Shown: one piece after another, positions 1 to 64,000 of the stretch
Numbering within the stretch: the stretch's first letter is position 1
Layout of the letters: each line of letters opens with the position of its first letter
NCBI GenBank assembly: GCA_030789695.1
Contig: CM061139.1
Span: forward strand, 202,465,641 to 202,529,640
Reading direction: 5' to 3'
DNA length: 64,000 nt
DNA from: Scilla litardierei
Lineage: Eukaryota; Streptophyta; Magnoliopsida; Asparagales; Asparagaceae
Notes under the pieces: generated by a model
Databases searched by the model: none
What the model saw: the letters and a program-made list of their open reading frames with translations, nothing else
Told to the model about the DNA's origin: nothing
Program-made: the position numbers and the translations under genes

Positions 1-1489
1 AGTTCTGCAACATCCTTGTTATGTTGCCTCAGCCGACATCACATGTACTAAATTTGTATTTCTCCGTCCAAGATGGGTGTGCCAACAATTGTGACATCTC
101 CATAAATGTTGACATCGTTTGGGCTGAACATATGGACTTGTGATCTGTGATACAGATAAGAGGTTCTTTATTCCAGAAACATGTAGAACGTTTTAACGAT
201 ATGGACTTCAACATTCTTATCATTGTTTTAAGGAGTTATCATTATGTCTTCGATGTGCTTAATAAAGCTTTGTGTTATCTGCAATGATCACCACATGGTC
301 TACCTTATATAATGTTAAATTTGTGAGCTTCACTTTGTCGCCCGTCATATGGCTTGCAGCTTTCGAATCAACAATCCAATGTTTGTTGTAGTTAATGCTT
401 TTTCAATTTGTAGCTAACAATGTCTGACTTGTCTTTGTGTCACGTGACAAATATAGATCCTGATAGAGTGCTCATACTTCAAGATCAACGGTTGCACATG
501 TGACTAGGATGTCCTATTCTTCTTTACTATTTTCATAAGTGGGTGTCATAGCTGCATTTCCTTCGACTGATCTCTTTTTATACCAACAGTCCCTTGCAAA
601 GTGTCACTTCTTTCTGTAGTTGAAGTACTCACATGTTTTGCATTTATAAGTGCTAAAGGGAACTTCTTCTTTATAGCATTCCTAGAATGCTCCTCTTTTC
701 TAGTAGCTCCTCTTTGACTGTTCCTTTGATTTTTTTTCTTCTTTTGACTGGCTGAACATTGGGTAATTCTGCCTCCTTGATTGTTGATTTCTGCGTCCAC
801 TAAATAAGACATACTCATTTGGCTTCATGGAAAGCACAGTCATTTATTTATCTAAAGCTTCCTGATCAGCTAAGATATTTTCTAACTGTTACAAAGTAAG
901 TATGGCAACCCAAGTTTGGACAGATGTAATAATACTGGTATACTCGAGCCTTAATCCATAAGTTATTTTTCTTCTCATCCTTGCTTTGGAGATTTGGGAT
1001 CCGGGATCTAACTCCAAAATCTCTAGACAAAAAGATCTTACTTCTGTAAAATAATCCCTTATCGTCATATTTTCTTGCTTTAATGACACAAGTGCATCAA
1101 GCAGCCAAAATTTATTCTGTAAAATAATCCCTTATCGTCATATTAATAATCCCTTATCGTCATATTTTCTTTCTTCTTGCATTATTTTTCTTTTCTGAGA
1201 GAATCGAGCAGCCAAAATTTCCAAGCTTGTTTTGTTGTGGTGTCATACATGATGTGCTCCAACATTGCTTCTTTAATTGTAGTATTGATCGCAATCATGG
1301 CTTTGAGGACTTGATCTTCCATTTTCTGAGTGTAATGGCATCTGCTTCTACGGATGGAGTAGTCTCTTTCCCCGTGATAATGTCTGGTAAATCTAGGCTT
1401 TCAAGATAGGACTCAATACACGCCTTCTAGGTGCTATAATTTTACTCATTTAATTTTTTAATACTGCTGACGGGGTTGAATTCCGTCAT
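1..1489 (-). pseudogene. Copia gag and protease remnants
   Basis: From an ATG at 1489 the minus strand shows a typical copia gag start with NYST and CIESYLES-like words, then after a frameshift a stretch ending in AWKFWLLDSL (about 1320-1200), then MTIRDYFTEVRSFC-like gag at 1089-889. A broken zinc knuckle (CKTC ... HFARDC, with an internal stop) lies near 650-560. A protease-like block follows at about 420-1: HWIVDS then SHMTGDK, where the usual DSGA is DSKA, and a later DVTIVGTPILDG-like segment. At least four stops and several frameshifts are present, so no product is expected. Family membership is firm from the order gag, knuckle, protease; the copia lineage is not assigned. Confidence 0.8.
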
Positions 1490-1638
1490 GGTGACTTAAT
1501 ATGAACCCAATCAATACTAAGTAAGCTTGGTCCCAGACCAACTAGCTTCACAATCCCCAGGCTGTACACGTGCAGTTGCTCCTTAAGTGGAAGAAACAGG
1601 ATCCATGCACCTTCAGCAATCCGATCCCAAAGCGGTTA

Positions 1639-1650
1639 GCATTGATACCA
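1639..1650 (-). other. Primer binding site of copia G
   Basis: The minus strand reads TGGTATCAATGC three bases inside the LTR. The first eight bases match the complement of the initiator Met-tRNA 3' end (TGGTATCAGAGC), the usual plant copia primer. Position and match fix the orientation of the element. Confidence 0.75.
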
Positions 1651-1653
1651 GAT

Positions 1654-2053
1654 TGTTAAATACTAAATATAACTTTTTTAGAATGCAACATGTACACCAC
1701 TCCTCTTTCACATACTTGCACACTACATTTACACACACAATTAATAATTACATGCACCATTTAACATATACACACTTCTCAACACACCATACTCACAACA
1801 CAACAACCACACCACAACTTATTTACACACTACAGCACACACTACAACAACGAACCAATGCCCAACACCCACCCACCCACCCACCCACCCACCCACCATA
1901 CAACAACACAGCAAAACAACCCACATGCCTAATTATAGACATCTTAAGTCGGTGTGCTTTGGGGTTCTAGATGCAAGATAAATTGTTTGGGGTCTTCTAG
2001 AGTTTCTAGAGTTTGGGCTCAATTTGGGCTCAAATATTGGGCTACTCTTAACA
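1654..2053 (-). repeat. 5' LTR of copia G
   Basis: On the minus strand the segment starts TGTTA at 2053 and ends TAACA at 1654, a perfect 5-bp terminal inverted repeat of exactly 400 bp. A tRNA-Met-type primer site follows immediately. The LTR contains a run of ACCC units (about 1866-1899 on the plus strand) and many CA-rich words. The second LTR is not in the window, so neither age nor target-site duplication can be judged. Confidence 0.8.
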
Positions 2054-2710
2054 ATGGTCAAAGATGACTACTGTCACATATAAAAGCAATATAATGAAAG
2101 TGTGCCACTCATGCAAAGAAAGGTCTGAAATCCCCATTGCAAAAAATTATTATTATGTATTTCAATAATAATTAGTGCTTCCACCATGTATCTCTCTCCA
2201 GTGTCAATCTCGGGTTCCTGCAAACTCGCTTAATTTCCACTCGGCCAAAAGTAGTTCGGCCACGAGATCTTAAAGAACAAAAAAAACTACCACTGCCATT
2301 GAGCATTAAACTTAATGTGTGATGTGTATGCTTAGATCATTTGTATGCTTACATTCTTATGTAGGCATGTGATGTGCTTTAAACGCAGGGCAGATGAAAT
2401 TAGAGATGAAAAATAAATCAGGATGGTTATTATTTCTGCACAAAGGATACCATGCATGGAACCCGCAAAAAGAAACTGTTAAAAAATTTGATGATTTAAC
2501 GGAGTTAATAACCTTACGCAGCTTGTAGTTAAAGGAATCAAGAAATGTAACCTTGTTATTATAATCATAATTATAGTAGTTATACAGTTATAAATTAACA
2601 TATACACAACAGCAATATCGGTAATCAATATACATCAGGCAAATGTCATACTATGATAAATTAACCAAACAATTGCCAGTATCAACTTAATGTATTTATA
2701 TTTTTCATAC
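2054..2710 (-). other. Intron or 3' flank of the NDB2-like gene
   Basis: This is AT-rich DNA between the last visible exon (donor GT at 2710-2709) and the copia G LTR. I looked for the next expected exon, which should begin the EF-hand region of this family, and did not find it. The stretch is either the start of a long intron that copia G entered, or flanking DNA of a truncated gene. Confidence 0.5.
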
Positions 2711-5700
2711 CATGACTTTCCGTTGGTTTATGGTACCACAATCACCAAGTGCATACACATCATCACATCCAAGTACTCTGAGCCATTCATCCGTTGCCAA
2801 AACACGCCTACCAGCCTGAATACAAGGAAAAATATTATAATAATTAAAAAGATTTATACTGTTTAATTTGCATTAGCCGAACAGCCAGAAAACTAAAAAA
2901 CGGAAATGATAAACTGAAACATCTGTCTTGATACCTGGCCAATTTCTTTCATGAAATCCATTATAATAGGACGGGTACCAATGCCAGTAGACCAGACGGC
3001 CATGCCATAAGGCACAGAAATTTCTCCTGTGGCCGAATTTGTCATTGTGATCGCCTTATCAGACACCTTCACAACTCGGAAATTTGTTTTTACATCAATG
3101 CCATCTCTCTGAAACTTTTCTTCAGCAAATTGAGTAATCCTCTTGTCAAACCTAGAAAATAAGCCATATGGGAAATTAAGACGAGCACAATGAGAGATAG
3201 AGATATTGCACTGCATGACAAAACAATTTATGGACATTACATCAGAATTCTTTCTTGGCCATGATAAGATAATGCAGAATATATTTTATATTAATCTAAT
3301 CATGTACAGTTGAGAACATTTATTTTTTTAGCAAGTAAACCATCCTCCGAATAATATTTTTGTTAAGCTTCAAACTTCAACAGAAGAAAATGTCAACTGA
3401 TATAACAATATCAAAAATAAGATGCTTCTTAAACAAAGTACTTACATTGTCAAAATATGTTCACCGGCCTCAATCAGTGATATTTTCACTAGATCTCGAA
3501 TATCAGGATAAAGTTTAGACAAATCTTCAGAAACAAAATCATGGAGCTCAGCGGCAAATTCTACACCAGTTGGACCTCCTCCAATAATAATAAAATGTAG
3601 AGCTTTTCTCCTCTCTTCCTCACTAAGGTTAGGAAGAGCTGCCTTTTCAAAGCAATTCATCACACTTCTCCGGATCTTCTGAGCATCCTCTACTTCCTGC
3701 ACAAACCATTTAGTAAGCTGAAGAACTATCATAAAACTGAAAGTAGATGGGCATAGCTAAGCATAACAGCATCAATTACGCCTAACCAGTAACATCAGTG
3801 AGTACTAAATCAAATCTAGAGACTAGGAAGTATTCATATCTGGTATAAAAAAGTTAAGGTAGTGATAACAAACATATTTTGTGTATATAACACAAAATAT
3901 TAAAATGCAGCAGTATTCTTATTTCGTCAGCAAAATGTAGGGGTTCACCTTTAGAAAATGACAATTCTCCGTCACACCAGGGGTGTTGAATGTATTTGAC
4001 CTAGCTCCAATTGCAACCACCAAGTAGTCATAATCTACTTCAAATTCACCATTACCATCTAAATTCGTCCCTATATTAGATCGACAGTGGATCTTCTTGT
4101 TTTTTGGATCAATCTTAAAGCATTCGGCTTCCCAGAATCTGATCTCCCCTTTTTTCTGCAAAACAATGATACATAAATTTGTTATATTCACTATTTAAAT
4201 GAATTTTTATACAGAAATTATCAACCACAAATATTTGCAGAACAAGTAACAATATAATCATGGGATATCAGTCAAATTGAGACTCGAAGAAAAATCTAAT
4301 CTCATTACTCTCACATTAAACCTTGAGAAATGAATTTCTCAAACAACTTACAAATTCAATTTGTATTAAATTGGTGCAACGGCCATATCTCAAAATAAAC
4401 TGGCATATCTACTATGCTTTGTTGATAGCATTACTTGAAATTTTTTACTTGAGACTCTTGAATATCTTCAATATTTTTTATCTGATCTAGGTACAATGGA
4501 TCAACGGATTATGTTTTCGATGGGAAAATAAGCATACCTTTTTAATGATGTTACGGATTGGTTCAACAATGCTGCGTGGTTCCACCGTTCCACATGTGAC
4601 ACTTGGTAACAAAGGGGTAAATGCAAAATAGTTACGAGGTGATACCACCTGTACATCATACAAAGAACTATCTAGATTTTTCAAGAAACTTGTTCCAGCC
4701 CAACCAGTTCCAAGAATTACAATTTTCTTTTTGGCAACTGCTTGAGATGATTCAAACCCACCGTCTGACTTGGAATCAGCATATGCAACAAGTCCTCCTC
4801 CACTGCAGAAGAATGCATGAAATTTTAGCCAGGAAGATAGATACAAAATTATGCACCATATAAAATTAATTTACTTGAGATTTTGATATGAAATGATATT
4901 ACAATTTATTTTAAAATAAGGGATATCTTTATATCAAGAATAAATTCGTTCAGTTTTTCGTGTGTGCGCGTGCGCCATTGCCCAAGGATCACTTGGCTAC
5001 AGGAGGGAGATTCCAACACTGTCCTTTTTCCATAAAGGGCTAATGGAAGAAGAAGCAACTACGTTATCCACTTTCTGATCTATGGTGACAAATTGTCGAT
5101 GGAAACCAATATTTTTTGGCAAAAGAACTTTAGATGGGAACAGGAGTTAATCATGTGGCCTTCACCAACCTATAAATGAAGATCCATTCTTGATGATTTC
5201 AATCCATAATCCAACTTCAACTGTTTGAACAATTTTTACCGAAGTCCTGGACAATTGGCCTGGTAAAAACATTGCCAAACATGTGGAGCATGAGCATACG
5301 TCATCATACCCTTGATAGTATTGCACACGCTCAAAAGTTAGTTCATTGATGGAGCATTAATCAGCATAAAGTCTTCCTCATGAATCTTGAAGTCAGAATG
5401 CATATGACATTATCATATGGGATTGTGATTTAAACATTATGTGAGCGATAATCGATATGAGGGAAAGGGTTTGTCAATAAGTAGGTTATTAGATTGGTCT
5501 TTATCGCAGCCAAGTAGTACATTTAAAGGTATTAATGAATTTCCATGCAAAAGAAGAGAACTTCGATAGGGTGTTTGCCCTCTCTCCCATCTTTTTTTCC
5601 TTGTGGTGAACATTTTTTTTTTTTTTTTTTGGGGGGGGGGGGGGGGGTCACGAAAATGATGGATGGATGACAGTGGTATGTTCTACTACAATCAACCATG

Positions 5701-8700
5701 GCTTCTTTATTCAATTAAAGTGATAGTATGGTAAAGAAATTAACAAGTGGGTTTAGTATAAAATTAAAGGATGAATATGTTGTTAAATATGTTTGGACTC
5801 ATGACGCAAACATAGTTAAACCTTTTGAGCCAGTATTGGTTTTAAGCATATTAATCACATCCATCTAAGTTCTAGGCTTAGTTCCTTCTAATGGGCCTAT
5901 TGCTCTTACAAATTGATATCAGAGCACATGGTTCGGTATGTATTTATCAAGAATGTCTGTTTGATTGCTTCAAGATTTTGTTTGTGCATATATTTACTTT
6001 GAAACTTGTTGGCACGTGATTATGCTAGAGGTAAAGCTTGGATGCCTCACAATCTGTTATAAATATTATCACACTTTAATGGCGGATGCATCTTATTCGT
6101 CGCATGATAGCGTGATTCTGTTTGTATGTAAAGCTCGCATGTTATCATGATCGTACTTTGGATGCGATTTGATTCGTTTACGAAGTTTTGATGACATATT
6201 ATCTCCTTCGGTTGGGCTCGAGTGGATATGAACCTAAGTAAAGATTTGTTAGTGGTAATGTCTCGCATGATTCTGCATAACTAAAGTGATAGTATGACAA
6301 AGAAATTAGAGAGTAAATTTAGTCTTATGTCCTTTAAATTAAAGGATGGATATGTTGTTAAATATGTTTGGACTCATGACTCAAACATGGTTAACCCTTT
6401 TGAGTGAATACTAGTATCAATCAAATTAAAAACACCCATCCATATCAACAAGTCTAATTTCTTCTGATAGGCATACCTGCTCTTATAGAAGACCTTTACC
6501 ATCAAGAGGATGCTCCATTGCTTTGACACCTAAATTAGGCATTAATTTTCATCAAAGTAAACTATTTCTATCTCTGTGAGTGGTTCAGAAGCTTATGCTC
6601 GTGAAAATCCTCAACTTAATAATTGAGGCATTCCCCATTTTTATGTCCAAGTCTTCCCATCTAATTAGCAAGGCCAAAGAGAAAATTGGATTATCCTTTG
6701 TGATAAAATTAGATCAAGGTTGCCAGACTAGACAGAGATATTCGGAACAAAGAACGACAAAAATTATTTCAACCATATCTAACCTTCCACGTTTAATTAT
6801 CATTATATGAACTCCTAACTTCAGTCATCCATTGCATTGACTACATCCACAGACCTAATGATTGAGCCCAAATTAAGCCACTATTGCTAGGATATGCTTA
6901 CCTGGACTGAGAATTTAGATTATTCTTTGCTATGCAACTTTCCATTTGCTTTCCAGAGATTCCGTTTCTTCCAATGGAGCCAAACAATCTTGCCTACAAA
7001 CTATATCCCCTTGCTCCTATTCCTTCATTAAAGATAATGATACCAAGAACCACCATCTATAAATCAATGTACTTGCCCACTTAAAATGATAAAATACCAT
7101 CAACATGTAATAACACTATATTTCTATTTGGGCGGAGAAGTGATTTGAAAGTTTATTACCTAGAATTAGGATCCATGCTACTCCATTGTGGTTTAATACC
7201 TTCGTACAAGTGATAATGGTGGTTTCATTTTTCTATCGTCCAATCTTGCTTGTTAGTTAAGCACATGTATTGTTCTATCTCCTTTTCTTTGATTGAGAGA
7301 GATAAGATGCAAGCCAGGTGAACTTACTTTGGAAAGAAGGTTATGGACATTTATCTCCCTGAGTAGAAACACATCTTCAAATGGTTACTGGGTCAAAAGT
7401 TACTAATTTGAGAATAATAGATATTTCTTTATCCAACCTTCCTACTTAATCTGTTGTTATATGAGCCACCAAATTAGGTCATATGTTGCCTTGATTGGAT
7501 TTATAGATACTTCCTTTGGAGAGGAGATTATGAAGCAAGTAAAGTATATCCATCCACCTTCCAAGGTGGAGTTGCGGTTGACAAAGTAAAAAGTTTGCTA
7601 GGATAGAGGTTACTAATGTGACAGAATAGCACATCTAATGGTTTCCTATTTTAAAGGCCATGGAGTTATGCAGGCCTCAATAACAAGCCTCAATAACACA
7701 TTCTTTTCTAGTGGAAAATCCTATTCAAATTGATGAAAGTTCTTTGTCGTAACATTGATGATATATCGACGACTTTAAAAAAGTCAAATTTTGCAAAGAT
7801 AAATGGTGCTTTCACCACCACTTGACAAGAATTGCCCCCACCCGTTTACTTCTTCCTTAGAACCCTAATGACGTGTTAACCAGTAACCGAAGAATTGCAT
7901 GATCTTATTAACCTACATAACATCTATAAACTACATTCCCCTCCAAAGGGCCCAATAATATATTATCAGCAAAAAACCCTCATGATTCTTCTAAATCAAG
8001 TCAACGTATCAATGGCTTAACCCCAAAGAAGTTAGACCATTTGAGGCAAATCTCGTATGGGAAGCTAAGATCTCTCGGGAGGTTGCGCTTATTTCACATG
8101 ATACATCTTAATAAACCAAAAAAAACTGTTAGTCAAAGAATGTCAGCCAACATAATAGGGTAAATTCCAGTCAATAAGAACATGTTAGACAATTCAACTT
8201 GTGCTAGATGCCAACAAAATATAGAGATCACCTTTCCTTCTCATATATTGACTCGATATATTTTGATGATATCTTAACAGTGAAAAGATTCAAAATATCA
8301 ACCACTCCAACTACTCTGAGGGTTATTTGGCATTACTTTTACTTTTTGAAAAACAATACCAATATTGCGCTTGTTGCCAAAAAAAATATGCCTCTCAAGT
8401 TAAATTCCACCCACGTAGCCAGATCAATCATTTTTATAAAATCATCTTTAAAGTTCTTGCCAACCAACTCCAAGCTAACATTAATGTTCTCATTTACACA
8501 ACCCAATCCACTTCCACCACAGATAGGCAATTTCTTAATAGCATCACATGTGTCTAAAAAATTATTGGTGTAGCTACCTTGTAGAAATGACGGACATACT
8601 CATCAAGCTTGATTTTGAAAAGGTTTTTGACTCAATGGGATAGCCAATCATTATTGAGCTCCTAAAAGCTAGAGGTTTTGGCTCGAAATGGGTGCAATGG

Positions 8701-11700
8701 AATTGCGCTTGCTTGATTTCCTCTTCATTTGCACTAATTAGTGGCACCATATGGCCATACATTCAATGTAGAAGGGGCTTTTGTCAATGAGATCCACTTT
8801 CTCTATATTTATTCATTCTTATCATCGATGTGCCCACTAAAATACATCAAAATGCCAGTCTTAATGGAATAGTGAAAAAAAATTAACGCTATCTTATAGC
8901 CCAATATGCTTATCACCTTTACCATGCGAATGATACATGTATCCTGGCTCCATGTGATCATGCCTCTTTGCTCTATCTCAACTTAATTCTCCACTCATTT
9001 GAATTGATCTTTGACCTCAAAATTACCTTCAGCAAGTCTGCAGTGTACAATCTTAGCAAAAAGCTAGCTATAGGATTAAATGGCTGCTTCTATTTTAAAT
9101 TACCACTTTGGTGATTTCCCTTTCAACTACTGACCCTACTTTGCTTGGCACCCTTTGCTTAATCGAAAAATGGACTTGTCACTTGGAATGAATTTTCATT
9201 ATCATATAGGAAAAGACTCGTCGTTGTCAATGTAATACAAATTTCTCTTCTGCTATAATATGCATCCTTCTACCATCCCCAGAGCTAGATCATCTCCTAT
9301 ATTCATCACATTCATTGAGGTTCCCTTTGTAATGCAACATTTTCCAACTCGCAAAATGGTGGCAGTGTCTTCTATTCGGATATTCATTTCCATGGTCTTG
9401 CCTCGTCATATTCAATTATTACCGTAGTAACGATGCTACCTTGACATCTCTCATTCCTTCATGTATATGCCCCGTGTTGGTGATGGGTTCATAAAGCGTT
9501 CTCCACCATCCATCTTCAAGTTGAAGTTGATGATGGTAAGACTACCCTGCTGCGAATTAACTAAAACACCAACTAGAAGATTAACCCTCAGTTGAAGTTA
9601 CGATCAACTACCCTATTTTGGACTGATTATTGGACCAGTTATTGGATTAGCCCTCAAAGTTGAAGTTGGTAACGGTCCCACTACCAAATTTTGGTCTGAC
9701 TAGTGGACTTGCTCTCAAAGTCTAACCATAAAATTCCCTGTTCTGTACTTCCATGCAAACGGTCAACTGACCACCGTAAACTCTCACTTAAGCCTGGACG
9801 TGTAAATGCCCAACTCAGTCACCATTACAACATACACATCTGTACTGCAAGAGTACTAATGCATTCTAATCTTAATTTCATGACATTAACCATCTCAACA
9901 TAATTAATGATCAAAAATATGAAGATTAGCTAAGATTGGTAATTTCACTGAGGCAAAACTTATTGCTTAACTGGCAAGTCAGAATAAACTCCTCACAAAT
10001 CACTACTTGTGTTAAATAGAAACAAGCATAGCCACATGTATCCTCAGCTCATGTGACGACAAAATGGTTGACCACTTGCCCTTGCTTGCCCATAATCATT
10101 TCAAGGTTGGTAGCCCCGCATCAACAAACTACATATCACTTCCACCCCCAGATCAACTCTTGACTTGTGGTGTCCATGGCAAGACACTAATATTCCCGTG
10201 CAGAACTGCAACAAATGGGACTATGCTATGGCTGCTATGGTTGGAGCATTACTGTCTTCAACCAAGGTTGCATCTAAAGCTAACTACTAGATTCAGTTCT
10301 AGGTTCAACGTATCCTGACACCTAAATGTTGGACGTCAATTTCCAATTAGCCACCTTGTGATTCTTTAACCCACTCTGCTGCACTCTCTCCCTTTTGTAT
10401 TCTCTCTTGTTATTTTTATTATGCAAGAAATATGAGTGTGTTCTTGTCCGTGAGACTCACCATATTCCTTAAAAAATCTAGGAGTTATGTCTCTTATATA
10501 AATAATAACCTATTTGGTCATTACCCATGGACATAGGAGGCTTAAGCGACAAAACATCCAAATCTCTAATATGTAATCCCTTGGACCTTGGTCTAGCAAC
10601 AGATTATGTCTAGATAATTGGATATCAAAGTCTCCAATCTTGACCTTGGGTTCAATATACGGGTGAAAACCGGGTTAGGATGGGTCGGGTTCAGGTCGAG
10701 TCGGGTTTGACCTGATTCGGATGTGTGTAAACCCGAACTTAATCTGGAGTGAATTAGGCTTAAGGTTTTAAAACACATACCCGATCCGGATATAATCCGG
10801 ATCACCAATACTCAACCCACTTTATCTGACGGGTCAGGATAGTCGAGTTGAGGTTTAAAGTGAAAACAAAAATTTAAAAAAAACCAGATGAGAGAATCAA
10901 ACCCCCACCATCCATTATGTAAACAACCGCAATAACCATTAGCGCTTACAACCTTCGGTGAGACTAAGTATTTTATATAAAATTAATTAATATTTTAAAC
11001 CCCCCACACTCCAATAAGAATGGAACCCTTGCTGCACATGTTACGAGAACTGTACTAACCAATAAGAAAAATGAGGCTTATGTATGTATTTTATACACAC
11101 ACCCACACATCTAGTTTTTTGGATATGCAAATTTTATACACCCGCCCACACCCACCAATAAGAAAAATGAGGCTTTATTATTATTATTTGCAAATTTTTT
11201 GAATGAGGTTATTTACATATTATAAAACCACAAAATCCCTAATATAGAGGAACCATAGGGGGATTTAAACCTCAATTCTCATTGCAAAAAATTCTATTGT
11301 TACATAATCGTTGAATTTCTAATAATCGTTAACTTGGTTTTTATGGTATGATCATTAATTATGTGTAGATCAATCCCCAAAAAAATTAAACAGACAAAAA
11401 AATGAAAATGACTGTCATCAAAGGAATTTTTCCTACGTTGGCAGCACATTTTTGATTTCATATATATAAAGAAAACTAAATATATGCTATCAACGTATGA
11501 AATTTTTTACAATGTCACAACATAAAAAACTCATTTTCCATGATTTTTTCAAAATTATTTTTTCGAGATTGTTATACAAATTCTAAAACTCAAAACCCCT
11601 AAATACAAGAAGTCCAGGGATTTGACTTTCGATACACTCGTTTAAAAAGTTCTATTGATCTAAACCATTGAATTTGTAATAATCAAATTGAATGTCAAAT

Positions 11701-14475
11701 AGCGTTGGATTCACTTAATTTTCAATTTGTTGATCATCTTTACTGTATAACACATCCGTAAAAAATTTTAAAAATAAAAATAAATAGAATATATGTGTCG
11801 GTATGGAAAAATTTCTAACGCTGATAGTACATATGTATTATTCTTTTATATATATATAACATGCATGCTATCAGTATAAGAAGTTTTCAAATATGTTCTA
11901 CACATCATGTATAATCGAAATGCCAAAAACAAGTGAATCCAATGTTATTTGACACTTAAATCGATTGGTACAAAATCAACAATTTTAAAACAATAGACCT
12001 TTTTGTAACAGTTATATCAAGTGTCTAATTCCCCTAGGGTATGACCATATTTAAGATTATAGAATGTGTCTAACAATCAAATTTTTTAAAAAAAATTAAC
12101 ATGATATAGGCATTTTATAATACCAACACAAGAATTTTCCTACACTAATAGCATATACCTGATTTCCTATATATCAAATATCCCCATATATATATACGAA
12201 CATATAAATATGAGGATACAGGAAATAGGATATCACAGGAAAAAAATCCTCTCATGTGGCGGTCAATAAGTTCAATATAACATGCTTTTTGGAAAATCGA
12301 TGCCCTTCAAGTTAATCTTCATATGTTAAACCCTCAAAAATACCAAAGATATGGTAAACCTTAAGCTTTCTCATCCTTGATTTAGAGAATGAAAAAAGTT
12401 ATTATTATAAAATCATTAAAACTTTCAATATACATATGCAAATAATGTGTTATCCATAAGATTTTTTACTTATCTATATTTAATGACATATTGATCAACT
12501 TCAACATTTACAATCATCCAAAAATTGTATTAAAAGTGTGTGTGTACTTGAATTTTGATATATTGATCATTCATGATGTATAGATCAATTTTGAATAAAA
12601 ATAAAAAATGAAAATTAATGAAACTTGAACATGGCTTTTGTGTATAATGTGTGTATTTGGATGGGTTCTGGGTCAAGTCAGATTGGCCGGTCAAACATAT
12701 ACCAAATCCCGATTTCATCCGGGTCGGTCAAATTAGCCAGAATCATATCTACTCAGGATATGCCCCTGCCATATCTGGCTCATGAGGTCAAGATCCAGGT
12801 TAGGTAACACAAAAAACTTTGATAAGAAGTATATCCCAGTGTGTGCAATTATAAAATGGGCTTTTCACAAAAAGGCCTAATAAAAGCAATGACTAGTAGA
12901 AAAGGTTTCTAGGCCAATAAATTGAAGATCTGGAGACAAAAAGTCTGATTCTTTACATGCATACAGTCATTGACATTTATTGCATCACACCCTCCCACAT
13001 AGAAGGATTTGTCATGATATTTAGTGTGATATTAGCTAGTGAGACATGTTACAACTTATAACACAGAAGATATACACTTAAAAGTTATTGGTCAATAATA
13101 GTTAGTTACATGTTCTTTCAATGAATAAATTAAAATATTAGCTATAACAATCTCTTCAGCGTTCTAGCAAAGAAAAGGACAAAAAAGACTATTCTGTCCT
13201 CCCAGTAAATCAAGGCAATGTCCAATTTATATAAAAGATCTAGATTTTTTTTTGAATACTACTTAATCTGACTCAAAATTAGGCATTATAACAAGAAAGT
13301 GATCTTCTAATGGTTCAAAGTGATACAGTTCGTATCGAATAATGGTGGTAAGATTTGTTAGAGAAACAACAAGGTTAAGGACAAGATTATGAGCGAAATA
13401 AAGGGTCTACACATAATCTATTATACAAAAGAGGGATGTCCAACTGGGTTTGTCCCAGTTGGCACCCATTGTCCCAATCACAAGCTGACTGGGACAAGTG
13501 TCACATCAACTTTTTTTTGGCAAAACCCCCCCCACTCTGACATATTTTCATGTTAGCCATCCACTCACATCATCCCACCTTTAAAAAAACCACCCACTCT
13601 CACATATTTGCATGTTTGACATACTCCACATCTCACTTTGCAAAAACCCCAAAAAAACTCACATAATTGCATCTTTTACCTATGGGCTTTTTCCCATATA
13701 ACCCCCAAGGTGTTTGGGTTTACCATTTTATCCCCGACGATACCGACACACACACACTTCTCGCTCCTTGTCGGTTACACGCGTTCATCACCTCCTGTTC
13801 GTCGGTATTTTTTCTTGCGCCGTGCACAGTGTGCACGGGTTATTTCTAGTTCTTCTATATTATAACAAACTAAAACTAAAAGCACATACCATTGATTTTG
13901 CACATCTCACATAACATTACAAAAATATATAAGAGCACAGAACATATCAAATTAAAATCCGAAATCTGCTTGAAAATCCAGCACCAACTACATTATATCG
14001 CTCTCTACAAAAGACAAATAAAAATGCATCAATCTGTTAACTAGACAAAATCGGCCTTGTTCTCATTAACACAATCAACTCGCTAGACAAAAATGTCAGA
14101 TCCAAATTTCAACAAAAACATCAACATGATCAACTCATAAGCCAAACAATGTCAGATCCAAAATTCATCCACAATACATTAAAAAGGGATTTTATTACTC
14201 CGGGAGAAAAGCAAGGTTAATTTGCAAGTTTCAACCCATACTTTCTCATCTGAACACTAAAAAAATCTAAGAAGTTAAATAGAAAAAAAAATATCTAATT
14301 AGCGGTTCAACCGAACAGATCTAAATATAGATCACACAACAAACTGAAAAGAAAAGAAACAGAAAGAGAGAGAAATTGAAGAGAACCTGACTGCACAAAT
14401 GACGACGGCCTTCGTGAACGTCGGATTCTTGAGAGCTTGCGAGGCCCGGTCGAAGATGAACGCACCGACTCGCAT
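2711..14475 (-). CDS. NDB2: External alternative NAD(P)H dehydrogenase, NDB2-like (3' end missing)
   Basis: Type-II NADH:ubiquinone oxidoreductase of the outer face of the inner mitochondrial membrane; it passes electrons from cytosolic NADH to ubiquinone without pumping protons. Six exons on the minus strand: 14475-14387, 4802-4538, 4155-3949, 3696-3446, 3151-2935, 2815-2711. All introns have GT..AG ends and all phases agree, giving 378 uninterrupted codons. First dinucleotide fold GTGWAG at residues 61-66; second fold GGGPTG at 226-231; GDC, a flavin-contacting motif of the family, at 367-369. The acidic Glu about 263 at the end of the second fold's beta-2 (SLIEAGEH) is the residue linked to NADH rather than NADPH preference. 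Exon 1 gives MRVGAF..., with Ser30 split by intron 1. About 200 C-terminal residues, including the EF-hand insert, are not in the window. Only this locus shows host coding sequence. Confidence 0.9.
4803..5612 (-). other. Intron 1, 3' part: nothing recognised
   Basis: AT-rich unique-looking sequence directly upstream of the acceptor at 4804-4803 (CTGCAG before the second exon). I found no exon, repeat pair or transposon terminus here. Confidence 0.5.
5613..5647. repeat. T18 G17 homopolymer junction
   Basis: Eighteen T (5613-5630) are followed directly by seventeen G (5631-5647). Such a block is prone to polymerase slippage and to consensus error, so the exact lengths are doubtful. It lies in intron 1 of the NDB2-like gene. 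Confidence 0.9.
5721..6487 (+). mobile_element. TRIM (miniature LTR retrotransposon) in intron 1
   Basis: Two direct repeats, 5721-5910 and 6287-6487, both start TGATAGTATG and share a long central block (for example TTAAATATGTTTGGACTCAT). They flank about 376 bp of non-coding DNA. Four bases after the first repeat is TGATATCAGAGC (5914-5925), which matches the initiator Met-tRNA primer site with one change. Short LTRs, a primer site and no coding capacity define a TRIM. I see no clear polypurine tract and no clean target duplication, and the LTRs are well diverged, so it is old. Confidence 0.7.
5914..5925 (+). other. Primer binding site of the TRIM
   Basis: TGATATCAGAGC just inside the left LTR; eleven of twelve bases match the initiator Met-tRNA complement. 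Confidence 0.65.
6488..8369. other. Intron 1, central part: no feature identified
   Basis: AT-rich DNA with no long reading frame and no repeat pair that I could match. Part may be the decayed 5' portion of the LINE that is recognisable from about 8370, but the similarity is too weak to call. Confidence 0.4.
8370..9400 (+). pseudogene. L1-type LINE reverse transcriptase remnant
   Basis: The plus strand shows, in shifting frames and in the right order, the blocks of a plant L1-like reverse transcriptase. [12 protein letters not shown] and [11 protein letters not shown] are at about 8435-8557. [10 protein letters not shown], then [14 protein letters not shown], then [15 protein letters not shown] are at about 8607-8820. 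The active-site block is at about 8925, with AND replacing the expected [16 protein letters not shown] follows at about 9208-9250. Stops and frameshifts make it inactive. It is antisense to the host gene whose intron it occupies. No poly(A) tail or target duplication was found, so the ends are not defined. Confidence 0.75.
9401..10590. other. Intron 1: unassigned DNA
   Basis: Moderately AT-rich, with a few repeated words such as GTTGAAGTT (about 9515-9670). Its left part may be the decayed 3' end of the LINE. No gene or transposon end is recognisable. Confidence 0.4.
10650..10860. repeat. CGGGT-rich segment
   Basis: Many GGGT/CGGGTT and ACCCG words (for example GGGTCGGGTTCAGGTCGAGT at 10681) stand out from the AT-rich surroundings, and a weaker block of similar composition is at 12655-12800. 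Such segments are common in plant intergenic repeats, but I cannot name a family. Confidence 0.4.
11221..12260. repeat. Diverged tandem array, about 360-bp units, each with a hairpin
   Basis: Related blocks recur. The unit start at 11221 (CACAAAATCCCTAATATAGA) resembles 11580 (CTCAAAACCCCTAAATACAA). Three inverted-repeat segments follow at the same phase. Hairpin 1 has arms 11424-11444 and 11484-11507, hairpin 2 has arms 11805-11828 and 11868-11888, and hairpin 3 spans about 12131-12250. The arms share the core of TTTTCCTACGTTGGCAGCA, and the loops are AT repeats. Divergence between units is high. No coding sequence. Confidence 0.5.
12640..12810. repeat. GGGT/CCGGGT-rich segment
   Basis: A GC-richer block in AT-rich intron DNA, with words such as CATCCGGGTCGG (about 12717). 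It resembles the block at 10650-10860 in composition but I could not align the two. Confidence 0.3.
12811..13416. other. Intron 1: no feature identified
   Basis: AT-rich DNA left of the Helitron, without recognisable repeats or reading frames. Confidence 0.4.
13417..13849 (+). mobile_element. Non-autonomous Helitron, 433 bp
   Basis: The left end reads TCTATTATACAAAAGAGG after an A. The right end reads CTAG followed by T, as expected for insertion between A and T. Before the right end is a perfect 8-bp stem, CCGTGCAC / GTGCACGG with loop AGT (13820-13838), then eight bases to CTAG. TC start, subterminal hairpin and CTAG end together fit the Helitron pattern. No Rep/helicase coding sequence exists, so it depends on another copy. 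It lies in intron 1, about 540 bp downstream of exon 1. Confidence 0.85.
13850..14386 (-). other. Start of intron 1
   Basis: AT-rich DNA between exon 1 (donor GT at 14386-14385) and the Helitron. Nothing else recognised. Confidence 0.5.
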
Positions 14476-14844
14476 CGTTCTCTTTCGATTATTTTTATTT
14501 TTTATTATTCAAGATCTTTGATAATAAAAAGGAAAAGCAAGAGCAAAATTGGAGTTTTAATAGAATGAACGAAGAGGCGGAGGCGATTGCGAGCATAAAT
14601 AGGAACACGCGTCTTCTAGAAACCCTTACGGGAACCCGCCCTTTAAGACGATCCATGCATCTTACGTTTATTCGCACACCCCGTTTTTTAGGAGATGCAC
14701 GCCTGATCTAACCGTGTTTTACGATATTTTTTCATATAGGGCCATGTGAAACTTATTTTTTCCATATTACTTTGAAACTCGTATACATTATATTACGAAG
14801 GAAAATAGAAAGTAGACATCGATGAGCCGTAGGAAAACAAAGTA
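14476..14844 (-). promoter_or_regulatory. 5' leader and promoter region of the NDB2-like gene
   Basis: Read on the minus strand, a TATA-like CTATTTATG lies at about 14602-14594, 120 bp before the ATG (14475). Downstream of it is a pyrimidine-rich probable 5' UTR. A telo-box-like AAACCCT is at 14620-14626 (plus strand), near a GC-rich GGGCGGG at about 14640. The copia A LTR begins at 14850, so at most 369 bp of original upstream DNA remains attached. The start site is inferred, not shown. Confidence 0.55.
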
Positions 14845-14849
14845 TCTGA

Positions 14850-14994
14850 TGTTGTGAATGGAAATAACCAGAGTCGGTTAGGATTGCGGTATCTTAGAGA
14901 TACGCCCATATCTATGTATTCGATGTATCTACTCTCCTACCATGCCTATAAATAAAGGGCTGGGGGTTCCTCCCACAGTAGTTGATTCATAATA
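14850..14994 (+). repeat. 5' LTR of copia A
   Basis: 145 bp, start TGTTGTG. Contains CTATAAATAAAGG (about 14946), a good TATA box for the element's own transcription. Matches 31236-31381 with a few differences. Confidence 0.9.
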
Positions 14995-14995
14995 C

Positions 14996-15006
14996 GTTAT
15001 CAGCAC
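14996..15006 (+). other. Primer-site region of copia A (GTTATCAGCAC)
   Basis: Directly after the LTR is CGTTATCAGCACGA. Element E has the same TTATCAGCACGA immediately after its LTR, so the site is a family feature. The position is that of a primer site, but it lacks the TGG expected for pairing with a tRNA CCA end, and may pair with an internal tRNA segment. Confidence 0.55.
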
Positions 15007-15409
15007 GACTCTAAAAAAAATTTTCCACAAAATTTTCTTTCCGTTCGTTGTGAAGGCGAAGGCGAAGGCGAAGGCGAGACGGGAGATCCACGAGCGCGGT
15101 GCAAGGCTTCCTCCATCAAGGGTCGTCATCCGCGTAGGGCTTCGAGCAACCGTCGCTATATCCGGAGGACGGATATAGAGGTAAAAATACTAAAAACGAT
15201 ATTTTTAATCATACGTATGATTGCCCCTCCCCTAGATCTCGCAAGATCGTCATGGGGATTCATCGTCGCCTTGAAAACGACGGATTTTTCATCCCAAAAA
15301 CTCAATTTTTAGGGTAAAAACCCTAATTTTGAACCCTCCGACGGCTAGCCGCCACCGGACCCCCCCAAACCTCACCGGAACCTCCCCCTCGCCGGAAACC
15401 TCCCCTCCC

Positions 15410-15720
15410 CACCTTGGCCGCCTCCCCCTGCAGGGGGGCGGCCCCCGCCGCCGCCTCCCCCTGCAGGGGCGGCGGCCCCCCCGTGGCCGCCTCCCCCTGC
15501 AGGGGGGGCGGCCCCCCGAGGCCGCCGCCCCTGCAGGGGGCGGCCCCCGAGGCCGCCTCCCCCTGCCGGGGGGCGGCCCCCGCCGCCGCCCCTGCGGGGG
15601 GCGGCGGCCCCCGAGGCCGCGCCCCCTGCAGGGGGGGCGGCCCCCGCCGCCGCCTCCCCCTGCAAGGGGGGCGGCCCCCGCCGCCGCCCCTGCAAGGGAC
15701 GGCGGCGGCGCCGCCCCCCC
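15410..15720 (+). repeat. GC-rich palindromic array in the copia A leader
   Basis: Around nine units of about 30-36 bp built on CCGCCTCCCCCTGCAGGGGG followed by CGGCCCCCGCCG. Each unit is itself a palindrome around CTGCAG, so the RNA can fold in many equivalent ways. Leaders of elements E, D and F have comparable GC-rich arrays with other unit sequences. Confidence 0.85.
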
Positions 15721-15784
15721 AGCAAACCCTAAAACGGGTGAGGAAAAAAAAAGAAAGAAAAAGAAAAACGAAATCCAGATCTGT

Positions 15785-15884
15785 GCGCCTGAAGCCCACA
15801 GCAGATCTGTGGGCTTCAGGCCCACAGAATTCAAAAAAAAATCAGAGTCTGTGGGCCTGAAGCCCACAGACCTGTTGTGGGCTT
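15785..15884 (+). repeat. GTGGGCCTGAAGCCCAC palindromes (continue at 25480)
   Basis: Near-perfect palindromes of the type GTGGGCYTSAAGCCCAC recur here and continue at 25480-25560 on the other side of gypsy B, separated by A-rich spacers. Gypsy B entered the centre of one of them. Confidence 0.8.
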
Positions 15885-16164
15885 TGTAACGACTGCTTTT
15901 CATGTATCTGGATTTAATATAATATAATATATGTTTTGGTGGATTTTCTCCTCTTGTGTGGTTTTCGTCTCCGTAGTTTTCATTTTCGATCGATTCGTCG
16001 TATTTTCTCGATTCTTCCTTAGGATTGTCGATTTCGAAGTATGTCACTCGTGACGGACTTCATAACGGTCGTATCTAACTATTAGATCAAGCCTAGGGGT
16101 CTTAGGAATTGATCCCGGGGCCCCGCGCTCCGTATCGGAACTTTACTGTGCTCATTAGCCGGTG

Positions 16165-16626
16165 TAAGAAGGGCCACCGACCGACTAGATGACGATCCAG
16201 TCGGTCGGCAATCCTTCTTGGACCGACTAGTTTGCTTTCTAAATTTCTCAGGAGTTACTGTTTATCGTTAGTCGGTCTAAGAACGTTGGTTGACCGACTA
16301 GGTTGCAAACTAGTCGGTCAGCAATGCTTCTTGAACCGACTAACTCATCATATTATTTTTGTATCAGCTACTGTTTACTCTTAGTCGGTCTAAGAACGTT
16401 CATCGACCGACTAGATGCCAAACTAGTCGGTCAGTACTTGTTCATGGACCGACTAACTCTAGAATCCTATTTTCGTTCAGGAGTTACTGTTTGCACTTAG
16501 TCGGTCTGCGTTGGTCGACCGACCGACTAGTTGCCAAACTAGTCGGTCAGTGGTTGCTCTTTGACCGACTAACCAGTGTTAAAACCCTAATTTCTGGGCA
16601 GCCGTCAGCCCAACCTATTTATACCC
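16165..16626 (+). promoter_or_regulatory. TAGTCGGTC / GACCGACTA array upstream of an LTR TATA box
   Basis: About fifteen copies of the 9-mer TAGTCGGTC or its complement GACCGACTA, or one-base variants, are arranged in about four units of 113-116 bp. Each unit has an outer inverted pair and an inner hairpin such as GACCGACTAGTT / AACTAGTCGGTC with a 4-nt loop. The array ends about 40 bp before CTATTTATACCC (16615-16626). Copies are repeated in the other LTR (23374-23835) and in both C LTRs. Likely an enhancer or factor-binding array of the U3 region. Confidence 0.75.
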
Positions 16627-17832
16627 AACCCAAACGACTTCTTCTTCTCCAACACGACCCAAAACCCTAAAAACTTCCCCCTTCAGCCCCCATCTTCCTC
16701 CAAGCTTCATTTCTCCATTTCAAGCCCTAAATCCATCATCCAATCCATCCATTCACCCTATCTACCTCTCACCATCCCCAAAATCTCATCGAAACCCATC
16801 AAAATCCCCAAATCCCCCAAAACCCTAGTTTCCCCAAACTTCTCCATTTGCTTCCAGATCTGACCCTAGGGTTCCCCGGAGTGTTTCTTCCGCCTCCTCT
16901 CGGTAAGAAATCGATCTACCGTTGTTTTCATATCGTATTGTAATTTTTTATGAAACCCTAATAAAATACTTGTGTTTTGATGATTGTTCCCCATAACAGC
17001 GATTCCCCGTAAGCTAGCATCCGCGGAAACGAACTTTCGTAACCGTCATCCCCGGTGATAGGCAAGTGAAACTTGCATCTCTTGGTTTAGGCCATGTCTT
17101 AGGCCATTTCCCTTACTTTAGCGTAAAAGAGACTAAACGGTGAAAGGATAGCCGTTTAGGCGCCATTGACCTAGCTTGACAACGAAGCTTGGTCCGTCAC
17201 CCTCCTCATGCTCATATGTCACGTTTAAATTCCATTAACGGTACGCAATTATCTGTTCATGGCATTGCATAGTGATTATTTATCGTGATTGCGTAGCACA
17301 CGCTACAATCCCATATTTCCTGGCTCGTGTTCCAGAAGCGAGCCCTGTAGTTGGAAACCCCAACGCTCGAATGTCAACACACACTTATTTTCCTGGCTCG
17401 TGACCAGAAGCGAGCATAATGAGTTGGAAACCCCAACGCTCGTCACATGTGGGTGGGGTAAGAGATAAGCGGACTGAGCCCGAGTGGCTTGATCAGCCAC
17501 TCCGGCCAGCAGGTGAAGTCTCTAGTGTTTCAGTGTTGATAGTGATAGAGATAAACGAGCTGGACAGTAAGTGGACTCTCTATGCACTAAGTGTTAAGTG
17601 TTAAGTGCTAAGTGATAAGTGATAAGTGATAAGTGATAAGTGATTAGTGATTAGTGAATTGGTAGCTTTTGCTACACCGTGCATGCTTGTCACTCTTTCA
17701 AACTGTTGCATCATATTCAACTGTCATGCCATTGTTTAACAATTAAATGCTAGGTTGTTAGTCACTTTCAGTTTCCTTGCCCAAGTCTTTTTAGACTTGC
17801 TGACATGTGCCCCTCTCTCTTTTGGGTGACGC

Positions 17833-17940
17833 ATGTTAGACCTTGAGCCTGAGTTGCCAGCTGAGGGTGAGGTGTTTGCGGACGCCGAGCTTGAGCCCGT
17901 GTTGGACGGGGAGTACGTGGACACTGGGGACCAGTCCTAG
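17833..17940 (+). CDS. Short acidic ORF inside the LTR, 35 codons
   Basis: ATG at 17833, stop TAG at 17940, with an in-frame TGA two codons before the ATG. The product starts MLDLEPEL and ends EYVDTGDQS and is strongly acidic. The counterpart in element C is 36 codons, differs by substitutions and one codon-length change, and keeps both ends. The start context is poor and the nucleotide flanks are also conserved, so this could be a conserved DNA or RNA element instead. No function is known to me. Confidence 0.35.
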   Translation: MLDLEPELPAEGEVFADAELEPVLDGEYVDTGDQS

Positions 17941-18285
17941 TGTCTCCGTTGTGTTTTATTTTTGTTAGACAGTTGTTTTGTTATTGGTGCGTGGCACCCA
18001 TACTTATTTATGTCGTTGCTTTTGTTTGGCCTTGTTCTGGGCCCTTAGACTCTTTCTTTTAGCCTAGTGGCTTTTCTGTGATGTTGGATATTTTGTGGAC
18101 AAACTTTGGGATTGGTATTTCATATCCGTCTCATATTATTATTGTTGTTGTTTCGATTGCAATTACAGGGACCTGCTTATACTAAATTGACGCTTATCGG
18201 GTTTGGGGCTTCACCGCTCCACTCCCGTGCGGACCTTTTCACGTCTCGCCTCCATTTTAGGGAAGCGGGTCGTGACAGGTTTTAG

Positions 18286-18305
18286 TGGTGGCCCATGCAG
18301 GTCTC
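18286..18305 (+). other. Primer binding site of gypsy B, tRNA-Ile type
   Basis: TGGTGGCCCATGCAGGTCTC lies 8 bp after the LTR. Its complement ends in GGGCCACCA, that is, a tRNA acceptor end with CCA. As I recall the plant tRNA-Ile(AAU) sequence, it ends in the same bases through the T arm. Element C has the same first 18 bases at the same distance. Confidence 0.7.
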
Positions 18306-18419
18306 CTCTGTAACTGCGATTATCGGGATAACAATAATAATGCAAGATTGTCCAACAAATAAGTTCGACATCTGAGCCCTAAGCTGTGAGTCTAATTGTT
18401 TCGTTTTCTGCGTCATTAG

Positions 18420-19548
18420 ATGGCAGGAAGGCGAATCACCCGTGGCGGTGGTAGTGGTGCGCCCCCTCATGACGAGGAGCCTGAGCGGGAGCCCACTAAT
18501 GGAGAGATGATGCGGATGATGTTGCAGATGATGCAAGTTCAGCAGGGTGTGCTTCTGCAGGTGCAGAATGCTCCGGTGACTCGAGCTGCTCGGGTGGTGG
18601 AAGCCCCTCGCCCTGAGCCCGGGGCGAAGCAGTTCCGAGAGCTGGGTCCTGCGTATTTTGATGGAACCGAAGGTCCTCTAGCTGCTGATGAATGGATGAG
18701 GAATATTGAGGACAATCTGAAGATGTCCAAGGTCAACGAAGTTAGTTGGGTTGACTTGGCGAAGCGCCAGCTGAAGGATAACGCCAGGAATTGGTGGGAT
18801 GCTGAAGAAAAGATGTTGGTAGAGCCGGTCGTCTGGGCTACCTTCAAGGCCAGATTTGATGGTGAGTTCTTCCCGAAGGCTGCCAGGGAAGAGATGCTGC
18901 AGCGTTTTATCGATCTGAAGCAGGGGAACTCGTCGGTGGACATGTACCACCAGGAGTTCATGAGGCTAAGTCGGTTTGCACCAAAGATGGTGCGGGACGC
19001 TGAGGAGAGAGCTCAGAGGTTTCTGCAGGGGCTTGCTTCAGAGCTCCAGAGCTTTGTGACCTCTTCTGACCGGGAATCTTATCAGAAGGTTTTGGTCGCT
19101 GCCAAGAGGCAGGAGCTGCTTGTGAACCAGAGGAAGGGGTCTGTTGTTGGTGCTGTGAGGAGGCCCGTGGAACAGGCGAGAGCTGTGGTTAGACCTGGAT
19201 TCAGGCCGAACCCGCCTGTTCAGTTTAAGAGGCCAGGAGGGCCCGTTCGGAGGACTTGCAATTTCTGTGGCAAGGAGGGCCATATCAAGGAATCATGTAG
19301 GAAGTTCTTGGGGCAATGTATTATCTGTGGAGATCCCGCCCATGCTATCCGGGAGTGCCCGAGGTTGAGGCAACCTTGGAGGACACCTATTGCTGCCCCG
19401 CCGTTGCAGCAGAGAGCCCCGGTGCCCGCTGGTCGTGGGGTGCCCCTCGTTCCGCAGGGGCAGGCTTTTCGGCAGGCCGCTCCGCCGAGGAGGCAGGCAT
19501 TTCTGATGACTGAGGAGGAGGTTTTGGCCATGGATGAGGTCATTGCAG
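18420..19548 (+). CDS. Gypsy B gag (first exon of gag-pol)
   Basis: Structural capsid/nucleocapsid protein of the retrotransposon. ATG at 18420 directly follows a pyrimidine-rich stretch and CATTAG. 376 codons lie before a candidate donor GT at 19549; reading on gives a stop at 19580. Order: acidic low-complexity N-terminus, a gag capsid domain (about residues 75-210, with a WDLAKRQ-like [13 protein letters not shown] block), a basic linker and two CCHC zinc knuckles (CNFCGKEGHIKESC near residue 280 and CIICGDPAHAIREC near 299). The open frame is intact. The C-terminal VIAG runs into the protease domain if the 111-nt intron is removed. Confidence 0.9.
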
Positions 19549-19659
19549 GTAACTTTCGATCTAGATTGTTCCTTCCTTAATTAATTGATTGTTAAATTAT
19601 GTGAATGCTCGTGTATGGTGTTGCTAGAATAAGATTTGATCGATTAGACTGTTTGTTAG
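19549..19659 (+). other. Candidate intron 1 of gypsy B gag-pol (111 bp)
   Basis: Donor CAG|GTAACT, acceptor TTGTTAG|GT; joining gives VIA-G-VVLV across the gag/protease border in frame. Element C has the same two boundaries (56176 to 56063, 114 bp). It contains in-frame stops, so unspliced RNA would end after gag. Confidence 0.65.
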
Positions 19660-22600
19660 GTGTGGTTTTGGTTTGCATGTTCCCTGCCCGAGTCCTCTTT
19701 GACTCAGGTGCGTCAATGTGCATTTTGGCCCAGAGCTTCGTGGAGAAGCATTCCTTGTCGACGTCCCCTCTCTCCAAGAGTTGGAATATCGTCACAGGGA
19801 ATGGAGTAGTCACGGTGCATCGTGGGTGCAGTCCTTGCTCTGTGGTGGTTTGTGGACATGAGCTTTATGCTGATTTTATTGTCCACAACATCACTAACTA
19901 CGATGCGGTCTTTGGGATGGATTGGCTTGCGAGCTTCTATGCTACGATCGACTGCAGGAGGAAGAAGGTGGTGTTCGAGATTCCCGGACATCCAGTGTTC
20001 GAGTTCAGTCGTGGTAGCCGTTCGCTTGGTCCTGTCAGATTTTGGGCCAGGCCGGTGGAGGCTGTGGCTATGCAGATGGAGCTGGAGTGGCCAGCTGTGG
20101 TGCGAGATTTTGGTGACGTCTTCCCCGAGGAGATGTCTGGTTTGCCGCCTGATCGAGCTCTGGAATTTTCTATCGATCTTGTGCGCAGCCGATTTCGAAG
20201 GCGCCGTATCGTATGGCACCTGCAGAATTGGAAGAGTTGCGGAAGCAGTTGGATGAGCTGTTGCAGAAGGGTTATATTAATCCTAGCGTGTCTCCGTGGG
20301 GAGCACCGGTGTTGCTGGTTAAGAAGAAGGATGGTTCGCGTCGCATGTGCGTGGACTATCGGGAGTTGAATGCGGTGAACATTAAGAATAAATACCCGTT
20401 GCCTCGCATCGATGATATTTTTGATCAGCTTGGAGGTTCGAGGGTGTTTTCTAAATTGGATTTGAGGAGTGGTTACCATCAGTTGAAGGTGAAGAAGGAT
20501 GATGTTCCGAAGACAGCGTTCAGGACGAAGTATGGACACTATGAGTTTGTGGTTATGCCCTTTGGCGTAACTAACGCGCCCGCAGTTTTCATGAATCTGA
20601 TGAACCTGATTTTCTACGACTTTTTGGATAAGTTTGTCGTTATCTTCATCGACGACATTCTGATCTATTCGAAGTCGGAGGAAGAGCATGCATCGCACTT
20701 GAGGACAGTATTGGAAATCTTGAGGAAGCATCGTTTGTATGCTAAGTTTTCGAAGTGCGAGTTTTGGCTGGATCGAGTTGCTTTTCTGGGGCATGTGGTG
20801 TCTGGAGATGGTATTTCTGTGGATCCCGAGAAGATTCGGGCCATCAGGGAGTGGCCTGTTCCGTCGTCTGCGTCTGAGATTCGGAGTTTCCTTGGACTTG
20901 CTGGTTACTATCGGCGATTCATTAAGGACTTTTCTCGTATTGCTGAGCCGATGACCAGGTTGACGCGGAAGGATGTTGCTTTTGTTTGGTCGGGTGATTG
21001 TGAGGGTGCTTTTGATGTTCTGAAGGAGAGGTTGACGACTGCCCCTATTCTTGTCGTGCCTGATCGCAGCGGTGGATTTGAGATCTTTTGCGATGCTTCT
21101 GGCAAGGGTCTCGGTTGTGTGTTGCATCAGCATGGGCATGTTGTGGCGTATGCGTCTCGTCAGCTTAAGGTTCATGAGAAGAATTACCCGATGCATGATT
21201 TGGAGTTGGCTGCCGTTGTGTTTGCTCTTAAGATTTGGAGGCACTTCTTGCTGAGTGAGAAAGTGAAGATTTTCACCGATCACAAAAGCTTGAAGTACAT
21301 TTTCACTCAGAAGGAGCTCAACATGCGACAGCGTCGATGGTTGGAGCTTATGGCGGATTATGATATTGATTTGCAATATCACCCGGGCAAGGTGAATGTG
21401 GTTCCAGATGCTTTGAGTAGGCTTCCAGCGGTGATGATTTTGACCTCGCAGTGGAGATTGCAGCAGGATTTTTGCGAGTCTGGCGTGGAGATTGTTCTTC
21501 CTGGGGAGGCTTCTTCGTTGATGTACATGCAGGTACAGTCGACGATCGTGGATCGGATTAAGGCCGGCCAGGCTGAGGATCCGAAGCTGGTGAAGATTCG
21601 GGAGCAGGTGGAAGCCGGTCTGCGGACTGACTTTTTGATTCATGAGGATGGCTCGCTGAGGTTTGGAGCCAGGTTGTGTGTGCCTGCTGGGGATATCAGA
21701 GAGGAGTTGATGGTGGAGGCACACAGTTCGCCGTATTCTGTGCATCCTGGTGGCACCAAGATGTACCAGGATCTTCGTCTAAATTATTGGTGGCATGGTA
21801 TGAAGAGGAGTGTGGCTCGGAGTGTAGCCAAGTGCTTGGTTTGCCAGCAAGTGAAGGCGGAGCATCAGCGTTCGGCCGGGTTGCTACAACCGCTTCCGAT
21901 TCCGGAGTGTAAGTGGTAGCACATCACTATGGATTTCGTGACTGGACTGCCTCGGAGTCTGAAGCAGAATGACGCGATTTGGGTGATCATAGATCGGTTG
22001 ACCAAATCTGTGCATTTTATTCCGTTCCGAGTGGGACAGTCCACTGAGGCGCTAGCAAGGAGATATATGGAGGTAAAATTCTTTTACTCTCCGTTTTTAT
22101 TTCCTTTTCCTAGCTTAGATAGTGATGTAACGTGAATCGTGCAGGAGGTTGTGCGACTTCATGGAGTCCCCGTGAGTATCGTGTCGGACAGAGACACGAG
22201 GTTCACATCTCAGTTCTGGCAGAGTTTGCAGAAGAGCTTGGGTACGCGTCTGAGTTTCAGCACGGCGTACCATCCGCAGACGGATGGCCAGTCCGAGAGG
22301 ACGATTCAGATTTTGGAAGACATGCTGAGGGCGTGCATGTTGGATTTCAAGGGTTCGTGGGAGGACCATCTGCATTTGGTGGAGTTCTCTTACAACAACA
22401 GCTTCCAGGCGAGTATTGGCATGGCGCCATTCGCCGCTCTTTATGGGAGGAAATGTCGATCGCCATTGAGTTGGGATGACGTTGGAGATCGGGAGTTGTT
22501 GGGACCTGAGATGATCGTGGAGGCCGTGGATATCGTCAGGAATATTCGGGAGAGGTTGAGAATTGCTCAGGACCGTTTTAAGCATTGGGCGGATGCTAAA

Positions 22601-23047
22601 CGTCGTCCTTTGGAGTTTCAGCCGGGCGACCATGTGTTCTTGAAGATTTCCCCGAATCGTGGTGTGATTCGTTTTGGGAAGCGTGGAAAGTTGAGCCCGC
22701 GATACATTGGACCGTTTGACGTTTTGGAGAGGGTTGGCGAGGTAGCTTATCGCTTGGCCTTGCCGCCGTCTTTGGAAGGAGTTCACAATGTTTTCCATGT
22801 GTCGCAGCTTCGTCGATACATTAGCGATCCGTCTCATGCGGTGGATTTTTCGGAGATTACCGTTCGCCCCGATATGACGTATGACCAGCATCCAGTGCAG
22901 ATTCTGGACAGGCGTCAGAAATCGCTTCGAAACAAGGTTGTCAATCTTGTGAGGGTGATGTGGCGACACGGTTCACCTGGAGAGTCTACTTGGGAGAATG
23001 AGGATGAGATGCGAGAGAGTTTCCCACTTTTGTTTCCGGACTCGTGA
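19660..23047 (+). pseudogene. Gypsy B pol: protease, RT, RNase H, integrase (broken)
   Basis: Protease with intact DSGAS (Asp codon at 19701). A 7-nt deletion near 20175 shifts the frame between protease and RT. RT has an intact catalytic FIDD (20645-20656). RNase H follows (FCDASGKG near 21092, TDHKSLKY near 21279). Integrase has the HHCC knuckle (about 21740-21865), then a nonsense TAG at 21917-21919 where element C has CAG, then the catalytic core (MDF, SDRD, DGQSER). A chromodomain-like tail with VRVMWRHG and STWENEDEM comes before the stop at 23047. A candidate 72-bp intron is at 22073-22144. The two lesions make it non-autonomous. Confidence 0.9.
22073..22144 (+). other. Candidate intron 2 of gypsy B, in integrase (72 bp)
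   Basis: Donor GAG|GTAAAA, polypyrimidine-rich interior, acceptor GTGCAG|GAG; both ends fall between codons. Removing it joins RYME to EVVRLHG within the integrase core. Element C has the same boundaries (53642 to 53572, 71 bp). It contains an in-frame stop. Confidence 0.7.
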
Positions 23048-23082
23048 GTTTTTGGAAATTCCGAGGACGGAATTTTTATTAA

Positions 23083-23093
23083 GTTGGGGAGGA
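23083..23093 (+). other. Polypurine tract of gypsy B
   Basis: GTTGGGGAGGA immediately before the right LTR; the position and purine content suit plus-strand priming. Confidence 0.7.
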
Positions 23094-25479
23094 TGTAACG
23101 ACTGCTTTTCATGTATCTGGATTTAATATAATATAATATATGTTTTGGTGGATTTTCTCCTCTTGTGTGGTTTTCGTCTCCGTAGTTTTCATTTTCGATC
23201 GATTCGTCGTATTTTCTCGATTCTTCCTTAGGATTGTCGATTTCGAAGTATGTCACTCGTGACGGAATTCATAACGGTCGTATCTAACTATTAGATCAAG
23301 CCTAGGGGTCTTAGGAATTGATCCCGGGGCCCCGCGCTCCGTATCGGAACTTTTCTGTGCTCATTAGACGGTATAAGAAGGGCCACCGACCGACTAGATG
23401 ACGATCCAGTCGGTCGGCAATCCTTCTTGGACCGACTAGTTTGCTTTATAAATTTCTCAGGAGTTACTGTTTATCGTTAGTCGGTCTAAGAACGTTGGTT
23501 GACCGACTAGGTTGCAAACTAGTCGGTCAGCAATGCTTCTTGAACCGACTAACTCATCATATTATTTTTGTATCAGCTACTGTTTACTCTTAGTCGGTCT
23601 AAGAACGTTCATCGACCGACTAGATGCCAAACTAGTCGGTCAGTACTTGTTCATGGACCGACTAACTCTAGAATCCTATTTTCGTTCAGGAGTTACTGTT
23701 TGCACTTAGTCGGTCTGCGTTGGTCGACCGACCGATTAGTTGCCAAACTAGTCGGTCAGTGGTTGCTCTTTGACCGACTAACCAGTGTTAAAACCCTAAT
23801 TTCTGGGCAGCCGCCAGCCCAACCTATTTATACCCAACCCAAACGACTTCTTCTTCTCCAACACGACCCAAAACCCTAAAAACTTCCCCCTTCAGCCCCC
23901 ATCTTCCTCCAAGCTTCATTTCTCCATTTCAAGCCCTAAATCCATCATCCAATCCATCCATTCACCCTATCTACCTCTCACCATCCCCAAAATCTCATCG
24001 AAACCCATCAAAATCCCCAAATCCCCCAAAACCCTAGTTTCCCCAAACTTCTCCATTTGCTTCCAGATCTGACCCTAGGGTTCCCCGGAGTGTTTCTTCC
24101 GCCTCCTCTCGGTAAGAAATCGATCTACCGTTGTTTTCATATCGTATTGTAATTTTTTATGAAACCCTAATAAAATACTTGTGTTTTGATGATTGTTCCC
24201 CATAACAGCGATTCCCCGTAAGCTAGCATCCGCGGAAACGAACTTTCGTAACCGTCATCCCCGGTGATAGGCAAGTGAAACTTGCATCTCTTGGTTTAGG
24301 ATATGTCTTAGGCCATTTCCCTTGCTTTAGCGTAAAAGAGACTAAACGGTGAAAGGATATCCGTTTAGGCGCCATTGACCTAGCTTGACAACGAAGCTTG
24401 GTCCGTCACCCTCCTCATGCTCATATGTCACGTTTAAATTCCATTAACGGTACGCAATTATCTGTTCATGGCATTGCATAGTGATTATTTATCGTGATTG
24501 CGTAGCACACGCTACAATCCCATGTGTCCTGGCTCGTGTTCCAGAAGCGAGCCCTGTAGTTGGAAACCCCAACGCTCGAATGTCAACACACACTTATTTT
24601 CCTGGCTCGTGACCAGAAGCGAGCATAATGAGTTGGAAACCCCAACGCTCGTCACATGTGGGTGGGGTAAGAGATAAGCGGACTGAGCCCGAGTGGCTTG
24701 ATCAGCCACTCCGGCCAGCAGGTGAAGTCTCTAGTGTTTCAGTGTTGATAGTGATAGAGATAAACGAGCTGGACAGTAAGTGGACTCTCTATGCACTAAG
24801 TGTTAAGTGTTAAGTGCTAAGTGATAAGTGATAAGTGATAAGTGATTAGTGATTAGTGAATTGGTAGCTTTTGCTACACCGTGCATGCTTGTCACTCTTT
24901 CAAACTGTTGCATCATATTCAACTGTCATGCCATTGTTTAACAATTAAATGCTAGGTTGTTAGTCACTTTCAGTTTCCTTGCCCAAGTCTTTTTAGACTT
25001 GCTGACATGTGCCCCTCTCTCTTTTGGGTGACGCATGTTAGACCTTGAGCCTGAGTTGCCAGCTGAGGGTGAGGTGTTTGCGGACGCCGAGCTTGAGCCC
25101 GTGTTGGACGGGGAGTACGTGGACACTGGGGACCAGTCCTAGTGTCTCCGTTGTGTTTTATTTTTGTTAGACAGTTGTTTTGTTATTGGTGCGTGGCACC
25201 CATACTTATTTATGTCGTTGCTTTTGTTTGGCCTTGTTCTGGGCCCTTAGACTCTTTCTTTTAGCCTGGTGGCTTTTCTGTGATGTTGGATATTTTGTGG
25301 ACAAACTTTGGGATTGGTATTTCATATCCGTCTCATATTATTATTGTTGTTGTTTCGATTGCAATTACAGGGACCTGCTTATACTAAATTGACGCTTATT
25401 GGGTTTGGGGCTTCACCGCTCCACTCCCGTGCGGACCTTTTCACGTCTCGCCTCCATTTTAGGGAAGCGGGTCGTGACA
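23094..25479 (+). repeat. 3' LTR of gypsy B
   Basis: 2386 bp, nearly identical to 15885-18277. It has the same 9-mer array, TATA box, duplicated block and short acidic ORF (25035-25142). It has one fewer GATAAGT unit. Confidence 0.95.
25035..25142 (+). CDS. Short acidic ORF in the 3' LTR of B
   Basis: Same 35-codon frame as at 17833-17940, without change in the reading I made. See that entry for the evidence and doubts. Confidence 0.35.
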   Translation: MLDLEPELPAEGEVFADAELEPVLDGEYVDTGDQS

Positions 25480-25484
25480 GGCTT

Positions 25485-26511
25485 CAGGCCCACAGATTTC
25501 AAAAAAAAAACAAGCCTATGGGCCTGAAGCCCATAGGCCGACTGCGGGCTTCAGACCCGCATGCTGTTTTATCTGGAAAAAAAAAATTGGGGGAGGCAAA
25601 GGCTATTAACAAGCCTTAAAAGGCAACTTGCTAGCCTAAAATTAATTTAAAAAGGGGTTTTAAGGGCAAAATATTCGTGAAAAATCACGGTAAATTACGG
25701 GACAAATATCGGGCAGGCGAGGACTTTTTGGGGATTCTTGTGGGGGCTTTTGGGATGATGAGGAAAACTTTTTCCTCTGACAAAGAAAATGTTTATTTTG
25801 GGCTCTTAATCAATTTAATTGATTAAACCCACTTACTTTACAACCTTTGCATTGTAATGATTTTTTCTGCAAAAATCATATTTACATGCTTTACACCTCT
25901 GGTATATTCTGTTGGATATTATATGCGTGGTTGTGCATTGTATTTAAAACTTAATAATTAGGAAGATCCTGCGACCGCTCTGCCGTTAGTAACGTAACCT
26001 AACGGTGTATGACGTTGCCCAGTGATCCAATAATTATTAAGTGTTTAAATTATTTATCCATCTCTGCGAATATTAAATGCCTATGATGCCTGTGATGAAA
26101 ATGTCTGATGAAAATGTTGATGAGCACAATATTTCTGCATGAATTGCTAAATGTGGTTTTTGGATCGGCCGTTTAGTCCCACAGTTTATTTCCCGCACTT
26201 TTCTTTTATTTTTGAGAGAAATTGTAGTGAGGAATTTATGTAAATGTCAAAGAAAGAAGACCAACTTCCACGGAGACGGAGGCCACGCTTGAAGATGGAG
26301 ATATCATATGGGACCCACGGGGTTTCCAAAATTGTATTTTCATTTTCTTTAAGCTGCAAATTTGTATAATTTGGACTGTGGACTTTTTTGGACTCTTTCT
26401 TGTGGGACTGGCCGATCCACACATTTAGTTTTTCGTTAAATATTGCCTCCGCATGAAAATGTTTTCTCTGATTAAATATTAATTCATGCATGTTTGTGCT
26501 CTGCTAGATAA
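25485..26511 (+). other. Leader of copia A, second part
   Basis: Continues the palindromic array, then AT-rich leader with a conserved folded block (25943-26049) and further words shared with element E, such as TTTTTGGATCGGC and TTTTTGAGAGAAA. Gag starts at 26512. Confidence 0.7.
25943..26049 (+). ncRNA. Conserved folded leader RNA of copia A
   Basis: The core from GGAAGATCC to CCAATAATT is about 90 percent identical to 40240-40312 in element E, while the DNA around it has diverged. Outer helix: 25943-25960 with 26031-26049 (18 pairs with one bulge). Inner hairpin CCGTTAG (25983-25989) with CTAACGG (25999-26005). Short helix GCGAC (25971-25975) with GTTGC (26014-26018). Three base pairs of the outer helix differ between A and E and all stay paired. 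It lies about 460 nt before gag, a suitable place for a packaging, dimerisation or translation signal. The role is inference. Confidence 0.6.
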
Positions 26512-27471
26512 ATGGCTAATATTGCAAGCGTTAATTTTGAAGTACTGGAAGCATCAGGTAGAAACTATCTAAGCTGGCAGCTAGATGTAAAGTTTCACCT
26601 GCGGGCAAAGTTCCTCATCGTTGTTGTGACTGAAAAAGAAAATGTTAGCGATATAGAGAAGGCGCAAGCCATCACCTATATTCGCCGCCATGTGGACAAG
26701 ACCTTAAAGGCTGAATACCTTACGGTCGAAGATCCACTTGCGCTATGGACTGCCCTTGAGGACAGGTATAAACATCAGAAAGATGTTATACTCCCAAGGG
26801 CATGATATGAGTGGGAGAACATGAAACTACAGGACTTTAAATCCATTGCTGAGAACAACTCAGCACTTTTTAGCATCACGTCACGCCTGAAGTTGTGTGG
26901 TGAGAATGTCTCAGAAGATCGCATGCTGGAAAAGACGTATACGTCCTTCCATGAAAAAGATGCGATACTCATGCAGCAATACCGTGAATATAGGTTCACC
27001 AAGTATTCTGAGCTGATGTCATGTTTACTCATGGCTGAGCAAAACAGAGAGCTTCTTCTCGCCACTCACAATATGCGCCCTCCCGGCACTGCCCCCCTAC
27101 CAGAAGCTCACCATTCCTCTTCCTTCAAAAAGAAGAGAGATAATAAAAGAAAAAGAAAGACCGCAGAAGGGGGGGTCAACAGAAAAATGCCAAGGGCCAT
27201 GCACAGCAGCAGCGAAATAATGAAAGTAAGCGGAAGTTCACGTGGCATAGAAATGACAAAAATGATTCACCCCCACCCAAGAGGGAATGGGAAGACCAGT
27301 GCCATAATTGTGGCATGAAAAGCCACTGGTCCAAAATGTGCCGAACTTCGCAGCACCTCCAGGATTTGTATAAAGAGAACAAGTAAAATAAAGCTGAAAC
27401 AAACCTGATGACCTCTGATGCTCCAGTCAAATTTTTAGCTGACAACTTTGAAAATGATGACTTGCTTGATT
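26512..27471 (+). pseudogene. Copia A gag
   Basis: ATG at 26512 opens a UBN2-type copia gag (MANIASVNFEV, NYLSWQLDVKFHLRA, TLKAEYLTVEDP). A TGA at 26803-26805 (LPRA*YEWEN) interrupts it; the frame resumes with LQDFKSIAENNSALF. Frameshifts occur in the basic linker. A CCHC knuckle CHNCGMKSHWSKMC is readable at about 27301, followed by HLQDLY and a terminal LLD stop near 27470. Element E has its stop at the identical codon. Pol follows after a non-coding gap. Confidence 0.85.
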
Positions 27472-27659
27472 AGCCTTCATTTTTATCTTAGCAATTTGTT
27501 TTGAGAATAATTTATGAGAGCATTTTAATTATGAAATTTGTTCTGAATGAAAATGTTTAGTAGACAATAAATGAAAATGTTTATCTGAATATGCATGTGC
27601 CTAACGATTCATCTTTTAATAGATGAAACCGCTCTCATAAATAATTAGTAGACAATAAA

Positions 27660-30600
27660 CACGTACGATCTCTTTTAATACAAAGCCCAATATCAGGGCT
27701 ATACTGAAGATCCAGGGAATGCAACACTGTTGCCCCCAAACGACACAAAAATAAAGGATGCACTAATCCCTCCGAATTCCAAAAGAAACTTTCGAAGTTT
27801 CAAGGACATCCGTTTCAACGGATTCCACTTGGAAACAGCAAAAATAAATGGAAAGAAAAAAAAAATTACCGTATGCAACGTCTCAAGAAAAAGGAGTAAA
27901 ATCCACACTTGAACATCTTGAGAGCCTTATAGGCCTCCACCATACGAAGATTCGGAGAAAGGAAGCAGAATTAAACGGAGCACCTGAAGTGCCCGACATC
28001 AGCCGAGTTTTTACTCCGGCATGATGGACTTGGCCACCCTGGATTTGTGATGATGCATCGCATCTTATCCTATGGGTATGACTTGAAGAACCAGAAGATT
28101 CTTCAGAAGGGAAAAAAATCCCTCGCATCCCTTACTATAAGGGAAAACTAATTGCAAGGCCATCTACACGATAAGTTGAAAAAGAATCTACACGCTTCCT
28201 CAAAAAGAATACAAGGAGATAGATGTGGATAAAATCCACCACCCCTAGTGGGCTATTTCAGTACTTCACTGTATTGATAAATGCATCCTCAGAATATTCG
28301 TACGTGTGTCTACTACAGACCCGCAACTTAGCTTTTCCAAAGCTATTGGCACAAAAATAAAAATGTTGCGGGCACATTTCCCAGACAATAAAATGTTGTA
28401 AATAAGTCTGGTTAATGTTGGGAAATATACCTCCCAGTCTTTTCAAGAGTACTGCCAATCAACGGGAATTGAAAATGAACATACAAGTGCCGCATGTTCA
28501 TACCCAAAATGGGTCGGCAGAGTCACTGAAAAGTAGACTCCAATGGACTGAACGTCCATTAAATCCCGATTGCCTATGGATGCATGGGGACATGCAAACT
28601 CTGCATGCTGCATCGTAAATGAAAATAAGACCATCTGGAGGTCAGAGTCTCCAATGCAATTTGCATATGGAATGCCATCGAACATTTCTCATCTGAGAAT
28701 CTTCGGTCGCGCAGTCTTAAATCCCCATTGCACCACCAAAGAGGACCAAAATGGTACTCAACGTCGCCTAGGTATCCATGCAGGGTTTGACTCACCCTCA
28801 TTTATAAGATACCTAGAACCCCAAACGGGGGACGCATTTAAGGCACATCTTGAAGACCGTGATTTCGATGAGACGAGTTTCCCAAAAATATGCTCAGATA
28901 CTAGAAAATCTGGCGCGAAGAAAATTATAACGTGGGATACAAAAAGTTTGACCCACTATGATCCGGTAACAATACAATGTGTAGAAGAGATCCCGAAGAT
29001 CCTCCACATACAGAACAATGTCTACCAATTACCGGAATCATTTATTGACAACCAGAAGATTGTCAGATTACACATCCCTGCTGCAAAAACTCCAGCTAGG
29101 ATTGACATCCCCGAGAATGGATGCAATCCACCAGCAGCAGAAGTGGCTGATCCTCAACAGAAAAGAGGCAGACCACCAGGCTCCTAGGACATGAAACTCC
29201 TGGAGACCTTAAGACAATACTACCACAGGACAATGAGCTCCTGTCCACACCATCACCCTTCCCGGAATCCACTGCAGAGGAATTGCCGGGAAAAAGTGAA
29301 ATTAAGTAAATGTTGTACGTACTGGGGAGGTGTTGGACAGATAGAACATAAATTGTCGACAATGTATTCACGTATCATATTGCCATATACATCGCAATGG
29401 CGATGATGTTTATAAATTATCGTTCCACACTCCGTTGCTAGAAGGCAAACGTAGAGATTGGCCAAAAATGTGGAACGTGGCAATAAAAGATGAGCTGGAC
29501 TCACTTATGAAACGTGAAATGTTCGGACCTGAAGTCCTGACACCAAAAAGGTGTCAAACCTGTGGATAAAACAAAGTATTGCACACATAAGAAAAATAAA
29601 TACAAAATCGTATGCTATAAGGTACAACCTATAGCCCGAGGAAAATTTCGCCGAAACTAGGGATCGAACAAACTCAAATGAGCATGTCTCATAAATGATA
29701 CATCAGTCTCCCTAAGTTATCAAAAGCGAATACCTTACGATTTGGCGAAGGAAAATTATGAATATGTTGTTATTGGATGTTGTGACAGCATATCTTCGTG
29801 GATATCTGGTAAAGATAATTTCCACATTTCCTTAAAAATGCCTGAATAGACTTCGGGACGTCTATTCAAATAAAGAAATATAAGTATAACAAATAAATGT
29901 ACAACCAAGAGAATCACTTGACAAGTCAATAATTCCTACTGAAGGTTGTCTTTGCATCTGTGCAAAGAACAGGATTAGAGATCATAGTTGGAGACAACTA
30001 AAATCTCATCAGATCTCTTGAAGAGAAAACCGAACTACATGTACAAGCCTGACTTTTGAACATAAAATAAAAAGACCTAGGCAAATATAAAGTCATGGCT
30101 CATAGAATCCTGTTACAAACGCCCAGAAGTGCGTTGGAGAAATTAAAAGGACCATTGTCATCCAAAGTACACCTACGGTGGTACACTTACTGGAGTACAA
30201 AAAGAACCCTTCCGATCGCTGGAAGAGTGGGAGGATATAACTGGTCCCAAAGTCCCTTAACTAAGTGCAATCAGGCACTCCTGGCTAACTGCATGCGTCC
30301 CGATATAGCAATTGCAGTAAACTCATCAGCCAGAGATAGTTGGCACCTAAAAGGGGCCATTAGACCGGAGTTAAGCCTTCTGCGCTTCCTCCAAGGGTCG
30401 AAATATTTGGACTTACAAAATGAAGTAGCATCCTCCAATGTTTATGCGAATGCAGGTTACAGGTCCGGTCCCTATACTGAGAAATCACAGAACATGTACC
30501 AACAGTGGGATGACCATCTACTGCAAATATGCAAAGCAACTTATGAAGGCAACATCATCCTATCATTCTGAAATCCTCACCATTCCAGAATCACACCAAT

Positions 30601-30800
30601 GGTGTATTTGAGGGCGCCTGGTGGTACATCACATCCCAGTGACGACTGGGATAGAGGCTGGTTCTGTGGAGCTGACCATATAGTCTGAAGACCATATCAG
30701 AGGCGACGAAACTTAGCACACCTCTCCAGAGTTTCTGGATTCAGCAGCTGCTTGATGGTGATAAAATTCGTAATCTGTGTACATTTTCGGAATATTGTAA
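27660..30800 (+). pseudogene. Copia A pol remnants
   Basis: Fragments in pol order, in several frames. A protease-flank block has RNFRSFKDIRFNGFHLE (about 27785-27835). Integrase pieces cover about 28000-29190, the longest open part 28570-29187 with GIHAGFDSPSFIRYLEP and DNQKIVR. RT and RNase H traces run from about 29450 to 30570, with NCMRPDIAIAVN near 30280 and YANAGYRSG near 30440. The RT catalytic block is not readable. Far more decayed than in element E. Confidence 0.8.
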
Positions 30801-30846
30801 ATATGAGTGATGAGATAAGCCTACGAGATCTGAAAGCCTAAGAGCT

Positions 30847-31235
30847 TTTACAGATCAGGGGGAGTTGACAGAATTTGTACTCTTTTTCCCTTAGCTATGG
30901 TTTTTCCCACTGGGTTTTCCATAGCCAAAGGTTATAACGAGGCAAATCACATCAACTCTGGATCCCGAAGTATCCACCCCTCTGTGACGCTCAGAATCCA
31001 GAAGTATTCATGAGCAGAGTCACTTGTACAAATCAGGGGGAGTTAAAGAGCGTTTGCACTCTTTTTCCTTAACTATGGTTTTTCCCACTGGGTTTTCCAT
31101 AGATAAAGGTTTTAACGAGGCAAACCTCACCAACTCAGGATCCTGAAGTATCCACCCCATGTGAGACTCTTATTACACTCAGAATCCCGAAGTACTCTTG
31201 AGCGGAGTCCACACCTATGGCTGGATAAGGGGGAG
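30847..31235 (+). repeat. Duplicated 3' motif with polypurine tracts, copia A
   Basis: Two tandem copies of about 175 bp, each with CAGGGGGAGTT, then CTCTTTTTCC..TA, then GGTTTTTCCCACTGGGTTTT and AACGAGGCAA, at about 30852-30950 and 31034-31125. The true polypurine tract (AAGGGGGAG, 31227-31235) abuts the LTR. Element E has the same duplication at 45375-45610. Confidence 0.8.
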
Positions 31236-31381
31236 TGTTGTGAATGGAAATAACCAGAGTCGGTTAGGATTGCGGGTATCTTAGAGATACGCCCATATCT
31301 ATGTATTCGATGTATCTACTCTCCTACCATGCATATAAATAAAGGGCTGGGGGTTCCTCCCCCAGTAGTTGATTCATAATA
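31236..31381 (+). repeat. 3' LTR of copia A
   Basis: 146 bp, matches 14850-14994. Followed by TCTGG, the presumed second copy of the target site. Confidence 0.9.
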
Positions 31382-31610
31382 TCTGGAAAGTTTTCACTCT
31401 AATACAAAGTTGAAAAATGACTGCATTATATTGATCTACATATGTATTTCTCATGAATGCACCTAAAATTGTAAGATTTGGATTTCTTATATCTATATAT
31501 TTAAGTTTGAAATATTGAAGATAGCGATGAAAGGTGGTTGTTTCGTTAGAATAGAATATGATGAAACACATGTCTGCAATCTATAAAATCAGAAGCACAT
31601 CAGCTAGGAA
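31382..31610. other. Flanking DNA between copia A and copia F
   Basis: AT-rich; before copia F landed it joined 38466 onward. No gene recognised. Confidence 0.5.
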
Positions 31611-31615
31611 GACAA

Positions 31616-32154
31616 TGTAGAAACTAAAGATCTAGATTAATCATTAAGCAAGACCATGCAAATAATAATCTAGATGTATATAACATGCGGAATCTTAAAT
31701 CATTGACCTACTCGGATTTAGCGGAAGCGTACCTGAATCCATCGCTAATAGTCTGAAAGATCCTGACGATACCGTAGCGGACGATCTTCCAGAATAGCAC
31801 GAATCAACCGTTGGAGAACCCCTTTAGTTTTCTCCTGGTTTCTCTCCTAGCGACGGGACGTAGAAAAGACGGCTCAAATTTGTTCGTGTATTCCGGGGAC
31901 CATGACCGCTAATATTTATAGGCTAGCCTCCATAGCCCTAGGGTTTCCAACTCGGCCCATCAACGAGTTGAAGCCCAATAGTCTCTACACATAAAGGCCC
32001 CACAACCTGCTTAACTCATTTAGCCCATTTAATTAATTAAAACCAGATCACTAATATATTGGGCTCAATACGACAGCGTAGCACTTATATAATTATTCAC
32101 CGCATATTAGCCCAACGTTGGATTAAGATCCAACTTGTTGGATAAGTTCCAACA
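31616..32154 (-). repeat. 3' LTR of copia F
   Basis: On the minus strand it starts TGTTGGAACTTATCC and ends TTTCTACA. It has a TATA box CCTATAAATATTAG at about 31924-31911. Confidence 0.93.
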
Positions 32155-33780
32155 ATCTCCCACTTGGGCTATATGCTTAAACTTTATAATTATATTTCAT
32201 AGTGCATACAACCAAATAAGATCTTAACCTGCTGTCATTTCTTTAATGAGTCAAAAACAATCCGGTCCATCAATTATATTAGCAAGGGATCAAAGAGATC
32301 TTCGCCGCAGCAATTGCAGCTCGACCCATCAGTGGTCACCGTGCTAATACAAAAGAATGACATGGATTATGAAGTGGATGTGTAGCGTGGAAATTACATG
32401 TAATGTGATCTAACATGTCTATTTCCAACTGATCCTCCTTAACCTTAGTGAGATCATAAACAAACCAAAATCGGAGTGAAGCCGAACTGAGACCAAAAAC
32501 TTTATTTCTGATCAGAAAATAACTCAAGCTTAAGCTGGAGACTTAATTTTGTCTATCATATGAGCACCCAAAAGAACAAACTCCCACAAAACTGAATGTT
32601 CTTAATGAAATGACATCCATATGAGTAGCTAGCTCATAAAACCTTTTGGATGACATTTCCTTATTATAACGGATCCGTAATTAAATGGTTTGTTCCGATG
32701 TACTCATTAGACAATTATACACTCCTATTAATCAACAATCTAGGAACTTGATCTCTGAATATCTAAACTTTGTCGAGTTCCTGTTGTTGCTGGAATATAA
32801 AACTGCAGACTTCATTGTCACTAAATAAACTGTGTGGTGTTTCAACACCATCCCTAATTTGTAGCATAGTGACAAAATATGCAGATATATTTCATGATTT
32901 GGATGTCACATAATGCGATATGAAATCTAAAGCCATGTCAGAAGAGACTATATAAAGGGACCATTTAGATCTCTTCTAGTAGATGGCACCTAACATAGAT
33001 TTTCATACATTCTTTGCATCCAATAAATGATCAGAGTCAGTATACCAAAATGATCTCAAACTCTTTTGACTACTGATCCTTGAACATGTAACCCTTTTGT
33101 TCTCCATAAATACCGTATGACACATTTGGCTGCTGTCAAATGGTCAACTCCTGAACTTAACAATCTGCCCAAAACACCTGTAATATATGCAATAACCAAA
33201 TGCATATAAAACTGAGCATACTTTAGACTCCCTATTGGTGAGATATAGGAAATCTTCTGAAGATTATTCTCAGGGCAATTATTGAGACTAAACTTGTCTC
33301 CCACAGAACTTAGCATTCATTACCACATAGATATTATATAAATTACATGCTCCCACAGAACTTAGATAACATCATTAAATATCATCTCAAAACCGAACGA
33401 GGTGATCACTTAATGAAATTTAATGTATCAGTAACGATATTGAAATGCTCTACTAATGCCATTATAAACCTTATAGAGTCTTTCATGAAAACTGAATAGA
33501 AAGTCTCTTTACAATTAATGCATTATTTTCCGTATAAAGTCTTTGAGTGATACACTTTAAATCTTTTCTTAATACCCTTTTGAATTCCTTTTGATCATAA
33601 AAAAAACTATTTACAATCAATAGGTTTCAAACCTTATGGCGATGAGAAAAGATTTTAAGTATCATTCAATGACTTTCTTAATTAATGCATTAATCCATTT
33701 AGAGATGTAAAACCTTTTATGACTTGATGTAAGTCAAACTTCCATCATCCTAATGTCAACAGTAAACTTGTCATCTCTTT
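32155..33780 (-). pseudogene. Copia F RT/RNase H remnants and 3' untranslated part
   Basis: Left part (32155-32700) matches the 3' non-coding region of element D (48179-48780). A recognisable RNase H/RT connection segment is at 33316-33056 (IGSLKYAQFYMHL, then HLTAAKCVIRYLWRTKG). Further upstream, short pieces match D's RT up to about 33780. No catalytic YVDD block is readable. Confidence 0.7.
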
Positions 33781-33829
33781 AATGGATTTTTCCTGAATGG
33801 CAATTAGTTACTTGAGGTGCTAGAGTTTG

Positions 33830-34230
33830 TCCTTATGAACAATTTCCCGAATGGGAGGAATTGCAACATTATCTTGAATTTATTGTGTCTTGAACAATGT
33901 CAGGAATACCATCCTGAGCAATGCCAACCACACCTGTAGGGATATAATCCTCTTCAAGAATAACGTTACTAACTAAATTTCCCCCTTCAAACTCAGCATC
34001 CTCAAATAGGTGTGCATTTCCTAATTCGTAAACTAACTTAACAGTGAGATTATGTAAAATTATACAAAATAATATCAACTTTAAACTATTCAACAAAATT
34101 AGAAAATCATTAGCATTATGTCCTATTACTTTATTAGGCTTATAAAGCCTTACCTTAGTTGGACATCTCCAAACATGCAATTGATTCATTTGTTGAAACT
34201 TTAATAAGGATATAAGCTGCAATCAAAATA
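33830..34230 (-). pseudogene. Copia F integrase C-terminal remnant
   Basis: Minus-strand fragment with HVWRCPTKVRLYKPNKVIG and later GNAHLFEDAEFEGGNLVSN and IVQDT. It corresponds to the integrase end of element D ([16 protein letters not shown]). The integrase catalytic core is deleted. Confidence 0.75.
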
Positions 34231-34742
34231 TAACTGAATTCTAAACTGTTAATTCTTTCATTACAACACATGTACTTAAATGCAGGAATTCTATTGATGA
34301 AGCAACATTTCCAAATAAATGAAGATTATAATGATCTTTTAAAGAACTAGAATAAACTAATTTTGAATTAAGAGACAACCAAATTTTCCATTCAAAATTG
34401 AACACTTATTACCGAATTTGTTCAAAATAAAAATGGAAATCCAAATTCCGTTAAAACGGTACATAATAGTCTCATAAAATTCAAATACAATCTAGCATTT
34501 AAAAGAAATAATCTAAATTTAATGTGCCTCTACTTGAACCATCTTGCCATTGCCCATATCGATGTATCTTTCACCATCATTTGGCGTTTGGTATCTTAGG
34601 CAATCCTGCATAGACACAATGATGTGAATGGTTATACCAAATCTTTCCATCATGTGCCTATAAGTACCAAAGGTTGCATGAAATTAACTTAGAATTAAAC
34701 CAAAATTTGCAGCATACCTTTCTAATCTTTTAGTGGTAGAGA

Positions 34743-35235
34743 TCATATGAGCACTTTCTGTCTTCCTTGCTCAAGCCTGTTCTCTTCCTGAACACAGTGC
34801 GAGATGAGCTCATCCAGAGACCAAGTCTCATCCTTCAGATTGTAGCTCATCTTAAACTGGTTGAACTGTGATGGAAGAGATATCAAATCAAAATGCACTA
34901 GCTGAGCCTCAGAGAGGTCTAGCTCAAGTGCCTTCAACCTTGAAGCAATATTAGACACCTTCAATATGTGCTCCCTAATGTTTCCCGTACCCTTATACCT
35001 TATTGAATTTAGAATTGTCAAGAGTGTACCAATTTCACCCCTTTCACTCTTGACAAATCTGGTTTCAATGTCAGAATGGAATTCTTTAGTTGTGGTAATT
35101 TTATCTGAAATAGTGCCCCTGAGATATTCTGGAATGGCAGAAGAAATTTTCAGGAATAATAGCCGAACAGAGAACAAGAAAACAATTTATAACATGTTCA
35201 TATGGGTATTAAATACAACAACAAATTCAAATTAA
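34743..35235 (-). pseudogene. Copia F gag remnant
   Basis: Open for 144 codons (35177-34743): SAIPEYLRGTISDKITTTKE, RYKGTGNIREHILK, LDLSEAQLVHFDLISLP, LDELISHCVQEENRL. It aligns with the central gag of element D (61441-62169) but lacks the N-terminus, the zinc knuckle and any downstream protease. Confidence 0.8.
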
Positions 35236-35239
35236 TGCT

Positions 35240-37070
35240 ATTTTCCCATCTCAAGACATCCCCCACTAGTCCAATATTTATCTTTGGATAATCTATTGAC
35301 TAGTCACTGATATCTTGTTGTAGCAATCAGACAATGACAATAATAACATGCCAAAAATAAAACTTCCTTTGGGCCGAATTAAATTTGCATGCATTGAACT
35401 CACTAATCATCACCTTGTCTATTGCCACATGTGCGCATGAAATGGTAGAGAACGGTAATCTTCCTTTGGGCCGATTTAGCATTCTTACGCAAATCACGGG
35501 CACATTTGATTCTTTTTATATTCATGAAATGAAATAATGCAAATCAACAGAGCCCACTTTGGCGAGGTGATGATTGCACGAAATCATTTCAAAAAATATA
35601 TAACTTTGCAAAATTTGAATTTAAGTCGCAATTTAATACATGAATATACTTTAAGTGGAGATATTCAAGTCCACTTTTCTTCAAAATCAAAATTAAGGCA
35701 ATCAAAATTTTCATACAAAAGTATGTATTCGACTTGTTATATTTCGAGATTAGAACTGATCTTCACAAGAAAACCCACTTTGGTGAGTTGATGATCCAAT
35801 CATTCTATATTCGAAATATATAATAATTGTGCCAAAAAAATTGAAATTGAAACTAAACCGAATTTAACAAAAAAATGATTACAACAAGTGGAAATATATA
35901 TAAGAACCTTTTATTCCACCCTTATAATCATTTATATTGAGTTAAATAAAATTTATAACTTCAACACAAATTTTCTTCTTCAAAATGGGGTATATATGTA
36001 TACTAATGTGTATATGAACATACATATAAGGTTATATATAAAAGGCTTTCAAATATATTTACATTTAAGTTCAGTTTAATTTAAATTCAATTTTTGGGCA
36101 AATTAAATTATATGTTTCAAAATAATTTTAATTATTACGGGATCCCACCAAAGTGGGCTTTACTGTTAAATTATTATTATTTCGTAACATAAACGGTTAA
36201 ATACATACTTTTGTATGATTGGTTGACCAATATTGAATTTAATTTGGGTTGAAGGAGGAAATAAGAAGCTTAAATGTATATTTCTCCTCAAAGATAAAAT
36301 TTTGTGTTAAATGTGCAAAATAAATTTAAATTCTAAGTTTAAGGCTTAAAACCATATATATATACTTCGGTATATAACAAGTTGACTTCATACATCGGTA
36401 TGAAAATTCAGATTGCCTAAATTTAGATTTAAATTAAAACACAAAATTCAACTAAACCGACAGTAATTTAATTTAACACACAAAATTTGGCCTAAAGGAA
36501 ATATATAGACAAGACCATTTATTTCCTCATTTCACGAATTTAAATTCAAAACTTTAGGCGATAAATTTTTCATGCCAAGCATGTACGTAGCCTTTTATAT
36601 ATATCGAAATAAAATTAATTGTCACGATCGAGCCCACTTTGGTGGGTTGTCATTTTAAATAAAAATTATTTCGAGATATATATACAATTAATTACGCCTA
36701 AAATTGAATTAAAAAGGTGAATTTTAACACAAAAATTAAACTTAATGGAAATGTACAAATGGACTTTTTATTTCCTCCTTAACTTGTGTTAAAACATCCT
36801 AAGATAGGCCCAAATTTGTGTCCAAATGACCCAAAAATTGGGTCCAAAATTAGCCATGAGGGTGCCCAAAACTGTTTTGCAATAAGCCTAAAAAAAGGCT
36901 AAAGAACTGATTTGCAATAATAGGCCCAAAGAAACAACCAAATAACCCAAACAGGCCCAAATTAGAAGCCCATATACTGAAAATTAAAACACATTTTGAA
37001 AAAATAACCGTTTGGGTCCAATTTGGCCCAAATTCTGCTAGGGTTAGAAACCCTAGCAAAATTTTGGGCC
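35240..37070 (-). repeat. Leader of copia F with repeated CCCACTTTGGTGGG hairpins
   Basis: AT-rich leader. CCCACTTTGGTGGG-type words, able to fold as CCCAC/GTGGG, recur at about 35550, 35780, 36146 (inverted form) and 36635, each next to AT stretches. A second recurring word set (GGAAATATATA, TTTTATTTCCTC) lies between them, suggesting diverged repeat units of a few hundred bp. Element D's leader has the same words at about 62527 and 62755. Confidence 0.6.
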
Positions 37071-37074
37071 CAAC

Positions 37075-37725
37075 TAGGGGGCCGGCCGCCGCCGGCCCCT
37101 TTTCCTCAGATCCGGCGCCGGCGGGGGGTGGCCGGCGCCGGCCTCAACCAGCAGGGGCGGCGGGGCCGCCCCTTCTATGTGACGGACAGGCGCCAGAGGC
37201 GCTGCCGTCTGTCGATCAGGGGCGGCAACCGCCGCCCCTATCGTATGCATCGCAGGCGCCAGAGGGCGCCTGCGTTCTGAACGAAGGGGAGGGGCGGCGG
37301 TGCGCCGGCCCCTCCCCCTGCTGTCGGGGCTGGATGGGGGCGGCGAACCGCCGCCCCCTTTCCCCGTGTCTGAGACAACAGGCCCCCGTCGGAGGGGGCC
37401 TGCGTTCTGTCGCAGGGGGGCAGGGCACCGGCCCCCCCGGCTGCCGGAAAAAACCCCCAGGAGGCGGCGAGAGCCGCCCCCTCTGCAACCTAACGGGGGC
37501 GGCTCACGCCGCCCCCTTTTGCCCTGTTGCCGCCGGAAGGGGGCGGCAGGAAGCCGGGCCCCCCTTGGTCCCCTTCTCTGCGTGACTTGCAGGGGCGGCT
37601 CTCTGTCGCCCCTTTCAGACCTGTGTCGACGCCGGCATCGCCGGCGCCGATCTTCCGACGGGGGAGCCGCCCTCTCTTTCGCTGTGTCGGGCGGCGGCCG
37701 GCGGGCCGTCCCCGATCTAGGGTTT
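37075..37725 (-). repeat. GC-rich self-complementary array, copia F leader
   Basis: Repeats of GGGGGCGGC...GCCGCCCC type, such as GGGGCGGCAACCGCCGCCCC, with variable spacers. The open frames on both strands are a product of composition. It ends at GATCTAGGGTTTGCAAAAAA, also present in element D's leader (GATCTAGGGTTTG). Confidence 0.8.
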
Positions 37726-37907
37726 GCAAAAAACCATTTTTTTGTGTGGAAAAATTAATCAAAAAACCAAATTTTTGCATAGATCCAAATATTATATCTG
37801 ATAAAAAATGAATTTTTAACAGATCCGAAACTTAAAACAGATTAAAAATCTGATTTTTATCAGATCTACTACGAGCAGACAAAAATTTTAAGATCCACAG
37901 TATGTGT

Positions 37908-37919
37908 GCTTTGATACCA
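37908..37919 (-). other. Primer binding site of copia F
   Basis: The minus strand reads TGGTATCAAAGC two bases inside the LTR; eleven of twelve bases match the initiator Met-tRNA complement. Confidence 0.8.
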
Positions 37920-37921
37920 CT

Positions 37922-38460
37922 TGTAGAAACTAAAGATCTAGATTAATCATTAAGCAAGACCATGCAAATAATAATCTAGATGTATATAACATGCGGAATC
38001 TTAAATCATTGACCTACTCGGATTTAGCGGAAGCGTACCTGAATCCATCGCTAATAGTCTGAAAGATCCTGACGATACCGTAGCGGACGATCTTCCAGAA
38101 TAGCACGAATCAACCGTTGGAGAACCCCTTTAGTTTTCTCCTAGTTTCTCTCCTAGCGACGGGACGTAGAAAAGACGGCTCAAATTTGTTCGTGTATTCC
38201 GGGGACCATGACCGCTAATATTTATAGGCTAGCCTCCATAGCCCTAGGGTTTCCAACTCGGCCCATCAACGAGTTGAAGCCCAATAGTCTCTACACATAA
38301 AGGCCCCACAACCTGCTTAACTCATTTAGCCCATTTAATTAATTAAAACCAGATCACTAATATATTGGGCTCAATACGACAGCGTAGCACTTATATAATT
38401 ATTCACCGCATATTAGCCCAACGTTGGATTAAGATCCAACTTGTTGGATAAGTTCCAACA
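37922..38460 (-). repeat. 5' LTR of copia F
   Basis: 539 bp; differs from 31616-32154 at one position that I can see (CTCCTAGTTT here, CTCCTGGTTT there). Confidence 0.93.
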
Positions 38461-38465
38461 GACAA

Positions 38466-39495
38466 AGCATAAAGAACATATCGATGGTGCATGCTAAATG
38501 GTTCTCTAAATGGTTCTTCTGGTATGTTCATCATTTGGAATGTTGGGCTTCGTATTGATCCTAGTACATCCAAGGTTTCGTTGTATTTGTTCACATTTTG
38601 ACCTACATTTTCCAATAAAAGGTTCTTTTGTTCCAAGTTTTCTTTTGTTACAATGGGATTGTTCACAAGGTTTCATGGAAATGCCCTAATTTTAAGGGGC
38701 ATCGGGATGAGTATTCTTTACTAATTTTGTTTATTGAGAGAATTATTACAACCACTAGAAGCAAGGACGAATAACATGTAAATCACAACATTTTTTAGCC
38801 TGTCTACAGTTTATTTCGTTGGATCAATGTTAACATTGATCATTCAATTGAAAGATGAAGAGTTGAACTCTATAACTGTTTGTAATTAGCTGAAATTTTC
38901 TTCACTACACAACAAGTTTTGATAGACTATAAAAAGCAAAATGTAAAGGGACTAATATGTAATTGTGCAGAGGAACAAGAGAGTGCATTTTTCAAAAAAT
39001 AGTCGTGTATGTAGTGAGAGGAATTAATTAAATATTTAAGACTTGTGCTCCAAGAAAAAGTGCAGGGAGATCGTGGGAAAATAGAAGGCAACGTGCCTTA
39101 ATTGTCTGCGTTCGAGCCCGAAACATTAGCGCCCGAGTAAATAGACCTATACGTGTGGGACCACTGGATTAGACTACAAAAGAGATGGGTTCAATTATGG
39201 GGCTCGATTCATCGGTCCAAGCTAGGAACCGTATTTCGTTCCGTTCTTTTGGGAGGTCGGCGTGGTTGATGCCGTTCGTTGTTTGAATATTGACCACATG
39301 ATGCCATGATGGAAATGAGGAGCAAGGAATTCGACGGCAAGGCTGACCAGGGAAGTTTGCTGGACCTACTTCAGTGGGCCCTCCCTTGACTTTATGGGCC
39401 TACAGACATTTAGGCCCGTTAGTTGCACGATAAAAACGAGGGGAAATAACCCGAAAATACACTCAACATAACAGAGAATAGATTAACCTTTAACG
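38466..39495. other. DNA between copia F and copia E: no gene recognised
   Basis: Unique-looking sequence. An 87-codon open stretch on the minus strand (38666-38403), with MNNPIVTKENLEQKNLLLEN, matches nothing I know and runs into the LTR border, so I do not call it a gene. The last bases before copia E (CCTTTAAC) resemble the TRIM-like LTR found on E's other side. Confidence 0.4.
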
Positions 39496-39607
39496 TGTTA
39501 TAAACGGGTTTTTGGTGGGCCTACCCGTTAGTGGGTATCCATCTATTATGTAACCCTACTACTATAAATACAGTGCTATGGACTCCATAGCCACCACGTT
39601 TACAACA
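39496..39607 (+). repeat. 5' LTR of copia E
   Basis: 112 bp with ACTATAAATACAG (about 39561) as a TATA box. TTATCAGCACGA follows the end by two bases, as in element A. Confidence 0.93.
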
Positions 39608-40769
39608 TGTTATCAGCACGATCTCATTATTGAGCCGAACTTCTGCCGACGGACAGACGCAACGCGAACGGGCTTTCTTCACCGAACGTCGCTAGATCCG
39701 GCGGGTAGGATCTAGATGTAACTATCTCCCCTAGATCTAAAATTTAATGTGCACATATGTTTAGATCCAATCTCTTGGATCAATTGTTTAATGAAGTTTT
39801 CATCGTTTTTATTGATAAAAATCTGTCTTTTTCAATAAAAAACGACTTTTTGGAGATTAAAAAATGATTTTTTTACTAAAAATTGGATTTTTATCCCCCA
39901 AAAACCATTAAACCCTAGGGGATCTATTCGCCGGAGTGCGAACCCCCCTAAACTCGCGCCGCCGCCGCCGCCCCTTTGCAGCTTGCGGCAATCCCCCCCC
40001 CCCCCCCCCTGCAGCGGCGGGCCCCCCTGGCGCGCGCGCAAGCCCTAAAACCCTAGCCGCCTGAAGCGGCAATCCGCGCGACCAAAAACCCTAACTAGGG
40101 TTTCACCCCGAAAATTCACTATTTTCAAACATTTTTCAGATTTAATTCGATTTTTTTCGCTATAATCTGGTCAAATTACATGTGATTTCATTCAACGCTT
40201 TTTATTCGGATTATATGATTTTTACACGTTTAAAAATTAGGAAGATCCTGCGACCGCTCTGCCGTTAGTCAACTAACCTAACGGTGTATGACGTTGCCTA
40301 GTGGTCCAATAATTTTTAAACGAAAAATCTTCATTTTCCATTATAAACTGTTTGTGATGATTAAATTACCTGTAATGAATAAACTGCCTGTGATGATTAA
40401 ATGCCTGCGGCATTTTATCCGCCTGCGACGAATGTTAAATATTTGCTGTGTTTTTGGATCGGCTAGTTATCACCATTTTCTCTTTCATGCATTATTTCCT
40501 TTTTGAGAGAAAAATGTAGTGATGATAATTTTGTAATATTACAAGACCGGCAAACGCCTCAAGAAGATGAAGGACCATTCCAGAAGAATAGGGGCCCCAC
40601 GGGGGTTCCCGAGTTGTACTTTCATTTCTTTTTGGGACTGTATGGACTGTAATTAATTTGGTGATTAGCTGATCCACGCAGCAAATATCTGTGTCTGAAG
40701 TGCTTAATTCTTTATTTCTCTGTGAAAATATCTAATTATTGCCTATCTTTTAACATGCTAGAGTAATAA
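39608..40769 (+). other. Leader of copia E
   Basis: 1.16 kb non-coding. It contains the primer-site region (39610-39620), a short GC-rich part (39955-40070) with a run of 17 C at 39993-40009 followed by CTGCAG, and the conserved folded block at 40227-40322. Confidence 0.75.
40227..40322 (+). ncRNA. Conserved folded leader RNA of copia E
   Basis: Counterpart of 25943-26049. Outer helix 40227-40239 with 40310-40322 (13 pairs), then an internal loop and a further TTTTT/AAAAA helix outside. Inner hairpin CCGTTAG (40262-40268) with CTAACGG (40278-40284). GCGAC (40250-40254) with GTTGC (40293-40297). Relative to A, three outer-helix pairs are changed on both sides. About 450 nt before gag. Confidence 0.6.
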
Positions 40770-41729
40770 ATGGACAAAATTGCGAGCGTCGATTTCGACG
40801 TTTTGGATGCTTCAGGCAAGAACTACTTAAGCTGGCAGTTGGACATAAAATTCCAACTGCGAGCACAGGGATTGAGCCACGCCATCGCTGTAGGCGATAA
40901 GGTTTCTGATATAGATAAAGCGAAAGCAATTATCTATATCAGACGCCATATCGATCGGACCCTGAAGGCCGAGTACCTCACGGTGGAAGACTCGTATGAG
41001 TTATGGACCGCCCTCGAGGATAGGTATAAACATCAAAGAGATGTTATACTTCCCCGAGCGTGATATGAATGGGAGAATCTCCGTCTCCAAGACTTTAAGT
41101 CTATTGCCTAGTACAACTCGGCACTCTTTAGCATCACCTCACGCCTGAAGTTGTGTGGTGAAAAGGTGATGGAGGAGCGCATGTTAGAGAAGACGTATAC
41201 ATCCTTCCACGAGAAGGATGTCATACTAATGCAACAATATCGTGAACGAAAGTTCACGAAATACTCAGAGCTTCTCTCATGCCTTCTGATGGCAGCGCAG
41301 AATCGTGACCTTCTTCTGGCCATCCATAACTCACGCCCTGCCGGCACTGCTCCTGAGCCTGAAGCGCATCACAGCTCCTCCCAGAAGAAGAGGAGCAACT
41401 TCAAAGGCAAACCCCAGAAGGGTAAGGCGATGAAGAAGCAGGCTAGAGGACCCCCTCCCAGAAGCAACAATGAGGGGAAGAAGAAGAAAAATGTGTGGAA
41501 GAGAAAGGACGACGGCCAGACATCTGCCCCCAGAAAGGACTAGGAAGATAAGTGCCACAGGTGTGGCATGACTGGACACTGATCCAGGAATTGTCGGACT
41601 CCACGCCACCTGCAGGACTTGTACAAAGCGAGCTAGAAGCAAGCTGAGACAAACCTGGTGGTTCAAGAAGACATGGCACCAATCAGGTTCATCGCTGAGG
41701 ACTTCTCAAACAATGACCTGCTCGACTGA
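40770..41729 (+). pseudogene. Copia E gag
   Basis: UBN2-type gag: MDKIASVDFDVLDASGKNYL, RTLKAEYLTVED, SITSRLKLCGEKV, KYSELLSCLLMAAQNRDLL, a basic linker, then CCHC knuckle CHRCGMTGH*SRNC and the terminal NNDLLD stop at 41727-41729. Internal stops: TGA at 41061 (LPRA*YEWEN, shared with element A), TAG at 41108, TAG at 41541, TGA inside the knuckle and TAG near 41633. Each is one transition from a sense codon. Pol begins separately at 41892 after a 160-nt AT-rich gap that ends AAAATAG. Confidence 0.88.
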
Positions 41730-41891
41730 GGACATTATCTATTTTCTATGCATTGTAGCTTTCCTTTTGAGAAACTATTTATCTGCTTGTTTTTATTTCT
41801 AGCATGTTGGAGTACTTTTTCAGACATTAATTGATTATCAGTAGTATATCTTTTTTTTGCCTTAAACTATGATATTTTCTCTTAAAAATAG

Positions 41892-44800
41892 ATGGACTTT
41901 AAATGCCTAATGGACAGTGCCTCTACGCACACGATCCTCCAAGACATCTGCTTTTTTCACAGCATTAATAAATACGATGGCACCGTAAATACAATTTCCG
42001 GTCCATCGGGTATCATTGAAGGATCAGGGGAAGCACAATTTATGCTCCCCAACAAAACACAACTACTTATAAAAGATGTGCTTCTCTCCCCTAGCTCGCA
42101 TAGAAACCTGTTAAGCTTTAAAGATATCCGCTTAAACGGATACCACCTTGAGACGGTGAGCAAACAAAACAGAGAATTCCTATATGTAACGTCTCATAAA
42201 AACGGTGCTAAAAACACCGTCGAGCGTTTTGAGGGACTCCCGTCGGGTCTCTACCACACGAGGATCAGAGCAATGGAAGCAAACACACTCGAGCACCAGA
42301 AGTGCCATAATCAACCAGAATTCAAACTCTGGCACGATAGACTAGGACACCCTGGAAGGAATATGATGTGTCGCATCATATCCCAATCCCGTGGAATTAA
42401 CCCGAAAAGCCTGAAGCTACTTCGGAAGGGTGTACATCCTTGTCCCCCTTGTCACAAAGGGAAATTGATTACGAGACCATCCACCCTGAAGGTGGAATCT
42501 TTGTCTCCAAGCTTCCTAGAGAGAATACATGGAGACATTTGCGGGCCTATTCACCCCATAAGTGGACCATTTCGGTACTACATGGTACTGATTGACGCAT
42601 CTTCGAAATGGTCGTTTGTGTGCCTCCTGTCCACCCGCAACGTAACCTTTGCAAAGCTACTGGCACAAATTATAAAGTTGCGGGCACATTTCCCAAACAG
42701 CCAGATCAAGAAATTGCATCTAGACAATGCTAGGGAATTCACATCACAAGTATTCCTAGACTACTGCCAAGCAACCGGCATAGAAGTTGAACATCATGTA
42801 GCTCATGTTCACACCCAGAACGGGTTAGCCGAATCTCTTATAAAGAGACTACAATGGATCGCTCGACCATTATTGATGCAATGCCAATTGCCGGTAAGTG
42901 CATGGGGACATGCCATATTGCACGCTGCATCGCTAATAAGAATACGACCGTCAGGTAGTTAATCTTATTCTCCGATGCAACTTGCATATGGGAACCCGCC
43001 CGATATCTCTCACTTGAGGATATTCAGATGTGATGTCTATGTCCCCATAGCACCACCGCAGAGAACCAAGATGGGTCCTCAACAGCGTCTTGGTATCTAT
43101 ATTGGTTTCGACTCACCATCGATCATTAGATACCTCGAACCCCTTACGGGGGACGCCTTCAAAGCACGTCTAGCAGATTGTGAGTTTGATGAAAGCACTT
43201 TTCCCAAACTAGGCATTAACAAAAAGAAGCCAGAAGCTTCAAAGACCATTTCATGGGACACAAAGACTTTATCCCATTTTGATCCGCGTACAAATCAATG
43301 TGAAGACGAGATCCTGAAGATCCTTCAAATTCAAAACACAGTTCACATTTTACCGGACAAATTCATTGACAACCAGAAGATTGTCAGATCACGCGTCCCT
43401 GCTGCAAATACGCCAGCTAAGATTGACATACCCAAAGATGGATGCAATCCACCTGCAGCAGAAGCGGCCGTACCTCAACAAAAAAGAGGACAACCCCAGG
43501 CTCCAAAGATAAGAACCCTCGAAAGAGGAAAAATCCTGGAGTAATAATAACGATACCACCACAGGATGCTAAGATCAGCCCAGCTACCTCTCCCCGCCTA
43601 ACAACCCCTGAAGAGGAAACTATATGAGAAATATCATTAAATTATGTACGTACTGGAGAGGTACTGGACATAAAAAGCACAATCATCGATGATAACTTCG
43701 CGCTCATTATTGCCACTCACGTCACTGAATACGACGATGAGACCGACCCACGCTCTCTAGCAGAATGTAAACGCAGAGAGGATTGGCCAAAGTGGAACGA
43801 GGCAATAGGAGTAGAGTTGGACTCACTCTCGAAGCGCAAAGTTTCTGGACCTATAGTCCTAACACCAAAGGGTGTTAAACCTGTGGGAAATAAATGGGTA
43901 TTCGTGAGAAAAAGAAACGAGAATAATGAGATCGTGCGTTATAAAGCGCGCCTTGTTGCACAAGATTTTTCCCAACGACCAGGAATAGACTATGAAGATA
44001 CCTATTCCCCGGTCATGGATGCGATCACTTTCCGTTTCATTATTGGCCTATCCACAAAGGAAGGCTTGGATATGCAGCTCATGAACGTTGTGACTGCATA
44101 CCTATATGGAAATATAGATAAGGACATCTAAATGAAAATCCCAGATGGATACAAACTACCGACAAAAATGACAGAAAGACCTCGGGACGTCTACTCCGTC
44201 AAACTCCAGATATCACTGTATGGTCTAAAACAGTCAGGTAGAATGTGGTACAACAGACTCAGTGAATTCCTAGTGCAACAAGGATTCACAACAAATGAAG
44301 TTTGCCCTTGCATCTTTATAAGAGCAAAGGGAACATGATTCGTAATTATTGCCGTCTACGTAGACGACCTGAACATCATCGGATCTCCTAAAGAGATAGG
44401 TGAGATATCCAAAAGTCTCATACAGACTTTTGAGATGAAAGACCTTGGCAAAACGAAGTTCTGCCTAGGCTTACAAATTGAACACTTAAGCGGAGGAATC
44501 CTGTTACACCAATCGACATACACAAAGAAAGTGCTGAAAAACTTCCTTATGGACAAATGTCATCGGCTTAGTACACCAATGGTCGTTAGATCATTGGATG
44601 TTGACACAGACCCCTTCCGACCGCTGGAAGAGGGGGAGAAAACACTGGGTCCTGAAGTACCCTACTTAAGTGCAATTGGAGCACTCATATACCTGGCAAA
44701 CTGCACGCGTCCCGATATAGCGTTCGCAGTTAACTTACTAGCCAGATACAGTTCTGCGCCCTCAAGGCGCCACTGGAACGGAGTTAAGCAACTTCTACGC

Positions 44801-45360
44801 TACCTCCAAGGGTCTGTGGACATGGGACTATACTTCAAGAAAGGTGTATCCTCCGACTTGGTCGGTTATGCAGATGCAGGATACAGGTCCGACCCACATA
44901 CCGCAAAGTCCCAGACCGGTTTTGTGTTCACGTACGGTGGGACGGCCATCTCATGGAGATCCGTGAAGCAGACATCGACAGCAACCTCATCCAACCACTC
45001 CGAGTTCATTGCGATCCACGAAGCTAGCAGAGAATGCTTTTGGCTTCGATCAGTCATCAACCATATTCCCAAGACCACCGGCCTGAAGACGGGAGATCTT
45101 GGACCTACCACCATGTATGAAGACAATGTTGCCTGCGTCGCTTAACTATGAGTTGGCTACATCAAAGGTGACAGGACGAAGCACATTTCCCCCAAGCTCT
45201 TCTGGACGCATGAACAACAAGTGGACAACCAGATCGACATCCAGCAGATCCAGTCTTGCGACAACCTGGCAGACCTGTTCACTAAAGCTTTGCCTCGCAG
45301 TACCTTTAGAAAACTTGTACTAGGAATTGGGATGAGACAGTTGAGAGATTTACAAGCCTG
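41892..45360 (+). pseudogene. Copia E pol: protease, integrase, RT, RNase H
   Basis: ATG at 41892 opens 356 codons: protease with DSAST (usual DSGAS), integrase HHCC (WHDRLGH ... CPPCHKGK near 42340-42465) and core D (HGDICGP), D (LHLDNAREF), E (NGLAES). Stop TAA at 42960. Integrase tail 42975-43544. RT in pieces 43817-44131, 44132-44338 and 44350-45145 with intact YVDD (about 44358-44369), separated by single stops. RNase H (YADAGYRSD, then DRTKHISPKLFW in another frame) to about 45360. Better preserved than A, but not functional. Confidence 0.9.
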
Positions 45361-45369
45361 AAGCTTGTA

Positions 45370-45715
45370 CTTATCAGGGGGAGTTAATGTAGTGATGTAC
45401 TCTTTTTCCTTGGCTACTGGTTTTTCCCACTGGGTTTTCCATAGACAAAGGTCTTAACGAGGCAGCCACATCAACTCTGGATCCAAAAGTATCCACCCCT
45501 GATGTTATCCATCGATCAGGGGAAGTTATAGAGACTTGTACTCTTTTCCCTTAGCCACTAGTTTTTCCCACTGGGTTTTCCTTGGCAAAGGTTTTAACGA
45601 GGCAAGTATTCTTAAACTTAGGGATCCAGAAGTATCCATAGACCCATGATTAGATAAGCTCTATGAACCCTGAAGCGTTCATTACGGCTTACAACAATGG
45701 ATGGATAAGGGAAAG
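45370..45715 (+). repeat. Duplicated 3' motif and polypurine tract, copia E
   Basis: Two copies of the block with ATCAGGGGGAGTT / ATCAGGGGAAGTT, TTTTTCCCACTGGGTTTTCC and TAACGAGGCA at about 45376-45462 and 45515-45605. Then GGATAAGGGAAAG directly before the LTR. Confidence 0.8.
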
Positions 45716-45827
45716 TGTTATAAACGGGATTTTGGTGGGCCTACCCGTTAGTGGGTATCCACCCATTATGTAACCCTACTACTATAAATACAGGGCTATG
45801 GACTCCATAGCCACCACGTTTACAACA
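45716..45827 (+). repeat. 3' LTR of copia E
   Basis: 112 bp; a few differences from 39496-39607. Confidence 0.93.
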
Positions 45828-46740
45828 TAACAATCATTATCAATACTCCGAAACTCGAGAGTTAAGTTTTAAAACATATTTTTAAATTCTAACATGTCCC
45901 CGATGGCCCTTGGGCCGAAAACTGAACCGAATTTTTTTTAATTAAGTGTTCGATAAAATTCAAGCAGACTTGAAATTATTTGTCAATACATCAAAACTTT
46001 AAAGTTGTAATAATGGTTAATAAAACTATTTTTACATTCTAACATGTCACATTAAGCTGGTGGCCACTTCTTTATGGACCGAAAACTGGATCGCATGTAT
46101 ATTTTTATATACATCTAGAGGGACTATGTTATAATATAAAATTATTTCCTTAACCATCAGTACAACTTAAAACTTTTAGTGTATTGGTAAGGAATTTTAA
46201 CTTGGTATCAGATCATTCCAGGTTCGAATACCACTCTACGCTTAATTAAAAAATATGTGGTCCAGCTTATGGCCCATAAAAAAGGGGGCCATTAACCAGA
46301 TGGAGCATGTTAAAATATAAAAATCTTTCCTTAACAATATACAGAAACTCTAGAGTCGTGATGATTTTTTTAGAAAAAAAGTTGTATTCTAACAAGCCAC
46401 ATCAAGTTGATGGCCCCCTTTATGAGCCGATAGCTGGACTGCATATTTTTTTAGAGAATAATGGCTATCATACGCTATATGAGATAGGCTCTCATACGCC
46501 CTCTCACATGAAACAACCAAGTACAAGCACACACATGGGCTTGTACTTGGTTGTACTTGGTTGCTTTATGTGAGAGAGCGTATGAGAGCCTATCTCATAT
46601 GGCGTATGATAGCTATTATTCTCATTTTTTTAATAAAGCATCAGGTGAGTTTCGAACATTGGTACAAATTTGACATTTCTTGTCAATGCATCAAAAAATC
46701 AGGAAAATATTTTTATATTCTAACAATTTCAACTTACTAT
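45828..46740 (+). repeat. Array of TRIM-like miniature LTR units
   Basis: The LTR-end word ATTCTAACA occurs at 45886-45894, 46036-46044, 46386-46394 and about 46721-46729, with related flanks. The clearest unit is 46127-46394: LTR-like TGTTATAATATAAAA to TTTTAAC (46127-46201), primer site TGGTATCAGATC (46203-46214), about 106 bp of spacer with a purine tract AAAAAAGGGGG, and a second LTR of 87 bp (46308-46394, TGTTA to TAACA). Copia E and the MITE both inserted into this array. No coding capacity. Confidence 0.55.
46454..46623. mobile_element. Mutator-type foldback MITE, 170 bp
   Basis: Almost the whole element is one inverted repeat of about 75-80 bp arms starting GAGAATAATGGCTATCATAC, with a short centre. 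It is flanked by a perfect 9-bp duplication ATTTTTTTA (46445-46453 and 46624-46632), the length made by Mutator-like transposases. The arms differ at few positions. No coding sequence. Confidence 0.8.
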
Positions 46741-46857
46741 CTTTTGTTACTAACTCATTAAATCAGAATAGCACATGCATATCTCGTGATGCGTTTTAAA
46801 CAAAACTACCTTTGAATTGATCATATATATTTCGGGGTGTTTTCTCATCACTAATTT
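46633..46857. other. AT-rich spacer
   Basis: Holds the last ATTCTAACA unit end and otherwise nothing recognised. Confidence 0.4.
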
Positions 46858-47645
46858 GTTGACTGGAGGGCTGGAGGTCAACGCCCTCGTGGGGATCACG
46901 TGCGGCCTCCAGGAGCGGGATCCAACTCGTTCAACTTCGGCAAAGAGCGTGTGGGTTCGCACGTCGGCTTGCCGAAGAGAGTCCTCGGCAGAACGACGAC
47001 CTCCGTTGGGGTGTAAACGAATGGACTCGAGGGTGAGCGTAATCGGCTTTAGGCTAGCGGACGCCGAAGGGTAGCCTCGGCGCGGCTGGATCTGCTTGAT
47101 CTGAATAGACAAGAAAGCTCATCAGGGGGGTCGGAACTTGGTTCCGACCAAGTCTCATCCGATGCCTAAGTTAGAACGGATCTGAAGGATGCTCGGTGGG
47201 ATCGGTATGGCTCACGGTAAGGCCGATATGCGAGTCCTCGGACCGAGCTGTGGAGGAGAAATATAAGGTGGAAGACAAGGTCGTGTGAGAGGAATACCTC
47301 AGTGTTTTGGGTATCCAGGAAGTGATCCCTTTGTACTTTGTATCTCGACTCTCTTTATAGGAGTCTTCCCCGGCCGCATCTTGTCAACGTCCCCTACTTT
47401 CGTCCCAACGAACCGCCACTTTGATGGCGCCTTCATGGGTCATGAAGGTGGGCGTAATGGGGCCCCTTAATGGTGATTAAGGGGGGCGCGCCTTAAGGGG
47501 AGCGGTTAACTCCTGCTGACGTAAGTCAGTGGTGGTGACCGCTTCGGTCCAAGGCTGACCCGTCTCCAAGTCTTCCCGGGGGCCTCGCCGATTGGCCCGT
47601 TCTTCTTTAGGGCCGCTGGCTTGTGATGCATGCTTGGGCCGTTCG
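46858..47645 (+). repeat. GC-rich LTR-like fragment cut by copia D
   Basis: A sharp change to GC-rich sequence with words such as TCGGAACTTGGTTCCGA and a TATA-like CTCTTTATAGGAG (about 47351) followed by a pyrimidine-rich stretch. The look is that of a plant LTR in plus orientation. The right end is cut where copia D begins (47646). No mate was found, so the identity is tentative. Confidence 0.4.
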
Positions 47646-48178
47646 TGTAGAAACTAGAGATCTAGACATGCGTTCTAGCCAAACAACACAGATCTAGATA
47701 TATAACATGCGGAACCTTAAATCATTAACCTACTCTATTTAGCGGAAGCGTACCTGAGTCCATCGCTAATAATCTGAAAGATCCTGACGATAGCACAGCG
47801 GACGATCTTCCAGAATAGCATGAATCGACCGATTGGAGAATCCCTTTAGCCTTCTCCCAGTTTCTCTCCTAGCGACGGGACGTAGAAAAGACGGCTCAAC
47901 TTTGTTCATGTATTCCGGGGACCATGACCGCTAATATTTATAGGCTAGCCTCCATAGCCCTTGGGTTTCCAACTCGGCCCATCAACGAGTTGAAGCCCAA
48001 TAGTCTCTACACATAAAGGCCCCACAACCTGTTTAACTCATTTAGCCCATTTAATTAATTAAAACCAGATCACTTAATAAATTGGGCTTAACATGACAGC
48101 GTAGCACGTATATAATTATTCACCGCATATTAGCCCAAAGTTGGATTAAGATCCAACTTAGTTGGATAAGTTCCAACA
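47646..48178 (-). repeat. 3' LTR of copia D
   Basis: 533 bp, about nine-tenths like the F LTRs by eye. A TATA box CCTATAAATATTAG lies at about 47945-47932 on the minus strand. Confidence 0.9.
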
Positions 48179-48784
48179 ATCTCCCACTTGGGCTATATGC
48201 TTAAACTTTATAATTATATTTCATAGTGCATACAACCAAATAAGATCTTAACTTACTGTCATTTCTTTAATGAGTCAAAAAACCAATCCGGTCCATCAAT
48301 TATATTAGCAAGGAATCAAAGAGATCTTCGCCGTAGCAATTGCAGCTCGACCCATCAGTGGTCATCGTGCTAATACAAAGGAATGACATGGATTATGAAG
48401 TGGATGTGTAGCATGGAAATTACATGTGATGTGATCTAACATGTCTATTTCCAACTAATCCTCCTTAACCTTAGTGAGATCAAAACATAAACACATATTT
48501 TCATACGCATTTATAAACATAAAGTTGAAATATGAAGCCAAACTGAAAACTGAACTTTATTTCTGCAGAAATAAACCATAAACCAAATATGCATAACTGA
48601 AGGCTGAAATGTTGTCAAAAATAGAAGCACTACAAAAATTACAAACTCCCACTAAAACTGAATAGCTTTAGATGACATGACACCCATACGAGCAACATGC
48701 CCATGAAACGTTTTGGGTGGCAGTCCCTTAGTAAGCGGATCCGCAATGTTTGAGTTTGTACCAATGTGCTCTATAGACAACTGT
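48179..48784 (-). other. 3' non-coding region of copia D
   Basis: Between the RNase H end and the LTR. The polypurine tract AAGTGGGAGAT abuts the LTR at about 48189-48179 (minus strand). Similar to 32155-32700 in F. Confidence 0.7.
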
Positions 48785-50306
48785 TTATTTCCAACTCTCT
48801 CTAACAATCAGGAACTTGATATCAATATGCTTTGATTTCGTCGAACTCCTGTTATTAGTGGCAAATGCTACTGCAGACATATTGTCACAAAATAATCTGA
48901 GTAGCCTTTCAATGCCATCTACAATACGCAGCCCCATGACAAAATTCCGTAGCCATAGACCATGATTGGATGCTTCATGACAAGCAATGAATTCTGCAGC
49001 CATAGTGGAAGAGGCTATAATAGTCTGTTTAGCACTCTTCCAAGAAATGGCGCCTTCTGCTAATGTATAAACATAGCCTGTAGTAGATTTCTGATGTCTT
49101 TGCATCCAGCAAAATCAGAGTCGGTATATCCAATGATCTCAAGCTTTTCCGACCTCTGATATACAAGCATGTGCCCCTTTGTCTTCTGTAAGTACCGTAA
49201 GACCCTTTTGGCTGCTTTCCAATGGTCCAATCCTGGATTGCTCAAGTATCTGCCAAGCATTCCTGTAATGTACGCCAAGTCTGGACGCGTACATACTTGA
49301 GCATACATGATACTCCCTACTGCTGAAGAATAAGTAATATCCTTCATCGATACTATCATGGCATTGATTGAGACCAAACTTGTCTCCCTTAGATACTGGG
49401 GTATCACCTGTTTTACAACTTTCCATGCCAAATCTTTGCAGGACCTTTTCAATGTAGGCCTTTTGTGATAATCCAAGTATACCTCGAGAACGATCTCGAT
49501 GTATTTGAATTCCTAATACAAAAGATGCATCACCAAAATCTTTCATCTCAAAGTTCTTAGCTAGAAAGTTCTTGGTTTCATGCAATAAGCCTTCATTGTT
49601 ACTGGCAAGTAAAATGTCATCGACATACAATACCAGAAATGCAAATTTACCCCCACAGAACTTATTGTATATACATTCATCAACCAAATTCATCTCGAGC
49701 CAAATGAGATGATAACTTGATGAAACTTAAAATACCATTGCCGAGACGCCTGTTTGAGTACATAGATGGATTTCTTAAGTTTGCAAACCATATTCTTTGG
49801 GTCTCCTGACACAAAGTTTTCTGGTTGCACCATATAAATTTCCTGATCAATGTCCCCGTTAAGGAACGATGTTTTAACATCCATCTAATGTAACTCAAGA
49901 TTGAAATGAGCTACTAATGCCATTATTATCCTGAATGAGTCTTTCGTGGAAACCGGAGAGAAAGTCTCATTATAATCAATACCTTCCTTTTGAGTAAAGC
50001 CCTTAGCGAGAAGACGTGTCTTATATATTTCCACATTACCTTTTGAATCCCTCTTGGTTTTGAATATCCATTTGCAACCAATGGGTTTCACGTCTTTAGG
50101 TAATGGGACAAGATCCCAAACGTCATTGTCCTTCATTGACTTTATTTCCTCATTCATGGCATTTATCCATTTTAGAGAGTTGAACCATTTTTGGCTTGAT
50201 GGAAGTTGATTGGATCATCTTCCATCACACCATTATCAACTTCATGTTCTTGGAGATATGCAATGTAGTCACTTGATATTGCACTTCTCATCTCCCTAAT
50301 GGAACT
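48785..50306 (-). pseudogene. Copia D reverse transcriptase and RNase H
   Basis: Minus strand from 50306: ISSDYIAYLQEHEVDNG, a frameshift, MNEEIKSMKDNDVWDLVPLP (from 50157), KTRLLAKGFTQKEGIDYNET, a further break near 49885, MDVKTSFLNGDIDQEIYMV, then YVDDILLASNN with the catalytic pair intact (about 49630-49620). TRPDLAYITGMLGRY and RNase H blocks ([34 protein letters not shown]) follow to 48785. Four frame breaks. The 5' part of RT continues across gypsy C from the integrase side. Confidence 0.88.
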
Positions 50307-50652
50307 TGTCACGCCCCGCTTCCCAAAGCTATGGAGGCGAGACGTGAGAAGGTCCGCTCAGACGTGGAGCTGTGAAGCCACACGCCTGATAAGCGTCAAT
50401 AAAACATAAGCAGGTCCCTGTAAGTGCAAACGGAGCAACAATAATAATAACATGGTAAGGGAGACTGATACAAGTTAACCAATCTCAGAATTTGTCCACA
50501 ATAATATTCAACATCCAGAAAAGCCACCAGGCTAAAGGAAAGAGTCTAAAGGCCCAAAACATGGCCAGCAAAAAAACAACATAACAAAGTATTGGTGCTG
50601 CGCACCGACAACAACTGCAGACTAAAACAAAGGGGAAAGCTCAACGAAGACA

Positions 50653-50763
50653 CTAGGACTGGTCCCCGGTGTCCACGTACTCCTCCTCAGCAAACGCGGG
50701 TCCTGACTCAGCGTCAGCAAACACCACGTCCTCACCAACGAACTCTGGCTCAGGATCTAACAT
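50653..50763 (-). CDS. Short acidic ORF in LTR of C, 36 codons
   Basis: Minus-strand ATG at 50763, stop at 50653. The product starts MLDPEPEF and ends EEYVDTGDQS. Compared with B's copy, several residues differ and the length differs by one codon with the frame kept. The upstream CAAGTCTTTTAGACTTG palindrome and the TGA before the ATG are conserved too. Confidence 0.35.
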   Translation of the reverse strand: MLDPEPEFVGEDVVFADAESGPAFAEEEYVDTGDQS

Positions 50764-51934
50764 GCGTCACCCAAAAGAGAGAGGGGCACATGTCAGCAAG
50801 TCTAAAAGACTTGGGCAAGGAAACTGAAAGTAAACTAACAACCTAACAGTTCAAGTAGGATGCAATGACATGACATTTAAGTATGATGCAACAGTTAAAA
50901 AAAGACAAGAAGGGACAAGCACGCACGATGTAGCCAAAGCTACCAAATCACTAATTCACGAATCACTTATCACGAATCACTTATCACGATTTTCACTTTG
51001 TGCTCAGAGTTTCCGTCTTTTGGCTAGAGTGGCTGATCGGGCAACTCATAAGCTCAAGCGACCGTTTAACCCTACCCCTCCACGTGTATCGAGCGTTGGG
51101 ATTAGCAACACGCTAGCTCGCTTCTGGATCACGAGCCAGGAAGTGTATTTGGCATAGGGGTGCACCTAGCCTCAAGTCACGATGTAGGAGTCAAAATCCT
51201 ACTCGCCGCAGCTTACATTTTAAAGTAGCGTGTGCTACACAAACACGATGAACAAGCAAGTATGCAATGACATGAACAGATATTCGCGTACGGTTAATTG
51301 AAATTAAACATGACATACGAGCATGATGAAGGTGACGGATCTAGCTTCGTTGTCAAGCTAGATCAAGGGCGTCTAGGCAGCTATCCTTTCACTGCCTAGT
51401 CTCTTTTACGCTAAAACAAGTAAATGGCCTAAAACCCTAAGTGGCAATTTTCACTTGCCTAGCACCGAGGATGACGATCTCGAAGGTTCGTCTCACAATC
51501 TCTAATCTACGGGGAAAGTCGCTGTTATGGAGAAACAACCATCAAAACAACATCCATTTTCATTAGGGTTTCACAATATCAAATGGGGGTGATGAAAATA
51601 TTAAAGGTTCGAACACTACCGTAGGAAGCGGAAGATCTATGCCGAGCAAGCATGGCAACGGAAGAAACGATCCGGGGAACCACGGTTCAGATCTGGAATG
51701 GATGGAGAAATCTGGAGAGAATGGGGTTTTGGGGGTTGGAGACGGCCTAAAGCATGGTGGCCGGCGCAAATGGTGTTGATAGGGGCTCCGGGGATGAAGG
51801 AGGAGGGCTAGGGAATGTTGGATGATGATTTGGGGAAGAAGGAGGCTCAGAAGAAATGAAAGAAGAAAAAAAACGATTGGGGGGTTTAAATAGGATTCGT
51901 GTGGCGGCTGGGCAAACCCTAGGTTTACGCCATC

Positions 51935-52345
51935 GATTAGTCGGTCAAAGAAGGTTGGCTGACCGACTAGTTCAAGAACTAGTCGGTCGGTAGACTAACT
52001 GTGACCGACTAAAATCAAACAGCGAAAGTAGGGAAAAACCTGGGTAATGAATTAGTCGGTCTGTGAAGGCACGTCGACCGACTAGTTTGCAACCTAGTCG
52101 GTCGGTGAGTGTTCATGGACCGACTAACGATAAACAGTAACTCAGGTGAAATTTATCAAAGGAATTAGTCAGTCTGAGAGCAAGTTCTGACCGACTAGTT
52201 ATGCATCTAGTCGGTCGGTGGTTGTTCTTAGACCGACTAAGAGTAAACAGTAACTTAGCTAAAAACAACTGACGTAAACTAATCGGTCTGAGAAGAGATG
52301 CCGACCGACTAGATCTCAATCTAGTCGGTTGGTTCCCCTTCTTGA
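51935..52345 (-). promoter_or_regulatory. 9-mer inverted array in the C LTR
   Basis: About sixteen TAGTCGGTC/GACCGACTA words or one-base variants in four units, as in B. The spacers between words are largely different from B's, so the words are conserved beyond their surroundings. The 5' LTR copy is at 59080-59490. The TATA box lies just downstream in the element's direction. Confidence 0.75.
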
Positions 52346-52668
52346 ACCAACCAAGGTGCACGAAAAGTGCCGAATTGAAGCGTGAAGTTCTAGGAAGATT
52401 CCTACGGCTTCTAGGATCAACCTATCTCTAAGATATGAGCGATTTGAAGCTCGTCACGAATGACTTACTCCAAAACTCAACGATTTAAGGAAGAAGCTAG
52501 AAAATCACAACGAAACGAACGAAAACGAAAGCTACGGAGACGGAAACCACTCACAAGGAGAAAATCCACCAAAACATATATATAATATAGATAATCCAAA
52601 AACATGAAAACCAGTCGTTACATCCTCCACAACTTAAGAAAAATTCCGTCCTCGGAATTTCCCAACAC

Positions 52669-55600
52669 TCACGTGTCCGGGAACAAAAGTGGGTAGCGCT
52701 CCCGCATCTCATCCTCGTTCTCCCAAGTAGACTCTCCTGGCGAGCCGTGTCGCCACATCACCCTCACAAGATTGACAACCTTGTTCCGGAGCGACTTCTG
52801 ACGCCTGTCCAGAATCTGCACTGGCTGCTGTTCATATGTCATATCAGGGCGAACGGTAATCTCCGAGAAATCCACGGCATGAGATGGATCGCTAATGTAT
52901 CGACGAAGCTGCGACACATGGAAAACATTGTGAACTCCCTCCAAAGATGGCGGCAAGGCTAAGCGGTAGGCTACCTCGCCAACTCTCTCCAGGATGTCAA
53001 ACGGTCCAATGTATCGCGGGCTCAACTTCCCTCGCTTCCCAAAGCGAATCACACCATGATTCGGGGAAATTTTCAAGAACACATGGTCGCCTGGCTGAAA
53101 CTCCAAAGGACGGCGTTTAGCATCTGCCCAATGCTTAAAACGGTCCTGAGCAATCCTCAACCTCTCCCGAATGTTCCTGACAACATCCATGGCCTCCACA
53201 ATCATCTCAGGTCCCAACAGCTCCCGATCTCCAACGTCATCCCAACTCAATGGCGATCGACATTTCCTCCCATACAGCGCGGCAAAAGGCGACATGCCAA
53301 TACTCGCCTGGAACCTGTTGTTGTAGGAAAACTCCACCAGATGTAGATGGTCCTCCCACGAACCCTTGAAATCCAACATGCACGCCCTCAGCATGTCCTC
53401 CAAGATCTGAATCGTCCTCTCGGACTGGCCATCTGTCTGCGGATGGTACGCCGTGCTGAAACTCAGACGCGTACCCAAACTCTTCTGCAAACTCTGCCAG
53501 AACTGAGATGTGAACCTCGTGTCCCTGTCCGACACGATACTCACTGGGACTCCGTGAAGTCGTACGATCTCCTGCACGATTCACGTTACATCACTATCTA
53601 AACTAGGAAAAGGAAATAGAAACGGAGAGTAAAAGAATTTACCTCCATGTATCTCCTCGTTAGCGCCTCAGTGGACTGTCCTACTCGGAATGGAATAAAG
53701 TGCGCAGATTTGGTCAATCGATCTACGATCACCCAAATCGCGTCATTCTGCTTCGGACTCCGAGGTATTCCAGTCACGAAATCCATAGTGATGTGTTGCC
53801 ACTTCCACTCCGGAATCGGAAGCGGTTGTAGCAACCCTGCCGTACGCTGATGCTCCGCCTTCACTTGCTGGCAAACCAAGCACTTGGCTACACTCCGAGC
53901 CACACTCCTCTTCATACCATGCCACCAATAGTTCAGACGAAGATCCTTGTACATCTTGGTCCCACCAGGATGCATAGAATACGGCGAACTGTGTGCCTCC
54001 ACCAACAACTCCTCTCTGATATCCCCAGCTGGCACACACAACCTGGCTCCAAACCTCAGCGAGCCATCCTCATGAATCAAAAAGTCAGTCCGCAGACCGG
54101 CTTCCACCTGCTCCCGAATCTTCACCAACTTCGGGTCTCCAGCCTGACCAGCCTTGATTCGATCCACGATCGTCGACTGTATCTGCACACACATCAACGA
54201 AAAAGCCTCCCCAGTAAGAACAATCTCAAACCCAGACTCATAAAAATCCTGCTGTAATCTCCACTGCGAAGTCAACAACATCACCGCTGGAAGCCTACTC
54301 AGCGCATCAGGAACCACATTCACCTTGACAGGGTGATACTGCAAATCAATCTCATAATCCGCCATGAGCTCCAACCATCGACGCTGTCGCATGTTGAGCT
54401 CCTTCTGAGTAAAAATATACTTCAAGCTTTTGTGATCGGTGAAGATCTTCACTTTCTCACTCAGCAGGAAGTGCCTCCAAATCTTGAGCGCAAACACGAC
54501 AGCAGCCAACTCCAAATCGTGCGTCGAGTAATTCTTCTCATGAGTCTTGAGCTGACGCGAAGCATACGCCACAACATGCCCGTGCTGATGCAACACACAA
54601 CCGAGACCCTTACCAGAAGCATCGCAAAAGATCTCGAATCCCCCACCGCGATCAGGCACCACAAGAATAGGGGCAGTCGTCAATCTCTCCCTCAGGACAC
54701 CGAAGGCATTCTCACAATCACCCGACCAAACAAAAGGTACATCCTTCCGCATCAATCTGGTCATCGGCTCAGCAATACTGGAAAAGTCCTTAATGAAGCG
54801 CCGATAATAGCCAGCAAGTCCAAAGAAACTCCGGATCTCAGACGCTGACTGCGGAATAGGCCACTCTCTGATAGCCTTAATCTTCTCGGGATCCACTGAA
54901 ATACCATCTCCAGACACCACATGCCCGAGAAAAGCAACTCTGTCCAGCCAAAACTCGCACTTCGAAAACTTAGCATACAAACGATGCTTCCTCAAAATCT
55001 TCAACACTGTCCTCAAGTGCGAGGCATGCTCTTCCTCCGACTTAGAATAGATCAGAATGTCGTTAATAAAGATAACAACAAACTTATCTAAAAAGTCATA
55101 GAAGATCAGGTTCATCAAATTCATGAAAACTGCGGGTGCATTGGTTACACCGAAAGGCATAACCACGAACTCGTAGTGTCCATACTTCGTCCTGAACACT
55201 GTCTTCGGAACATCTTCCTTCTTCACCTTCAGCTGATGATAACCACTCCTCATATCCAACTTTGAAAACACACTCGAACCTCCAAGCTGATCAAAAATAT
55301 CATCGATGTGAGGCAACGGGTATTTATTCTTGATGGTTACAGCATTCAGCTCCCGATAGTCCACGCACATACGACGCGAACCATCCTTCTTCTTTACCAG
55401 CAGCACCGGTGCTCCCCATGGTGACACACTAGGATTGATATAACCCTTCTGTAAAAGCTCATCCAACTGCTTCCGCAATTCCTCCAACTCAGCGGGTGCC
55501 ATACGATAAGGCGCCTTCGAAATCGGCTGCGCTCCCGGAATAAGATCAATCGAAAATTCGAGAGCTCGATCGGGTGGCAACCCAGACATCTCCTCGGGGA

Positions 55601-57305
55601 AGACGGCATCGAAGTCCCGCACTACAGCAGGCCTCTCCAGCTCCATCTGCATAGCCACAAACTCCACCGGACTGGCCCGAGATCTGACAGGGCCAAGCGA
55701 ACTGCTACCCCGGCTGAACTCAAATACTGGATGTCCGGAAATCTCGAACACCACCTTCTTCCTCCGACAGTCGATCGTAGCATAGAAGCTCGCAAGCCAA
55801 TCCATCCCAAGGACCGCATCATAGTTGATGATGTCGTGGACAATGAAATCAGCGTAAAGCTCATGTCCACAAACCACCAACGAGCAAGAATTGCAACCAA
55901 GATGCACTGAGACCACGCCATTTCCTGTAACGATATTCCAACTCTTGGAAAGAGGGGACGTCGACAAGGAATGCTTCTCCACGAAGCTCCGAGAAATAAT
56001 GCACATCGATGCACCAAAGTCAAAGAGAACTCGTGCAGGAAATGTGCACACCAAAATCACACCTACAAACAGTCTAATAATCAAGCCCTAGTCTAGCAAA
56101 CAATCATGTGCAAGCAACCAAGCATAATCTAACAGTCAAAACTAGCTAGGAAAGTAACAGCTAGATTGAGGATTACCTGCGATAACCTCATCCACAGCCT
56201 CGCTCTCCACAGCGGTCATCAGAAAGGCCTGCCTCCTCGGCGGAAAAGCCTGCTGAAAAGCTTGCCACTGAGGAACAAGAGCTGCTCCGTGACCAGCAGG
56301 AACAGACGCTCTCTGCTGCAACGGCTGTGCTGCAACAGGTGCCCTCCGAGGCTGCTTGACACTCGAACAATCCTTCAGAGAATGTGAAGCATCACCACAG
56401 TCCAAACACTGACCCAAAAGCCTCCGGAACTGGTCCTTCACATGACCCGGCTTGCCACAATGATTGCAAGTCTTCAGAACAGGCCCACCTGGCCTCTTGA
56501 ACTGAGCTAGCTGGTTGGGCCGGAATCCCAGTCTAACCACCGCTCTGGCCTGCTCCATATGCATCTTCCCAGCTCCAGCAACATGTCCTCTCCTCTGGCT
56601 CAGGTTCAGCTCCTGCCTCCTCGCAGCTACCAGAACCTTCTGATAAGATTCCAGATCAGAGGAAGACACGAAACTCTGAAGCTCCAAAGCAAGTCCCTGC
56701 AGGAACCTCTGAGCCCTCTCATCAGCATCCTGCACCATCTTCGGCGTGAACCGACTCAGCCTAGTGAACTCTTGGTGGTACTGGTCCACCGTCAAGCTCC
56801 CTTGCTTCAGATCAATAAAACGCTGCAGCATCTCCTTCCTGGCAGCCTTCGGAAAGAACTCCTCATCAAACCTGGACTTAAAGGTAGCCCAAGCTATTGG
56901 CTCCACCAGCATCTTCTCTTTCGCATCCCACCAGTTCCGAGCATTATCCTTGGGCTGCCTCTTCGCCAGATCAACCCATCCAGCCGGGCTGATCTTCGCC
57001 ATCTTCAAATTATCCTCAATGTTCCGAATCCACTCATCGGCAGCTAGAGGGCCCTCAGATCCATCAAAATAAGCGGGACCCAGCTCCCGAAATTGCTTCG
57101 CTCCCGGCTCGGAGCGAGGGGCATCCTGGATTGCCTGAGCAGCTCGAGCACCTGGAGCATTCTGGACTTGCAGGAGCACGCCCTGCTGCACCTGCATCAT
57201 CTGAAGCATCATCCGCATCATCTCCCCATTGGTGGGCTCCCGCTCAGGCTCCTCGTCATGAGGGGGCGCGCTACCACCACCACGGGTAAATCGCCTTCCT
57301 TGCAT
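52669..57305 (-). CDS. Gypsy C gag-pol, three exons, 1483 codons open
   Basis: Exons 57305-56177, 56062-53643 and 53571-52669 sum to 4452 nt, exactly 1484 codons with stop. Gag: capsid domain and two knuckles ([14 protein letters not shown], with the last Cys replaced by Phe, and [14 protein letters not shown]). Protease: DFGAS instead of DSGAS (about 56022). RT: FINDIL instead of FIDDIL, that is, the first catalytic Asp is Asn (about 55056). RNase H, integrase HHCC and catalytic triad present; chromodomain-like tail ([17 protein letters not shown]). The frame is intact, but the RT and protease changes argue against activity. Start ATG at 57305 follows a CATTAG as in B. Confidence 0.9.
53572..53642 (-). 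other. Candidate intron 2 of gypsy C (71 bp)
   Basis: Minus-strand donor GAG|GTAAAT and acceptor GTGCAG|GAG at the same codon border as in B. The length is not a multiple of three, so read-through would shift the frame. Confidence 0.7.
56063..56176 (-). other. Candidate intron 1 of gypsy C (114 bp)
   Basis: Minus-strand donor CAG|GTAATC and acceptor TTTGTAG|GT, same codon and phase as in B. It contains a stop in the gag frame. Confidence 0.65.
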
Positions 57306-57426
57306 CTAATGACGCGGAAAACGAAACAATTAGACTCATAGCTTAGGACTCGGACGTCGAATTTTAGTTGTTGGACAATCTAATATTATTATCGTTGATC
57401 CGATAATTCACAGTTACAGAAAGTGG

Positions 57427-57444
57427 ACCTGCATGGGCCACCAA
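57427..57444 (-). other. Primer binding site of gypsy C, tRNA-Ile type
   Basis: The minus strand reads TGGTGGCCCATGCAGGTC 8 bp inside the LTR, identical to B over 18 bases. Confidence 0.7.
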
Positions 57445-57452
57445 CAAAACCT

Positions 57453-59773
57453 GTCACGCCCTGCTTCCCAAAGCTATGGATACGAGACGTGAGAAGGTCC
57501 ACTTAGACGTGGAGCTGTGAAGCCGCACGCCTGATAAGCGTCAATAAAACATAAGCAGGTCCCTGTAAGTGCAAACGGAGCAACAATAATAATAACATGG
57601 TAAGGGAGACTGATACAAGTTAACCAATCTCAGAATTTGTCCACAATAATATTCAACATCCAGAAAAGCCACCAGGCTAAAGGAAAGAGTCTAAAGGCCC
57701 AAAACATGGCCAGCAAAAAAACAACATAACAAAGTATTGGTGCTGCGCACCGACAACAACTGCAGACTAAAACAAAGGGGAAAGCTCAACGAAGACACTA
57801 GGACTGGTCCCCGGTGTCCACGTACTCCTCCTCAGCAAACGCGGGTCCTGACTCAGCGTCAGCAAACACCACGTCCTCACCAACGAACTCTGGCTCAGGA
57901 TCTAACATGCGTCACCCAAAAGAGAGAGGGGCACATGTCAGCAAGTCTAAAAGACTTGGGCAAGGAAACTGAAAGTAAACTAACAACCTAACAGTTCAAG
58001 TAGGATGCAATGACATGACATTTAAGTATGATGCAACAGTTAAAAAAAGACAAGAAGGGACAAGCACGCACGATGTAGCCAAAGCTACCAAATCACTAAT
58101 TCACGAATCACTTATCACGAATCACTTATCACGATTTTCACTTTGTGCTCAGAGTTTCCGTCTTTTGGCTAGAGTGGCTGATCGGGCAACTCATAAGCTC
58201 AAGCGACCGTTTAACCCTACCCCTCCACGTGTATCGAGCGTTGGGATTAGCAACACACTAGCTCGCTTCTGGATCACGAGCCAGGAAGTGTATTTGGCAT
58301 AGGGGTGCACCTAGGCTCAAGTCACGATGTAGGAGTCAAAATCCTACTCGCCGCAGCTTACATTTTAAAGTAGTGTGTGCTACACAAACACGATGAACAA
58401 GCAAGTATGCAATGACATGAACAGATATTCATGTACCGTTAATTGAAATTAAACATGACATACGAGCATGATGAAGGTGACGGATCTAGCTTCGTTGTCA
58501 AGCTAGATCAAGGGCGTCTAGGCAGCTATCCTTTCACTGCCTAATCTCTTTTACGCTAAAACAAGTAAATGGCCTAAAACCCTAAGTGACAAGTTTCACT
58601 TGCCTAGCACCGAGGATGACGATCTCGAAGGTTCGTCTCACAATCGCTAATCTACGGGGAAAGTTGCTGTTATGGAGAAACAACCATCAAAACAACATCC
58701 ATTTTCATTAGGGTTTCACAATATCAAATGGGGGTGATGAAAATATTAAAGGTTCGAACACTACCGTAGGAAGCGGAAGATCTACGCCGAGCAAGCACGG
58801 CAACGGAAGAAACGATCCGGGGAACCACGGTTCAGATCTGGAATGGATAGAGAAATCTGGAGAGAATGGGATTTTGGGGGTTGGAGACGGCCTAAAGCAT
58901 GGTGGCCGGCGCAAATGGTGTTGAGAGGGGCTCCGGGGATGAAGGAGGAGGGATAGGGAATGTTGTATGATGATTTGGGGAAGAAGGAGGCTCAGAAGAA
59001 ATGAAAGAAGAAAAAAAACGATTGGGGGGTTTAAATAGGATTCGTGCGGCGGCTGGGCAAACCCTAGGTTTACGACAGCGATTAGTCGGTCAAAGAAGGT
59101 TGGCTGACCGACTAGTTCAAGAACTAGTCGGTCGGTAGACTAACTGTGACCGACTAAAATCAAACAGCGAAAGTAGGGAAAACCCTGTGTAATGAATTAG
59201 TTGGTCTGTGAAGGCCCGTCGACCGACTAGTTTGCAACCTAGTCGGTCGGTGAGTGTTTATGGACCGACTAACAATAAACAGTAACTCAGGTGAAATTTA
59301 TCAAAGGAATTAGTCGGTCTGAGAGCAAGTTCTGACCGACTAGTTGCGCATCTAGTCGGTCGGTGGTTGTTCTTAGACCGACTAAGAGTAAACAGTAACT
59401 TGGCTAAAAACGACTGACGTAAACTAGTCGGTCTGAGAAGAGATACCGACCGACTAGATCTCAATCTAGTCGGTTGGTTCCCCTTCTTGAACCAACGAAG
59501 GTGCACGAAAAGTGCCGAATTGAAGCGCGAAGTTCTAGGAAGATTCCTACGGCTTCTATGATCAACCTATCTCTAAGATATGAGCGATTTGAAGCTCGTC
59601 ACGAATGACTTACTCCAAAACTCAACGATCTAAGGAAGAAGCTAGAAAATCACAACGAAACGAACGAAAACGAAAGCTACGGAGACGGAAACCACTCACA
59701 AGGAGAAAATCCACCAATATATATATATATATATAATATAGATAATCCAAAAACATGAAAACCAGTCGTTACA
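57453..59773 (-). repeat. 5' LTR of gypsy C
   Basis: 2321 bp, close match to 50307-52622. Differences are scattered substitutions and a longer TA repeat near the 59720 end. The acidic ORF is at 57908-57798. Confidence 0.93.
57798..57908 (-). CDS. Short acidic ORF in the 5' LTR of C
   Basis: Same 36-codon frame as at 50763-50653. Confidence 0.35.
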   Translation of the reverse strand: MLDPEPEFVGEDVVFADAESGPAFAEEEYVDTGDQS

Positions 59774-60850
59774 GATCTCCTTAATGGCAATGGTTCTTGA
59801 GGTGCAAGGGTTTGTTCTTCCTGAATGGGAGGAGCAACAATATTGTCTTGAATATTTGTGTCTTGTTCTATAACAGGAATAGAATCCTGATCAATAACAA
59901 GATCACCCGTGGGAATATCTACATATTCCTCTTCGAAAACAATGTCTCTTCCTAAATCTCCCCCCGCAAACCCGGTATCCTCAAGGAATCTGGCATTTCC
60001 AGTCTCAAAAATATTCTTATTTATGGGATCGTAAAATTTGTAACCCCTCGATCTTTCAGCATACCCAATAAAATAGCATCTAACCGTCCGTGTGTCCAGC
60101 TTCTTTTCAGCAGGCCTATAAGGCTTTGCCTCAGCTGGGCATCCCCATATGTGCATATACTTTAGACTAGGTGATTTGCCCGTCCAAAGTTCATATGGTG
60201 TTTTATTAGTTGCTTTAGTTGGGACCCAATTAAGGATGTAAGCTGTAGTTTTCAATGCTTCTCCCCAGAGGCTTTCTGGTAACGTAGAATGACTAATCAT
60301 ACTCATTACCATGTCCTTAAGCGTTCTGTTTCGTCTTTCAGCTACACCATTCATAGTAGGCAAACCCGACATGGTGTACTGTGGGACAATACCGCATTCC
60401 TCTAGGAATTTGGCAAATGGTCCTGGATGTTGTTCACCTGAACCATCATATCTGCCGTAGTATTCACCACCACGGTCAGACCTGACAGTTTTAATCCTCT
60501 TGCCTAGTTGAAGTTCAACTTCGGCCTTATAATTTTTGAACGCGTCCAATGATTGAGATTTTTCATGTATGAGATAAATATAGCCATATCTTGAATAGTC
60601 GTCTATGAACGTTATAAAATATTGCTGACCATTCCATGCAACCGAAGGGAATGGTCCGCAAATATCCGTATGTATAAGTTCTAAGACTTCACTGGACCTT
60701 TTGGCTTCAAATCTCTTTATATTGGTTTGTTTTCCCTTTATACAATTAATGCAGATATCAAAATCTGACAAATCTAAAGGTTTGAGAATATCGTTTGACA
60801 CAAATCTCTCAATTCTCCTTTTAGAGATGTGATCTAATCTCTTGTGCCAT
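59774..60850 (-). pseudogene. Copia D integrase, cut by gypsy C
   Basis: Open from 60801: HHCC remnant [10 protein letters not shown], core Asp (IHTDICGPF), Asp ([11 protein letters not shown]), Glu ([11 protein letters not shown]), then the conserved tail [20 protein letters not shown] and [17 protein letters not shown]. The catalytic triad is intact. At 59773 the frame runs into the gypsy LTR and ends about 30 codons later at 59677, giving a chimeric end. The RT half is at 50306-48785. Confidence 0.9.
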
Positions 60851-61440
60851 AACTAACCTGAATTCTCATCAGTTAATTTACGCTTTAAAACCTGTGTACC
60901 CACATGCAAGGTTTCATTTGCAGCAATTGTATCAAGCAAATACAGATTATCAGTCTCAGACAAATAACCAGAACCCATAAAAATGGAATTGAGAGAAACT
61001 GAATTTCCCATTCGCAAATGAACAACAATAACCAGATTTGTCCAATGCAGAAATAGAAATAAGGTTTCGTCTAAACGACGGTACAATAAATGTCTCAAAC
61101 AAATCCAAATGGCTTCCAGTTCTTAAAGATAATCTGAAATCCCCAATTGCAGCAACCTTCGCCTTCTTGCCATCGCCCACAAAGATGAATCTTTCAGCAA
61201 CATTTGGCTTTCGACAGTTTAGGCAGCCCTGCATAGACACACTGATGTTAGTAGTTGCACTAGAGTCTAACCACCAAGTGTGGGTACAGAAGTTAAATTA
61301 ACTTCTGAACGAACCAAATTGAGAAGAGTACCTTTCTTAGCACGCCAGGCGTGGTAATTAGAGTACTGCTTCTTCACATGCCCTTCAGCAACACAAAAGA
61401 AACAACTAGTGACAGCCTTTACAGGCTTCTTTTGTTGTTT
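60851..61440 (-). pseudogene. Copia D zinc knuckle and protease
   Basis: Minus strand: a knuckle-like CFFCVAEGHVKKQY near 61395-61355, where the last Cys position is Tyr. Protease start HTWWLDSSATTNIS near 61285-61245, then FIVPSFRRNLISISALDKSG (about 61085-61025). Frame breaks near 61300 and 60856. Confidence 0.8.
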
Positions 61441-62169
61441 CTAGGGTGGGGCTGTAACTGCAACTTCCTTTCCCTTTTTCCTTTTGTTGTCTTTAGGGGC
61501 AAAGGAAACATTTGCACTTTCAGTCTTATCCTTCTTCAGTCTGTCCTCTTCTTGTACACAGTGCGAGATGAGCTCATTCAGATACCAAGTCTCTTTCTTG
61601 CAGTTGTAGCTCACCTTAAACTGATTGTACTGTGCAGGAAGGGATATTAAAACCAAATGCACAAGCAGGTCCTCAGAGAGGTCAAGCTTTAGTGTTTTCA
61701 ACCTTAAAGCAAGATGGGACTGTTCCAGAATATATTCCCTTATGTTGCCTTTCCCTTTATACTTCATTGAGATCAGGCTTGTCAGAATCGTACCAATTTT
61801 TGCCTTTTCGTTTCTGACAAACCTTTTCTCAATATCTGCAAGGAAACCTTTAGCTGTCGTGATCGAATCCGATATAGAGCCCTGAAAGGCGTCAGGAATG
61901 GCTCTCTTCATGATCATGACACACATGCGATTAGACTTATCCCACTTTTCAAACTCCATCTTTTCCTCAGAGGTACTCTTTTCCGTAGTAAGTGGGGGAC
62001 AGTTAGTTCTAATCGCAAGGTCCAGATCCAATATCCCAAGAACTATGAGTAAGTACTCTTTCCAGGATTTGAAATTCGAGCCATTAAGCACCAGAATTGA
62101 GTTTAAGCTAGCAGTAATATTCGCGGGAGTAGCAGCTGAAAAAACAGAACAATAAACATAGACAAACAT
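61441..62169 (-). pseudogene. Copia D gag
   Basis: 242 open codons: LNSILVLNGSNFKSWKEYLL, AIPDAFQGSISDSITTAKGF, KYKGKGNIREYILEQS, LISLPAQYNQFKVSYN, LNELISHCVQEEDRLKK and a basic C-terminus, ended by a TAG at 61443-61441 just before the knuckle. The true start is probably the ATG at 62169 or the one at 62040-62100; the first dozen residues are unlike gag. One stop separates it from pol, so it is nearly intact. Confidence 0.8.
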
Positions 62170-63978
62170 GCTAACATAAGTATTAATTTGTGAAGCAAAA
62201 TTGTAAATTCAAAATTGCATGTTCCCATCTCAAGATATCACCAACTAGCTTAATATTTATCTTTGGATAATCTATTAACTAGCAAATGATATCTGGTCGC
62301 AGCAATCAAATAAAGACAATAATTAACATGCCGAAATTAAAACTTCCTTTGGGCCGAATTAAAATTGCATGCATAGGTCTCAACAATCATCACTTATTTA
62401 TTGCTACATGTGTGGATAAATTAGCATAGAACGGTAATCTGCCTTTGGGCCGATGTAGCATTCATGAATAAGATATGCACACAGAATTCCTTTTGCATTT
62501 AAGAAATGAAATGATGCACACAACAGAGCCCACTTTGGCGGGATGATGAGTACACCAAGTCACACCAAAAATACATACAGCAAAGTTTGAATTTTTCATA
62601 GCACAATTAATACCAAATTACTTAACAAGGAGAAATTAGATGAAAAACTTTAATTTACTCCTACAATCCAATTAAAATTCATTTAGGCAACTAATCATAC
62701 ACAGTATGTATTTTATCCGTTTATATTCCGAAATAGTAACAATTTTAATAGTGGAACCCACTTTGGTGGAATTTCACAAAAAATCAGAATCACTTCGAAA
62801 TGTATATTTATAACTGAATTTTTGTCTAAATAATTTAAAAATAGGAATAAACTTAATTTTAACGCACAAATAAACCGAATGAGGAAATATACACAAGATG
62901 ACCTTTTATTTCCTCTAATTATTAGTGCATTAACATCCAAAATTGGGTTTTAAAAAAGAAATTAATTGTATCCCCAATATAGGGTTCAAACATATCAAAA
63001 AATTCAATTTTAAGCCCAAAACTGTGAAGTGCCCAAAACAGGCCCAAATTAGAAGCCCATATACTGAAAAATTAATAAATTTTTGAAAAACATTCTGTTT
63101 GGGCCCAATTTGGCCCAAAGTCTGCTAGGGTTAGTTACCCTAGCAGAACTAGGCCCATCCAGGGGCCAGCCGCCGCCGGCCCCCGTCCATAAATCCGGCG
63201 CCTGATAGGGGCGGCAGCGACCGCCCCTTTTCCGACCAACAGGGGCGGCGGGGCCGCCCCTTCTCTGCGACGCGCAGGCGCTAGGGGCGCCTGCCGTCGT
63301 CAATCAGGGGCGACAACCGCCGCCCCTTTTGAATACGTCGCAGGCGCCGGAGCGGCGCGATCTGATCGCAGGGGAGAGGCGCCCCTCCCCGGCCGTCGGG
63401 GCCGAATGGGGGCGGAGAACCGCCGCCCCCTTGGTCAGCGAGCCGCCCCCTCTGTGATCCGACGGGGGCGGCGAGCCGCCCCCTCTGTTCTGAAATCCGG
63501 CAGGGGGGGAGCCGCCCCCTCTGTGATGAAATCCGACGGGGGGGCAACGAGCCGCCCCCTCTGTGAAACCAAACGGGGGCGGCGAGCCGCCCCCTCTTAA
63601 CCCTAACGGGGGTGGCCAGCCGCCCCCTCTGTTCTGTACCGCCGGTGGGGGGGGCGGCTTCCCCCTGTTCCCCCCTTTTAACTTTCAGGGGCGGCGAAGC
63701 CGCCCCTTTCTGGATCCGTGTCGACGCCGGCTATGCCGACTCCGATCTGCCTACGGGGGCGGCAGAGCCGCCCCTTTTTGCCTTGTCGGGCGGCGGCCGG
63801 CGGGCCGCCCCCGATCTAGGGTTTGAAAAAAACCAATTTTTTTGTTTGGAAAAATAATCAAAAACCCAAATTTTGCACAGATCCGAATAGAAAACAGATT
63901 AAAAATCAGATTTTTATCAGATCTACTATGAGTAGGCAAAAAATTTAAGATCCACAGCATGGTGGCTCTGAAACCACT
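62170..63978 (-). other. Leader of copia D
   Basis: 1.8 kb non-coding: AT-rich part shared with F (including CCCACTTTGG words at 62530 and 62757), then the GC-rich array 63130-63825, then GATCTAGGGTTTG and the primer site TGGTTTCAGAGC at 63976-63965. Confidence 0.75.
63130..63825 (-). repeat. GC-rich self-complementary array, copia D leader
   Basis: Repeats of GGGGGCGGCGAGCCGCCCCC with TCTG-containing spacers, about ten units of irregular length. Open frames on both strands are compositional. Confidence 0.85.
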
Positions 63979-64000
63979 TGTATAAACTAGAGATCTAGAC
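63979..64000 (-). repeat. First bases of the 5' LTR of copia D (truncated by window)
   Basis: TGTATAAACTAGAGATCTAG matches the outer end of the 3' LTR at 47646 with one change. Confidence 0.85.

Follow-up and report, generated by a model that had tools for sequence, protein, structure and literature searches.

Compensated RNA helices in two structured domains of the leader of related Copia elements in Scilla litardierei

Two structured RNA domains, H1 and D2, were found at corresponding places before gag in two related Copia elements, A and E, within the 64,000-nt stretch of DNA analysed here (Scilla litardierei, contig CM061139.1; henceforth "the window"; all coordinates are window positions, and the RNA features, LTRs and gag starts lie on the + strand). 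From the comparison of these two sequences, H1/D2 is regarded with high confidence as a selected structured RNA, in a lineage of Copia elements that has numerous relatives among eudicots. An earlier note on this DNA had proposed a cis-acting RNA of the element at H1, and this proposal was well supported by sequence constraint, a compensated helix, a fold common to both copies, and the place of the structure close to gag.

The 5′ LTRs of copia A (14850–14994, 145 nt) and copia E (39496–39607, 112 nt) have their 3′ counterparts at 31236–31381 and 45716–45827, respectively; the LTRs have the form TG..ATA in A and TG..ACA in E, and both 5′ LTRs are followed by a primer-site-like GTTATCAGCACGA (at 14996 in A and 39609 in E). 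The LTRs are very short, and the leaders measure about 1.9 kb in A (insertion excluded) and 1.2 kb in E. Pfam domains above the cut-off were detected in two E ORFs (rve, gag_pre-integrs, Pol_BBD; SH3_retrovirus), and a third E ORF matched RVT_2 below the cut-off (25.6 vs. 31.6 bits). With gag-pol domains between LTRs and a primer site, A and E were classified as Copia LTR retrotransposons, A being classed through its DNA similarity to E (67–71%) because three of its ORFs matched no Pfam family. A protein search with the E integrase ORF yielded 1137 proteins at an E-value of ≤ 0.001 among 2340 candidates, and an organism name was available for 23 of the 120 matches listed (22 eudicots and 1 bacterial MAG). 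The gag start codons, read from the sequence, are at 26512 (A) and 40770 (E).

The leader of A is split into a 5′ and a 3′ part by a Gypsy element (15885–25479), which lies outside the RNA and is flanked by the target repeat GGCTT (15880–15884 and 25480–25484); H1 is located in the 3′ part. Palindromes of the CTGAAGCCCACAG / CTGTGGGCTTCAG-like type are repeated on either side of this insertion (15780–15880 and 25480–25580), and none were seen by eye in the E leader. The 5′ leader of A also harbours a GC-rich array of CCGCCTCCCCCTGCAGGGG-like units (15411–15739), and a smaller GC-rich stretch occupies a similar position in the E leader (about 39960–40070). Both elements also contain, towards their 3′ end, two tandem copies of a stretch in which GGGGGAGTT-like and TTTTTCCCACTGGGTTTTCC motifs occur (30853–31158 in A, 45373–45638 in E).

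H1 is a hairpin spanning 25949–26042 in A and 40227–40322 in E. In A, the outer helix pairs 25949–25960 with 26031–26042 (12 bp), followed inward by an internal loop (GGAA/CAA), a helix of 25965–25975 with 26014–26027, a second internal loop (CGCUCU/GUAUGAC), and a helix of 25982–25989 with 25999–26006 that carries a 9-nt apical loop. The MFE fold of E is alike, with an outer helix of 13 bp (−31.5, z −5.57 in A; −31.0, z −4.45 in E). Only in A can the outer helix be extended, to 25942/26050 with one bulged base. Between the 12-bp helix and the gag ATG lie 469 nt in A and 448 in E; the earlier note had given about 450 nt.

The block of roughly 90% identity described in that note was recovered as 92.2% identity over 90 nt (A 25951–26040, E 40230–40319; E-value 1.8e-32). 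In the leader alignment, with gaps scored as mismatches, 60-nt windows inside the block had identities of 0.83, 0.92, and 0.77; the 16 windows of the same size that start at A 26031 or beyond had 0.33–0.65, or 0.42–0.78 when gapped columns were dropped. Across long coding segments, A and E are 67–71% identical (70% for a clean segment of pol), but two ungapped coding blocks attain 77% over 300 nt and 81% over 236 nt, so that the H1 block is outstanding but not alone. The inner arms of H1 differ at 2 of 61 nt, and fourfold sites of pol differ at 19 of 46 positions and are identical at 27 (one clean segment of 174 codons). A wider codon comparison (pS 0.67; 84 of 170 fourfold sites identical) was dropped, as it included stretches of A that were aligned out of frame.

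Pairing in H1 was kept where the two copies had diverged. The outer helix had been described as perfect for 12–13 pairs in both copies; all 12 pairs do form in A and E, whereas the 13th is present in E only (C-G) and is A.G, and therefore broken, in A. Three differences within the helix were confirmed as compensated, each having changed on both strands (A-U/G-C, C-G/U-A, and U-A/A-U), which gives 3 compensated and 0 broken pairs out of 12. Under a random-substitution null with the same number of substitutions, all 12 outer pairs were kept in 523 of 200,000 draws; with the 13th pair added, 6,686 of 200,000 draws equalled or beat the observation. The inner helices GCGAC/GUUGC and GCCGUUAG/CUAACGGU were conserved without change, as had been noted before, and the sole change among the inner pairs was from U-A to U-G. 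When the partners were slid by 1–3 columns, 18 to 47% of the cells remained paired, compared to 100% in the unshifted arrangement. A shuffle of dealt letters equalled the observation in 119 of 500 cases, a control that has no power at two rows. Both internal loops are invariant between A and E, and the apical loop varies, with 3 of its 9 bases differing (UAACGUAAC vs. UCAACUAAC).

Thermodynamic stability was rejected as the chief argument for H1. Other 107-nt windows of the leader and gag reached z-scores down to −5.4 (A) and −7.4 (E), i.e., lower than the H1 windows (the window starting at 25950 had a z of −3.4), and because of this the stability of H1 alone is unexceptional. The sense strand was less stable than the antisense strand in A (−31.5 vs. 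−33.2) and more stable in E only. The case for H1 rests on conservation and compensation.

The second and larger domain, D2, lies outside the coordinates given in the earlier note, which had missed it, and was found by folding the 3′ leader of each copy separately. It spans 26139–26436 in A, with a long-range helix of 26139–26182 and 26402–26436 and a U-rich bulge beside UGGAUCGGC, and 40436–40691 in E, with a helix of 40436–40472 and 40659–40691 and the same kind of bulge. The z-scores of the MFE folds were −8.08 (A) and −6.44 (E), a level that none of 200 shuffles reached in either copy, and mean helix probabilities were 0.80, 1.0, and 0.97 in A and 0.87 and 0.82 in E. The sense strand was more stable than the antisense strand in both copies (−109.1 vs. 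−83.5 in A, −85.8 vs. −67.7 in E). The two MFE folds enclose a GAGAGAA hairpin and a CCCACGGGG hairpin; in E, the latter is firm, whereas the former occurs in the MFE fold only (mean probability 0.42, not in the centroid).

The centre of the D2 helix, UGGAUCGGC paired with GC[C/U]GAUCCA, is common to A and E. Outward of it lie a U-rich bulge of 4–5 nt and then a run of 10 bp in A and 12–13 bp in E; in this run the copies agree at no more than 5 of 10 positions per strand. With the strands anchored on the common centre, A and E each form all 28 pairs, of which 14 are identical, 6 carry a single change, and 8 a double change, i.e., none is broken and 8 are compensated, more than in H1. Among 50,000 base shuffles of the 30-nt flanks, the observed run lengths were reached 58 (outer) and 5 (inner) times in A, and 16 (outer) and 191 (inner) times in E. 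Under plain MAFFT alignment from A to E, 7 of 15 pairs were broken in the outer third of D2 and 6 of 8 in the inner third, and these parts of the domain therefore draw their support from the alignment anchored on the centre and from the folds computed independently for each copy.

As a control, MFE helices of the 5′ part of gag were projected by plain alignment, which broke 43 of 163 pairs from A to E and 51 of 156 from E to A. In H1, the same procedure broke 0 of 20 pairs of the two inner helices and 1 of 13 pairs of the E outer helix (E to A); the extended outer helix of A had 6 of 19 pairs broken, with six of its seven additional pairs absent from E. Taken over its full length (gapped pairs excluded), the leader had 50 of 147 (A to E) and 42 of 144 pairs (E to A) broken, i.e., no fewer than gag, and the claim was therefore limited to H1 and, with the caveat given above, D2. 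Since RNAalifold produced 6 double changes and 0 of 69 broken pairs on the 5′ part of gag, pairs chosen by this program were excluded as evidence. Windows of low z occur in this part of gag at 26700–26831 in A (about −5.1) and at 40836–40992 in E (−5.9 to −6.6). One gag hairpin (A 26766–26791) was unchanged in 10 of 10 pairs between the copies, which may reflect constraint on the protein.

The comparison with Rfam that the earlier note had suggested was carried out, and no family matched H1. At the gathering threshold, Rfam 15 gave 0 matches in the whole window, and none of the 16 matches up to an E-value of 10 in 25000–27000 overlapped H1 of A; H1 of E was compared at the gathering threshold only. 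ARAGORN detected 0 tRNA or tmRNA genes in the window. Readings as a miRNA precursor, a tRNA-like structure, or a known ribozyme were rejected as being without support from Rfam and ARAGORN. A covariance model of H1 scored 117 bits on A and 116 bits on E; among the 66 matches listed, the runner-up had 18 bits (E-value 0.05), and no third copy of H1 was therefore detected in the window.

Three exact H1 patterns were tried against a collection of viral contigs, with 0 matches each. A 21-mer match among genome contigs, on a Rhizobiales contig (L001), covered 21 bases only and was read as chance; one further stretch of 17 nt on this contig was similar to H1 of E (E-value 0.53). The element protein matched two weak loci in the viral contigs (L002 and L003), which were rejected as carriers of H1, as only 10–18 nt were alike (E-value 0.15 or worse), and a search of the viral contigs with a 19-row integrase alignment found none. 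Among the literature matches listed, mainly non-subscription papers, none dealt with this structure or reported a leader intron for a plant Copia element. The main text of a 2025 review on host factors of plant LTR elements does not mention a packaging signal, stem-loop, or secondary structure (PMC12786077).

The leaders of both copies carry splice-like sites at matching places, though of middling quality. Downstream of the primer site, a 5′ hairpin is followed by a donor-like GUAA: in A, the hairpin (CUAUAUCCG/CGGAUAUAG, 15156–15178) is followed two bases on by GUAAAAAU at 15181, and in E, the hairpin (CUAGAUCC/GGAUCUAG, 39692–39715) is followed by GUAACUAU at 39718. One pair of this hairpin is compensated between A and E, which by itself is weak evidence, as 18,206 of 200,000 draws of the null did as well. 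The hairpin folds with a probability of 0.99 in A; for E, it is obtained when 41 nt are folded and is absent from the MFE structure of 39600–39760. Ranked with an approximate donor matrix, the GT beside the hairpin was 1st of 22 in A (14995–15884 only) and 2nd of 43 in the E leader, where its score was low (0.8 bits) and the first rank was taken by a site within the loop of the same hairpin. At the other end, an acceptor-like CUAG directly precedes gag (26506–26514 in A, with AG at 26506–26507 and the gag ATG at 26512; 40760–40772 in E, with AG at 40760–40761 and the gag ATG at 40770); by crude weights, it ranked 5th of 22 AGs of the 3′ leader in A and 1st of 20 in E.

Between H1 and gag, 18 AUGs were counted in A and 11 in E, compared to 9.4 and 8.6 expected from composition, so that the excess is clear in A only and E is near expectation; given these AUGs, ribosomes that scan an unspliced RNA would rarely be expected to arrive at gag. 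Splicing would remove 29 (A) and 18 (E) AUGs between donor and gag. From the TATA motif to the donor, there are no AUGs in A and two in E (39578 and 39607), of which the one at 39578 lies 16 nt past the TATA motif and probably precedes the transcription start site. A leader intron that holds H1 and D2 and is kept only in genomic RNA is thus plausible.

A conserved structured RNA in the leader near gag, as would be expected of a Copia or retroviral packaging signal, is present in both copies. The invariant internal loops of H1, set in a helix that changes by compensation, and its free apical loop would fit recognition by a protein more readily than a kissing interaction. Of the functions that the earlier note had offered (packaging, dimerisation, or translation), packaging or sorting is the best remaining one, and dimerisation through a kissing loop as well as translation by simple scanning are disfavoured. 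We give a role of H1/D2 in packaging or in sorting of the genomic RNA a little less than an even chance. In such a role, a protein, most likely the Gag of the element, would bind the internal loops of H1, which are presented by a helix of freely changing sequence, and H1 and D2 would jointly label the full-length genomic RNA as the one to be packaged and reverse-transcribed. Both domains would lie inside the leader intron, with the donor beside the 5′ hairpin and the acceptor CUAG right before gag; RNA that has been spliced would lose H1 and D2 and serve as gag mRNA, and RNA that has not been spliced would retain them and serve as the genome. The full version of this model, i.e., a retrovirus-like leader with a donor hairpin by the primer site and a two-domain covarying signal within the intron, in which splicing alone decides between mRNA and genome, is put forward tentatively and is rather improbable as a whole. 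In practical terms, H1 and D2 are exact and short targets, with internal loops that are unchanged although the coding DNA differs by about 30%. Should they be a packaging mark, Gag of the lineage could be tried directly against H1/D2, and elements with decayed proteins might be recognised and classified by the motif.

Other functions can be set against packaging. H1 and D2 might help ribosomes to reach gag on unspliced RNA, by internal entry or by a shunt over the AUG-bearing leader of the kind used by plant pararetroviruses. The leader is indeed long, structured, and supplied with AUGs, the structured leader of CaMV is described as both shunted over and host to a packaging signal (PMC5902531), and in A a 12-codon ORF (25923–25961) ends at the inner end of the 5′ strand of the H1 outer helix. 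E, however, has no short ORF ending there (an ORF from 40215 enters H1), so that a short ORF ending just before the stem, whose conservation would be expected for a shunt, was seen by reading at H1 of A only, and further AUGs stand between D2 and gag, four in A (26453–26490) and one in E (40755). Such help to ribosomes is considered unlikely. In a role like that of retroviral constitutive transport elements, H1 or D2 could also be a nuclear export element for unspliced RNA, with a host factor reading the internal loops. These loops are invariant within a covarying stem, and an intron-bearing RNA leaving the nucleus would presumably need such an element; against this, no Rfam family was matched at threshold, and export is given a small probability, below that of a role in ribosome access.

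Retroviral RNAs dimerise through hairpins near their 5′ end, and H1 could accordingly act as a dimerisation signal through its apical loop. BARE2 reportedly keeps conserved dimerisation and packaging signals (PMC3735527). Against a kissing loop of this kind stand the 3 differences among the 9 bases of the apical loop and the location of the constraint, which is in the arms and internal loops. No palindrome was seen by eye in the apical loop of E, and likewise by eye the loops of the two copies (UAACGUAAC, UCAACUAAC) do not form a conserved self-complementary sequence. We consider dimerisation by H1 very improbable. The similarity of A and E might finally be without function for the element, the product of a shared foldback insert, gene conversion, or a small-RNA precursor. 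A foldback shape with conserved arms and a diverged loop would be in line with this, as would a comparison limited to copies within the window. Yet the place is the same in both elements, the block stops near the base of a helix that is itself altered by compensation, a 6/7-nt internal loop is a poor fit for plant miRNA precursors, and no Rfam match overlapped H1 of A up to an E-value of 10, which leaves a non-functional origin with hardly any weight. Packaging or sorting of genomic RNA is retained as the preferred role.

To our knowledge, the yeast element Ty1 has no leader intron. It belongs to the Copia superfamily like A and E, and its 5′ region is structured and favoured by Gag, with a packaging region proposed at +230–580; a difference lies in its Gag-preferred 5′ pseudoknot and its palindromes, neither of which was noticed in H1 (PMC8396678). 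Of the motifs described for Sireviruses, those compared here are located beside the polypurine tract, within the LTR, and ahead of the env-like gene, unlike H1 and D2 (PMC2829016). The pararetroviral leaders of CaMV and RTBV resemble the leaders of A and E in being structured and in having short ORFs, a donor site, and a packaging signal (PMC5902531); they form a large stem-loop with a shunt, whereas the leaders of A and E consist of separate domains and have no conserved short ORF before the stem. The retroviral Psi of MMTV maintains its shape through long-range pairing, a likeness for which no homology is claimed, and the long-range pairs named for MMTV are U5/gag and U5/U5 (PMC11449360). 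For LTR retrotransposons other than BARE, sorting between translation and packaging was described as little known as of 2013 (PMC3735527). In barley BARE1, according to the same paper, 104 nt are spliced out at the end of gag and not in the leader, and the RNA pools of BARE are distinguished by promoter and cap. BARE1 and BARE2, likened here by description and not by sequence, are nevertheless close to the proposal for A and E as plant Copia elements reported to have conserved packaging and dimerisation signals and separate pools of translated and packaged RNA (PMC3735527).
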